From Symbiodinium sp. CCMP2592 (lineage: Eukaryota; Sar; Dinophyceae; Suessiales; Symbiodiniaceae), in assembly GCA_905221615.1 (NCBI GenBank), contig CAJNDT010000136.1, positions 829,001 to 893,000 of the forward strand: 64,000 nucleotides of DNA, in the 5' to 3' direction. The notes below the pieces were generated by a model. That model saw nothing but the letters and a program-made list of their open reading frames with translations. It was not told where the DNA came from and did no database searches. The translations under genes were made by a program, and so were the position numbers. Positions 1-64,000 of the stretch are shown here, piece after piece. Every line of letters starts with the position of its first letter. Position 1 is the first letter of the stretch.

Positions 1-355
1 TGGGAAATGTAACTTGAAGCATCAGATAGCAGTGCAACTGCAGCTTAGACTGCATCGAACGTTTGTTGCCGAGCGCTTCCGCAGCCCGCGGCTCGTTTGC
101 ACCAGCTGGGGATCAGGGTATTTAGCTCGCTCGAGTTTCGGAATGAGGGCGAATGTGGCCCTAACTTAGCTTTGGGGTTGGGGCTTTTAGGGCTTGTTGG
201 ATGTTGCACAGCCTGGGGCTCGCGGGGGATTATGGGGTTTCGTTTCTAGGGTTCACAGGCTTCAGGACTCCTGGACTGCAGGATGTTCTGGTGGTGTTAG
301 GCTGTTCGGAGTAGAAGAGTCTTATAAAACAGGGACGGACGACGGGTTCTGTCCT
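1..355. other. Gene-free flank
   Basis: I see no convincing gene here. Short G-rich TTTAGGG-like words occur around 165-260. Open frames are short and have no recognisable protein character. Confidence 0.5.
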
Positions 356-470
356 AATGTAGGAACCTGATTCAGAAACCCTGGGCCTATGACCCCAAAG
401 TACGTAGTAGGCTTCATATATAATAAGGAACCCGAATAAAGGCCCAGGGCCCAAGGTTTCTTACCTGCAT
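356..470. mobile_element. Hairpin MITE, family C copy 1
   Basis: Terminal inverted repeats of about 30 bp: the left arm starts AATGTAGGAACCTGATTCAG and the right arm is its imperfect complement, ending in CCTGCATT. The core contains ATAATAAGGAACCC. No coding capacity. A second copy at 35202-35309 has the same arms and a different centre, so this is a dispersed non-autonomous family rather than a local palindrome. Confidence 0.75.
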
Positions 471-2306
471 TCCGGATTCTTGTAGGCTTCATGTGGCGGT
501 GGCTCTTGTGACTCTTCGAGTAGGTGATGGCATCTCCACACCCTGAGCAACTGAACTCCTCGCGTAGGTTTGGGTGGATGGAGGATTCGAATATTGTATT
601 CCATAACATCATATCTTACAATATTGCATTGTGCTATTTTGCATTATTTGTATTGCCCTTGGCACTGAGGTCGCCATGCCGTCCATCGCCGTGGCATTTG
701 AGTCGGGGCCTCGGCATGTCTGGGCTTGGTTTGAACTGTAGGCCTGAGGGCTCTGGACTTTAATATGTAAAGTGATGAGTAGGCCTTTGTGGAATTTCGG
801 GTGTATAGACTTCCGAATTCAGGGTTTGGTGCTTGCTTCAGGCAGAGTCCTGAACTCTCAAGCTTGAACCTTTGGCGCTGATATTCGAAGTTCCCAACCC
901 TGAGTCCTCTATCTTAGGCTCTACAAAACATGGGCCTACATCTTCAAGCCGTGCTGAAACCTTAGATCAAAACCAGGTTTGTGCCCAGCAGGAAGTGCCG
1001 GCTTTCAGTTTTCAGCTTCACAGTCACCAGAGCTACACCTGAACGGTGCGAAACTAAGACCTGCAACCATAGAAGCCCAAGCCTTCAAACACTTGCAATC
1101 CTGAACCCTGACCACCTCTTCGTACGGCAAAGAAGTGGACCTGCAAGGACATTCAGCGGTACCATGCGATACTTTTGCCTGTGCTTGGCAGTGCGGGATG
1201 CCTCACACTGTTCATTAAGCTTCTGGTGACACCCGGATCATGTCCTCGCTCTTGTCCCATTTAAGGTTCTCATCCCGAGTGTTGACCGAGAAGTTGCTTG
1301 CAGTAGCGCAGGGGTCGGAATAATGTGAGCAATGACCACAAGAATTATGACCCGTTGCAGTCAATATACAGCAAAACGATCATATTTCACACTATTCCAA
1401 TTGTTAAGGACCATGCTCGCGCTAACGGTATGTTTTGCGGGTGTAGCCTAGTTAGATACGCATGTAAAAGCCGCCGCCACCACCACCACATCCAGTTAGT
1501 TAGATAACCTTCACTGTAGAGCTTGAAGCGTCTGAGCCTTGCGGCTGGGACCACCATCTCGTGCAGATGTGGGCTTCAGTCTGTTAGTGTTCGTAACTCG
1601 AGCGCAATTTTGATGTAGGATGCACTCCTCCCGCATTGAGGCTGGACTGTGCCAGCACGAACATGGGCCAGTTGATTTTCGTGGCAGGCGCCTGAGTCGC
1701 CTTGAACCGCAGTCAAGCCGCTGAGCTTGGCATCTCGGATTCCGCCCTAAACCCTAACAACCATAAGTCCTTAAACCCCCTAACACTCTACACCTCTAAA
1801 GATCCTCTAAAGCCCTGAATCCATGAAGCCCCCGACCAAAACGCCCTAAACCCGAAGCCTTTCCGAAACTTACCCCCCCCCCCCCAAAAAAAAAAAAAAC
1901 ACACAAGCCCAGGTCGGCTGCCACCCCGGAATGGGATCCTGGGCCCCGACCGGCACCTCAGATGCACCCGAAAGCGGTGGGCCCTTTGTCGGGTTTGGGG
2001 TTTAGCTTAGGGTCTAGGGTGCACCAAGAAAAAGGGAGGCGGGTCCCTTTGAAGGGTTTGGGGGTTCATTGGTTTAGGGGTTTAAGGTTTAGGCACAAGA
2101 AAGTGGGGCCTATTCGAAGGGTTTTCGCAAGAAGGGGGGCCCGTTTGAAGGGTTCCTTGAAAGGGGTTACTAGGAGGGTCAAACGTCCCTGTAAGGGTTC
2201 CTCTATGGAGTTGCCATAGAGTCTGTTTGCGAGGGTTTGTTGGCCGCCTTACTTTGGCCGGCTTACTTGAGGCCAAGTGCGGATGTCGGATCGGTCACAT
2301 GTTGAC
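471..2306. other. Gene-free region with telomere-like words
   Basis: No supported gene. C-strand CCCTAAA-type words cluster at 1740-1860 and G-strand GGGTTTAGG words at 1985-2165, so polarity flips within 300 bp. A poly-C then poly-A run lies at 1873-1899. The short ORFs in this stretch have low-complexity or telomere-word composition. Confidence 0.5.
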
Positions 2307-2389
2307 TTAGTAGCTGAGTGGATACACTTTATACTTCTTGGGATAACATTACCCACTATAAAACTAAAAGTGTACAGCAGCTAAGTTGC
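2307..2389. mobile_element. Short hairpin element (TAGCTGAG-arm type)
   Basis: The left arm TTAGTAGCTGAGTGGATACA pairs imperfectly with a right arm ending TGTACAGCAGCTAA, about 80 bp apart. The TAGCTGAGTRG word is shared with the family Q elements at 2585, 5780 and 36552. Confidence 0.5.
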
Positions 2390-2584
2390 ACAACGCCTGT
2401 TTGCACGCGTTACGAAGGCAAGTAAGGGGTACTACGGTGTAGTTTGTTGGCGCCTCCATTGGCCTCGGGCTCCTGTAAGGGTGGAAGTTGCGAGTTTCGG
2501 GGGTTTCGAGGCTAGTTTCGGCGTGGAGTTTCGGGGCGGGCGGAGTTTCGGGGGCTGCATCATGTGCGCTTAGAAAGATACTTT

Positions 2585-2669
2585 GGTAGCTGAGTAGGTA
2601 ACCTTTAACCTTTGGGGTTTAATTGAAAAGGTTACTTCTTTTGGGGGGCGAGGGTACTCAGCCCCTAAG
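2585..2669. mobile_element. Hairpin element, family Q copy 1
   Basis: The left arm GGTAGCTGAGTAGGTAACCT pairs with a right arm ending GAGGGTACTCAGCCCCTAAG. Inner AACCTTT and AAAGGTT arms add a second stem. Related copies: 5780-6000 and 36552-37000. Confidence 0.6.
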
Positions 2670-2770
2670 CACAGCTTTTGTTCGACGGTCCTAGCTGGTA
2701 GGACTTCGGTCGAGCTCGATAATATGCCCCAATTGCAGCCTAGGTACAAAGGTTCCGATTGGGCCTACAC

Positions 2771-2835
2771 TCTTTTGGGGGTTCCTAATGATAATTACAG
2801 TATAGTGGGCCCCAAGACCCTATTCTAACTATGAT
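2771..2835. mobile_element. Partial family B hairpin element
   Basis: Contains GGGGGTTCCTAATGATAATT and the GTATAGTGGGCCCCAAGACCC core followed by a decayed right arm. The core is nearly identical to the partial copy at 4749-4815. The left outer arm is missing or decayed. Confidence 0.5.
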
Positions 2836-3079
2836 TCCCAGATCAGCAACTGTATCTGTGAGATATGCCCCCGGCAGAGGAAAGCAGCAAACTATATGGA
2901 TAGCTCGCCGAGCCATATCCAGAAGCCGGACAATCCCAGAAGCTTTCTGAATGCATAAGCCCGCCGAAACCCCAACTGTAAATCCTGCACCCTGTACTAC
3001 TGCATAGCTCTCCATCCAACCGCACGCGCAAAACCATTAGATTACTATTCATAAACCCCCCACTCAACGAAGGCATCCC

Positions 3080-3153
3080 TCCCTAAACGCCCTGAGCCCT
3101 AAACCCCTAAACATCCCTAAGCCCCTAAATCCCTAAACCCTAAACCCTAAACC
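3080..3153. repeat. Interstitial CCCTAAA telomere-like tract
   Basis: Degenerate CCCTAAA units, most regular at 3130-3153. This is the C-strand of the plant-type telomere motif TTTAGGG. Many similar but looser stretches occur through the window. Confidence 0.7.
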
Positions 3154-3354
3154 AAAGAAAAAAAACGGTGGTAACCTCTAAACCCTTAACGATGAGGTTC
3201 TGAACATCGGAATCGCCAGCTGAGCACCAGCGAACTGACGTACCCGAGGCCCTCCGGGGGCGCCGGCTTGGCTAGCTATCTTGGGCTGTAGTATCAGGGA
3301 GACTCCTTTAAGGGCTCCTTTAAAGGGACTATCAGGGTATAGGGTTTAGGGCTT

Positions 3355-3570
3355 ACTTGGAGGTTCATGGGTAGTTCTAAGGGTCCCTTAAGGGGTTTTG
3401 GGTTCAGGGTCTACTTGGAGGTTCATGGGTAGTTATAAGTGGGGTTATAGGGGCTCCTTTAAGGGATCTATAAGATTTAGAGTTTAGGGGTAGTTATAAG
3501 TGCGGTTTTGAGTCCCCTAATAGGTACCTTACTTATAACCCCACTTATGACTACCCATGAACCTCCAAGC
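3355..3570. mobile_element. Hairpin MITE, family A copy 1, with extra left arm
   Basis: The left arm ACTTGGAGGTTCATGGGTAG is present twice (3355 and 3413). The right arm at about 3532-3569 is the complement (CTACCCATGAACCTCCAAG). TTTAAGGGATCTATAAG boxes lie between. The duplicated left arm suggests nested insertion or arm duplication. Confidence 0.7.
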
Positions 3571-4527
3571 AGTACCACGGAGACTCCTTAAAGGGAATCT
3601 TGACTTCAATTCTTTCGAGTGAGGCCACTACGCTCCAACCGACGTGTTTTAGATTTAGGAGTATACATAGTATACTACTCCTTTGGGTCCTCAACTTGCT
3701 TCTTCATTTTCTAGTATTTCTCAAAATATTTAGACCCCTACCCTAGCCTTCATGTTTTGAGTGGATGCCTCGAGGTTTGCGACTTGTTGATTACAGAGTC
3801 TTGAGACTGTGGAGGAGTGTTGTGCATCGACCCCTTCAACCTACAAAACACCTTGGTTAGAAAAGATTCTTTTCCCTGAGCCCTTCGTTAGGGCTTTGGG
3901 TTAAGGGCTTTCAGGAAAAGGAGACGGAGCGGGGTTAACGCTATAGGCAAGCAACACATCTTCACATGACTTAGCTTTAAGACGAGATCCTCTAAACCCG
4001 CATAGGTGGATCATGGCCAACGCCATGTGGCTGGAGCTCGAAGAGGGGGCCGAGGAGCTGGAGATTTGGTGCCCCTCAGGGCTGCGTGCATTCTGGCAGT
4101 TGTAGAAAAGCGGACGTCCCTCGTTAGAGGAGTCCTTAGAATGAGGGTCTTACTTTATGTTTATGGTCGATAGACTGGGATCCCGCATTTCCTGAAAAGG
4201 AAACCCCGTTTGGGTTCACATGCGAGGCTCCTTCGGGTCGTGCGACTTAGGTTTAAGGCGTTGGGGCTCTGGGTTCGTAAGTTTCGGCTTTTTCGCGTGG
4301 GCTGCCCCGGTTGCAGGTACAAGTACGTACGCATGGCGCCGAAGCGCAACCCGGAATGGGAGGTGTGGACCATGATCTCTCTCACTGGGCATACGAAGGG
4401 AGATTGCCGGTTGTATCTTTGATTGCAGTTGCATTCCGTCATGCCTGTATAACCATGCATACTTCAGACTGCCGACGTACAGTGGATCCGAAAAGCTTCG
4501 CACGGACGGCTCGGAAACAGGTCAATT
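3571..4527. other. Gene-free region
   Basis: No recognisable gene. Overlapping ORFs on both strands at 4161-4547 are short, mutually antisense and match no family I know. I see nothing else of note. Confidence 0.4.
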
Positions 4528-4668
4528 ACTTGGAGGTTCGTGGGTAGTTATATAGTTGTAATAGGGCTTGTAACGAAAGTTACCCTGCCCTAACCCTGAA
4601 CCCTATAACCTTATAGAACCCTGTAAGAGTTAAAGGAACCCCCACTTATAACTACCCATGAACCTCCC
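4528..4668. mobile_element. Hairpin MITE, family A copy 2
   Basis: The left arm ACTTGGAGGTTCGTGGGTAG pairs with the right arm CTACCCATGAACCTCC at 4653-4668. The middle contains CCCTAACCCTGAACCCTAT-type words and is longer than in copy 3 (41615-41714). Confidence 0.7.
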
Positions 4669-4748
4669 GGCCCCGATGACCAGAAGTCTGAGAAGCTCTC
4701 CCAGAACCGGAGGCCTCATAGCCTACTATCGGGGTCTTAAAAATCATG

Positions 4749-4815
4749 TTGGGGATTCCTTATGATAATTATAGTATAGTGGGCCCCAAAACCCCATTCT
4801 GAGTATTAAGGCCCC
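4749..4815. mobile_element. Partial family B hairpin element
   Basis: Has GGGGATTCCTTATGATAATT, GTATAGTGGGCCCCAAAACC and a right arm ending GTATTAAGGCCCCTATAG. The left outer arm (GGGGCCTTAATAATTAG type) is absent, so this copy is truncated. Confidence 0.55.
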
Positions 4816-5180
4816 TATAGTAGCCTAAATGCCCAGAACCCTGGGACCTATTCATGCTAAGTTCCCACTGCGTCGCCAGGCGGGTCCGGATCGCCGTATT
4901 GCTGGCTCCCAAGAAATCCTTGGCATGAAGTTTCAAAGGCATCAAATCCCAAAATTTATCACGCCGCGGCCTTGTTGGCATGCGAGGTCTTACGTGCTGT
5001 GCCCCGCGGCAATGATGTGTGGATCGTGAGGGACCATCAGCTGCTTGGCTGGAACTCGAACTCCCAACCTCAAATCCCAACCCGAAAAGTACTCGGAAAC
5101 CTGAAACCCTAAACCATCCTATAAACCTAAACTTAAACCCACTTCTGTGCTGTTCGAAGCCTAGGGAACTGTTATATGGC

Positions 5181-5224
5181 GGTAGCAGGAGGAGGAGGAG
5201 GAGAAGGAGAAGTAGGAGGAAGGG
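5181..5224. repeat. GGA-rich microsatellite
   Basis: An imperfect AGGAGG repeat. It makes the Arg-rich and Leu-rich stretches of the overlapping ORFs, which I do not treat as genes. Confidence 0.7.
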
Positions 5225-5319
5225 GGTTGAGGCAGGGGTAACCCTAGAACCCCTAGACCCCAAGCCCAAGCCAGGTGGGGAGCCACGAGGGATGCTGCGA
5301 CTGCCCGGGCCTCGGAATC

Positions 5320-5660
5320 GGGTTTTAGGGGTTAGGGGGTGGGGTTTAAAGTTTACAGGGTTTAGAGAGTTGGGGGCCGAGTGGTTGGGGTTTGGGGTTG
5401 AGGGATTTGGGTTTGGGGTTTAAAATATGGGATTTTAAGCACTCAAGGCTTTGAAGTTTCGGATTTTGGGGTTTACAAACTTTGCCCTGTCGATATTTGA
5501 GGCGACTTGTCTCTACAAGCGGATGTAAGTTTGAGGCTGAACCCCGCACCCGAAAGACCGGAAACCCCAAAGCCCCAAAACCTTAAGCTCCAAAGCCGAA
5601 GCCTAAAGATTACACCCCACGATCCTAAACCCTAAAACCCTGAAGCCCCAAACCCTGAGC
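5320..5660. repeat. Telomere-like words switching strand
   Basis: G-rich GGGTTTAGGG-like words at 5323-5425 are followed by C-rich CCCTAAA-like words from about 5560 to 5650. The polarity switch suggests an inverted arrangement or separate insertions of telomere-like DNA. Confidence 0.55.
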
Positions 5661-5779
5661 CCAAGAAATCCCCACCAACTAAGAGCGAGAGGATCGCAGG
5701 TCTTCACATCTGCGCCAGGCCTCCTTAGCCTCTGAGCCAAAACCCGAAGCCTTAAATCCCCTCCCCAGGCCCACCTCAG

Positions 5780-6000
5780 GAGCTGACTAGGTAACCTTTA
5801 AAGGGGTCCATAGGGTGCTATAAGGGGGTTCCTTTAAGGGATCTATCAGGGTAGGGGATTGTAAGGGGTTCCTTTAAGGGACCTATCAGGGTATTCTAAG
5901 GGTACTATATCAGAGTAGTACTTGAACCTCTTGGGGTTTATATAACCCTACCAAAATTGAATAGGTTCACCTTTTTGGGCTAGGGTACTCAGCCCCTAAG
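5780..6000. mobile_element. Hairpin element, family Q copy 2
   Basis: The left arm GAGCTGACTAGGTAACCTTT and the right arm GGGTACTCAGCCCCTAAG match copy 1. The interior is expanded by repeated TTCCTTTAAGGGATCTATC boxes, giving about 220 bp against 85 bp. Confidence 0.6.
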
Positions 6001-8272
6001 CCACGAAGAAGCCAATACATCACTGCAAACCATGATCCGTTAACTGTTAACTGTAAGACCAGAGTTCTAGCTTTGTAAGTATTCCGAGCCCACCCGTAAA
6101 CCCACAGAGTATAAGACCCTTCTGGAACTCTTGTAAAACTCTTCAAGACAAGCATACGTCCGCAAACTTCAAAATCAAACTAAAGCCTAAATTCGAATAA
6201 GCCCCTTTAAATCCCCAAACCCTAAACCCCTAACCAATAAAGTTAGTACTAAACCCCAAAATGGAAACCCTAAACCCCTAACCAGTAAACCTTAAATCCA
6301 CCAGAAATCAAGTCGCTGAGGTCTTTGCCTGCTCCCACGACGAGCTCATCTCCTCTCGATGCAAGGCGCAGATCCGGCCTGGAAGTTCCGTTTGGTCCGT
6401 TTGTTTTTTTGTGGAGGGGAGGGGGGCGGGGGGTAAACGTTGTAGGTTTAAGGCTATAGGCGTTCAGGGGTTGGGTGTTTCGGGTTTAGGGGTTTAAGTG
6501 GGTGGCCAGTTTTTTAAGTGCACTTACTGGTTGTCAAAGTCATGCTGGCTATCTTAGTGTTGAAATATATGAGAGCCGACTTGAATGTGTCTGAAATACT
6601 GGGCCTAGTAAGGTTTAGGATGTAATCTATGGAATCTAGGGGCATGAGTGTGTGTGTTTTTTTTTCCGGGTATGTCGTGGGCTATACATACATTAGGGAA
6701 GAAGCAGTGATGATATTGATTGCTACTTTCCCAGGTACCTTCAACTGGGTTGGTGGGTTTTGGAGTAAGCCCTGTTTCCCATAATATGCGGGCGCATTTC
6801 AAGCCTACAGATGAAATGTGCACTTGCGTAGGTTCATAGGGTGTATGTACATGCTTTGGACACTGGAGGGGGAGAGGATATCGGTGGAGGTGGCTGTGGC
6901 TAGCCTTTGCAGAGCTTGCTCGGCTTGGTCGGGCATGCCCATCCAAAGCCAGCCCGCAATTCCCATGTATATCGCTTACTGCTCACCGCAACCTGAACTC
7001 CGTGCAGGTGGATCAAAACTGGCGCCCAGCTGCCACTAAGGCGGGAGGATTGAACATACCATAATGAGGGCTTTGGAAAATACTGTGCCGTAACAGTTTC
7101 ACTCAATTTTCTTCCCTGCATTGGCAAGTGTGTGGAGTGCTAGTATGTAGCCACAGGCTTGTGTTCACCAGGTGCAAGTGGTTCCATACACACGCATTCA
7201 ACTTCTTGTTGACTTTGGATTCTTTGGGGCGCGCTGCATGGCAATCGTTCGTGAGGTCGGAGAATACCGTTCGTGTTGTCACGCGGTCAAGACCCCAGCT
7301 TTGCAGAAAGGACAGGATCCAGCATGAGCCGAAAGTGATCACGACACTTGAATCATAGCGAACTATTTAGAGCTTTTCCGAAAGTCGAAACCTTACACCC
7401 CTAACTCCATGCAGAAAATTTGCACGCGCAGACTGGAATCCTCAACCTTCATCCTGAATCTCTAAGCACACGAACTTGAAGACACACCACGCCCTGCACT
7501 TCTAAACCCTACATCCTGAACCGTCGACTGTAGGGTTGTTTCAAACTTTTTCACCCATGGTCAAGTTGTCGATGAAGCTCCTCATCTGCCGTGGTCCAGC
7601 ACATTCCAAGATTGTCCATTATGTGCAATGCTGTCTTGCCCAATCACTGAGACATGTTCCGAAATTCCGACATAAATCATTCAATCTGGCTTCTGCTTTT
7701 TTCGAGTTATTGGAGAAAGGAATGCTTCGAATCTTTTTGTCAGGGTTCGGCTTCCAGTGCGCGCTGCGCCGCTATGGGGCTACCGAGAGCGCCCCCAATT
7801 CCCAGCCTTGACTATTAACCCGAAACCAGAACAGGGTTTTTTAGTTTTTTTAACACGGCTATATTTATAGGAATCAACAAGCTGTGATGAAGGCAGCGAA
7901 GGCCGCACCTGTGATTCCCAAGCTTCCCATGGCCAAGGTGCTTGGGTGGTGAACTCCAGGTTCAGGGTTTGGAGTTTATGGTGCATGGCGAAGCAGGGTT
8001 GGGAGCTCTTGGGAATTCGACAGCGACGTACGAATGCTTCGAATACCACTAAACCCCCAAACCCTAGACCCCAAACCCGGACAACGACTAAACCCTACTG
8101 CTCTGGAATTTGAGGAATCTTGCTGTTGGTTTAGTTTTTGCTCTTTGGCTTTGCCTACCACTGTGAAGTTCTTGTCATGTTCTGAGATTTATTCAGCATG
8201 AGGCAGGGGATGGATCAGGAGGGAGGTAGGTTTTTCCTGTAAACCAACTCGAGTGCCGAATGGTGGGTTTAA
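6001..8272. other. Gene-free region
   Basis: Telomere-like words occur at 6190-6290. Several ORFs of 60-113 codons exist on both strands between 6600 and 8200, but none shows a recognisable domain and they shadow each other. I cannot support a gene. Confidence 0.4.
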
Positions 8273-8761
8273 GTGCTCAGTTGCTTGACAAAGTTTTACG
8301 AGGCGTACCTTGCTGCCTCCTATGTGGGAAAGCTGGCCCTGAGGGCTTGCGACTACGAGACCAGCGAGCTGAAGGATGAGAAATGGTCTCGAGTGGACAA
8401 AAGAGCCTCTTCGATGACTTTGGCCTCGGTCCCAGAGGGAGTGAAGGCCGAGCTGTTGTCGAGTCGAGCTGTTGGCACTCTTGCCTCTTTGGCTCGCGTT
8501 GTGGTCCTTTATCGGCCGGGCTCTATGGCAGAGAGGCAGCAGATACTTAAGGCCCTGGAAGCTCCGACTACCGCTTCCAGTGCATCTGACGCCGTACAAG
8601 AGCGAAGGAAGTGGTCGAGATGGGTTACCAGAGCAGCGGACCTTGGACTACAATGCCCGGATCCTAGTGTGATGATCAAAGGCTTGGACATGATTGTAAA
8701 GAAGATCCTGGGCGACCACCAAGACATTAACTTTGGCGTTGCTAGTTCATGCCTCAGTTGA
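8273..8761 (+). pseudogene. gag-like fragment of a copia-type retroelement
   Basis: An open frame of 162 codons. There is a stop immediately before the first codon, which is GTG rather than ATG, so it is a fragment and not a bona fide start. The translation has the layout I associate with the gag region of dinoflagellate Ty1/copia-like polyproteins: a VPEGVKAELLSSR stretch, then a YRPGS-AERQQILKALE segment, an RRKWSRW basic-aromatic motif, then PDPSVMIKGLDMIVKKILG. The frame then drifts and ends. No protease, integrase or reverse transcriptase follows. The family call rests on remembered motif order, not a search. Flanking DNA on both sides is telomere-like and gene-free, consistent with an old truncated insertion. 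Confidence 0.5.
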
Positions 8762-11700
8762 CCGTTGTCTTCAGAACTGGAATATTCAGGATGACCTACG
8801 CATCGCACCGACAACCTGAAAGCTCGACCGCCTTCAGGCGAAGCATATTCTGCTAACCAAATTCTAAATAAAAGCAGGGGGTAATGGCTTGAGCCTGGGG
8901 TTCTCAACATCCTCGAAGTCGCACAGAGAAGCAGATGCTCGAGCCCTTTCCTTGCTAAGCTCGACCATTTTAGTATGCCGACCTTCGACCATAGATCTTC
9001 CCCACCTTGATCCTCAAAGTTCAAAAAGGGGGTTCAGGCTTGGGATCTTTAAGGGGTGGGGTCCGCTGGAAGCCACAACCCACGCTTTTGAGGTGAACCT
9101 TTCTGACTCGTCCAAAGTCTATTTGCCGGGAGGCCACCCCACACTGGTGGAAGTCAGTTTAGGCTCTATAGGGTTTAGGGTTCAGAGTTTAGGGGCAGGT
9201 TCCTGCTGGTATTACTAGTGCGGGGGCAGAGAAGAAATGAGGTTTCAACGCCCGATACCGCATGGTAGATATTGTTTAAGGCTACGGTCCCTGGGATCTT
9301 TAGCGATCATTGTATACAGAACTATGGTAACCACACTTGGTGGCCAGTACTCCTTCCAAGAGTAAGAAGGTCAACCATCGTGGGGATCTTTCTTGACCCA
9401 GTTGAAACTGTGTAGGCCTCCGGACGGGATCCCGCAATCCCTGTCGTCGTTTCCGTGGTGTCCTCTTTTGTGCTGTGGCGCTGCTCAGCCCGAGAATATG
9501 TGTCTTGGCATGTTTCCGATGCTTCTCATTTTGGATCTAAGGACATGTAAGCGGACCATGACAAGTTGACGGAGCTAACAGCAGTTTAAGCGTGTATCGG
9601 CGCTTCTGTTTGGATAGTGGTTGGATACGTCGAACCACGCACCGACATCCCCAAAGAGGTGCGCCAACAGAAGTCCCAAATGGTAAAGCAACAGCCCTGC
9701 GTCTGCAAAGCTTACAAGACCCTTCTAATGTTTTCCGGTTAACAACCTTACGTTACATGGTTCCCAATCCCTGCTAGACACGCAAAGTACCTTCCACCCT
9801 TGCTCATTGCAAAACCTTACAAGACCTATGAACAGCCCGGTGCAACGGTCGTCTTGGCAAAATAAACAGCCCCAATGCAGCTTGAACACACGAGCCTAAT
9901 CCTTCAAAGGTTCGAAGCCCTAATGACATGGCCATAGAGCTTCTTATACTTTCCTATGACCAGCGAAAACAGGTTGGCAAACGTCGTGACAATAAGTTGT
10001 ACAACAGAAGTCAACCCTGACAGTTGTTATGAAACGAGCAAACATGCAAGCCGTAAGCCTTGAACACAAAGATCCGAAACCTTGAACCCCGGGTTACGAA
10101 GGAGTTCAACATGTTTCGCATTGAGATCGACCATGATCGACCCTCGCGCAGGAGACACGTCGGAAGACAACACCAGCAGCGAGGAGGACACTGGAAATCC
10201 ATGCAATGTTCACCGAAAATCCGAACTTCATTACTTTACGGGTTGTTGGTTAGGCATGAACAGGTTTGAGAGGTATCAAGAATTCTCCGACAAACCACAC
10301 AATGCATTCTTGGCTTATAAGGCTCCAGAAAGAAGAACGCCTCCAATATGGTTTCGATCATACTTAGTATTCGCGTCATTCAAAGGACTCTGGGGCAGCA
10401 GCAGCAGCAGCAGCAGTAGCATGCATTACATGTCCATAAATCTTTCTTACATTGTCATTACCATTATTAGTAGCTGTAGTATCGTTATTACGATTAGTAG
10501 TAGCAACACTAGCAACTAGTAGCAATCTCCGAAACTAGCACGACTCCAGGAGAGCATCGCCGACATAGAGAAGAGCGATGCGGATGCAAGGCGGGGGTGG
10601 TTTTGGATTCGTGTGGTTTCTCGGGCCGATGGTTCTTCTCCATTTTTGCTTAGGGGTACCTTAGGGTTCCTTTAAAGGGATCCTTTAAGGGCTCCTATAA
10701 GGGATCTATAGGGTTTAGGGGTTTAGGTTGTTTTTTGTCGATTGCCCCGGCAGGGTCTCGGGGTTGAGAGGTGCAACGTCTTGGTTGCAGAGTTTCAGCA
10801 TGTAGTTGTTTCACCGTCACTTCATCGAGATTACAAAGCCGAGTGAGATGTGCATCGGATTACAGTTTCAGTCAGTATCTTCTAGTTGGTTCTTCTCCTT
10901 GTTCCCTCAGGCCTCGTTTTCGTTGATGGCCCTTCACAGCCTTGAGCCGACCGTTTGGAGATTCGTTGGTGCCGCTTAGCCTGTTGCAGGTGATGCTAGT
11001 TTAGGGCCTTTGGGGGCCACCTCTGTTGCGCAGAGCAATCTCTAACTCGTGTCCGCTTCTGCAAATTTGCCATAAACGAAAGATGAGCCGATTATCAGGG
11101 TCCAGGAGCTGTGCAATGGCAGCAATGGGGTAAGTACAGGTGTTTCACCAGCTACCATGGTCCTTCATGGTCCTAATTTGTATTTATTGCAAACTATGCT
11201 GGGTCCCAGCACCGGACTCTCATCAATAAGGCCGTCCACGACAGTTTCTCTTTGCCAGGTCACGGCAAAGGATTGCAAGCGCCATTCTGAAGCAGCTGGA
11301 GGTGAATTGGGGTTTCGGGTCTTTGGGTCTTGAGCCTATTGTGTCTAGGGCTACATTCGGGGCTTAACTGTTCAGGATGCAGACTGGTTTTTTCAGTTCA
11401 GTGCCTGAGCCTTAAACTTGTTTTGTATTCCTTAGGCTCTCGTTGTAGTTCAGGATGTAATGTGGCCATGCAGCTGCCCCAGGGCAGGAACCCCATCATG
11501 GGGTTCCTGCCTGTGCATGGCATGTGCACACGAAGATCATTGGTAACTGCCCCTGATAGTGTCTTAAGTACAGTTCGGCACGTTTTTGATTATTGGGCCT
11601 AACAGGATCACAAGAACTGGAAAGTCGTCCCATCGCAGCATAGCGTTTTGTGGGGGCGTCTGTAAATGATCTACCAAGAGCTCTATACTATTAACGGGGG

Positions 11701-12783
11701 CAGAATTTGTGGCCTCGCGATCTAGAAGTGCCAAACAAACGATACACAATTCAGTTTTTTCACGTCATCCACGAACTTTAGCACCAACATTGCTCACATT
11801 TTCGGCTGCCGGCAACCTCTGCTCGACTCATCCAGACCCCGTTTATGAGCCATGTCGGCCTTTCGACTTCAGACGCGCGCAAAGTCGATTGTTGAATCTG
11901 GGGTTTACTTCCGCCTCAAAGGGGTTCCGATATAGGTACAAGTACTGTAAGGCTTAAGTACACAACATGTAGGTAGGAGCCGCAGCAACTGACATCTCTA
12001 TCGCCTTGTCTTGTGCATGCAGTTGTAGAAGGACATGAACTCCAACCGTGCTTCAGCGAATGCCCCCCTACACCCTAAACCCTAATTAGGTGGATTGAGT
12101 TTCACGGGTTCCGAGGATGAGAAATACTTGCAGTCGCAGAGATACGTGCAATTTGGGATAGTTGTTAATTTCCGTTATTGTTCAATATAGAGACCTAGTT
12201 AAAAGAAATTTCGGGGACTGTCGACATCGACACCTAGAATATCACGGGTATCTGCAGGGGCGTGCGGCAGTAGTACTGTCGCAAAGTACGGATTGCAGGC
12301 AAGCTCTCGCCAAGCATAGATCTTGCCAAAGCCTTCCGCTCTGAAACAAAAAGAAACGCAAGGTGGCTGCCGATGCCAACCGACCCGGCTGCCTAGACAC
12401 GGAGGCTCCTTCAAGGGGTTAAGGTCTTCAGTGCCCCGCAAAAGCCCACCATGCAAGCTTGCAGCTTCTTCAACTTTCAGAGTCAGTCATGACAGCACAC
12501 CATCATCAATCCTAAGCCCTAAATCCAAGTCCCTGAGCCCGAAATCCCAAAACCCTTAACCCTCTACTATGGATTGTTACAATTTCGGAAAACAGCTCTC
12601 AAAAACAGTCCACAGGGTGTTGCTCCCACCTTTGGACCCTTCGGGTCAAGCAATAATGCTGGCAGTTATGTATACACCCAAGCACATGTTTATACAGAAG
12701 TGATTACACATATGTAGACATATCTGTATATGCATATGTACATGTGATTACATGTACTGTATATGTAGACTTTGTATATACAT
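8762..12783. other. Gene-free region with small repeats
   Basis: No supported gene. It contains an AGC microsatellite at about 10396-10416, loose TTTAAAGGGATCC boxes at 10665-10720 and scattered CCCTAAA words (12065-12090, 12505-12560). A short perfect-looking palindrome, GGAACCCCATCATGGGGTTCC, lies at 11487-11507. ORFs are short and unrecognised. Confidence 0.4.
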
Positions 12784-12832
12784 CTATATATATATATATA
12801 TATATATATATGGTCACCCCCCCCCCCCCCCG
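12784..12832. repeat. TA microsatellite followed by poly-C
   Basis: A (TA)n run is followed by GGTCAC and a run of about 15 C. The same order (TA run, GGTCAC or its complement, poly-C or poly-G, then a CAGACCAT palindrome) recurs at 15150-15222 and 52010-52315, so this is part of a repeated composite. Confidence 0.7.
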
Positions 12833-12947
12833 CATGACAGACCATCCCCTTCAAAACATCGCTCCCACCGGCGTGTTCGTGCTTTTTCCGGGGTATCGAG
12901 TTTGAGCCCTCCGAACGTATCTGTGGAACCACCAAAAGACTGAGACC

Positions 12948-13430
12948 CGTTGACAGACCATGCCCTTTCAACTCAGTCGTAGCGCATGGTCTGTGATCGG
13001 GGGGAGGTGGCACTCAGCTTTCAAAAACTCAATTCCAAAATTTCCAAAATTCTCTCCCCTAACTTTCCGGATTTCCAAAATTTCCAAAATTTCCATAAAT
13101 TCCAAAAATTCCAAAATTTCCAAAAAGTACGCACTTCTGTTTTGGAAAAATACTGTCGGCTAGGTCGGGCCGTTTTGGAAATTTTGGAAATTTTGTAAAT
13201 TTCGGAAATTTTAGAAATTTTGGAATTTTTGGAATTTTTGGAAATTTTGTGGAAATTTTGTGTAAATTTTTGAAATTTTGGAAATTTCGGAAATTTCGGA
13301 GATTTCGGAGATTTTGGAAATTTTGGATGGAAATTTTGAAACTTCTGGAATTGATGTTCAATGGGCTGATTGTGACCCATCGGATGACAGACCATGCACT
13401 ACGACTCACTTGCAAAGCCAAGGTCTGTTT
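12948..13430. mobile_element. Fold-back composite with nested inverted repeats
   Basis: The outer ends are oppositely oriented copies of a small palindromic element: left at 12948-13006 (GACAGACCATGCCC...GCATGGTCTGTGATC), right at 13381-13430 (GACAGACCATGCACTACGAC). Inside, 13021-13125 is a TTTCCAAAA-rich strand and 13172-13355 its complement TTTTGGAAA. The whole could fold into a long imperfect hairpin with a loop near 13130-13170. It is non-coding: the FQKFQKF-like ORFs simply translate the repeat. Confidence 0.6.
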
Positions 13431-13439
13431 AGACGATTG

Positions 13440-14960
13440 TCAGTGTTTATCTATTTTTCTAAATTGGTACTCCTACGAATACTATTACCAATACTCATTC
13501 TGACATTGATCATTTGCTGACTGCCCAAGCTAATACCAGCATTAACACTAATATTTACACTTTTTTAAGCCAATACGAATAGGCACCATACAAATAACAA
13601 ATACTAATCATGATTAATACTGACGTTCATACTCCTACGCATATCAATAATTATGCCCATATTGGTAGTAGTGTATTTTAATTCCAATACTAATACACAC
13701 CTGCATGTACCAATGTACATAAATATACATACCACTATATTAAAGTACAAATACATTAGCTCATGCATGTATTTATCTGTTAGTATTTTCATGTAATCAG
13801 GAGTAATACTAATATAAGACAAACGTTCATGCGAATACATAACCTCATTTTTATATTAGCACTCGCACTAGCACTGTTACTAATACCAATCACACTGTTT
13901 ATACCAACAGCAAGATTTACATAAGTATTGATACTCCTACGGATACTACTGCGTATACTCTTATGCTGTTAACAGTAATGCTGTCACCAATACTAATACT
14001 GACATTGATAACTTGCTGAATATTCAAGATAATGCCAGTATTAATACCATTATTAACACTTATACTAAGGCTAATGCGGCTATGAGTAATCCTAATACGA
14101 ATATCAACATTAATACTCCTACGAATACCAATAGTCATATTCATATTGATGTGAAGACTAATACCATTACAAAAGACACGTGCATATGCTAATGCACACC
14201 AGAACACATACCATTAACTTAATATGTATCAATGCATTCATCTACTGATGTTTTAGGACAAGCATATACCCATATACCAATGTAACAATACACTACTTGT
14301 TAATGTGTGAATATACTATACTAGTATGCTATTATACTAGTATGCTACTATACTAGTATGCGACTACTGTAATATGCAAGTATACCGACGTGGCAGGTTA
14401 GTGTACTAATATGACAACATACTGATACACTTATAAACCTTTAGACAATACACGTATATTGCATATACTAGTATACTAATACACTAATGTACGAATATAC
14501 TGGTATGTTAATATACTAATATATTAATACAGCAATATACTAGTTTACTCATGCATCAGTTGTACTAAAGTATTAAATCTACGAATATGCAAGTATGCAA
14601 ATATGTTGCCTCTCGAACACATCAATGTGTTGATATACTAACGTGCTGACATACGAAACTATCAGAATAGTAACATATCGAAACTAACTCTAATTTTGAT
14701 ACCAATACTAGCACCTCTGCCATTATTAACTGATATTAAACCCAGCATGAAGACTGATACTAATACTAGCAGTGGTACTATTACTGGCATTGACACTGGC
14801 ACTAACACTAAGACTAAAACGAAGATGAGCACTAACATTAATGTGTACTTACTACTGTCGATATATACATATATATATATATACATACATACTTACAGTA
14901 AACACTAATACTATTGCTGATACTAATACTAATACCAATATTAGTACTCATACTCATCCT
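13440..14960. repeat. AT-rich degenerate TACTAATAC field
   Basis: About 1.5 kb dominated by words such as ATACTAAT, AATACTAGT and ACTCCTACGAATACTAT without a fixed period, and with a short TA run near 14868. ORFs on both strands give Ile/Asn/Ser-rich low-complexity peptides. It looks like a decayed hexanucleotide or trinucleotide microsatellite. Confidence 0.6.
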
Positions 14961-15149
14961 ATATCAATGCTACCACAAAACTCATAACTCACGTGTCGCG
15001 CATCTGGTCCATGCGTCCTCAGTACATGGCATGTTAAAAGTATACTTGGTATATGTACTGTAAAGGATTTGCTTTACAGATTGTCGTCATGTGTGGTGTG
15101 TTTAGATGCAATATCTCAGCCTAGTCACCGAACGAGAGTACACTATCAC

Positions 15150-15185
15150 AAGGGCATGGTCTGTCAACGGGGGGGGGGGGGTGAG

Positions 15186-15220
<35 letters not shown>

Positions 15221-15222
15221 TT
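15150..15222. repeat. CATGGTCTGTCAAC element end with poly-G and TA run
   Basis: GGGCATGGTCTGTCAACGG is followed by about 12 G, then GTGAGCT and a (TA)n run of about 30 bp. It is half of the palindromic element seen whole at 52150-52200, in the same orientation as that copy. Confidence 0.6.
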
Positions 15223-15248
15223 GTGTAAACTCGTGTAATCTACCCCAG

Positions 15249-15344
15249 CAGGCGCAGCTGGCGGCTCTCCGCCGTGAGAACGCTGCGCTGCGCGCGGTGC
15301 TCCGCTGCCTGGCAGCGGGCGAGGCGAAGGCGTTGAGGGCTTTG
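15249..15344 (+). other. Isolated coding-like segment, coiled-coil character
   Basis: A sharply GC-rich stretch of about 95 bp preceded by CCCCAG, a plausible splice acceptor. In one frame it reads as a Leu/Ala/Arg/Glu-rich amphipathic helix (QLAALRRENAALRAVLR...) with heptad-like leucines, as in a coiled coil or leucine zipper. It runs directly into the hairpin element at 15345, which supplies a stop. It could be a captured or broken exon. No partner exon is recognisable nearby. The open frame continues upstream only through low-complexity sequence. Confidence 0.3.
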
Positions 15345-15435
15345 CTTACCTTTGCTTAGTAGGGAACGGAGGAATGGGGTACAATTATAACTACTATCAC
15401 TATCATTCTTCCATTCCCTACTAACCAAAGGTAAG
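15345..15435. mobile_element. Hairpin MITE, family T copy 1
   Basis: A 91-bp element with long arms: left CTTACCTTTGCTTAGTAGGG, right CCCTACTAACCAAAGGTAAG. It is flanked on both sides by TTTG (15341-15344 and 15436-15439), a likely 4-bp target duplication. The copy at 17111-17201 is the same length in the opposite orientation, with four differences by eye. Each end reads outward as AAAGGTAAG, a strong splice-donor-like word. Confidence 0.8.
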
Positions 15436-17110
15436 TTTGAGAGTTTAGGGTGCAGGCAGGTTTAGTTTTCGGTGTTCGTGGTTCTCTCTTCCGATTTCGG
15501 GGGGATGTTCAAGAGGTCTAAACAATGGAGTTGAAGGCTTTCCAGTTTCGCGGCTTCTTGTGGAGAAGCCCCATCAAGCCCCGACGGCAACTTTCGAAAC
15601 GCTAAAGTCGCCACAGCATTGAACATCAAATGGTATAGAACCGCAGATAAGCCCTGCAGCCTTGCCCGAACTGGTCAGCATTGCACTCTCATTCCACTAT
15701 CATTCAGGCCCTATAATACAACCCTTGACCCTCTTATAAATCCCTTGACGGCGCCCATTAAAGGAACACTATTCTAAGCATTAAGGCCCCCTAAATATGA
15801 CTGTAAGATAGGGACCTTAAGAAATGGAACAAAGTGTTTGGGACATTTTTGTATACTCATATCAGGGGCTATGACGGAAAACTATTCGTAAATGACCGTG
15901 CCGAGACTTCTATTCGTTCCAGGTGTCTACCTGTGATCGCCGGAAGCCGCGAGCTGAGACCTTGCTTCGAGAAAGCCCCGCATGCCGAGATCGGTTTAGG
16001 GTGTAGAGATCCCCTTCCGGAGTCTGAAGGATGTAGGGTTGATTGGGGTTCATTGGGGTTGGCGGGTTAGGGAGGGCTCATAGGCCTTATATTATAGGGG
16101 ACTCTGACACCACTTCAGGTTTTCAGGTTTAGGTTAGAGTTTACAGGGCTTAGTTGGCTTTACTAGGCTTGGGGTTCATAGGGCTTGCAGGAATTACAGG
16201 ATTTTGGGTGCTCGAACACCATGTTTTCCGAGGGGTTTTGGGGGAATAGTTAGTAAACACATCGCCGTATAGTCCGAATGCAAGACGCTTTTCAAGCTAA
16301 GTTTCTACATGGCACATTCCGAGCCCCTAAGATGTTCAGAAGGCTCAGTCATGTGTAATTTCCCTCTGCTTGTTTGCGATTCATGGCCAAGTCAAAAAAA
16401 GAGTCGTCTCGTGGTGTTCAAGATCAAGATGTGGCGGGAAGTTTCTGTGCCAGCATATAGACAACCCTGAGCCCTCCGAAGCCACCCATAATCATTACAC
16501 CACGTGGCCCCAACGTGTCCCAGATGCTCCGTCCCTAAACCCTAAGCCCGCAAAGTGCAGAGAGACAGCCCAGGCAGCGTCAGGTCATCATGCGCACAGC
16601 TTCCTTGGTTCCAGAGGAGGCCAAAGTTGGACCAAAGGGAGGGTTCAGGGGATCTGGCCCTTTTGGGAGTTTAGGGCTGACAGGGGCCTACCATTTGCAT
16701 TCAAAGTCCGGGGAATATAGAGTTTAAGGTTTAGGGTTGGGCATTAGGAGAAGCGTTGTCTTTTGCTTCTTTCTGTCGTGATAAAGCTTGTCGAACGAGT
16801 TTCAAAGGACGATTTAGTAGGGTGGTGTTATCAGGATCGCTGTGCTGACCAAGCCAGTAGCCCTAGCACTCGAACACCTACGTAATCAAACTGGAGAACA
16901 GGACCAGGTTTAGGGTTTCAGAGCTTTGAATGATCTTGGGATGCAGTAAGCAGTATCGGTAGCGCGTTTCTATCCGAGTTTGCTACGTTCCTTGGTCCCT
17001 TTGTCCTGCTTTGCACAGTGCTGAACAGCAAGGGGCACGATTGGCAGTGTTCGGGCGAACCCGCAGTCAGTGCTTTAGACTACAAGGGGCTCAGCATTCG
17101 TATCCTTATG
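15436..17110. other. Gene-free region
   Basis: Loose telomere-like words occur at 16010-16170 and 16720-16740. A decayed family B-like right arm (CTATTCTAAGCATTAAGGCCC) lies near 15770-15795. No supported gene. Confidence 0.4.
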
Positions 17111-17201
17111 CTTACCTTTGGTTAGTAGGGAATGGAAGAATGGTAGTGATAGTAGTTGTAATTGTACCCCATTCCTCCATTCCCTACTAACCAAAGGTAA
17201 G
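17111..17201. mobile_element. Hairpin MITE, family T copy 2 (inverted)
   Basis: 91 bp, with ends CTTACCTTTGGTTAGTAGGG and CCCTACTAACCAAAGGTAAG. Its reverse complement matches copy 1 (15345-15435) with four substitutions by eye. The flanks are TATG and TATA, an imperfect duplication. High identity suggests recent mobility. Confidence 0.8.
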
Positions 17202-17287
17202 TATAGGGCTCGGAGATTAAATCGTGGGATGCTTCGGGTTTAGTTTAGGGTTAGGGTTCGGGGACCCGAGCCAGCCGATCTCCCCAG

Positions 17288-17446
17288 AGACTCCAATATC
17301 CTTCAATTAAGGGATATACCCTTGGATTATAGTAGGATCCCCAATGATTCAAGGAATATTCCTTAATTAATGGATATTCCTTCAACCATATTAGGGATCC
17401 TACTATGATTGAAGGTATATTCCTTAACTGAGGGGTATTGGAGTCT
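17288..17446. mobile_element. Large nested hairpin, family H
   Basis: Outer arms AGACTCCAATATCC and GGGTATTGGAGTCT, with inner complementary stretches: AGTAGGATCCCCAATGATT against AGGGATCCTACTATGATTG, and TTCCTTAATTAATGGATATTCC in the middle. At 159 bp it is longer than most others and has internal symmetry, as if one hairpin had inserted in another. Confidence 0.65.
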
Positions 17447-18240
17447 TTGCATCCTTCTTCCAGGTCTGGGCCTTTGCCTTTGATTCACCGGAGGTGGGCA
17501 GGAATGGTTTATTTTCCAAAGATTCTCCGAAGGGTTCGTCTTCTAAAGGTTTCATAAGGGTCTAAGCTGAGGGGTTCAGGAGTTACGAGCCTTATGGCTA
17601 AGCCCAAAACCCCAAACCCTATCCCCCAAACCCCAGAAGCCCTAACCCCTAAGTCCCAGCTCTGATCCCCCAAGGGCCTAAAGGGGTTTAGGGTGGGTCC
17701 AAGGCTTGGGAGGAGCCCTCTAACTACATAAGGCTTCGGGCTGAGGGGGTTTAGGGTCGTTAGGGCTTACAGGTTTAGGGCTGCGTTTGGCATTTACGAT
17801 TTTTGAACCTCTGGTGCTCAGCTTTGGGATTCGAGTTTGGGATGGCATTTTTTCTGCAATATTCCGATAAGGCCGGCCAGTGCAACTTCACACAAGAACT
17901 GCCCTCGTCGGAACTCCTTAAGACCGAAAACCACAAAGCCCTAAGACCCTGAAGCCCTACACCCTTGAACACCGTCAGCCTGTTAGCATAAGCCCTGAAA
18001 GGGTTTCCGCGTCCATTCAGCAGTTCTTCCTTTCTTGTGAGTTTCGGCGAATGTTCCTTCAGTTGTATATTTGGATTGGGGTGTTCTTAAGCGACCTGGG
18101 GCTCCCCGTTAGCATTTGGGATGATATAGTAGAGTCATGGTGATTTGAGGCTCCAACTTGCCAGGGCCCTACCAAAACCCCGGGTTCGCGTGATCAGGGT
18201 TTTGGGTTGTTTTAGCTGTAGGGCTCAAGGCTTAGCGAGG
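17447..18240. other. Gene-free region
   Basis: CCCTAAA/TTTAGGG-like words occur at 17600-17770 on both strands. No supported gene. Confidence 0.4.
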
Positions 18241-19944
18241 GTCCTCAGCTGCACGGTTTCGGCCCAGCAAAGCCAGCCAGAACTTCGATGAAGGATTGAG
18301 TGATGATTTTTTTCGTGGAAGGCTGCGCCTGCACTTTGACGCAGGCTGTGGATCGGCATGGAAGGACAAGTGTACAGTGAATTCCGACGCATTTCGGTTT
18401 GTGATCGAAATCGCAATCCGCAACAGTGGAGAAGGATTGACCAGCATCGGGAACCTCGCTATCAGCTTTTTCTCGGACATGGTGATCCATGCGATTCATG
18501 ACGCAATAATTAATGGCCGTCATGGGCAAAGATTGAAAGGCGGGGCTGAGATGCTTGTGGTGTCGCAGCAATTTTAGTGCAGCATGCTTTCGAACTCGGA
18601 AGCCATCGACAATCTCAAATTTGCGCCTGCGCCCACACCATCCACCACAACCAGCCAAGTCCTCAGACTTGTGCCTCGGATGTGCATCACCACTGAGGCC
18701 TTGTCCGTCTACACTCATCCTCCATCCGAAAACAGCGTGGTGAACTCAGCGCGCCGCGACTGGCTTTGCCGTTGCAGCTGCGCTGACCGGGGGGGCCAAA
18801 GGGGGGTCTCAGTTTTTCTAAAGCCAAAAGCTGCCAAGGCTGGTATCCATGTGGTTCCCTGCTTCCTTGAAGCCTTGGGCTCGGAGTGATGATTTTTTTG
18901 TGGAAGGCTGCGCCTGCATTTTGACACAGGCTCTGGATCGGCAACATCCCTCATCCCTGAGAATGCAACCTGGGATCGGCAACACTGCGGAGATGATCTC
19001 CTCTCTAAAGCGGTCAAGGCTGGTGGGGCTGCGGCTGGGCCCCGGCGATGTGGTTCAACCGCCGCGGTCCTCGGAGCCTTGTCGGAAATGTGTTGGGAGC
19101 TGCGTATGTGTATCGGCTTAGCAGTTAGGCGGTGCGGCTCGCACCTTAGCAACAATTCAAAGGGAGCACATCCGAAAATTCTACATTCGATACGGCTCTC
19201 GCACGAGCCGGGGGAGAGAGAGGGAGTGTGAGTGAGAGTGAGAGACATGAGAGTGAGCGTGTGAGTGAGCGTGTGGGTGAGGTGTGAGGGGCTTGAGGCT
19301 TGGGTCGAGGGCGAGCGTGTGAATGAGCTGTTATGGCTTGGGGCATCTAGGGCTTGCCGATCATATGCTGCGGCTTGTGCGCTTCCTGGTGCTTCCACTG
19401 AGTCGCAGACAGGAGCCTCAGGCTGTGGTGCACAGGAGCCGAAAATCAGCCTCCCATCAAAGGCAAGACAAGCAGCATTGCCTGCCTACTTCCCTTTTCC
19501 CGCTCTGCCTCTTCTCCGCCACCTGTGTTTTTCTAGCCCGGTACTCCGGTAGCGATGTGGCGCACGCATGTTCGAAAAGATCCAAGCGCGACAAAGTGTG
19601 CCCGGCGTGTTGGTGCAGCCGTCATCCGCCGCCGTCAAAAGTCCGACGCGTCGCTCTGGGGCCCTGCAGCGACCCCAACCTCACGCGGCTCGCGGGCTTC
19701 CTGCATTCACTGCTCCGTTCCAACCCGTGCGGGGCACTCGCTTCCCGCTGATGGCACTTCTTTCTTTGCCGACCCTTGGATAAGTAGGGCTGGCCGGGTT
19801 TTTGTAGGGCTTAGGTGTTCCAGGGACCACTTCCAACTTTGCGAACGGCCTCAGCGCTCCGTAATTAGCACCCCAACTGAAGTCTCGGAGCTCTGTCAAA
19901 ACATGAGTCGCCCATTGCATCCTGGGCCACAGCCCTAGACGCCC
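18241..19944. other. GC-rich patch with a duplicated 60-bp segment
   Basis: This patch lacks telomere-like words and is GC-richer than its neighbours. A segment starting GAGTGATGATTTTTTTCGTG is at 18298-18358 and again, slightly diverged, at 18884-18943; GGATCGGCAACA recurs at about 18972. A GAGTGTGAGTGAGAG-type repeat lies at 19205-19290. Overlapping ORFs of 90-227 codons occur on both strands, but none has a recognisable family or clear codon advantage. It may be a remnant of a gene or transposon. Confidence 0.4.
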
Positions 19945-20356
19945 AAAATCCTCCTTAAATCTTACACCCCAAAAAGCCCTATCAACCCTAAATCCTCACT
20001 AAATCTTACACCCTAAGGCCCCATAAGATCCTGCGTAAATCGAACACCCCAGAAAACACGAAACGCCTTAAATCGTCCTTAAATCTTACGCCCCAGAAAG
20101 CCCTATAAGCCTTAACTCCTCCTTAAATTTTGCACCCAAAAAGCCTCACAAACCCTAAATCTTGCTTAAATCATACACCCAAGAAAGCCTTATCAACCCT
20201 AAATCTTCCCTACGCCCCAAAAACCTTATAAACCTTAAATCCTCCCTAAATTTTACACCCCAAAACAGTTTCATAAATCCTAAATCTTCCTTGAATCTGG
20301 CACCCCAAAGGCCTCATCAACCTTACATCCTCCTTAAATCTTACACCCTAAATCCT
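19945..20356. repeat. Minisatellite, unit about 44 bp
   Basis: About nine degenerate head-to-tail copies of a unit containing CCTCCTTAAATCTTACACCC followed by CAAAAAGCCCTATAAACCCTAA. Units vary in length. Each carries a CCCTAAAT word, linking it to the telomere-like background. Confidence 0.75.
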
Positions 20357-21564
20357 AAGCCAGAAGCTCTCAAAGCGAAGGCTTCACCTGGACCTCGCAA
20401 CCGGAGGATGTCGTATGGCGCGGAGGCAACATGGAAGAAGCCATAGAACCCCTTGCGTGACGGAGGGATCCTATCAACACCGTACAGGCTCAGGTATTAA
20501 GGATGTTCGATTCAATGTTATAAGGTTCTGCGCTAAGCCTAGCCCTAGAAGCCTAATTCCTTATTGTGACTATGAGTTGCCGATGCGGTGGTTATGTAAG
20601 GACGGCTATCTACTTTAACGACAAGCTTAGCTAGGCTTTTGGGGCAGCATTGTTCCTTGTTGTCGAAGTGAAGGCCTCGATCCTGAAAACTTCAAGCTTA
20701 TGAAGAAAATGGTTTCAAATTCGCTAAAATCTGTCAGCAGGCTGGTAACATTAGTATTGAACCTGCCTCTCCCAACCTCGTTGCTTCTGTTCATGTCAAG
20801 AAGAAGACTCCCATGCAAGGAGCCGGTGGCTTAGTCCTTCATTGCGGTTTTGGCTTTAGTTATGGCTGCAAGGTTGAGGGCTTATCGGTTTTAGGGGGAC
20901 TGAAGCTTCCGCAACGCTACGATCCTTAACGTAGGAGGGACCTGTTTTTGTAAGGACCTCCTGCCATTTTGTAGGCCTCAGTCCATTGCGGCATTCCGCA
21001 TTTCTCGTGTTGAGTACTTTGGTGTCGAGCTTCCCGTGTTGAATTTGACAAGAATAGTGGGATAAAGGCTTCCCTCCTTCTTGAAGGCTTACTGAAGAAC
21101 ATCGGTTTGGGCTACTTCCAAACCCTCCAAACTAGCCCTTATGATAGCTGCCTGCAGTGCAGGCTGACCCACAAGAACAAAACACAAGTGACACCTCGCC
21201 CGGACCTTCTGAACCCAAATCCTTATAGACCCCGAAACCCTAAACCTAAGACACAAGTCCGACGCAGGTGCTGAAGCATCGGCAGGACGAGCTGTGTGCT
21301 TCTGCGCAGACCACGCTGGAGGCGGTTTTCTCTTATGCGGTTTCTGCAAGGGTTCCTTCATGGGTTCTAGAAGGGAGGGTTTGGGGCCTTGAGGGTTTCA
21401 GAAGCTTTGGGCTTGTTCTTAAAGGTTCTTAGAGGTCCTGGCAAGCCAAAATCCTGAAAGTTTGAAGCTCGAAAGCCCTTAAGTCTCTGAAGCTCGAAAC
21501 CCTTCCGTCCTCGGAGTCCATGCAGACCCTGCGAAGCGACGTTGTAGATGGATCGCCAAGATGA
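20357..21564. other. Gene-free region
   Basis: Nothing recognisable. Short antisense-overlapping ORFs only. Confidence 0.4.
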
Positions 21565-21697
21565 AAATGTTAGGGACCCAAAAAAGCACATAAGCATAAA
21601 CATTTTATAGGGATATCCCTACCTTATTGGGGTTCTGTATAAGGGGGTTTATATGGGATATCCCTATCCTAATTTTGCTTGGGGCCCTAAAATGAAC
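21565..21697. mobile_element. Hairpin element, family M
   Basis: The left end ATGTTAGGGACCCAAAAAAG pairs loosely with the right end TTTTGCTTGGGGCCCTAAAA. Inside, ATAGGGATATCCCTA and TGGGATATCCCTATC occur as two small palindromes. Imperfect arms, probably old. Confidence 0.5.
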
Positions 21698-21799
21698 CTA
21701 TACAGCACTAGGCTGTAATCCTAGCAAGCCCCAAGCCCGATCCTCCCGGAATTAGACCTCTATGCAGCCAGTCTGGTTTTGAGAAATCGGGGCCTCCAC

Positions 21800-23300
21800 G
21801 AAGAATCGGATCCAGATCCTTGTCCCTCGAAGCCAAGAACGCCCAGAGCCGAGTCCTTGCAATTCAAATCCTGAATGTACGGACCCCCTTTATGGCAACC
21901 CTTGGAAAGCCTTTATATAGACCGAGCGCCTCAACCCCAAACATTACCAGAACTTCCGAAGGAACCCTCAGGCGCAAGTCTCCAGAAACAAGCCTTGAAG
22001 CCTCAAAGGAATAAAGCCTGTGGAAAGCTCATACTCCCCCATGAGCCTTGTAAATAACTATGAAGCTCTTGCTTTGAACCCTAAACTCTCAAAAAGGTTC
22101 TACATGAAGCCTTACGACAAACCCCAAACTCTCAAGCAGGAAACGTCGAAGAACTCGTCAATACAAGGCCTCAGGATTCCTTTACAGAGCCATATAAGAA
22201 ACCCTAAAAAAAAGAGCCCTGAAGTCGAATCCTTCAACGAAACACCCCGACATCCCAAAACCTCAACCCTAAATCCGATAACCCTCAACCCGGAGCTTAC
22301 AACAAAGGCCCCCAACCCCAAACCCCATACCCAAGCCTTAAACCACCTAAAGGAACCCCTTCAAAGGAAGCTTATATCCGATTCAACCCTAAACCCAAAC
22401 CCTAAACCGTAAAACCCCGAGAACCTCTAAAACACCCTAAGCCCTGATGGCCGACTGCCTCCTAAACCACCCCGAATCCTTCAACTCTAAACCCTAAACC
22501 CAAACCCTAAACCCTTAGCCCGATACCTTTTAAGAAACATAAGCCCCCGCGTGGCCGAATCCTTCACCCCAAAGCCTAACTCTATTATAGAACCCTATAC
22601 TGCCCTTAAAGGGAACCCCATTATAGAACCCTACAGTACCTCTTAAAGGAAGCTTATAGTCGACTTCTTCAACCTTAAACCCTAAACCCTAGCCCTAAAC
22701 CCAAAACGACCAAGAACCTTCAACATACTCTTAAAAAACCCATAGCCGAGTCCTTCACCCCAAAGCCTAAACCACTTCGACTCCCTATTACAGTGCCCTA
22801 GTCTACTACCCTTGAAGCCCTATAGTACCTCTTGAAGGGAGCTTATAGTCGACTCCTTCAATCCTAAACCCAAACCCCAACCCAAACCCTAAACCCCAGA
22901 CCCTAAACCTCCAAAAAGCCCTAAACCCCTAATGTTGACCTCATCTTTATAACCCCCCTCTCAACAACGAAACCCGACCCCTGGAACTGGAACTCAATTA
23001 CAAACCCCGCCTCAATTACGAAACCCCTAGCCGGGAACCGAAAAACAAATTGCTACTTCTTGTGCCTTTAGATGCCAGGAAAAGGACAGCAAGCTTTAGA
23101 AACCAAGCGACGACGGACCCCCCTCAATAGTCAATCCCCCCTACCCGGGGCCAGCAATCAATCGAGAGGGGGGGGGGGGGTAATTAACAGGAAGTCAACA
23201 TTATAGTCGACTCCTTCACCCCAAAGCCTAAACCAAAACGAATCCTTTAACCCTAAACCTTTCAAGAATCATAAGCCCCCATAGTCGGCTGCCTCAGGGC
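21800..23300. repeat. C-strand telomere-like field with dispersed repeat
   Basis: Dense CCCTAAA/CCCAAAC words, almost all on one strand. A repeated module contains GCTTATAGTCGACTCCTTCA followed by ACCCTAAACCC: near 22370, 22650, 22838 and 23205. The related CCTTCACCCCAAAGCCTAA appears near 22560, 22755 and 23215. A G12 run lies at 23167-23178. ORFs here are Pro/Lys/Asn-rich translations of the repeat. Confidence 0.55.
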
Positions 23301-23582
23301 CTCTTCTGGGATTGGCCGCTCTCCCGCTCTGAGCGGAAGCAGCGCCTTCTGCTAGCGGAGAGCCGACTCCAGGCGAGGAATTTTCGGGGTTTCTAAGGGT
23401 TCCTTGAAGGGTTTAGGGTTTAGAGTTCTACAACGGTTCTATAAGGATTCCTTCAAGGGTTCCTTTCAGGGTAGGGTTCCTTCAAGGGGTTTTTGGTAGT
23501 ATTCCAAGGGCTTCTTGAAGGGTTTGTTGATCTGGGAGGTCGCCCCGATTCGGATTCGTCTCCTCATGATCTTAGCTGCCAC
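23301..23582. repeat. GGGTTCCTTCAAGGG boxes
   Basis: Several direct copies of GGTTCCTTGAAGGG or GGTTCCTTCAAGGG between 23395 and 23530, each a small imperfect palindrome. Otherwise nothing. Confidence 0.4.
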
Positions 23583-23789
23583 ATGGATCCCAACACTTCG
23601 GCATCACCGAAGCTCAAGGGATCCCATGGGCTCACACTCACAGACATTTTCGCACTCAAACACAAGCTCCACATGTGTTCTTACTGTAAAGCAAATGCAC
23701 TCTATGCTACCTGCTTTGCATGGCACTGCTCAAATTGCAACTCCCTGGTGCTTGTGGCTTCTGCCGATCATAGCAAACGCCATTCATGA
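23583..23789 (+). other. Possible exon with Cys4 zinc-ribbon-like motif
   Basis: A short ATG-initiated frame of 68 codons with CSYCKANALYATCFAWHCSNC-like spacing (two CxxC pairs about 15 residues apart), followed by a His-containing tail. The Cys pairs could bind zinc. There is no recognised family, no promoter or splice evidence, and the upstream DNA is repeat. It may be chance or a relic. Confidence 0.2.
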
Positions 23790-25039
23790 ACCTCAGGTCC
23801 ATCCCGTGAGCCGAGACTTCGGGTTTGCATCATTATCAGCTCTTGAAGCTACGGAGTGGAATGCTACCTCACCAAACCCAGCAAGGGGATTCTGCACGGT
23901 TCTATAACGCTTCTACACGGGCTTGCACTTTCTACTTTTTTGGGCATGTGGCTTGGGGTTGTGGTTTGAGGCTTCGGGATTGGGGTCAATTGCCTAGGTC
24001 TTCAAGGGGTTTGCGCTTTAGAGTTGGGGGCTCTAGGGTTGAGGGTCTGCGGTTTGATACTTGCAGTTTAACGGTTTTACGGTTGTGGTGTTGAGGTACC
24101 GGTTTGGAGTTTATGGATCGGGATTCTCCGGGTTCCGGAGGAGGTTGGTCGAGGTTTCTTGGTGCAGGGCGTAGGGGTTGATGGTTTCGGGCTTCTGCTT
24201 GTGGGGTTGGCGGTTTGTGGTCCAGGGGCTTCGGGGCCTTGCTGTCACAAGCTCCGCTTGTGGAGGACTGTAGCCTGGCGCCCTTGCAGGTTCTCTCTAC
24301 AAGGGTTCAATTATATACGGGTTTCTTTGAGGTTCTATCGAGGGGAGGCGTCTTGGTTTGGGGCTGAACTGTCCCGAACCCGCGCGAAAAAAACCCAAGG
24401 GCCGCCGCTTTCCCGAAACCAGCAAAAATAGCAAGAACCCGAAAACCCCAAATCCGGAACCCTCAACTGCCCTAAGCCCCAAGCCCCTAAGCCCGAACGA
24501 AAACCTTCCTGGGAGGCGCTCGAGGGGCAGGAGCTGCTCCAGGAAATCGTGCAGGAGGGCTGTTCAATGCAGTCGGAGGTTGCATGAAGCTCTGATCTCC
24601 TTTTGTACCTTAAATATGGGGGTAGATGGTCCCAGATACGGGTAGATGGAGGTGTCCCCGTATGGAGGTCTGGCTTCAGTAGGAATCGTATCTCCTTGCG
24701 ATATCGTGTCGCGTATACTCTGGTTGGCAGTATGCACCTGGCTATTGCGGCCACAGTTTCGGCTTGCTAGGCTACTGGGGCTCAAGGTTTCGGAAAAACG
24801 GCATGCACTATCCGAGCTTGGGAGCAGAACTCGCCAGTGAGGGGTTTCTTGCATTTCGGGTCTGGAGGCTGATCTCGACACCCGAGCTAGATCAAGTAAA
24901 GAGTTTCAGGGGCTGACATCCATCGTGAACCGGTTCGAGACTTCAAGAGCTCAGGCTTTTGCGAATCGTTGACAGACGCTGGCTTAGACATCACACTGAT
25001 TTCAGAGCAGGGAGGCAGGGCTCCCAGATGCCTTTCGCT
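23790..25039. other. Gene-free region
   Basis: G-rich GGTTTGAGG-like and telomere-related words at 23945-24240. No supported gene. Confidence 0.4.
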
Positions 25040-25140
25040 AATGTAGGGGCCTTGATAATTAGAATAGGGGTTTGGGGGATATTCCACTGTATTTATAATA
25101 AGGAACCCCCAAAACCCTATCCTATTAAGGCCGCTACATT
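25040..25140. mobile_element. Hairpin MITE, family B full copy
   Basis: A 101-bp element. The left arm AATGTAGGGGCCTTGATAAT pairs with the right arm CCTATTAAGGCCGCTACATT, with inner stems GGGTTTGGGGG and CCCCCAAAACCC. The core is TATAATAAGGAACC. This is the best-preserved family B copy. Confidence 0.8.
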
Positions 25141-27365
25141 ATATTGCTCTTTCCGCCACGTGGCTTGCAGCCGGCGCAATGATCTGTTTTCTCAGAATCT
25201 AGTGACTATGGTATCGCCACACGAGGACTCGTAGCATGGATGCAAAAGGGGCCAGCTTGCAGCTGACAAATTTCTGACACACCCTTGTCGCGCCGCGCCA
25301 TGTCCTTTGTCAACATATTTCTGGAGACGACAAGCACCCCAAGGATTACTTCTATCCGCTGCGGGACGCTCTGCTGCGGTAGGACTCCTGCACGTGGTTT
25401 GCGCAGCTTCATTGTCAAGTCACCCGCAGAAACGTAAGAGCCCCGACTCGAAAGCTGGACCTTCATCGACTTGTCATCGCTGTCTGTCACCCTAAGCGTG
25501 ATCATTAGCAGCATGTATCTGCCTGCGATTGTGACCACCAGAGCGCTGCTTTGCGAAGCCGGAAAGCCAGATGAGCACACACGAAAGTGCCAAGGCGCCA
25601 AGTCAGTGCCGTCAGGGCGGCAGTAGCAGAGCTGCTGGAAGCCGCTTGGCAGAGGGTCGTGGTGGCTCATGGCGGCCAACAGACCTGCGATGGGTCTCTC
25701 ACCCTCAGAGTCTCGATGCGGTGGCAGAGTTGTGCTCGTCTTCTCCAGTATCATACATAGCTGCAGGGGCTGTGGTTTTCATTTCCGAGTGCCCGAGTAT
25801 CCACTTGGAGTCAACACAAAATTAGCTTTGCCTCCGAAGCTCCTCGTCCTGGTCCCATGGGTGCCCTCTCGCAGACGCGAGGCATTCCCAAGTACTACCT
25901 TCTTAATTTTTGGTGTGTTGCTTTGTGGCTCCCATTCTAACTAAGCAATAGGAGCAGACAGTCCAAGGGAACTACTAGTAGGTGCCGTCCGGAAGCCAAA
26001 GCCCAGGTCAGACCAGCGCACGTTGTGCTCAAATTGTCAACAAACCCTGCGAAGGCGATATCATATGCAGTGGGGCTTGATTAATTCGGACGGGGTTTCT
26101 TTCAGGGTTTGTTTGAGAGTTTCGATACGAGGCATGTATAGGGTTTTACATAGTGTAGCGGCCTGAATAATTGGAATACGGTTTGGGGGTATATCATAGC
26201 TAGGTTACCAAAAAGAACTTAAAACGCCACATTCGTCAATAACACCCTTCTGAATTGACTGTCACTTGCTTTGTTTGTTGAGCCCCCAGTCCAGAAAGCT
26301 ATGCTCGTTGCACACACAACGATCCAAGCCTGACAGGTACAGCTTTGAGGCATTGAGGTTAACACCAAAGGGCCGGTAGATGGAGCATTGATAGCAATGA
26401 GTAATTTGAACTTGTTGTCTGGTTTTGACCCTTATGCAGTTGATTTGTAACAAACCCAGGTTGAAGATCTGCAGTACAGGCCACGCTTGCAAACCCTGTC
26501 ATGAGACCATATATGGAAAAGCTCAAAGCTCAGGTGCCTGTGATGAAGGGACGATCGTGAATGTACTTCTTTATGACCGATCCTCGCCGAACAGAACCTT
26601 CTTTCAATGGTTGGGACATGTAGTTTGAACAACTACCCTGGTTCAGCACTTAACAACCTACTTCCTTGCAGCCCCTATGTCAATGTAAGCATACGAGAAT
26701 GTGCCCAAAATTTGTGCGTGTGCAGTGGTTAACGCTCTTGTATTACGTGGGCTGCGAGGGTCGCGCCAATTTTTTGGTGTCACTGCTTCGATGCTGTGGG
26801 TGCAAAGCTTAGGTAGCTGCAGGCACGATATCCAATCTAGTCACCGGTGGTTTGGGGGGTTAACGCTGTAGGGGTCCAGGGGTTTCGCCGGTGTGTTTTT
26901 TGGAGTTGGGGGCTGTAGGGTCTTTTGAATTGTTTGGCTGGTTTGCATATTTGGCGCTTTAGGACCCTCGCCTGCTACAATATCCGTAGTTGTATACAGC
27001 ATACTTAGTTCTCAGAGCGCTGCTGAACCTCCCGAACCTCAAACCCCAGAGCCGTAACTGCTCTGGCTGCAAGCTCTGCAGCATGAGACTATCATGAGAC
27101 TCCAATCAGTGAGCCAACCTCGTCCAGCTACCACTGCTCAACCTTTGAGTAGCCCGACACATTCTAGGACCCTGAAGCCCAAACTCTACCCTGAACCCCG
27201 AACTCTCAAGCCTTGAGCTGGAGTCAATAAAGTCTCTCGCAGGCCCTGTTCGACTCCGAGTCTCTGATCGACGAAAGCCGGGTGCTGGTCTCCGTCAAGG
27301 CCTGAGTTTAGGGCGAGATTCCAGAAGGCCTGAGTTTAGGGCGAGATTCCGGAGAGGCTGACTCC
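25141..27365. other. Gene-free region with weak ORFs
   Basis: A minus-strand open frame of 182 codons at 25206-25754 is long for this background but matches nothing I recognise. A decayed family B left arm (TAGTGTAGCGGCCTGAATAA) is at 26152. CCTGAGTTTAGGGCGAGATTCC is directly repeated at about 27300 and 27332. No confident gene. Confidence 0.35.
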
Positions 27366-27492
27366 TATCCTGGTTTCTTGTCAAGGAACTTAAGTTACCA
27401 TAATAGGGATCTATGATCTATCGTAAAAAAACATTTGTTGTTTCCTTATTATGGCAACTTAATGTAAACTCCTTAACAAGAACCCAGTATCC
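27366..27492. mobile_element. Hairpin element, family I
   Basis: The left arm GGTTTCTTGTCAAGGAACTT and the inner arm AAGTTACCATAATAGG pair with ATTATGGCAACTTAATG and CTCCTTAACAAGAACCC on the right. About 127 bp, non-coding. Confidence 0.7.
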
Positions 27493-29615
27493 TAGACCCT
27501 CCATCTAATCTACCTTCAACCAGACCCCGCGTTACCTACCATTTCGGGCCATCTACCCTGTCTAAGGGTAAGCAGAGGGTCCTGGATGGTGTGGGATTTT
27601 GTGGATTTGCCTTGGGAGTTCGCTCTGGGCTTTAGAATGGCTCAGAGTCGTGCTTGAGGTCCTTGGAAGAGCAGGCATATCCCCCATAGCCTTGGGGTTC
27701 CTTTAAAGGGTACCTTAAAGGGGTTCTATAAAGGGTTTAGGGTTATGGGAGTTTCCGAAAATAGGGCCACAAAGTTGCCACTACAAGAAGCACTAAACCC
27801 TGTTTTGATGGTTAAGGCCTGAGGATGGGATTCAAGGTTTGTTTGGTTCGGGATATGGGGCATGGTTCCAGTCCTGTGTGAGCAGCGGCCGCAGGAAATC
27901 AAAAGCCTGATTCACGGGAAAGCGCTGGTGGATGTTGAGGCTTGTGACGGATTCAGTATTCGAAGAGCATATTCATATACAAACGAGCACCCCAACAGCT
28001 TTATCCCATGACCAGGACGCAAGTGGCGCAGAAGAACAAGAAGTGCTGTGGCTTGTCTTCCACGGCTGCCTCTGGCGATTTGAAATTGATCTGGGTGCTC
28101 AATAGGCTTGTGTGTTTATTCGTTGATGCTGCCCACTCCTCTGTGTCTGTCCCACGGCACTGTGCTCGACAACTGCCTGTTTGGTTCTGGTTGATTTAGC
28201 TTTATGGTGTCTCCCTTGATGTTTGACTGTTGTCATGTTTTTTGGGAGGACCTGTTCGTGTCTTACGCTACCCCGCTTCTTCGCATGGTAATTGGGATAC
28301 ATAGTACTTGCACCAGGCCTATTCGAATGTCACTCGCAGCTTGAAGTCTTGCACCCGGTGGTTACAATGGACATTCCCCACATACCTATGTGCAGCCAGG
28401 CTCGCCTTCCCTTCCGAATCAAATTGGGAGCAGATTCTACGTGGGATCAGTGCCCAGTCTTTTGCAAAAAGGTGTACGGCCCTATTTGGGGCTAAGGTAT
28501 TGTCAAAAAGACTTGCTTGTCAAAAGCGAAAGATGCAGACTCTACAAACTGCTGGTGGATATAAGGAGTTTGAATCAAGGCACCGCTGTTGAAGCTATGC
28601 ATGCGGAGTCGTGCATTCAAAAGACGCAGCCACAGATCCCACAATCGTTCTGTTAAGATGCCTGCAAGGAGCCTAGACAGAACAGCGGAATAGGCAGTCC
28701 GTGGCAGCCCGAGCAAGGAGCTCGCCAAGTTAAGGACAAAGTGCAGCTGGCAACAGTAGCTTGCAGGAGCAAGGGGCAATTCCGGCATGGGAAAGAACTT
28801 CTATCCTAGAAAACCCACATCACAAAACGGTCTCAACATGAAGAACGAGTCGCTGTCCACGGCAGGGAAAGGCAAATAGAGCAAATCGCTGCTCTCGCAA
28901 GTACACAGTATGTTACGATGATCGGGATGTCAGCTCATGCTTTCCATCTGTCGGTGTAGGGCCTGTCGGGGAATCTCAAAGCTGCGAAGCCACAAGCCTG
29001 AAGATCACCACTCCTTCAACCCTGTTTAAGATTCATGCGGCGATCTAACATTTTCCGCGAGCTCTACTTGTGCTTGTGCATGTTCGCCCTGATGTCATGG
29101 TTATGGTTATGGTGAAGCACAGTTCGGTCCCGGCACCAACAACACGACTTGGGGGTGTAGTGACTGGGCTATCGTTCTGTGAAGCAAGGACTGAGGCGAG
29201 GCTTCGAGCGGCGTAGGTGCCAGACATGGACACGTCCATGAGACATACAGCTTTGTTCACAGGGACTCTTCGCGATTCAGTGTTTGCTAGAATCTGCTGT
29301 TCTAGCGGCCTCTGATAGGTCTCCTTACAAGGGCGGTGCAAGGGCTATGTCATCGTCTGAGTATGCAAGCGTTGGCGTATTGGGCTGTTAAGAATTAGAC
29401 TGCGGGCCTTCATGGTCGAGAAGGCTTGGGCCAGCCCTCTAGCGACAATTCAGCATCACTAGCACGAGGCACCCTGTTTTTCGGCTCGCTTGCTTGGGGT
29501 GAGGGGGGTTTATCAGGAATGAGGGGAGGGGCTTGGGACGTCCTGCTCAGGTTGCAAGGTCTGACACTCAAGAGAAGGGAGTGACATTCTCGTGGGTGTC
29601 ATGACCCTATGCCGA
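27493..29615. other. Gene-free region
   Basis: A solitary family E arm (TGGGAGTTTCCGAAAATAGG) occurs at 27748, beside TTCCTTTAAAGGGTACC boxes. ORFs at 28008-28656 are short and unrecognised. No supported gene. Confidence 0.4.
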
Positions 29616-29697
29616 TAGGCTCCATTGTAGTTCCTTTTTGGAATTACCGTAGAGGATCCTCAATATAAGCCCCAAAAAGGAACCACAATGGAGCCTA
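29616..29697. mobile_element. Hairpin MITE, family G copy 1
   Basis: An 82-bp element: TAGGCTCCATTGTAGTTCCT pairs with AGGAACCACAATGGAGCCTA. Arms of about 24 bp with few mismatches. A second copy is at 41165-41270. Confidence 0.8.
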
Positions 29698-31284
29698 AAG
29701 GTATACAGCCAAACTCCCCTAAACCCTAATCCCTACAGCCCTAAACCCTAGCTCTACAGCCAAATCCCGATCCCGCTTTGCTGATAGAGCCCTCCGCGAT
29801 CAGCCGGGCCTCGAAGAGCCAAGCCTGGGCAGGGCTTTGCCCACCATCCGCGGCGTCTACTGGTGGAGCGGGCCGGCTCCAGGACAGGAGAGGTTCGCGG
29901 GGCCTTCGGGCTTCGAATTTGGGTTTATGGGACTTTGGGGCAATCAGGGCCCAGGGAGAATCAAGGCTGCTTTGCTTCACACTTCCGCTTTTCAAGGGGT
30001 TGATTGCAGAAGATCCAGTCAGAGTCTTGACTAGACGAGCCCCCGCAGGACCCTTGGCCGTCGGAGCTCCTAAGCCTGCAAAGTGAAGGCTCGGGCGACG
30101 ATGGGCTGTGTGCTCGCGTGCCTGATTAAATATTAACTTGGGTCAGGGTGCGCCCCTGGCCTGATCATGCGCCGAATTCATAGCATATTTGCATGATGCC
30201 ACCGAAGGATGACAGCTCTGGACCGTCAAGTCCATGACCGTCGCGTCATGTTGAACGATTCTAGCTGTGGGCCATCCTTGCATCTGAAGTTGCTCTCAGG
30301 GAAAGACTCAGCAATTCACTGTCACCAGCTATTCTGCCATGGTTGTGACTAGTTGTCAGAGGTAGTCGCTGCTACTTGGGATATCAAGCTTCGCGTCATG
30401 ATGACTGTGATGGTCAAGTGCGAACCACCTTTTCGGCTGCCATGCGTTCCGGCTCCGCGGAGTCGGAAAGCCAAAATAATGTATAAGGTCCAAATTCGCA
30501 AGCATAAAGCAGCCCTAACCTCTTAGCCCCCCATTGTAAACAGGCCCGAAGCCATAAGACCCGATCTTCCGACTCCCGGACCAGTACTTGGCACGTTTCT
30601 GAAAGCGGAGTCTGTCAACAATGAGAGGCTTCTATCACATGCTGCGGCCAAAGGAAGGAAGCTACTTACAAGTAAAGCAAGAGGCCATCCTCAGTGTTGA
30701 CAATCCCCACTTTCCTTGCTTGAAGGAACACGGGACTGAAATTTAGTGGCTTTATGTAGGGAGGAGGTTTCTTATTCTGTCGCAAGTTTTAGTCCCCTGA
30801 ACCTTCAAGGCACAGGTTTCAAGCACAGGTTTCGTAGCTGCCCTCATGCACCCCGAACTACATGCGGGTGAGCCGCATGGCCTGCCGGGATCTTTGGCAG
30901 TACAGACCTTGTGCTTCTGCTGCAGGGATGCTGTTGGAGGAGCTGCCACAGGTAGGATGCAGACATAACACGGCGAATGTATCGCTTGAAGACGAGCTTT
31001 TCTTAGATCCACCGTCCCAGGCCTTTTCTGTTGGATACTACATGAGGGGTCTCGATGAGCATGTGCAAGTGCAGTCGGCCGTCGTGTCACGTGCCGCGAC
31101 TGCAATGACATCCCTGTTATTTATGTTTACCAGTAACGATCGTCTCTGTTTCCTGTGTACAGCGGAGGAACTGAAGAGACCATGGACCATGATCACGCCG
31201 CGGCAAAAGGATGCATTTGTTTCATGTGTGATGCGATAATACTCCGTGAATACTCCCAGCCGGAACGATGCACGTGAGGGACCA
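29698..31284. other. Region upstream of the gene array
   Basis: Telomere-like words at 29715-29765. A coding-looking plus-strand frame at 30862-31239 (125 codons) and a shorter one ending at 31685 (about 48 codons after the GT repeat, Glu/Ala/Val/Gln-rich) could be decayed exons of a neighbouring gene. I recognise no family, and the evidence is only uninterrupted reading. Confidence 0.3.
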
Positions 31285-31470
31285 CATGGATGTACGTATG
31301 TGTATGCATACATGCATGCACGGTTGCATGGTTGGATGGCTGGACGGATGGTCGGACGGGTGTGTGTACATATGTGTGTGTGTGTATGTATGATTGTATG
31401 TCTGTCTGTCTGTTTCTATATGTACATATGTCTGTATGTAGGTATGTATGTATGTTTGGTTGTTTCTTAA
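31285..31470. repeat. GTATGT/GTCTGT microsatellite
   Basis: Imperfect tetranucleotide and dinucleotide repeats (TATGTATG, TGTGTG, GTCTGTCTG). The overlapping ORFs are translations of the repeat. Confidence 0.8.
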
Positions 31471-31756
31471 GTATTTGTGTTTATGCACCTGTGCTGTGTA
31501 TCTATACAAATTTCCAATACACATCAGTACGAATTCGGCAGGTGCCAATCCTCCCACACCTGTGCCCTCAGGAGAATGCCGCTGAGCGGCAGGAGCTTTC
31601 TGAGGTCACGCAGGTGCCTGCGGATATTCAATTTCTCCTTCCGGCTGAAGCAGCGGTTTCTGTCGACTCACTGAAGGCTGCATGAGCTGCTGCATGTTTC
31701 GAGCTCGAAGTAGCCAGTGCATTGCGTGGAAAGTCCACAAGCTGCCGCCTTCCCTC

Positions 31757-34102
31757 ATGTTAGCGCCGAGCCTTCCGCTTGCTGCCCTCTTGGCATGGCA
31801 GCTGTCGACGTGCCATGGCAACGCTGATCTCTGCTGGGTCGGAGTGCCGGATGACGTCAGAGATCTCTGTTGCGAGTCTGGAAGAAGTAGCTGTTTCACC
31901 CCTGACTTCACTTTCGAACTCTGCTGTCAGGGGAAGCAAGCGACACGGAGCCCGGGGGAGCCGGCATTCGACCGCAGCGCTGCGTGTTTTGAGGAGGGTA
32001 ACACCTTCACCTACCGAAGGTGCTGCGAAGCCGCTGAGGACCTGAAAATTTTCGTTGCAGACGGCGGCTGCTTCGAGCATACTGGGAAGTATACCTACTT
32101 GAAGTGCTGCTTGGACCTGCCATTTCTGGAACAGTGGATACACGTCGACGAGGTGAAAGGCTCCCCGAGCTCCGACTTCTATCAAATAAGGGGAACATTG
32201 TACATGACCGAACAGGTCAAGCAGCGGTTTAGGCGAAGTGGTGGTACTATGCCTCCTGCTACGCTTGGCGGCGTCAGTCACGCTGACGTGCAAAGTCCCT
32301 GCTTGCGAGATCTGCTCTACGACTCCAGGTACCAGCTTTTGCCCATGTGGAGCGGCAAAGAGATCTTTCCTCCACCTCCAAAGGACATCAACGTTGTTAT
32401 CAAGTTCCGTACCCGCATGAGGGAAGCTGTGGCGTGCTGGGGTGATACTGAGTGCCAGCTGTACATGGTCAAGCTCGACTGGTACTCTGTGGAACACCAT
32501 CGTTTCGAAGGAGCCTACATGTTGTCTCTGCCCGTTACCTGCAACCTCGGAGAAGCCGCAGTGACGGTGATCCCGCTGATTTCAGACCGCCTTATCCATG
32601 ACGCAGCCATCCTTGGAGGTGCCGCCTTTCAGCGAGTCCGGGAAGGTGATGCATGTGTCTCGCCACCAAGGACACCCGGCGTCCGAGCAATGTGCGGCAT
32701 CCTTTCCGCCTTGTGTTTGATCCCGTGGCTGTTCTGTCGTTGTTGGACGCATACCCGCGACACGTCGGCATCCAAGGAAAAGGCTCCGAATGTGGCCGTT
32801 GACATCTTGAGACTGCTCGCAGCCTGGATCGTGGTTGATACCCACAGAAGACAGCCGTTTCCGTTCAAGTGGCCGGTATGCGACTTGACCGGTGCAGACA
32901 TGGCAAGGCTGGAGGACGTATTCGTGGTACTGACGGTCCGATTGGTGTCTATTCACAGCTTGACATTGCAGTCGTTTGCGATGAAAGTCTTGCGGAAGGT
33001 AGCGGTCCAGGCAACCACGCAAATAGCATTTACACATGTGGTAAGTTTGTTCGTTCGTCCTGCGTCCCCGTGGTACTGTGGACAGAAGCTGTTCTTCGAG
33101 GACGGACAGCCAGGGGGCTCTTTGGCAGGTTGGTTAGATTGGATGCTGGGGGCGGCAACGATGCGAGACTTTGCCATACCAGACAGCAACAACTTTGATT
33201 CAGGAATGGTGTGGCCAGCATATCCAGCCGACGATTTTCCAAACCCAACCTGGCCAACATCGACATGGTTTGTTTGCTTGGAGTACTCGATTTTGTGGTT
33301 TATCGGAGCTGCCATAGCGATCGAGTCTGTACTGCCACACATAGTTCCAGCCGGCACAGTGGCCTATATTGCATGGATGTTCGCGGACTTAGACCGTCAG
33401 CCCCAAGTCTGTTGTAGGGATTACTACTATTCGCTCCGATACTGTCGGCTACCCGCTGCCATGTTGACCCACTGTGCCTGCCGAGCCCTTGCGCGGTTTC
33501 TCGGGCCAACAGGATCTCTCCGACAGAGGTGGACGCCTTTGGTCATCGCTGCTGTCGGCGGGGCCCTCGCGCTGAGCGTCGTCGTTGAGGACCATCCCGC
33601 CTGGGAATCTTTCGGCTTCGGGAAAAGCCAGTGCAGGCGACACTTGCCCTACATGGTCGCGGGATTGCCCTTTCAATTCGGTCTGCTAGTGTTCACATTT
33701 CTCGACATACAGCTGCCGGCGGCAGCAGCGGTGTGGGTCAGCTACCTTGCAAACTTGAACTTTTGCATCATGGCCTCTCATCTCTGGATCTTGATGCTCT
33801 TCGACAAGCATGCTCCCGAGTTTATAACTGCGTGGTCCAGCGTGAGAAACGATGCGGAAGGAAGCCTTTTCGCGATGCATCAGCTCATCGTCATTTATGG
33901 CGTTGCAGCTCTGTTACACGCCTTGGTGGCGAAGCCCGTGCAGCTGCTGGTCAGAGGAGTGGCACGGTATCCATCTTTCGCGCCGCCGGTCGCGTTTGCT
34001 CATCTGGTGCTTTGCCTGCTGACCTGGCCACGCAATTTCAGTCATTACCCGCTGTTCATATATGGTGACAAGCTTCCGGGTGCTGGATCTGCTCCACCAT
34101 GA
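31757..34102 (+). CDS. Cys-repeat acyltransferase-3-like membrane protein, copy 1
   Basis: Intact intronless gene of 781 residues. The start is the ATG before MLAPSLPLAALLAWQL, a signal peptide whose position is conserved in all three copies; an in-frame ATG at 31682 is upstream but not conserved. Residues 26-118 hold four Cys...CC units (C26/CC38-39, C46/CC56-57, C77/CC89-90, C105/CC117-118) with FTFELCC or YTYLKCC signatures, likely a disulfide-rich extracytoplasmic domain. A globular linker follows (120-300), then a first hydrophobic span (311-329). The remainder resembles acyltransferase 3 (NRF-6 type): VDILRLLAAWIVVDTHRR at 348-365 with a candidate catalytic His363, LEDVFVVLTVRL (385-396), WPTSTWFVCLEY (499-510), RRHLPYMVAGLPF (627-639) and several further spans up to 756. 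Family members move acyl groups across or at membranes; the substrate here is unknown. The family call is from motif order and topology, not a search. Confidence 0.7.
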   Translation: MLAPSLPLAALLAWQLSTCHGNADLCWVGVPDDVRDLCCESGRSSCFTPDFTFELCCQGKQATRSPGEPAFDRSAACFEEGNTFTYRRCCEAAEDLKIFVADGGCFEHTGKYTYLKCCLDLPFLEQWIHVDEVKGSPSSDFYQIRGTLYMTEQVKQRFRRSGGTMPPATLGGVSHADVQSPCLRDLLYDSRYQLLPMWSGKEIFPPPPKDINVVIKFRTRMREAVACWGDTECQLYMVKLDWYSVEHHRFEGAYMLSLPVTCNLGEAAVTVIPLISDRLIHDAAILGGAAFQRVREGDACVSPPRTPGVRAMCGILSALCLIPWLFCRCWTHTRDTSASKEKAPNVAVDILRLLAAWIVVDTHRRQPFPFKWPVCDLTGADMARLEDVFVVLTVRLVSIHSLTLQSFAMKVLRKVAVQATTQIAFTHVVSLFVRPASPWYCGQKLFFEDGQPGGSLAGWLDWMLGAATMRDFAIPDSNNFDSGMVWPAYPADDFPNPTWPTSTWFVCLEYSILWFIGAAIAIESVLPHIVPAGTVAYIAWMFADLDRQPQVCCRDYYYSLRYCRLPAAMLTHCACRALARFLGPTGSLRQRWTPLVIAAVGGALALSVVVEDHPAWESFGFGKSQCRRHLPYMVAGLPFQFGLLVFTFLDIQLPAAAAVWVSYLANLNFCIMASHLWILMLFDKHAPEFITAWSSVRNDAEGSLFAMHQLIVIYGVAALLHALVAKPVQLLVRGVARYPSFAPPVAFAHLVLCLLTWPRNFSHYPLFIYGDKLPGAGSAPP

Positions 34103-35201
34103 CGTAGGCAGCTGCGCAACAAGCAGCTGCGGCAAGGACGAGAGCCGCCGCGACAAGGGTCCTCAGAGCGGTCCTGAGGTTGGTGGAAGAGATCAAGGGT
34201 ATGGTGACCACACCGTGCTGCAGTGGAAGCCAGCTACAAGCCAGGGGCCCATGTCCAACTGCGAAATGGTCTCGCAAACAGCCGTGTCAATGAATGCATG
34301 AGTTTCGGACTATGTATGCAAGTGTGCATAGATTTCGGACATGTCTGTTAGCAACAATACCCATCATCAAGAGCAACAACAACTCACAACAGCAACAGAG
34401 GCTACCATGATGCCAGCAACAGCAGCTAGTGATGCATGAGCTGAACATCGTGTCACTGTGCCTGCTGTTGAGCTGATCAGATAGCAAGCACAAACCCTGA
34501 ACCTAAACAAACCCAAAACCCTATATATCAACAACTGACAGCCAAGCACTACGCAACGACCCACCGACATGGGGATTACAGTGGAGATCGATCGAAGGCT
34601 TCTTTGGATTTCGGGCTCAGAGTTGGGGATGTGTGGAGCCGTGTAGGCGTTTGGGGTGTACGGCTGCCGTCGGGTTTAAAGCTTAAGGCTTTCGAGTTCG
34701 GATGTGTAGCGGCTTATGCAGTTTTGGGTGTAGAGTTCAGGGTCCGGGGTGTGAGGTTTAGGGATTGGTGTCGGGCGATTTCCTTACAGTTCCTTGAGTT
34801 GTCAGATGTGGCCAGGTGTTGGTAGGCCCGATGTAAGCGTTTCAGGAGAGGAGAAACCGTACTGGGTAGGATCCTTCATCAGTATGAGACCCCGATTCCC
34901 GGACCTTACATAGTATTATGACATCACAGCATAGATGTGCTACTCTTGAATGGCAGGTGCTCAAAGAACAGATCGCGAAGCTTCGGGGTAAAGGCCGGCC
35001 GTACAGACAAGCATGCAACGGACTTTAGTACTTTAGTGTTGTAATTAAGATGGGCTTTCGGGTTTTCTTCTGCCATGATGAACCCTCAATAATGGTTACG
35101 TTATTATTTAGACCACAGACCGCAGATTGAAATTCCCGTTTCCTATGGCTGATCGATTCGATGTGGTCTACCATAACGCGAAACCCTAACCTGAAACGCT
35201 T
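34103..35201. other. Downstream of copy 1; no gene
   Basis: The first 170 bp after the stop share TGACGTAGGCAG and a GGGCCCATG-CCAACT stretch with the 3' flank of copy 2, so the duplicated unit included some 3' DNA. Beyond that: telomere-like words at 34490-34760 and nothing recognisable. Confidence 0.5.
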
Positions 35202-35309
35202 AATGTAGGAACCTGATTAAGAAACCCTGGGCCGATAACCCCAAAATAGTAGGATTCATCAAAGGCACCCTAATAAAGGCCCAAGGTTTCTTGATCAGGC
35301 TCCTACATG
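35202..35309. mobile_element. Hairpin MITE, family C copy 2
   Basis: The left arm AATGTAGGAACCTGATTAAG pairs with the right arm CTTGATCAGGCTCCTACAT, with inner GAAACCCTGGGCC against GGCCCAAGGTTTC. About 108 bp. Its arms match copy 1 at 356-470. Confidence 0.8.
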
Positions 35310-35473
35310 ATCATAGTACCCTTATAGATCCCTCATAGTAACCCTTATAGACCCCTTTAAAGGAACCCTAATGGTTCCTACATTACTCCCGGCAACTGGA
35401 AACTGGAAACTGCGCGATCTCCCAACTCGACAGCCCTACCACCGTAAAAAACAGGAGAAGCGCAGCGACCGTG

Positions 35474-35611
35474 CACTAGGTGTAGAAGGGTATACAGTAA
35501 ACCCACATAAAGTTGGAAACTTGATTAAGGCCAACTAGTGCTGGGATTCCTTGTACATCACTCTTAAGGATTGAGGCTATATTGGGTTTCCAACTTTTGG
35601 GCTACTAGTGT
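35474..35611. mobile_element. Hairpin element, family L
   Basis: AAAGTTGGAAAC (35509) pairs with GTTTCCAACTTTT (35585), with outer CACTAGGTGTAG against GGGCTACTAGTG. The arms are separated by asymmetric spacers, so the structure is imperfect. Confidence 0.55.
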
Positions 35612-36551
35612 AGGGATGCCGATGTCAGAGTTTGAGAAGTTTAGGGGTTTGGGCTGTAGGATTTAGGGTTTAGGGTCTGTTGTTTCGGCTTCAGGGTGAA
35701 GTGAGATGCGAGGCCCCCAGACATGGAGCAATTGCTACATACTCGCTTTAAGACCTCCAGCTTCAAGTCCCAACTTTTGAGACGTGTTGGCTTGCATTCG
35801 TACTTACGTCAACTTTAAAATTCAGCGCCTCCGGTGCCTTCCATCAGCACGCTAGCCGGATTGGGGATATTTCTTTCTTGCACCCCGCACCCCTAATCTA
35901 CTAGACCAGGAAACCAAAAGAAGCGCTTGTAACACCGAAGCTCGAAACCTGCAAGACGGAAGCTTGAATCAGGAGCAGTATTCTTTCCTTGGTTCCTTCA
36001 TACAGAATATACAAGAATGCACACCGAGAACCATGTTCTGATTATTATGTTCACACTAAGACCCTAGCGAACCTTCAAGACAACCCTTTCAAGGAACCTT
36101 CTCATTCTCTCTTTATGGAAATCAGTATTCTAATTGACAAACCCCTAAGTTACAGTCCTTAAGGGAGCCCTATTCTGCTTACTAAGGCTCCTATGTGAAA
36201 TCCTCAGACCCTATAGCTCCTAATTCGAGTCATTAAATCGAAGGAACTTTATTCTCCTCATTAAGGACCCTGTCTTAGGATACCGAAGACCTATGCTCAG
36301 ACCAAACGAAGCCGTTACAGTCGAAGCCATTTAAGGAGCACTCGTTTAATTGCCCCTAAACCCTAAACCCCTGAACCCCAAGCCCCTAAACCCCTAAACG
36401 CCAGAGCCCCTGAACCCGAAACCCCCAACAACCCAACAACCCCCCCGGCCCCCCCACCCCCCAAATCCGGAGGTCAAGCGACCTGGGGCTCTGTGTCCCG
36501 GAGCTTGGAGGCGGGAGGGATCCTAGGGACGGCAAGCGGCAAGAGCTTCTC
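35612..36551. other. Gene-free region
   Basis: CCCTAAA words are dense at 36350-36420, followed by a C-rich run (36433-36470). Decayed right-arm fragments with CCCTATTCTGCTTACTAAGG lie near 36165. No gene. Confidence 0.4.
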
Positions 36552-37000
36552 TTGGTAGCTGAGTGGGTAAGCTGCTCCTTTAAGGGATCTATAAGACTAG
36601 TCTAAGGACATTACAATTACAAGGATACTAGAAGGGTTTAGGCTTCTCTTAGTAGCTGAGTAGGTGGCCTGTCCCTTCAAGGGATTTATGAGGGTACGAT
36701 AAGGGGTTCCTTTAAGGGATCTGTAGGATTCCACAAGGGCTCTTAGTAGCCGAGTAGGTAACCTTTAAAGGGGTCCACAGGGTACTATGAAGGGTTCCTT
36801 TAAGGGATCTGTGGGGGGGTTCTGTAAGGGGCTCTTAGTAGCTGAGTAGGTAACCCGTTCCAACAGATCTGTATGAGTACTACAAGGGTATTATCAGGGT
36901 ACTATAAAGGGTTAGGGGTAGCCTTTAACCTTTTAAGGTTTACATAGTGGCACCATGATTGAAAAGGTTAACTTTTCTGGGCTGAGGTACTCAGCCCCGA
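36552..37000. mobile_element. Expanded family Q hairpin with tandem left arms
   Basis: TAGCTGAGTRGGTAA-type left arms occur four times, near 36556, 36653, 36747 and 36839, about 92-97 bp apart. Each is followed by TTTAAGGGATCT boxes. Only one right arm is seen (GAGGTACTCAGCCCCGAAG, ending near 37000) together with the inner AAAAGGTTAACTTTT. The left half has amplified in tandem. Confidence 0.6.
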
Positions 37001-37644
37001 AGTGTGTTGGAAGGGTTTCGGGATTAGTGGGTTTAGGGAAGTGTAGGGGGTTTAGGGGTTTGGGGTTTGGAGGTCCGGGGGTTGGGGAGGTTTAGCGGTG
37101 ACGGTTTACGGTTTAGGAAGGTTCAGGGCTGGTTTGGAGTCTGGATTTGAGGGTCTGGGGTGGGGGGGAGGGGTTGGGCTTGAGGGTGAGAGGGTACCTT
37201 GCAAGCAAACTGCACGGCCGGAAGAAGGAATCGTATCCAAGATCGGCGGGTGTTGGGGGTGCTAGTTTTTTGTGTTTATCTGGTGTATACAGGTTGTTTG
37301 TGAGGGCGCACGCGGATTAGACTGAGAGGCTATTTTGGATCGTTCAGACAAACCCCAAAAACTTCAAACCGCAAGGCCACACGAGGTGGTGGCTGATGCC
37401 TTTGTTCGAGTCCCTGGAGGGTCGGGGGAGTAGGGGTGGAAGTTTGGATTTGAAGCTTGGCAACTCAAGCCTTAGATCCTGCGTTGCTCTTTTGCTTCGA
37501 GTTCGGGTGTTTCGGGGTATATAGGGATGCTGACATGAGTTCGGCTGATTGCTTCCGTGGATTCGGTTTTTGCCCTGAAAACCGATGAGCTTCTGCGACA
37601 ACCTCGATGCTGGCTGCTGGTGCAATTCAGGCTCTGACAATCAC
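37001..37644. other. Gene-free region
   Basis: G-rich TTTAGGGG/GGTTTGGGG words at 37020-37190. No supported gene. Confidence 0.45.
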
Positions 37645-37750
37645 ATGGGTGTTTCCGAAAATTGGGGGGCACCTTATCTTGGGGTCCTTATAATAAGGAT
37701 CCTACTATCTAGGATACTACATTAGGGTCCCCTCTTTTCGGAAACTCCCA
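37645..37750. mobile_element. Hairpin MITE, family E copy 1
   Basis: The left arm ATGGGTGTTTCCGAAAATTG pairs with the right arm CTTTTCGGAAACTCCCA. The core has GGGGTCCTTATAATAAGGATCC, itself palindromic. It lies 270 bp upstream of copy 2. A second copy is at 61834-61913 and a solo arm at 27748. Confidence 0.75.
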
Positions 37751-38019
37751 ACTGGTTCAGGTTGCGTTTGGAGCACTGTGGGTCGGCGAATTTCAAGCTT
37801 TGATTTGTGCGGGTATGATGCAGGAGCCAATTGAAGATCCCTTATTAAACCTTCATAAAATTATGAAGCCTGGAAGAACTTGGTGTTCAATCATGAAGTT
37901 CCAACACGACATGAAGATGGTTGATAGAATCCGGTGCTCTGTGCTTCAAGCCTAGCTGGCTGGCCGGAGTGGGAGGTTGCATTGAGGGTCGACATGCTGC
38001 TGCTTTGCTGGGATCTCGC

Positions 38020-40391
38020 ATGTCAGTGGCGAGCCTTCCGCTTGCTGCCTTCTTTGCATGGCAGTTGTCGACGTGCTGTGGCAGCACGGATCCCTGCTGG
38101 TTCGGGGTGCCTGATGATGTCAGAGATCTCTGCTGCAAGTTTGGAAATAGCAGTTGTTTCAGCAACGAGTTCACTTTCGAACGGTGCTGTCCGGGCGTGC
38201 AGGCATCATCCGTTTCGACATCGGACCATATTCCGCCCGATATAGCACACGACCGCAGAAGTCCGTGTTTCGAAGAGGGTTACTCGTTCACATATGGACG
38301 GTGCTGCGAATCTGCTGATGACGGCTTCAAGGTGCTCATATCCGATGGAGGGTGCTTTGACAGCGACGGACCGTACACATACCTAAAATGCTGCTTGGAC
38401 CTGCCAGATCTGCAAGACTGGATACATGTCGACGATGTCAAAGGCTCCCCAACGTCCGACTTTTTCGAGATGAATGGCACGCTGTACATGACCGAAGCAG
38501 CAAAACAACAGTTTAGAGAAAGTGGTAGTACTATGCCTCCAGCTAAGCTCGGCGGCGTCAGTCATGCTGATGTTGAAAGCCCCTGTTTGAAGAGCTTTTT
38601 GTACGACTCCAGATTCCAGCTCCTGCAGATGTGGAGCGGCAACAACATCTTTCCCCTTCCAATAAAGAACATCAATGCGGTCAGAAAGTTCCGCACCCGG
38701 ATCGACGAAGCTGTGGCGTGCTGGGGTGATGCAGAGTGCCAACTGTACATGGTCAAGCTGGACTGGTATTCCATGCAGCATCATCGTTTCGAGGGTGCTT
38801 ACGTGCTGACGCTGCCGGTTACTTGCAGCATCGGAGAGGCTGCAGTGACGGTTATTCCAATCGTGGCGGACAGAAGCATCCGTGGACCAGCAGTTATCCT
38901 TGGAGGTGCCTCCTTTCAGCGAGTCCGAGGAGGTGACGCATGTGTCTCGCCACCAAGGACACCTGGCGCGCTCGTAATGTGCGTCACTGTTTGCGCCTTG
39001 TCTCTGGCTCCATTCATGTACTGTCGCTTTTGGCGGCAAAGCAGCCGCGCATCGGCATCCAACGAAAAGGCTCCCAATATTGCCGTTGACGTCTTGAGAC
39101 TGCTCGCGGCATGGATCGTGGTTGATACCCACAGAAGACAACCATTTCCCTTCAAGTGGCCTATATGCGACATGACCGGCACAGACGTTGCAAGGTTGGA
39201 AGACGTGTTCGTGGTGCTGACGGTCCGCTTGGCGACTATTCACAGCGTGACACTCCAATCGTTTGCAATGAAAGTCTTGCGGAAAGTAGCGGTCCAGGCA
39301 AGCACACAAACAGCATTTACACATGTGGTAAGTTTGTTCGTTCGTCCTGCGTCCCCGTGGTACTGTGGTCAGAAGCTGTTCTTTGAGAGCGAACAGCCAG
39401 CGGGCTCTTTGGGAGGTTGGTTGGAATGGATGCTGGGGGCGGCAACGATGCGAGACTTTGCCATGCCAGACAGTAACAGCTTTGATTCAGGAATGGTGTG
39501 GCCTGCATACCCAGCCGACGATTTTCCAAACCCAACATGGCCAACATCGACATGGTTTGTTTGCGTGGAGTACTCGATTTTGTGGTGTATCGGAGCTGCC
39601 ATAGCGATCGAGTCTGTACTGCCACACATAGTTCCAGCCGGCACCTTGGCCTATGTTATTTGGATGTGCGTTGATGTAGGCCATCAGCCTCAGATGTGTG
39701 TTTCCGGTGACTATTATCATTCCCTCCGGTACTGTCGGCTACCCTCTGCCATGTTGACCCACTGTGCCTGCCGAGCTCTTGCGCGAATTCTCGGGCCAAG
39801 AGCATATATCCCACAGAGGTGGACGCCTGTGGTCATCGCTGCTATCGGCGGAGCCCTCGCGCTGAGCGCCGTCGTTGAGGACCATCCCGCCTGGGAATCT
39901 TTCGGCTTCGGGAAGCGCCAGTGCAGGCGACACTTGCCCTACATGTCGCGGGATTGCCCTTTCAATTCGGTCTGCTAGTGTTTACATTCCTCGACATACA
40001 GTTGCCGGCGGCAGCGGCAGTTTGGGTCAGCTACCTGGCAAACTTGAACTTTTGCGTCATGGCTTCTCATCTTTGGATCTTGATGTTCTTCGAGAAGCAT
40101 GCACCCGAGTTTATTTCTGCTTGGGCAAGTGTGAGAGAGGACGCAGAGGGAAACCTTTTCGCGATGCAACAACTCTTCGTCATCTTCGGTGTGGCAGCTC
40201 TGTTACACGCCTTGGTGGCAAAGCCTGTGCAGCTGCTGATTAGAGAAGTGGCACGGTATCCATCTTTTGCGCCGCGAGTCGCGTTTGCTCATCTGGCGCT
40301 TTGCTTGCTGACCTGGCCACGCAACTTCAGTCATTACCCGCTGTTCACGTATGGTGACAAGCTTCCGGGTGTCGGATCTTCTGCGCAGTGA
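38020..40391 (+). pseudogene. Cys-repeat acyltransferase-3-like protein, copy 2 (1-base frameshift)
   Basis: Same architecture as copy 1: signal peptide starting at the conserved ATG (38020), four Cys...CC units, linker, then the acyltransferase-3-like membrane domain with VDVLRLLAAWIVVDTHRR and its His. About nine residues are added between Cys units 2 and 3, as in copy 3. At 39945 one G is missing compared with copies 1 and 3 (CTACATG-TCGCGGG against CTACATGGTCGCGGG). The frame therefore ends at 39978 (652 residues), losing the last roughly 138 residues, which contain the final membrane spans. The downstream frame (to 40391) remains open and conserved, so the lesion is very young or a sequencing/assembly error. 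If corrected, the length would be 790 residues, equal to copy 3. No intron is present. Confidence 0.7.
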
Positions 40392-41164
40392 CGTAGGCAG
40401 GCTGCACAAACGGCAGCGGAAGCCTCCACGAGCCATGGGCCCATGCCCAACTTGGGAGAAGGTTCTGCAAGCAATCACATGGTAAAATTCTCGTATAATC
40501 CCTTTAAGCCCTGGAAGGCAGTATGACCTTCAGCTCCAAGACCATCCAAAACCCCAACTTGCAGTCCTGCCTGCAGATTGTGTCTTTTTAAGGGTTCTGC
40601 AAAGCACTAGGAGGCCCCATAGGTGAACCTCAAGCAAAACCACAGGAACCCGTCTGAGACAATTGAAAAAATCCGCAGACTAAGTTTCCATGATCCTCAG
40701 CCAGAGACGAGCAGTGTTTTCGGCTTTAATGACGACTTGCATATTGGTCACGGTTTCCAGCTTCAGGATTTACACTTAAAAGGAAACCTCACAAAACCCG
40801 TAAAGGAGCGCTAAACTCTTGTAGCTCAGAGATTGAGACCCCAATTGCAGGGCTTCTGATTACATGGACTCGAGGTTCATTCGCCGAACGCTGGACCCTA
40901 ATATAAGTCTCAATACCTATACTATGCTGGGTGTCCTTGTAAAAAATGTAGTAGAATACACCCCAAAACCTTTTTCCAGTAAGATCATAGAACCCTCATA
41001 GTAACCCTTATAGAGCCCTTTTTCAGGAACCCTGTAAGGGAGCCCTATTCGAATTATTAAGGCCCCTTAGAGTAGACCTTTCCGAGCCCGCCATCTTTCC
41101 TTCATGTGGGACCTCGAGAGCGTCTCGAAATCCCGCGTTCAGGGCGCAAGTGGCCAAAACCATA
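40392..41164. other. Downstream of copy 2; no gene
   Basis: The proximal 3' flank resembles that of copy 1. Near 40910-40970 is a decayed hairpin with GGGTGTCCTTG and TACACCCC, words also found near 58500-58555. Family B-like right-arm fragments occur near 41030-41065. No gene. Confidence 0.45.
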
Positions 41165-41270
41165 CCTAGAGTCTCCATTGTAGTTCCTTTCTTTGATTAG
41201 GTCTTGAGCCAATGTTAATGTAGGTTCCTAGGAGGTAACCCCAAAAAGGAAGCACAAAGGAGACTATAGG
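41165..41270. mobile_element. Hairpin MITE, family G copy 2
   Basis: The left arm AGAGTCTCCATTGTAGTTCC pairs with a right arm ending GGAAGCACAAAGGAGACTAT. The interior is longer than in copy 1 and contains GTAGGTTCCTAGGAGGTAAC. Confidence 0.7.
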
Positions 41271-41377
41271 TACCGTTCGAATCTTTAAAGGGGATCCTAT
41301 TATCGAACCCCATAATACGTTTAAAGCGGACCAGGTTGTACCCCTAAACCCCTTAACCCCTGAACCCCTAGACCCTC

Positions 41378-41482
41378 TACTATTTGCTTAAGAAACCCCC
41401 AAACAATAAAAATAATCATCCCTATATTACCCCCATAAGGAATATATTTTGTATTTTTTTGGGGTTCTTAAGCAAATAGTAG
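41378..41482. mobile_element. Hairpin MITE, family J
   Basis: A 105-bp element with 18-bp perfect terminal inverted repeats (CTACTATTTGCTTAAGAA and TTCTTAAGCAAATAGTAG), flanked by CCCT on both sides, a possible 4-bp target duplication. Its core contains CCCCATAAGGAATA at 41431-41444, the same 14 bases found in the intron of copy 3 (43774-43787). AT-rich, non-coding. Confidence 0.8.
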
Positions 41483-41614
41483 CCCTAAACAACTGCCAGC
41501 GTGTCCGGATCCAGGTTGCCATCCCTGGAGGCGTACTCGATCCCTAACTCTGGCAATCTCCCAGGGCCCTCCATCCCGAAGGCCCGAAAGCCTCACACAA
41601 GAATCCTTCACACT

Positions 41615-41714
41615 ACTTGCAGGTTCATGGGCAGTTATAAGTGGGGTTATAAGTCTCCTAATTATAGTTACCCTGCTTGTAACGCCACTTATAACTACCC
41701 ATGAACCTCCAAGT
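41615..41714. mobile_element. Hairpin MITE, family A copy 3
   Basis: A 100-bp element: ACTTGCAGGTTCATGGGCAG pairs with CTACCCATGAACCTCCAAGT, with further pairing of the AGTTATAAGTGGGGTTATAAG stretch. It is the most compact family A copy and lies 475 bp upstream of copy 3. Confidence 0.8.
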
Positions 41715-42188
41715 AACACCCTAAGACCCTAAAGACCTAAAGCCCCAAATCCTGAACCTTATCCCTAGACGCCCCAACTACCCTCTGATCTACCCAGAAT
41801 ACCCACAATTCACGGCCATAAGGACTCTATCAAAGGGCCCTTGGGCAGTCCTGGTCTCGAACCCCTGTAGTTCTGAACTGGCACCTATAGCCCTTTGGTC
41901 CGTCACTTGGACACCGAGGGGGCAAAAGCAAACGCTTGCTTAGTATGATTTATAGGTTTTAGGCATGTTCGGGGAATAGGGATCTTCAGAGCTTTGAGTT
42001 TAGGTCGTGTCTCTGCTAGTTGGGCATATGTTGTGAGTCGGGTGGGGGTGTAGGGGTCTACTACTTCAATGCAAGATCTGATATGCTAAGAACCCCATTA
42101 AGAACCAAGGTGCTCCTGAGCCGTTTGTGTCAAGTGTAGCCGGAGCACTGCAGAGCGTCGAAAGGTTGGTGGTTCGTTGCGGTCTCGC

Positions 42189-44664
42189 ATGTCAGCGACC
42201 AGCCTTTCGCTTGCTGCCTTCTTTGCATGGCAGCTGTCGACGTGCTGTGGCAACGCGGATCCCTGCTGGTTCGGGGTTCCTGAAAATGTTAGGCAGCTCT
42301 GCTGCAAGTTTGGAAATAGCAGCTGCTTCACGACCGAGTTCACTTTCGAACGGTGCTGTTTGGCGGTGCAAGCATCATCCACTTCGACACCGGACCATGT
42401 CCCGTCCGATATAGCACATGACCGCGGAAGTCCGTGTTTCGATCAGGGGAGCTCTTTCACACATGGACGGTGCTGCGAATCTGCTGATGACGGCCTCAAA
42501 ATTCTCGTATCCGATGGAGGGTGCTTTGACAGCTACGGACCGTACACGTACTTGAAATGCTGCTTGGACCTGCCAGATCTGCAAGACTGGATACATGTCG
42601 ACGATGTCAAAGGCTCCCCAACGTCCGACTTTTTCGAGATGAATGGCACGCTGTACATGACCGAACCAGCCAAACAACAGTTTAGAGAAAGTGGTAGTAC
42701 CATGCCTCCAGCTAAGCTTGGCGGCGTCAGTCATGCTGAGGTTGAAAGCCCCTGTTTGAAAAGCTTTTTGCACGACTCCAGATTCCAGCTCCTGCAGATG
42801 TGGAGCGGCAACAACATCTTTCCCCCTCCAATAAAGAACATCAATGGGGTGATAAAGTTCCGCACTCGGATTGACGAAGCTGTGGCGTGCTGGGGTGATG
42901 CAGAGTGCCAGCTGTACATGGTCAAGCTCGACTGGTACTCCATGCAGCATCATCGTTTCGAGGGTGCTTACGTGCTGACGCTGCCGGTTACTTGCAGCAT
43001 CGGAGAGGCTGCAGTGACGGTTATTCCAATCGTGGCCGACAGAAGCATCCGTGGACCAGCAGTTATCCTTGGAGGTGCCTCCTTTCAGCGAGTCCGAGGA
43101 GGTGACGCATGCGTCTCGCCACCAAGGACACCTGGCGCTCTCGTAATGTGCGTCACTGTTTGCGCCTTGTCTCTGGCTCCATTCATGTACTGTCGCTTTT
43201 GGCGGCCAGCTGGCAGCGCATCGGCATCCAAAGAAAAGACTTCCAATGTGGCCGTAGACATCTTGAGACTGCTCGCGACATGGATCGTAGTTGATACCCA
43301 CAGAAGACAGCCGTTTCCTTTCAAGTGGCCTATATGCCACACGACAGGTGCAGACATTGCACGGTTGGAGGACGTGTTCGTGGTATTGACGGTCCGCTTG
43401 ATGTCCATGCACAGCTTGACATTGCAATCGTTTGCGATGAGGATTGTTCGCAAAGTAGCAGTCCAAGCAAGCACCCAAATTGCAGTTACGCATGTGGCGA
43501 GCTTGTTTGTTCGTCCTGCATCTCCCTGGTATTGTGGACAGAAGCTGTTCTTTGAGGAGCAGCAGCCTCATGCCACTTTGAAAGGTTGGCTGGAATGGAT
43601 GCTTGGGGCAGCAACGATGCGAAACTTTGCGACAGCAGAGAGTAACAACTTTGACTCAGGCGCTCTGTGGCCAGTGTTCCCGGCTGATGATTTTCCAAAC
43701 CCGACTTGGCCGACGTCGACATGGTTTCTCTGTTATAGTTGAGTAACATTGTACATTTCTATGGGTATTTAAACCCCATAAGGAATAAACATGTACAGTT
43801 TTAATCCTATCCCAACCATGAACTAGGTTTGTCAGTTTGGAGTACTCGATGGTGTGGTTTGTCGGAGCGGCCATTTTATTCGAGTCGGTGTTGCCGCATG
43901 TGGTTCCAGCTGGCACCGTGGCCTATTTCGTTTGGATGTGCGTCGACGTAGCGCATCAGCCTCATTTGTGTGTTTCCTCGGACCACTATCAATCGCTCCG
44001 ATACTGCCGGCTACCCGCTGCCATGTTGACCCACTCTGCCTGCCGAGCCCTTGCGCGGTTTCTCGGGCCAACAGGATCTCTCCGACAGAGGTGGACGCCT
44101 TTGGTCATCGCTGCTATCGGCGGGGCCCTCGCGCTGAGTGCCGTCGTTGAGGACCATCCCGCCTGGGAATCTTTCGGCTTCGGGAAGCGCCAGTGCAGGC
44201 GACACTTGCCCTACATGGTCGCGGGATTGCCCTTTCAATTCGGTCTGCTAGTGTTTACATTCCTCGACATACAGTTGCCGGCGGCAGCGGCAGTTTGGGT
44301 CAGCTACCTGGCAAATTTGAACTTTTGCGTCATTGTCTCGCACCACTGGATGTTGGTGTTCTTTGAGAAGCATGCGCCGGAGTTTATTTCTGCTTGGGCC
44401 AGCGTGAAAGACGTGGTAGAGGGAAACCTGTTTGCGACACAACAGCTCATCATCATCTTGGGAGCAGCAGCTTTCTTACATGCCGTTGTCGCTCAACCTG
44501 TGCAGCTTCTGGTTAGGGGAGTGGCAAGATATCCATCTTTAGCACCGCCTTTGGCATCGGCTCATTTGGCGCTTTGCCTACTAACCTGGCCGCGCAACTT
44601 CAGCTACTACCCACTGTTCGCATATGGCGACAGCTTGCCGCGCGCCGGATCTTCTCCGCAGTAA
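42189..44664 (+). CDS. Cys-repeat acyltransferase-3-like membrane protein, copy 3 (two exons)
   Basis: Third member of the tandem array. Exon 1 is 42189-43723 and exon 2 is 43827-44664; splicing the 103-bp insertion gives 790 residues, the same as frame-corrected copy 2. The ATG precedes MSATSLSLAAFFAWQL, the conserved signal peptide. Four Cys...CC units, the linker and the acyltransferase-3-like core (VDILRLLATWIVVDTHRR, TSTWF|VSLEY across the junction, RRHLPYMVAGLPF) follow in the same order as copy 1. Without splicing, the frame stops at 43742, inside the insertion. The region from the fourth Cys unit to the first membrane span is almost identical to copy 2, whereas the stretch just before the intron (FATAESNNFDSGALWPVFP) differs from both others. 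Likely a functional membrane enzyme if spliced; substrate unknown. Confidence 0.7.
43724..43826 (+). other. Putative 103-bp introner-like intron in copy 3
   Basis: Copies 1 and 2 are uninterrupted at this position. The insertion starts GTTTCTCTG and ends ATGAACTAG, a canonical GT-AG pair, and removing it restores TGG TTT plus the conserved LEY codons in frame. GGTTTCTC (43723-43730) and GGTTTGTC (43826-43833) flank it as a 7/8 direct repeat, like a target duplication with one end used as donor. Internally ATTGTACAT and ATGTACAGT are short inverted repeats, and the core CCCCATAAGGAATA equals that of the family J MITE at 41378-41482. Its length is not a multiple of three and it has an in-frame TGA, so retention would abolish the protein. 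Confidence 0.7.
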
Positions 44665-46212
44665 CACGTGGCACAGGGTTTGGGTTCAGGGTTGGCCAGA
44701 CGGCCCTCAGGCTTCACATCCATCGTTTTCGTCTAGCTAGATGCCCCTGTCACATCTCCTTGTTCGTAGCCCAAACCTACCTGCCCGAAGTGCCAAGCAC
44801 ATCAAAGTCATATTGCCCTCATATGTCAAGCTACAACAATGCCAAGTGCCTAATGTTATACCATCCTTGTAAGACATCATATAACCCTTGTACAACCATA
44901 CATCCCGCTTGAAACTGGAAACGCTTCCAAAGGCTCTGCATAACGATTGCAAATCCCTATAAGACCCTCAAAAGTTTAAAACCCTATTGGCCCCATCATG
45001 AAACCCGAAAACACCCTATAACCCCTACACCCTTTAAACCCCTATTATACTATACACCATTTCACGCCCTTAAGACCCCATGAAAGCGCTCGAGGCCAAG
45101 CGGACGCACTGCGGACGCAAGATCGAGGGCTGTCGGAGAGACATTTGGCAGGGTTGAGGGCCTTAGGGTCGTTAGGATGTTCCGGCTGAATGTAGAGGCC
45201 TAAACATTGTCTAATTCTAGTGTGGAGGTACCTAATTTTCATGAACTGGAATGTACCCCCAAAACCCTATTCTAATTATTACGGCACCAATATCGTTGTT
45301 GTTTTGGGTGTTAGGGTTTCAGGTGTCTCAGGGCTATGGTGCGATGAATGAAGCCATGGAAGACCGGTTGTACACGTATCGTGAGTCATTCGTCAGTTGT
45401 TAAATCTTATCTGTTATAAGATGAATCGATATGGACTAAAAACCTACTCCATACGTCCATAAGTATCTGTGCTTCCAAGGCCCACAGAGCATTCTCAAAC
45501 CTGCCTGAAGCCCCAGAAACCTTATTGTAATGCCTTCTCACCCTCGCAGATCGCCGGGGAACAGCGCGGGAGGATCTGTGGCTCAAAGCTCCCTCCAGCA
45601 TTTCTGGAAGTCTACTGCCGAATCTCTACCAGAAACAGAACCGCCTTTTCTGTGGGTACGATTCTACACCCTGGCATAGCAAGGATGGAAACCCGGTAGT
45701 AGTGCTAGCGCACTGTTTGGGGAATGTCGCGTTTAAGGTGATACTTGACGAAGGTTTTAGGGTGACTGAGCGCAATGATTGAGGGTCATGGGCTTGAGCG
45801 TTGGGCCGTGGAGCTTTCAGGCTAGGTACATGGGTTACCCGGGTTTAGGGCTACAGTTTTTGAACAGAACCCTGCTATCATGCCTAAACACTCAAGGTGA
45901 ATGTATTTCCAATTGGCTGGAAAGTGATGTAAACCCTGAACCAATAAACTTAGATAGCCAATGGGTGAACTTTAAACTTTTTGGCCTTATATATTTGGTC
46001 TATCTTAGAAAGGTTAAACTTTTTTGGGTCCGGTTATTGAAGGAGAGAGTAAACCCTAAACCCTAAGGTCCTAGTAGCTGGTTCGCAAAGTGAGGTCAAA
46101 AGCCAGACGACGGCCGGCTCGAATTCGCCGAATTCGCCAATGCTGACTGCTTAATTGGTCCTACGGTGGCTCTTCCGTCTGGGCGGTTGGATGGTAAACC
46201 CAAAAACCAAGA
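44665..46212. other. Downstream of copy 3; no gene
   Basis: The 3' flank of copy 3 does not resemble those of copies 1 and 2. Decayed family B-like arms at 45220-45290 (CCCCCAAAACCCTATTCTAA then TTATTACGGCACC). A hairpin-like stretch with AAAGGTTAAACTTTTTTGGG lies at 45960-46035. No supported gene. Confidence 0.45.
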
Positions 46213-46321
46213 GGGTAGTTGTCAATGTTAGGGTCCCTTCTTGGGTTCCTTATGATATATGATAATACGGCACCTAATATTCAGGGTACCCAAAAAGGGA
46301 CCGTATTTTTGTCAACCACCC
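46213..46321. mobile_element. Hairpin MITE, family D copy 1
   Basis: The left arm GGGTAGTTGTCAATGTTAGG with GGTCCCTTCTTGGGT pairs with ACCCAAAAAGGGACC and a right arm ending TTTTTGTCAACCACCC. The core has TAATACGGCACCTAATATT. Other copies: 56255-56343, 62226-62326 and a partial one at 61485-61558. Confidence 0.8.
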
Positions 46322-46597
46322 AAGAAGCCCTGAAGCTCAGGGTTTACGTAATGTAGAAGCCTGAGTAATTACGGACAGTATTCCTTAGGGCTCCTCAATG
46401 TAAGAAACTGCAACGGGCACCGAATCCCTGTCTTATTTACAAAGGTCCCTAAATTTTCCCGAAAATTGGGACGTAGTCCCGTTTAACTTTAAAGCCCCTG
46501 CACCCAGAAGCCTTGAAACATTCTAAACACTTGTCGCCCCTGAAAGCTGTTTAAGCTGTAGACTCTAAACACCTAACCCCACCTCCAAAGAAAATGT

Positions 46598-46703
46598 CTG
46601 GTTCTTAGCAGGGAATGGGGGAATGGATCATGGGGACTACCATTGGGCATTGTATACGGGCTACTATAGGGATCCTTTCCCCCATTCCCTATTAAGCACC
46701 AGG
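46598..46703. mobile_element. Hairpin element related to family T
   Basis: CTGGTTCTTAGCAGGGAATG pairs with CATTCCCTATTAAGCACCAG. It shares the AGGGAATGG-GGAATGG arm logic with family T, but the ends differ and lack the GTAAG word. It is flanked by GAAAATGT on both sides (a likely duplicated target). Confidence 0.7.
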
Positions 46704-46909
46704 GAGAAAATGTTGAAAGCCCAAAGCCCTGTCTGGGATTTACAAGAGTTTAGGCTTTTGGGTGCCAGGTTTTCAGCTCTAGGGCTTGAGGGTTTCAGGG
46801 TTTTAGGTGTTTAGAACGTGGAGTTTAGGGCTTCATTTCAGGGTGCAACATATTCTGATATTAAGTAAAGAGTGGTATCCTACTCCTTTCAGCTCTAGAT
46901 AAACACTGA

Positions 46910-47012
46910 AACCCTTAAACCCTCAACCCCTAAACCCTAAAACCCTAGAACCCCAAAACCCCTAGAACCCTAAACCTAAAACCCTAGAGCCCTAAACCGT
47001 CAAACCCTAACA
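46910..47012. repeat. Interstitial CCCTAAA-like tract
   Basis: About 100 bp of CCCTAAACC, CCCTAGAAC and ACCCTAAAA variants on the C-strand. Confidence 0.7.
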
Positions 47013-47198
47013 CCTCGAAGGCCTCGATGTTATGCTTGAAGTGTCTTCCCAGCCGAACAGACCACCAGTACAGGGCCGACGCATACCTCCACAAAGTGTG
47101 GCTCCTTGATCGAAAGGTTTGAAACCTTCACTTTGAGGTTCCTTCAAGGGTCCCTTTATAAAGGGATCTATAGGGGTTCTATCAGGGTATAGGGTTTA

Positions 47199-47295
47199 GG
47201 AGGTTCATGGTTAGTTATAAGTGGAGTTATAAGTCACGTAACTATAGTTATAAGCCCTATCAGGGGACGTCTAAGCCTACTTACAACTACCCATG
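47199..47295. mobile_element. Truncated family A MITE at satellite border
   Basis: The left arm GGAGGTTCATGGTTAGTTAT and the right inner arm CTTACAACTACCCATG are present, but the terminal AACCTCCAAGT is missing. In its place the 64-bp satellite begins within a few bases. Confidence 0.7.
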
Positions 47296-47300
47296 TTTGT

Positions 47301-49171
47301 ACGTTACCATCGCAAGGTTGTGGCTGTGAACAACTTACCAGCGAAAGGGTTTGGGGACACGATTACGTTACCGTCACAAGCTTGTGGTCGTGAACGACTC
47401 AACAGCGAAAGGGTTTGGGGACACGATTACGTTACCATCGCAAGCTTGTGGCTGTGAACAACGTACCAGCGAAAGGGTTTGGGGACACGATTGGGTTACC
47501 ATCGCCAGCTTCTGGCTGTGAACCATTTACCAGCGAAGACATTTGGGGACACGATTACGTTACCATCGCAAGGTTGTGGCTGTGAACAACTCACAAGCGA
47601 AAGGGTTTGGGGACACGATTGGGTTACCATCGCCAGCTTCTGGCTGTGAACCATTTACCAGCGAAGAGATTTGGGGACACGATTACGTTACCATCGCAAG
47701 CTTGTGGCTGTGAACGACTTACCGGCGGCGAAAGGGTTTGGGGACACGATTACGTTACCATCGCAAGCTTGTGGCTCTGAACAACTTGCCAGCGAAAGGG
47801 TTCGGGGACACGGTTACGTTACCATCGCAAGCTTGTGGTCGTGAACAACTTAACATCGAAAGGGTTTGGGGACACGGTTACGTTACCATCGCAAGCTTGT
47901 GGCTGTGAACAACTTGCCAGCGAAAGGGTTTGAGATCACGAGTACGTTACCTTCGCAAGCTTGTGGTCGTGAACAACTTACCAGCGAAAGGGCTTGATGA
48001 CACGGTTACGTTACCATCGCAAGCTTGTGGCTGTAAGCAACTTACCAGCAAAAGGGTTTGGAGACACGATTGCCATCGCAAGGTTGTGGCTCTGTGAACA
48101 ACATACCAGCGAAAGGATTTGGGGACACGGTTCCGTTACCATCGCAAGCTTGTGGCTGTGAACAACTTAACAGCGAAAGGGTTTGGGGACACGATTACGT
48201 TACCATCGCAAGCTTGTGGCTGTGAACAACGTACCAGCGAAAGGGTTTGGGGACACGACTACATTACCATCGCCAGGTTGTGGCTGTGAACAACCTACCA
48301 GTGAAAGGGTTTGGGGCCACGATTACGTTACCATCGCAAGCTTGTGGCTGTGAACAACCTACCAGCAGAAGGGTTTGGGGACACGATTACGTTACCATCG
48401 CAAGGTTGTGGCTGTGCACAACTCTCAAGCGAAAGGGTTTGGGGACACGATTGAGTTACCATCGCTAGCTTGTGGCTGTGTACAACATACCAGCGAAAGG
48501 ATTTGGGGACACAGTTCCATTACCATCGCAAGCTTATGGCTGTGAGCAACGTACCAGCGAAAGGGTTTGGGGACACGATTACGTTACCATCGCAAGCTTG
48601 TGGCTGTGAACAAGTCACAAGCGAAAGGGTTTGGGGACGCGATTACGTTACCGTCACAAGCTTGTGGTCGTGAACGACTCAACAGCGAAAGGGTTTGGGG
48701 ACACGATTACGTTACCATCGCAAGCTTGTGGCTGTGAACAACGTACCAGCGAAAGGGTTTGGGGACACGATTGGGTTACCATCGCCAGCTTCTGGCTGTG
48801 AACCATTTACCAGCGAAGACATTTGGGGACACGATTACGTTACCATCGCAAGGTTGTGGCTGTGAACAACTCACAAGCGAAAGGGTTTGGGGACACGATT
48901 ACGTTACCATCGCAAGCTTGTGGCTCTGAACCATTTACCAGCGAAGAGATTTGGGGACACGGTTACGTTACCAGCGCAAGGTTGTGGTTGTGCACAACTC
49001 ACAAGCGAAAGGGTTTGGGGACACGATTACGTTACCATCGCAAGCTTGTGGCTGTGAGCAACTTACAAGCGAAAGGGGTTTGGGGACACGACTACATTAC
49101 CATTGCCAGCTTGTGGCTGTGAACAACTTACCAGCGATACTGTTCAGCGACACGATTATGTTACCATCGCA
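47301..49171. repeat. 64-bp satellite array
   Basis: About 29 head-to-tail units, with a consensus running ACGATTACGTTACCATCGCA, AGCTTGTGGCTGTGAACAAC, TTACCAGCGAAAGGGTTTGG, GGAC. Unit variants (for example AACCATTTACCAGCGAAGA, GGTCGTGAACGACTCAACAG) recur in the same order: the block around 47340-47620 reappears at 48620-48900, an offset of 1280 bp or exactly 20 units, showing higher-order duplication. Since 64 is not a multiple of three, ORFs here change frame between units and are not genes. Confidence 0.92.
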
Positions 49172-52009
49172 ATTTTGTTTTGACCCCCTTCGATCGCATT
49201 ATTTATAGGGTTACATTGAGTCCGAAATTCAAGAAGTTTTCGTCGACTGATTTTACAAGTGACTGTTTCATGGGTGTGCCGCTGGGACCTCGAGGTGGTG
49301 TTTTAGGAAACGCAAGATATCCATTCGTTTGGCCTGGGAAAGCAAGAATGTAACAAAAGCCACGTTTGGCATGATGGACTTGAATAGTTGGTAAAACTAT
49401 TCCCTGTATAGGTTCTGTTGATATGCCCCAAAGCCCTACCAATCCCTTCCCCCTAACATGTCTTTCACCCCCCTAATATTAAAACATCCGGCCCTCGGGA
49501 TTTCGAGGTTTAGGGCACACAATTTAAAAAACAACATTCGGGGGTCCTAAGACTGTATTAGGTTGTAATAAAGCCAAGACTACAACAGTACTGAACCGAA
49601 AAGACCATGGCTTTAGGGTTTAGGGGTTCGGAGCTTAAGCCTTAGGGCTTCAGGATTCAGTTCTTTAAAAATTCGGGGCTGTAGGGCTTAAGGTTCAAAG
49701 TTTAAGGCTTAGGGCGGGACTGTTTGCTCTATAGCCGGGGCGGTTGCGTGTTGGGCGGTTTGTTTGGCTCATAATTACTCTCAATCCCACTCATACCCGG
49801 ATGCCGCCGAAACCCACCTTAATATGAAAAAAGCAGGCCCCGAAATCCAATTGTTTTTATTAGGGGAAGGGGGGTCTTGTGGTGGTCGTGGACAGTCTTG
49901 GTCATCGTGGTCCTCATGGTTGTCGTGTCGTGGTGTTGTATCACTGTCATGTAAGATTCAGAACGGGTATTGATGCTCATGACAATAACTATAACCATGA
50001 CGTGCTGAAAAGCTGTGGAATTGTTGAATTGACGGTCCCCTGGAAGCTTTAGCAGTAGCCGCAGCCATGGTTGTGGCTGTGGCTTCAGTAGCAGCAGCAA
50101 TAGCAGTAGTAGTGGTCGTCGTAGTAGTAGTGGTCGTAGTAGTAGTAGTAGTAGCAGCCGTATCAGTCGCAGTAGTGGTAGCTTGGGAACCTTTCTCTTG
50201 GACGCAGGGTTGAAGGAGTCAGCCAAAGATGGGATGTCAAGAGGGCACGGTATTTACGGCAGCGCTGAGTATTGGGTGCGACCCACGCAAAGAGTTGCTG
50301 ATGTCAGAGATCAAGGTGCCGAGAGTTTGAGTTTTTTGGACACCGCAATGGGCTGGGCAACAAATCGGCGAATGGTGGGCCTGAAGAGTTGGTGATTCAA
50401 GTCTGTATACAGTACAGCAAGAACCCTGCAAGTCCAGGCATTTAAGCAATTTACACAATGTTCGCATGTATTGCCAAAGAACTCGGACCTTTACACAAAT
50501 CGCGTTTTTAACGGGGCTAACGGAACTGGGGCTTTGCATTCGGCCACGCATCAGACATCATCAGATGTTCACAAGACCACAGGACCTTGACAGAAGATAC
50601 TCGTTACATCAGCAGTCCTTTCTTTAGAGAGAAACACCAAGTCCTCAATATGCCTGAATTAACCCGGGTTGACAGCTGTACACTGAGCTCTCAGGAGGAT
50701 TTGCCCAGTTGCTACGCGTGAAAAGCACGTAGGTTCATGCAAAGGTGCCAGAAGATAAATGTTAGGTCGGACCTAACGTAGATTATAAAGGTCCTCACAG
50801 CACCCTGTGTGACCCGTAAGAAGCGTTCAGTAAGACTTTCGACGTTGAGTCTGGCACATGATGTTCTTGCCTGCGGGCGGATGATGCAGGCTCGCTCTAG
50901 CGGTCGTGGTGTTTTCAGGCGGGGGTGATTCGCGTCTGGGCCGGATAGTTTGACGATGTCGGTTTCGCACATGATCTTCCGACGATGCCCAGCCGCAACT
51001 GATTGCTTCGATGCTAGACGGGAATGGCGAGCACTTGACCCCGAGCCTTGCAAAGCCAGACTCACCCTAACTCCGGGATGCGCAGGAGAATATGCATGAG
51101 TAGGCTGTCGAATAGCCAGGCCAGCCAGCATGATATCACGATGATCGACATTTCTGGTGATGGCGCTCGCCCTGTTTATTATCTGTGTTACTACAGTGCT
51201 ATGTTGCTGTTGGTGTTCTTGCAGGCAGCTAGTATCTTCGTCGGGTCTTCCACGATATCGAATTTTACAGCATGTTTTCATTGCTGACATATCTCATTGT
51301 TATTCCTAATCAAAAAAATCGAGGCTCTGCTCGTGCGAGGCATTTCCGTCGGCAGGATGGAGCTCTGCCACTGCAGCAGGGCACGGCAAGCACCACGAGA
51401 CTTGTGCGTCGTTTAAAACTCGCCGCTGCCTTTGCGCAGAACTTACGATCGCTGAGCCCTTCATTTGACCATGTTTTAGGGTGTTCTTCAAGACGATGTC
51501 TGAAGTGCAAGAATCTCGGAAGAGTCCTTGTTTACGGTTTGGACGCAGATGAGGTCTTCCCTTCGGTGCTAGGCCCGACCTCTCAGGAGCAAGCGGGAAC
51601 TTAGGAGCTCCCGCTTTAGCTGGCCCGCGACAGCCCCGATCTGAAACGCCAACCCTAGAGCCGAGACCAGACTGTCTAAATCCCAGACCCCTACCCCAGT
51701 GTGAACTTTCCCCAGCTAAATCACGTAGTGGATCGACTGCGGCTGTGAGCTGCCTCCACGCCTCCGCACTAAGTTTTCACGCTGCGCAGGTTCTTTTCAA
51801 TAAGGTTTAATCCTTACATTTTCTGACCTTTTAAATCCTCAACTCCTGATCAACGCTGAACTCCAACCCCAGCAATCGACGTGCCCGGGCAGACCCAGAC
51901 GCTGCCTGCGAGAAGTACCGGCAAGGCCCGACAAATTCAAGGAATTGAAAACTGGGAATATGTTGTAAAGCTGTTCAGTGGTGATGGCATATCTAAGCAT
52001 TTGTAACTC
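49172..52009. other. Gene-free region with AGT/CGT microsatellite
   Basis: TTTAGGG-like words at 49610-49710 and an imperfect GTAGTAGTGGTCGT trinucleotide repeat at 50070-50175. ORFs at 50700-51600 occur on both strands in moderately GC-rich DNA without recognisable domains. No supported gene. Confidence 0.4.
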
Positions 52010-52266
52010 TTGTATATACGTAATTATATAGCTTTGTATGTATGTGTGTATATATATAAAATGTCTAAACTAATTCATAACATATATATAGATATATAAA
52101 CAATTTTAATGTATACATATGTATATATACATATGCCCCCCTCCCCCCGATCACAGACCATGCACTACGACTGAGTTGAAAGGGCATGGTCTGTCAACGG
52201 GGGGGGTGACCATACATATATATATATATATATGTATATAAAAATCTATATATATATATATATATT

Positions 52267-52315
<49 letters not shown>
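52010..52315. repeat. Palindromic CAGACCATGC element between TA arrays
   Basis: The centre (52150-52200) is a palindrome: ACAGACCATGCACTACGACT then GAGTTGAAAGGGCATGGTCTGT. Poly-C lies on its left and poly-G on its right, and long (TA)n runs lie outside on both sides, the right one reaching about 100 bp. The reverse complement of the centre matches 12948-13006 almost base for base. It is therefore a mobile or at least dispersed unit that carries or targets TA microsatellites. Confidence 0.7.
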
Positions 52316-52666
52316 TTTTTTGAGTTCCAACATCTGTTGAGTGATTGTTTAGTCTTCTTTTGGCGTAGAAGTGATTTCTTGAATCCGTCGTCAGGCTCAT
52401 CAGCCTTGAGAAATAAGCATGTCAACACAATGGTTTCCTGTAGATGTTCCATAAAGGCAAGTGTGTCACAGTCTCCGGCATCAGACTGGACGTTTGAGCT
52501 GGGGATCCATGCTGTTGATATGCACATAGGGCACAGGCCTTTAACCACGGGAACAGAGATCGCCACAGCAACTGCCGCGATATGCCACGATTAACGACGG
52601 TGTCAAGAAGTTAAGAGCGTCTAGCGTCCTGCGCAATCCGCAGGGCTTTTGCTTGCAACCACTTCA

Positions 52667-53739
52667 ATGATGGCAATGATTCCGCCAGAGGCCATGCGCC
52701 AGAAGCTGGATGCACTCGCACGGCCCTTTAACCAGATGCTGGTAAGAGAGCAAGAGCTGGAGCTGGAGTTCAGGGCTATGGATTCTGACGATTCTTCCAT
52801 AGCCCTCGTGAGCAACACAGATGAGGCGGTGCAGGAGATGATGTCCGGACACGCCTTAGGCTTTCAACCGGAACGAGCGTTCGACACCCTGCCCGTGTAC
52901 CAGGTTTGCTTCAACCTGCGCCGGCATCCAAAGACAGGCATCTTCCATTCGTTGAAGGAGAAACTCACCATCGAGATTCAGAAATCTCCTGGAGCTGAGG
53001 AGTCCAATCGACTCTTGGAGGTGTACGTTGAGATGGTTGGCGGAAACTTCCGCAGAGACAAGGTTACCGAGCAAGAATGTTGCCTTCGACTATGCTTCTG
53101 GACTATCGAGAAACGGCCAGTGTTCCTGTCCAGTGTGTTCTGGCCCAGAGGAGGTTGCATGGTGGATAAGAACGGGATGCCGGTGACCATTGAGAATGGG
53201 GGCTATCTCTCTGACCCCCAGCACGACACTACAATCGCTGATGCTGGTGCGGTCTATGATCGGGTGGAAGAAGTTGAGCTTCCCGAGGAAGTTCTGCAAG
53301 CTTGGGATCAGGGCCAATGTTATCCAGGAGACATACATCAAGCATGCAGGACGGCTGCAGTTCCTTCGAGTTGCCTGTGGGAAGCTCGCCACCTATTTTC
53401 CAAAACCACAACAGATTCTCACTTGCGGATGACGAAGCCGATGAGCCATTAGGATGCATCGTGAGCAGGGTTATCAGCAGGTGGAGGGGCGTCAGAGTGG
53501 CAGGGATTCTACCCAACGTTGCGCGGCAGTTGATTCTCTCCTACCTGTTCTTCCCTCTGGAGCCACGTTCCTTTTCAGGAAGCCTGGCGGTTGCAGTGGG
53601 CGTGCAAACGACCCCGGACAGGATGAAAATGAAGGATCAGGAAGACAGCGAAAAGGAAGGCGAGTGTCTCTTTTGCAGAGGGCCTGCGGTTAGTTGGCTG
53701 GGTGGCACGGAGTGTGAAAGCTGCTTCATGGAGCATTGA
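52667..53739 (+). pseudogene. Unrecognised gene broken by two frameshifts
   Basis: The ATG at 52667 opens a coding-looking frame (MMAMIPPEAMRQKLDALARP...) that stays protein-like to about 53300. Reading sense then moves to the +1 frame (NVIQETYIKHAGRLQFLRVA) to about 53415, and then to the next +1 frame (ADDEADEPLGCIVSRVISRW) through to a stop at 53739. The total is about 357 codons. The N-terminal third is acidic and helical; the middle has many Cys, Trp and Phe; the C-terminus has a CLFCRGP...CESCF Cys4 pattern that could bind zinc. I recognise no family. Two single-base insertions, sequencing error, or two very small introns could explain the shifts; no convincing intron was seen. The flanks are TA and CTA microsatellites. 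Confidence 0.45.
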
Positions 53740-54399
53740 CCAGCGAGCTATTGTAGACTCGCACAACCAAAGGTCCATGAATCGTCTGCAAACTGGATTG
53801 AAAATGAACCCGTCGGATGCGGTTCCTGGTCGCAGAGGTTTGAGATAGGCTTGAGATATGTTAGACAGGCTTCGGATAGGTTTAAGATAGTCTTCAGATA
53901 GGTTTAGTCAGTTTTGACTTGTCAAGATCATGGCTTCCCGGGACGTGGTTCAATGGCCGGCTGTGAGATGTTAAGCCTTGCAACGACTCAATTGAGACTA
54001 GCCGGGGTTGGTTGGACATATATATATATATACACACACATATTTGGCTGCTTTTCAGGAAGGACTTGCTTCATATGTTACAGTTCGTATACATGTACAT
54101 TTACGTTTGTATGCGTAGACGTACTAACGGTATGAATGTACAAGTATCTACCTATAGGCTGTGTTATATATATATGTATGCACTTATACATATATATATA
54201 TATATAGTACAGATCCTTAGCCTGGATTTCGGGACTTGCGAATGAATACGAGGGCCTGGCTACACGCAGTTGGTAAAATTGGCATGCAATCTAATTTGCC
54301 CCAAAGCCACGCGAATCTGCAGCACTGCTCCATACTGCTTCCTTTTGCAGTCCTGTTCCAGAGCCCAGTTCCCTACCGCGTCTCATTCCGGGTGGGGTT
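53740..54399. other. Gene-free region with TA runs
   Basis: GGCTTCGGATAGGTTTAAGATAG-like direct repeats at 53838-53910 (unit about 20-23 bp, TTGAGATA/TTCAGATAGG). Short TA/CA runs near 54018-54042 and 54185-54207. No gene. Confidence 0.55.
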
Positions 54400-54541
54400 G
54401 CGTGACCACTACCGCTACAGCCGCTACAACTACCTTACCGCTGAACTGCACCTACGCCTACTCCTACGCCTATTCCGATTCCTACCTACTATTTCGACGA
54501 CGACGACTACTACTACTCCCAGGTCCTACGCCTACTCCCAT

Positions 54542-54579
<38 letters not shown>

Positions 54580-54645
54580 GTACTACTACTACTACTACTA
54601 CTACTATTACTGCTACTGCTACTACTACTACTACTACTGCTACTG

Positions 54646-54681
<36 letters not shown>

Positions 54682-54682
54682 T

Positions 54683-54736
<54 letters not shown>

Positions 54737-54766
54737 ACTGCTACTACCCAGTCACTATACTGCTAT

Positions 54767-54798
<32 letters not shown>

Positions 54799-54831
54799 GT
54801 ACTACTACTAACTACTACTGATACTACTACA

Positions 54832-54882
<51 letters not shown>

Positions 54883-55118
54883 GCTACTGCTATGCACGAC
54901 TACTACGACGACGACTGCAGCTACTACTCTTTTCTCTTATCCTAGTCCTGCTGCTACTGCTCCTGCTCCCACTCTGCTACTGCTACGGGCACTGTTGCTG
55001 CTACTACCCTTCTTCTTCTTCTGACTACTACTACTACTACTACCACCACTACTACTTCTGCTACTACTGCTACGACTGCTGCGACTGCTACTACTACTAC
55101 TACTACTACTACTACTGC
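54400..55118. repeat. Long CTA/ACT trinucleotide array
   Basis: About 700 bp of (CTA)n with CTG, CGA and CTT interruptions, purest at 54545-54880. Depending on frame it translates as poly-Thr, poly-Tyr or poly-Leu; I do not call it coding. Confidence 0.9.
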
Positions 55119-56254
55119 TTCACTGCTTACCTTCTGTTGTTACTGTTGTTCATTCGAACATCATTGACCCAAAGATCTGTCAGGTTACGCACATCGGGAC
55201 CACGACGACTTTCCACAGCGCCGAGGGCAACTATTCAGTCTTCACCCCGGCAGCCGCCCAAGCTGCGCTTCCGGTTTGGGGTTGCGGGTTTTGACGTCCG
55301 ATTTATTGGGCGCCGATTTGAACGAAGTGGTGTGGCTTGTGCGAGGCTTTGGGTGAAGAGGGGTCTGTTCTTCTTTTTGGATCTTAGTTAGCATTCTTGA
55401 TCTCATCCGGTGGATTCAGTAAGGCTGCATCGTCGCGGCACGATATGGATGCCGCTATAGAACTTGACATCTGGCAGTTTAAGGGTCATGGATTGCGGTG
55501 AATAGGATGTAGACTTATGGCAGCTACAAGTAGTAGTGCCCGATGTGCGGCTACCGCCCCCTTTCGCATACTAAGTTACTGAAACCAACCTGCTGGCTCA
55601 ATCCCTCAATCGCCCAGCCCTACAAGTGCATCCTTGGTGTAACCCCAAGGGTCCAAGTACCTAATCATCATATACTTTCCAAAATCCTAACCTACATAGC
55701 TACCGTCCTAAAGCCGACTACCTAATTATTGGGTCCTTTGGAACCTTAGGGTAATGGCCGGACTGCAGTGCGTAAACAGCTGACACCCAAAAGCATGCAG
55801 CACGCGAGCCCCAAAATCCTACATAGTTACCAAGCCCTGTCCCACACCGTTGAAGACAAGCCTTCAACTCCTAAGGAAGCGCTCCGAGCAAGCGAATCCT
55901 TCAATCCCAAGCCCCTGAAACGGCCAGATCCTTCGATCCCAGACCTTTCTCCTCCCAGTCAAGAATTTCTCAATAACCCTAAACCCTAAACCCAAACCCC
56001 CTTAGAAACCACTTCACGAGCCTTGAAATCCCCCTAACCTCCGTCCCGAGGCCATGGAAGCCGGTCGAGGGCTTTGCTTCCTATGGCTTTTTGCGTGGTG
56101 GGGGAGGGGGGGTTAAGGGTTTAGGGTTTAGGGGGGCTAGGGGCTCAGGGTTTCGGGCAAACACTTGCAAGTGAGGATGTCCGACAGTGCCGTGTGATAC
56201 ATCCACATCCCCTTCGAAGGGTTTCGGGGCTTTGCGGCTCAGGGCACGCTGTCT
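55119..56254. other. Gene-free region
   Basis: CCCTAAACCC words at 55978-56000 and TTTAGGG words at 56112-56150. A decayed hairpin (CCAAGGGTCCAAGTACCTAA then TAATTATTGGGTCCTTTGG) lies at about 55643-55742. No supported gene. Confidence 0.4.
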
Positions 56255-56343
56255 GGGTGGTTGTAAAACTTATGGTCCCTTTTTGGGTACCCTAAATATA
56301 TAAGGTGCCGTATTAAAAGGGACCCTAATTTTGACAACCACCC
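56255..56343. mobile_element. Hairpin MITE, family D copy 2
   Basis: An 89-bp element: GGGTGGTTGTAAAACTTATG and GGTCCCTTTT pair with AAAAGGGACC and CTAATTTTGACAACCACCC. The core is GGGTACCCTAAATATATAAG. Confidence 0.85.
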
Positions 56344-57661
56344 GTATGGGACTTAGCATTCAGGTTTGGGTGGATTTAGTCTTTGGTTTATTGGTGCTCA
56401 GTACTACTTGTGCATCTCGGAATCTGTCGCAGTCTGCCTGCGTCAGGCAAGATGTGCCATGCCAGTTGAAGTGAAGAGCACGCTTGCAGCCGGGTGCTGC
56501 AAATCATAATTTTCAGTAGTTCGGTTTTTCTTTGGGTTCTAAAGTTCAGCATTACAGTAGTAGCTGCCGTTTTAGGGTTTGGTATTTGACTTTTCGGGTT
56601 TGAGGCGGATAGAGGGTTGTGCTGGTGATGAGTTGAGGTGCGGGGATTGCTGTGTCGGGAAGGATCCTTGCTGAGACTCTCGGCGTCGGCAGGATTCGTA
56701 CCCAGATTGCATACATACGTACATGCGTGCATACATGCCTCGATGGATCTATGTATGCATGTATAAAGACAGTTTATAGACTGTTTAAAACTAGACTCCA
56801 CTGTAGGTAACAGCAAATGAATTTCCGATGCACTCTGTGGAAGGTCAGTCGCTGCCTCGCCACTAACTCACTGTTGCTGCGAAAGTTGCTTTGAACCATG
56901 CCAAAACAACCGCTTAAACCCTAAAAGCTCTAAGACCTAAACCCTCCAGCCCTAAACCCTGAACCCTACTCCCTAAAGCCTAAATCAGCCTAAATCCTAA
57001 TCCGTGCCGATTCACATCTTGCTGACGAGGCTTCAGGCTTGCTGACAGTTGCTCTGATTTAAGTTTCCCTCGAGGGTACCAGATACCAATAGCTCACTTA
57101 GGGGATTAGGGTTTAATTAGGGCTCAGTACATTGATGGGCCGAAATCGGTAGCAGATGTTTTATCTTTCCGCGGAGCATCATGAATGACACGGAATAAGG
57201 CGGGTCAATGCCGGCCCCAGCAGCCACCCCGGGAACGGTGCGGTGCTTAGGGCAAGGATGTGAGTGGAATTCGTGCATGAACCATCTCCCTTCCAGTTGC
57301 AGTGTAGCGCGGGCCTCATTGCCAGAGGCCCCAAGCACAGAGCCTTTGGCTGCATGCTGCGGCTTCCTCCTGCTCCTGGTGCTGCTGCTGCTGCTGCTGC
57401 AAGCATTGGTGTGTAGAAGGGTAGGACTGATGTCCGCGGTGACTGAGCCATCGGCTTCCGATTCACAGGGTGTCAGAGATCCTCGCACACAGTCCTGTTG
57501 GCTCGTGCCAGCGACCCCAACTCTGATGCCCCACAGGTCTAACTCCCACGCCCTCGCCCTTAGACTGTCCCTACGCATCCCTACGCCCAAAATCCAAAAC
57601 CCTAGAGCTAAGATCCGAAACCACAGCCGAAAACCGGAAAGCCCTGCGACGGTGCTGCCGG
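56344..57661. other. Gene-free region
   Basis: CTG microsatellite at 57379-57400, CATACATACGTACATGCGTG-type repeat at 56710-56765, and CCCTAAA-like words at 56920-57000. ORFs around 57117-57717 overlap antisense and show no family. Confidence 0.4.
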
Positions 57662-57772
57662 TTAATGTAGGGGCCTTAAAAATTAGCTATACTGTTTTGG
57701 GGGGTTCCGTATTCTAATTATAGTCTACTATACCCCCAAATCCTATTCTAATTATTAAGGCCCCTTTCTTAT
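57662..57772. mobile_element. Hairpin MITE, family B second full copy
   Basis: The left arm TTAATGTAGGGGCCTTAAAA pairs with a right arm ending CTAATTATTAAGGCCCCTTT, with TTTTGGGGGGTT against CCCCCAAATCC inside. Next to it, at 57820-57850, is another loose right arm (CTAATTATTAAGGCTCCTC). Confidence 0.75.
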
Positions 57773-57928
57773 ACTACCCTTATCGATCCCTTATAGTAAC
57801 CCTTATAGACCCCTTTAACGGGAACCCTGCTCTAATTATTAAGGCTCCTCTATATTATCCTCCCCTCCCCTCGCCCCCGAGGTTTCCTTGCCGATGCCCA
57901 GCGCAGAGGCCCCAGAAGACAGGACTCC

Positions 57929-58060
57929 GGTTTAGGGCTTAAGGGTTTAGGGGTTTAGGGTTTAAGGGTTTAGGGGTTTAGGGTTTAGGGTTTAAGGGTT
58001 TAGGGGTTTAGGGGTTTAGGGTTTAGGGTTTAAGGGTTTAGGGGTTTAGGGTCTAGGGCT
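57929..58060. repeat. TTTAGGG interstitial telomere-like array
   Basis: The cleanest telomere-type tract in the window: about 130 bp of GGTTTAGGG, GGTTTAAGGG and GGGGTTTAGGG units, all on the G-strand. It sits between family B and family K hairpin elements, so it is not a chromosome end. Confidence 0.85.
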
Positions 58061-58071
58061 TTAAGGGAACT

Positions 58072-58156
58072 CCAGAAAGTTGGAATATGGATTAATGGCA
58101 GGATCCCCTATAATTTACCATAAAGGGGTTAGGATAATCATATTCCAACTTTCTGG
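58072..58156. mobile_element. Hairpin MITE, family K
   Basis: An 85-bp element with near-perfect arms CCAGAAAGTTGGAATATGGA and ATCATATTCCAACTTTCTGG. The core is GGATCCCCTATAATTTACCA. Confidence 0.85.
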
Positions 58157-58201
58157 CTTCTAGGGCTTAGGACTCCGGGCTTCGGCGAAGGGTGCAACAG
58201 T

Positions 58202-58318
58202 ACTTGGAGGTTCATGGTTAGTTATAAGTAGGGTTATAAGCCCCCTAATAGGAGTTATAACTATAGTTGCCCGACTTATAACCCCACTTATAACTAACTA
58301 CCCAGGAACCTCCAAGTA
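58202..58318. mobile_element. Hairpin MITE, family A copy 5
   Basis: The left arm ACTTGGAGGTTCATGGTTAG pairs with the right arm CTACCCAGGAACCTCCAAGT, plus GTTATAAGTAGGGTTATAAG against CTTATAACCCCACTTATAAC. 117 bp. Confidence 0.85.
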
Positions 58319-59860
58319 GCAGAATCAGGCGTGAAGTTTTGGCATGACTCGAAACATATCCGGAATCCTAAACCCTGTTTTTCTCAGAGCCATCCCGCCG
58401 TTCAGGCTTTAGGTTTTCTCTGTTTAAGTGTTGGGGCGAAGGGCCTAGGGTTCAGGGTGTAAGATGTGGGGATGCTCAGCAAGTAGTATAATATTTACCT
58501 ACACTATTTTGGGGTGTCCTTGCCATAGTTGTAGTATAACATACCCCAGCACCCTAAGTAGGTGCGATGATACGGTTGATGATATAAGTCCTGCATCACC
58601 CGTCGATAAGGAATATACCAAGATTGCCATAGTTTAGGGTCTTTAAGGTAATGCATGATTTATACCAGCAACTTTAGGTTGAGGTGGGCCCGAAAATGAT
58701 CGAGAGTCGCATCCCAAGGATGTAACCATCAGCGCGAGACTGCGGCATCATGCATCGTGAAAGCTGCACCCCACACCTTCCCGCCCCTAAACCCTATAAA
58801 CCCTAAACCTGTGCAGCCCAGGCTCCTATCGCAACGATGCCAACGATGCCAGTGGCCTGGCAGCATAGAATCGTTGAGGACCTTTTGGCACTTGGGTGCA
58901 AGGTGAAACCTTGATCACAGCATAGGGCCCTCTTAAGTGGCCATAAGGAAGAAACGGTTGACGAGCGTTAAGCTCTGGGCTAACGGTTGTGGTTTCGAGA
59001 TTCACAATACCTGAATTGCGACGTCTGGATTTCGATTGGGTAGCGCATGAAGGTTGTCGTGGCAGCGAGTTTCGGGTCGCGACTCCAGAATTTCCCAAAC
59101 ACGAACCCCCACAAGCCCCCAGAGTCAGAATGTTAAGATCGAATAAGAAAACTTGAGGTCTTTCGCTGCGGTTTAAGCTGTGTAAACCCAACGATTCACA
59201 ATTCGATCCACTTGGAAACTAAACAGTGCCAAACATGATGACAAAGCTCGTTTGCGAGTGGCATTGTAAATACCAGCATGCGAAAGCTCAGGGGCAACAT
59301 GAAGATCCAGTCGAGATACTCAGCAGTTGTGTAGCACTTACTTACTGAGTCTCGTTGCAACCTAGCTTGAACCCAACACCCTACATCCTAAACCGTCATC
59401 TGGTGCCCTGGACCCCGAAGTTCTCCGCACTAGAGCGTGCAAGCTACATCCCAAGTTCTCCTATTCAGCAATCCTAAAACTTGAACACCCGGAAACACAA
59501 GGCTTAAATTCTAAACAACCCCTAAACCCTAAACCACTAGACCCTAAGCTTTGGAGCAAAGGAAACCCCCCGAGCCGAAACGTCTGGTGCTTTTGCAGAG
59601 TCTGAACTTCCACAGCCAAAGTTTCCGTCCGAACCCTACCTTGCAAGTTTGGGGTTGAAAATTGGGTTTTTGGGTTAGGGGTTTTAAGGCTGCAGGGTTT
59701 TGGGGCTTAGGGATTAGGGGTTTTTGGAGGTTTAGGGTTTAAGGAGTATCTCCGAAGAATGAAGAGCCAGAATAGAAGCTTCGATGGCAAGGACCTGAAT
59801 TTCAAGCAGACCCAGTTTTTCGGCATCCTTGGGTTTGGGAAACTCCGTAAGTTGTTCGAT
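58319..59860. other. Gene-free region
   Basis: A decayed hairpin (GGGGTGTCCTTG...ACATACCCCAGCACC) at 58495-58555 resembles the one near 40910. Telomere-like words occur at 58785-58810 and 59520-59735. No supported gene. Confidence 0.4.
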
Positions 59861-59955
59861 ATAGGGGCCTTGAAGTGGTTACCAATACCATTTCCAGGGC
59901 TCCTTGTATAACTGTGCTACATGTATCCCCCAATCTAAATTATTTAGACCCCTAA
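59861..59955. mobile_element. Hairpin element, family B-like
   Basis: The left end ATAGGGGCCTTGAAGTGG pairs poorly with a right end TTATTTAGACCCCTAAAT. GGGCTCCTTGTATAACTGTG fills the core. Probably an old family B member. Confidence 0.5.
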
Positions 59956-60657
59956 ATTACATGTTTTGTGTGTGTGTGGGTGCGTGCGTGTCGAAGGCCT
60001 TGGCGACATCGGTGCAGATGCCGACTGCCGCAGGGTCCCGCGGTCTTTGGAACGAGGTATAGTGGTACTATCCTTAACTACCAGACCCTGCCTTTTTGTA
60101 GGGTCCCCAAGCAGTCCATATTGGGGTTTGTAAATTATTAAGAGCCTACGAAAGGGTAGGTTATGGTGCTTTAGAAGGGTATTAACATATACCCAAGTCC
60201 GATGCTCATTGTTCAGGCTCTTGTATTGCCTTTCGCGGTGCCCACGAACCAATACCCACCAATGCAACGCTGTAGTTTGTACGCCATAACTCAGAAACTA
60301 ATTTTCGTTGTAGCGCACTCCTCGTGGTGGCGGTGAAGCAGCTGCCGCAAGTTAAGCGTACGGCTGCCGTGGGTGATGAAATGAGATGTTCCAGCTTCTG
60401 ACAGAGAGTCCTTTGATTTGTCTGTTTCCTTGGATCTGCTTTCCTTTGTGGGAGTTTTCTAAGACGAGACTGACCCCGCCAACTCGTCGTAGCTCCAAAC
60501 CCGACGAAGGAGTTCAAAAGGAGCGCTTCCCTGCAGAGTTGTGCTGGATGGCCGTGATATATCCCCTGCCTCCCCAAGTGTAGCACTTAGCGGGGGTGAA
60601 GTGTCAGCGGCCATCGTACTGCAGCTTTTGGGCCGATCTATTGAACAAATTACAAAT

Positions 60658-60769
60658 CTAGGATGCCCAGTAGTACCCTTATTCCCTTTTTGTAGTCCTA
60701 GGTTCCTTATACAGTTACCCAATACCAAAAAGGGAGCCCTTTTTAATCCTAGGTTACTGGGCATCCTAG
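60658..60769. mobile_element. Hairpin MITE, family F copy 1
   Basis: CTAGGATGCCCAGTAGTACC pairs imperfectly with TAGGTTACTGGGCATCCTAG, with ATTCCCTTTTTG against AAAAAGGGAGCC inside. 112 bp. Copy 2 is only 0.6 kb downstream. Confidence 0.8.
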
Positions 60770-60883
60770 AAATCATCCCTGCTTCCCTAGCAAGCACCAG
60801 CCAACTCGGGCTCCAGGCTTTGCTGTTTGAGGTTGAGGCCTTTTCAGAGATGGAGGTTACGGTTTAGGCCCTTGTGCTTTCAG

Positions 60884-61086
60884 GTCTTGAGCTCAATGTT
60901 TCGGTGCATTTCAAGCTTCGCATCCTACGAGGAGATCGAATGATCAGGATACGAGCCCCTGAAGAGTGGCACGCTGGCCAGAGCTTGGACCCGACCCCAA
61001 ACGTCTTGGCGGAAGTTGCGAGGGCGAACATAGACGGATGTGAGGCTGTACGTATGGCTGTCGTTCTCAACATTACTGGTGTTTAG
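60884..61086 (+). other. Possible terminal exon, unknown protein
   Basis: Just after a pyrimidine-rich CTTGTGCTTTCAG acceptor-like sequence, 67 codons read as a plausible globular protein fragment (LELNVSVHFKLRILRGDRMI...) and end with TAG. There are no upstream exons that I can identify and no recognisable domain. It could be chance. Confidence 0.25.
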
Positions 61087-61328
61087 AAGTACCCAAGCAG
61101 TAGCAGCTCAGTAGCAGCAAGAGTAGTGGTATATAACGACTGCAGAATCGAAAGACACATGTTCATGACCGTGTATCAGCACCCCAGGCACTGAACACAA
61201 CAGTTCTCAACCCTGACCCAAAACAACCCTAAATCCGAAAGCAGGGCCAGAGGTAATACCGTGCTTAAGTATGGTACAAAGCGCCGCCCGAACCCTATGC
61301 TAATTATCAAGAGTCAAGAAGCCCCTAT

Positions 61329-61438
61329 CTAGCATGACAGTAGTACCCTTATTCCCTTTTAGAAGTCCTGGTTCCTTTTAAAGTTACCCAATACCAAAGA
61401 GGGAGCCCTTTTTATTCCTAGGTTACTGGGCATCCTAG
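61329..61438. mobile_element. Hairpin MITE, family F copy 2
   Basis: The left arm CTAGCATGACAGTAGTACCC pairs with a right arm ending GTTACTGGGCATCCTAG. The interior (CCCTTATTCCCTTTTAGAAG...ACCAAAGAGGGAGCC) matches copy 1 closely. 110 bp. Confidence 0.8.
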
Positions 61439-61468
61439 CTATTGTATGCCCCCTGGGCCCCTTCTTCC

Positions 61469-61574
61469 AATTATGTCGGCTCTTTTCGGGTCCTTATTAT
61501 ACTACGGCACCTAATATTTAAGGTACCCAAAAAGGGACCCTAGTTTTGAGAACTACCCAATTATTTCGGCTCTT
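61469..61574. mobile_element. Truncated family D element between direct repeats
   Basis: AATTATGTCGGCTCTT (61469-61484) and AATTATTTCGGCTCTT (61559-61574) flank a family D fragment: TCCTTATTATACTACGGCACC, then ACCCAAAAAGGGACCC and AACTACCC. The left outer arm is missing, so the 16-bp direct repeats may mark either a deletion or an unusually long target duplication. Confidence 0.6.
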
Positions 61575-61833
61575 GCCAGGCTGATCCACGGCCAAGTGGG
61601 ACTGCAAGTCGGCAACATCCGACGCATTCGCTGACTCCCGCCTTGGTGTGCTGACTCTCTAAGAGGCTACCCCATGAAAGGTTGAAGCCCAGACGAACCC
61701 AGAACCCTAAACCCAAAAAACTCGCTAAATAGCCCTTCAGCTCTAAACGCTAAAGCCTAAACCTGAATTGAGGAGGCCAGGCACTAGGGTTTTGAGATGT
61801 TTTAACTCTTCGCCTCTCGCAGGGTGTCTGTAT

Positions 61834-61913
61834 ATGGGAGTTTCCGAAAATAAAATAGTAGGATCCTTATTATAAGGACCCCAAAGTAAGGTATCCCGAA
61901 TTTTCGGAAATAT
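61834..61913. mobile_element. Hairpin MITE, family E copy 2
   Basis: The left arm ATGGGAGTTTCCGAAAATAA pairs with CCGAATTTTCGGAAATAT. The core GGATCCTTATTATAAGGACC is palindromic and resembles that of copy 1 (37645-37750) in reverse. Confidence 0.75.
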
Positions 61914-62225
61914 ATCTGTAGGGTCCGGGGCAGCGGATAAGTTTTTTTCGGGTTCTAGGGGAAATGTAATCTTTAAGGGCTTCCTGAAAGGGTTCTTAAA
62001 GGGATCCATAAAGGGCCTGTAAGGGTTTAGGAGGGTAAATATACTGCTGATGGACAAAATCCTGCATTATCCATAGGGAATGCACACAGTTTTTTGCAAA
62101 TCGATTTAAATGTGCTGCCCCAGCCAACTGCCGGCGCGGTTTTCCCCGTGGGCTGTGCCTACGAAGCCGGGATGTACACGTTGCTGCGGGTCTGACGGTT
62201 TCACCGGGAGTAGAGTTGCAGAGTT

Positions 62226-62326
62226 GGGTGGTTGTCAAGATTATGGTCCCTTTTCGGTACCCTAAATCTTAGGTGCCGTACCATAAGAAGGACCCAAAAA
62301 AGGGACCCTAATTTTCACAACCACCC
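62226..62326. mobile_element. Hairpin MITE, family D copy 3
   Basis: A 101-bp element: GGGTGGTTGTCAAGATTATG and GGTCCCTTTT pair with AAAAGGGACCCTAATTTTCA and CAACCACCC. The core carries ACCCTAAATCTTAGGTGCCG. Confidence 0.85.
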
Positions 62327-64000
62327 AGTTGGGAAGGCGTGGGGCCTGAAGAGCTTGCGACACTCAACTGTTATGATCGCTACGGGAAGTGGTAGCTGAA
62401 GTGATACTAATACGAAGAATAATACCATTATACTGATACTGATACGAATACTAACTCTAATAATACTAAGGCAGACGGATTCTTTGCTTTGTCGGTCTGT
62501 TCATTGGTACGCCAAGGGCTCGAAACACCAAAGCTCCAGTCCAGCCGTAGCCCAAGAGCCGCACAAATGTTGACAGTAAATTTCTATTTTAGAAATTTAA
62601 AGCAGGAATAAGAATAAGGCGAATACTAAGACTAACTCTAGTATCTGTATTGGTTTAGGCACAGTGGAATAGAAACAAAGACTTTATTGAGCAGACCCTG
62701 CAGTCGCCTCCCATGCGCCATTGATACTTAAGCCTGAAGTCTCAATCTCTTCCCCTTGTGAGGGCCGTCCAATATTATCGAGTCTTTGATAAAGGTGCCT
62801 GGAAGGGTTCTATAAAGGTTCCTGTAAGGGTTCTATACCGGTTGATAGAAGGGTCTTGTGAAGGTTCCTGTAAGGGTTCTATAAGGGCTCTTTTGACGGT
62901 TCCTAGTTCCTAGATTGGCAGCAAGCAGATTGGTTCGGGCCCCTTAGGTTGTCGGGGTTACTGGGAGATCTGGTGCATCCAGTTCTGCCTTCTCGTTGAA
63001 GAAGGTAAGGTGGCACTGTAAGGGCTTAAACTTGCATGGACGCAGCCTTCAGATGCCAGGAGAAGCCGGCGCCAAATGAGGTCGCTGAAGGCTGGCTCGC
63101 ATCTGGAGGTTTTGGGCATTGGGAGTTCTGAAACTACAGATCTCTCGAGGTGGTGATTACGATTTATTGTTTCCATGATTTGAGGGTTATTGCTGCCGTC
63201 ATTGCCATGGGTTGATAAGTTTTATGGTTAGTATGCCCTTTGCGGTTCAGGTTTGAGTTGCATTGGGCCTAGGGGCTGGGTACTTGGTAACTTGTAGCTA
63301 TCTTCTTCTACAAATGACTAAAGTCTCTAAAGGGAGCAGGAGAAAAGGTGGAGGTGGTACTAAGCCCTCACGAGGTCTTGTTGCTTCCCAGTAGGAGGTA
63401 GAGATAGGAGGTAGTTTTACTAACTTCGACTGTGGCTCTTGTCACCAGCATTTGGGAGGCGGAGGAACCCTTTTCGGAAGGAGATCTCTTGTAGGAGTTG
63501 AAGTAAACCCTAAACCTTAATAGAAGATTGAAGAGAAAGCCGCCCTATTGTAAGGGGATCACCAGATTCCCCTCAGCCTGAGGCAACTCCACAGCGCGCT
63601 TGGGCAGCGTGCGCATGGCAGTTTGGGGTTTCGTAAGGGTTCAGGCGGTTTAGGGCTTCGTGTCCGGCATTGGTTTACCCTTGTGGTTGAGGGAGATTCC
63701 TGCTTTTGTTGAGAAGGATAAACGGCAAAACCGCTTGATTAGGCATCCTCGAAGATCTTCCTCAATGCAGGGATTTCTGCAGCAAGGTTTGATTTGGTGT
63801 TGTGTGGTCAGCCTTAACCCAAAGATGCTACAGGATTTACGCCAGAACCCGAACCAGATCTTTGCCTAGGCCCGCAAGCTACCCAGAATACTTGGAACGA
63901 GCCCTAGTGTAAGTGTAACGTAACGCTTGTGTGGCATGACTGTTGGCAAGTTTACTTGTAAGATTTTGTCCGACTCAGTCAATAGCTTAGACTCCTGTCC
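62327..64000. other. Gene-free end of window
   Basis: AATACTAACTCTAATACTAAG-type words at 62400-62475 and 62605-62650, and GGTTCCTGTAAGGGTTCTATA boxes repeated at 62790-62900. ORFs are short and unrecognised. Confidence 0.4.

Follow-up and report, generated by a model that had tools for sequence, protein, structure and literature searches.

In Symbiodinium sp. CCMP2592, a MITE lying in the coding sequence of the third of three tandem paralogues is, as predicted from the sequence, now very probably a removable intron. The window, a stretch of 64,000 nucleotides (contig C136, positions 829001-893000), carried the three gene copies at 31682-34102, 38020-40391 and 42189-44664. A GT-AG insert of 103 bp, which the earlier note had reported as present in copy 3 only and as restoring the frame when removed, was found exactly at 43724-43826 and was absent from copies 1 and 2. 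We consider it highly probable that a MITE of a large family inserted in copy 3 after this copy had diverged from its sisters, and that the insertion made a spliced intron. The locus offered a clean comparison of filled and empty sites in one genome, in the same gene and at the same base, with the target duplication intact, so that the origin of each splice site could be read directly. The features of the locus were as follows.

31682-34102, + strand: copy 1, uninterrupted, with the empty site GTTT at 33268-33271
38020-40391, + strand: copy 2, without interruption at the site (GTTT at 39555-39558); its frame is shifted by 1 bp near 39945
42189-43723, + strand: upstream exon of copy 3
43724-43826, + strand: predicted phase-2 intron of 103 bp with GT-AG borders, made up of one target-site duplication and the MITE; not present in copies 1 and 2 or in the paralogue on contig C219
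43724-43727, + strand: 5' target-site duplication GTTT, source of the GT donor; the base after it, a C in every one of the 41 aligned rows, is the family edge
43728-43826, + strand: 99-bp MITE, 91.9% identical to the family consensus from end to end
43728-43743, + strand: 5' terminal inverted repeat, imperfect (12/16 in the consensus, 10/16 in the window copy)
43799-43813, + strand: pyrimidine-rich stretch 5' of the acceptor (TTTTAATCCTATCCC), a candidate splicing signal with a putative function, read from the sequence
43811-43826, + strand: 3' terminal inverted repeat, its last bases being the AG acceptor (CCCAACCATGAACTAG); 40 of the 41 aligned rows end in AG
43827-43830, + strand: 3' target-site duplication GTTT, retained at the start of the downstream exon, as placed by the family edges and the empty-site comparison
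43827-44664, + strand: downstream exon of copy 3, with 279 full codons including the stop and no premature stops

In the alignment of 41 copies, the first four of the 103 bp fell outside the edge of the family. The insert consisted of a 4-bp GTTT duplication and the 99-bp element, and a second GTTT followed directly after the AG. A flanking direct repeat matching at 7 of 8 positions (GGTTTCTC / GGTTTGTC) had been described before; the repeat itself was real in the form of the 4-bp GTTT, but the 7/8 extent was not, since its additional positions were a G common to both sides and matches within the element that arose by chance. It was dropped for the 4-bp duplication because the family edge was the C after GTTT in all of the 41 rows. 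Removal of the 103 bp gave copy 3 a frame of 790 aa, and with the insert retained the frame ran to TWFLCYS and then a stop. The predicted intron was in phase 2 and interrupted a tryptophan codon. When the consensus was compared with its reverse complement, the score was reached by 2 of 500 shuffles. The RNA fold of the insert was ordinary (z -1.34, with 20 of 200 shuffles folding equally well), and by these values an RNA hairpin was not supported as a functional feature of the insert.

The reading at the empty site in copies 1 and 2 was ACATGGTTTGTTTGC, and that in copy 3 was ACATG-GTTT-element-GTTTGTC. Over the 100 columns around the site, copies 1 and 2 were 98% identical to one another, so they did not represent two independent empty sites; copy 3 was 77-79% identical to each. 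The earlier note had likened the three copies to a natural experiment with two intronless sisters. The contrast of empty with filled held, but the independence of copies 1 and 2 did not, as they were homogenised, and a fourth paralogue added an empty locus. This paralogue came from an empty-site search of the genome, in which four first-look candidates were obtained and all were scored, with one further locus being L051 on contig C219. Its protein was 61% identical to that of copy 3 over the stretch with the site and was uninterrupted there (GACGTGGTTTGTTTGC). The ratio of empty to filled loci was 3:1, with a single-copy target in all three empty loci and a duplicated target only in copy 3, which makes insertion the simple reading. 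Presence and absence at paralogous sites, a mark of introners, was thus observed directly, with copy 3 filled and copies 1, 2 and C219 empty. Loss of an ancestral intron from all three empty loci, through gene conversion or retroposition, would fit the homogenised tract that copies 1 and 2 have in common over the site, since conversion would leave such a tract. Such a loss is nevertheless very improbable. The intron is an entire MITE with its target duplication, and the target is single-copy at all three empty loci. The C219 paralogue, whose coding alignment is broken elsewhere, is empty at this site, and the element is 8.1% from its consensus against a dS of 0.8-0.9 between the copies.

The region 37984-44665 was a mosaic of similarity. 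Copy 2 was 93-98% identical to copy 3 upstream, over about 700 columns, the intron site lay in a part where copies 1 and 2 were 91-98% identical, and further down all three copies were alike. This pattern suggests gene conversion among the copies that spared the intron region of copy 3. Near 39945, copy 2 lacked one G that was present in copies 1 and 3, which broke its frame and would make it either a recent pseudogene or a sequence error. At about positions 2180-2830 of the C219 locus, the coding alignment had other breaks, possibly introns missing from the tandem copies. A Pfam search gave no family for copy 1 or for spliced copy 3. Six protein relatives of the gene were found, and the four of them that were named were all from Symbiodinium. 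One relative, P0001, was 91% identical to spliced copy 3 and continuous through the intron site, and its N-terminus matched a translation of the sequence directly before the copy 3 start codon. P0001 resembles a mechanical single-frame gene call, which suggests an intronless orthologue, and it was not taken as proof of one.

The insert belonged to a large repeat family. The genome searched was an assembly of 1,098,105,373 bases in 5,383 contigs. When the whole genome was searched for the 103 bp, 1,483 first-look candidates came up, and all 40 of those that were scored matched, the window copy among them. Related sequence elsewhere in the genome, proposed before as a check on the insert, was thus present, with 39 scored matches besides the window copy. 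With at most 3 mismatches allowed, the 43-bp head of the consensus occurred at 1,321 places (657 + 664) in the 1.1-Gb assembly and the reversed control at 0; the window copy falls outside the 1,321, as it has more than 3 differences in the 43-bp piece. Besides the 40 scored matches, the 41-row alignment contained a further copy located within L016. All 41 rows had the initial C and T of the element and its final A, and 40 had the final G; the bases outside varied, and the ends of the family element were CTTTGTCAT...CATGAACTAG. Of the 41 rows, 25 had a perfect 4-bp duplication; when the comparison was shifted to four other positions, the counts were 0, 0, 0 and 1.

A larger sample contained 88 full-length copies among 103 distinct copies (105 BLAST hits) at 100 loci (L001, L009-L047 and L054-L113); L002-L008 and L048 were excluded as repeat places already among the 100. 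The sample was not random: 40 loci, including that of the window copy, were the scored matches best to the window copy, and the remaining 60 were zero-mismatch places of the 43-bp pattern taken in contig order up to C5074, skipping those already included. The 4-bp duplication was perfect in 60 of the 88 copies and matched at 3 or more of the 4 positions in 75, and a perfect duplication was lacking in 28. A GT duplication was not rare in the family, with 64 exact places. The element therefore had the properties of a MITE, namely a length of 99 bp, many dispersed copies, sharp common ends, a fixed 4-bp duplication and imperfect terminal inverted repeats, although the inverted repeats were weak. 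The class of MITE-derived introner, to which the earlier note had assigned the insert, was well supported by this repeated family with its near-invariant ends, 4-bp duplications and imperfect terminal inverted repeats, and further by a donor from the duplication, an acceptor from the element and other copies in unrelated open frames. An assembly artefact, or a transposon sitting inside an older intron, can hardly explain the insert. The 1-bp frameshift of copy 2 could indeed be a sequence error, but the edges of the insert were those of the family, exact to the base, both duplications were present, and intron and element coincided without extra intron sequence.

The window copy differed from the 41-row consensus at 8 of 99 positions (8.1%), and the other 40 rows differed by 4.0% on average. 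Its nearest relative among these 40 rows was 9.1% away, and since 39 of them were the best scored matches to the window copy, a closer one is possible among the unscored candidates. Two pairs of copies at separate sites, L022/L024 and L027/L042, were identical, and a third identical pair, L018/L020, had common flanks. On this evidence the window copy appears not to be among the youngest insertions of the family. The earlier description of the intron as newly inserted was too strong in view of the 8.1% divergence and the two other identical pairs, but it held in the sense that the insertion was young relative to the gene copies. Around the site, the dS of copy 3 was 0.89 against copy 1 and 0.80 against copy 2. 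Compared with the 8.1% divergence of the element, these values indicate that the insertion probably took place late in the separate history of copy 3, assuming that the consensus approximates the inserted sequence.

The downstream exon of copy 3 gave some indication of splicing. Protein identity between copy 3 and its nearest relative P0001 was 461/506 upstream and 252/279 downstream of the intron. In a simulation of neutral change at 8.1%, 7.8% of the runs left the downstream exon free of stops (P 0.078), so the open downstream exon alone was weak evidence. At the 88 full copies, one duplication and the element were removed and the length of the frame through the junction was measured with up to 580 bp per side. 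The frame thresholds were picked after the list had been viewed, and the three computed (200, 150 and 120 aa) are all reported. Joined frames of at least 200 aa were found in the forward orientation at 7 of 88 copies and in the reverse orientation at 0 of 88, in a sample that was not random. The duplication started with GT, GC or GA (donor-type) in 6 of these 7 and in 18 of the 81 others (Fisher p 0.0014). Without the window copy, the donor-type counts were 5/6 against 18/81 (p 0.0045), and the orientations were 6 to 0 (p 0.031). At 150 aa or more, there were 11/88 forward frames against 0/88 reverse, and 6 of the 11 were donor-type (p 0.063); at 120 aa or more, there were 17 forward and 4 reverse frames among the 88, with 7/17 donor-type (p 0.22). 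The donor association thus weakened at the lower thresholds. When flanks of 195 bp were used, a joined frame of at least 110 aa was present in 6/24 donor-type copies and in 5/64 other copies. The weaker members of the seven were L087, which gave a low-complexity protein, and L035, which was included in the donor-type count with unmatched duplications (GAAG/GCCT). L061 (AGGC) was the sole long frame without a G at the first base of the duplication, and a Pfam ANAPC4 match was found right of its junction. The product of L061 can also be exact if AG/GC...AG/GC is used, in which case the duplications would supply both the donor GC and the acceptor AG.

A further 20 loci were picked for a GT duplication and stand outside the 88-copy counts; the borders of L115, L117, L122, L123 and L125 were blurred by gaps or truncation. 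The joined frame of L130 (duplication GTGC) gave a Pfam APH match over residues 47-89 with the junction at residue 67 (E 2.2e-11). L130 was a convincing case, in which a MITE appears to split a Pfam APH domain that is re-formed on its removal. At the other 19 loci, the forward joined frames longer than 80 aa were L117 (112), L123 (95), L122 (93) and L133 (83), and the reverse ones were L116 (117), L121 (108) and L128 (87), of which L116 exceeded any forward one. Inspection by eye showed no recognisable protein in the joined frames of these 19 loci. Family copies thus lay in unrelated frames at L130 (APH), L061 (the ANAPC4 gene), L033, L031 and L113, as predicted introns. Similar predicted introns at unrelated sites, another mark of introners, were therefore found, and the family edges placed the element from intron base 5 to the acceptor. 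Read in either direction, the element finishes with AG (CTAG or CAAAG in the consensus). This raised the option of bidirectional introns, which the 88-copy sample did not support (reverse against forward, 0 against 11/88 at 150 aa or more and 4 against 17 at 120 aa).

These data bear on a different reading of copy 3, that the MITE is present but unspliced, the gene has been broken by a transposon, and the restored frame follows automatically from a duplication that starts with GT. The early stop produced by the retained insert and the 64 exact places with a GT duplication agree with a broken gene, as do the 81 of 88 sampled copies without a forward joined frame of 200 aa. We regard the unspliced MITE as improbable, since the downstream frame of copy 3 was open to the normal stop and its protein similarity matched that of the upstream part, the long joined frames elsewhere were forward only and mostly had donor-type duplications, and L130 split a Pfam domain exactly.

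In the favoured mechanism, a transposase supplied from elsewhere would have inserted the non-autonomous MITE into the coding sequence of copy 3, duplicating the 4-bp target GTTT. The upstream GTTT would then act as the GT donor, as duplications starting with GT, GC or GA would in other copies, and the element would bring the AG acceptor and probably also the signals before it, such as the pyrimidine-rich stretch. The downstream GTTT would be kept in the exon and the message left unchanged, because removal of the 4 + 99 bp by the spliceosome would restore the original message exactly. Insertions that could not be spliced would presumably be eliminated by selection. Since no forward joined frame of 200 aa was found at 81 of the 88 sampled copies, the family did not seem to be mainly an intron maker. 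We tentatively suggest, as an idea that could well prove wrong, that it is a general-purpose MITE and not a specialised introner, which inserts with little regard to genes, has a one-way acceptor and leaves the choice of donor to the 4-bp target. Forward insertions into coding sequence with a GT, GC or GA duplication would become exact introns at once and the rest would be lost, and the sampling of targets might be one of the main origins of the many GC-AG and GA-AG introns seen in Symbiodiniaceae. The GT, GC and GA donors that the wider family would take from its targets could explain, in a way open to testing, why this group has unusual splice donors.

The mechanism is already known in related algae, and the copy 3 insert is a new and well-resolved example of it. 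The introners of Symbiodinium microadriaticum are described as having 4-bp target-site duplications and terminal inverted repeats, and the legend of Figure 2B gives the 3' splice site as coming from the element and the 5' splice site as co-opted from the duplication (Gozashti et al. 2022, PMC9860276). The window element had the same layout, by which, and not by sequence, the two are likened; the lengths were also alike, with 115 bp for the example in that figure (LSRX01000224.1:86725-86839, assembly GCA_001939145.1) and 103 bp here. Introners were reported as enriched in genes in 161 of 175 genomes (PMC9860276), unlike the present family, in which 81/88 copies of a non-random sample were outside long joined frames. 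In Polarella and other dinoflagellates, families of introners that were active recently have given rise to introns (Roy et al. 2023 Curr Biol, as cited in the review PMC11453091), and the same review gives GC and GA donors as used by these algae. The window family resembles these in being a dinoflagellate introner and is matched to them by the description in PMC11453091. The introner elements of Amoebophrya are described as MITE-like, with direct repeats of 3-5 nt at the borders and internal inverted repeats (Farhat et al. 2021, PMC7789003). The window family is likewise MITE-like with short direct repeats at the borders and inverted repeats. The Amoebophrya elements differ in their inverted repeats of 8-20 nt, many non-canonical borders and a hairpin model (PMC7789003), whereas the borders in the window family were GT/GC/GA-AG and the fold was not unusual. 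In the tandem sPCP genes of Symbiodinium, introns were gained at sites with a donor-like target sequence (PMC4201569). These gains resemble that of copy 3, by description and not by sequence, in affecting tandem gene copies in Symbiodinium; the sPCP paper discusses pre-existing proto-splice sites, and a word search of its main text did not find "transpos". In the open-licence literature, no statement was found of one family lying mostly outside long frames and sampling GT, GC and GA donors, an absence that proves little.

Other repeats were also observed. Among seven aberrant family copies inspected, L115 contained an additional insert whose ends were inverted (CCAGAAAGTTGGAATAT ... ATATTCCAACTTTCTGG), together with a head that was repeated in part, all between GTTC duplications. 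In the window, a MITE-like element was located at 41377-41482, between copies 2 and 3, with inverted arms of 38 nt (82% complementary) beginning CTACTATTTGC and CCCT on both sides, like a 4-bp duplication. In its middle, 22 nt (41423-41444) were 86% identical to the middle of the introner, and because of this match the two elements may belong to one superfamily. A second inverted-repeat element, with arms of 40 nt that were 90% complementary, was found at 41614-41715, and similar sequence was present at 3482-3569 and 58197-58321. At 47300-49178, a unit of about 64 bp was repeated in tandem over about 1.9 kb.
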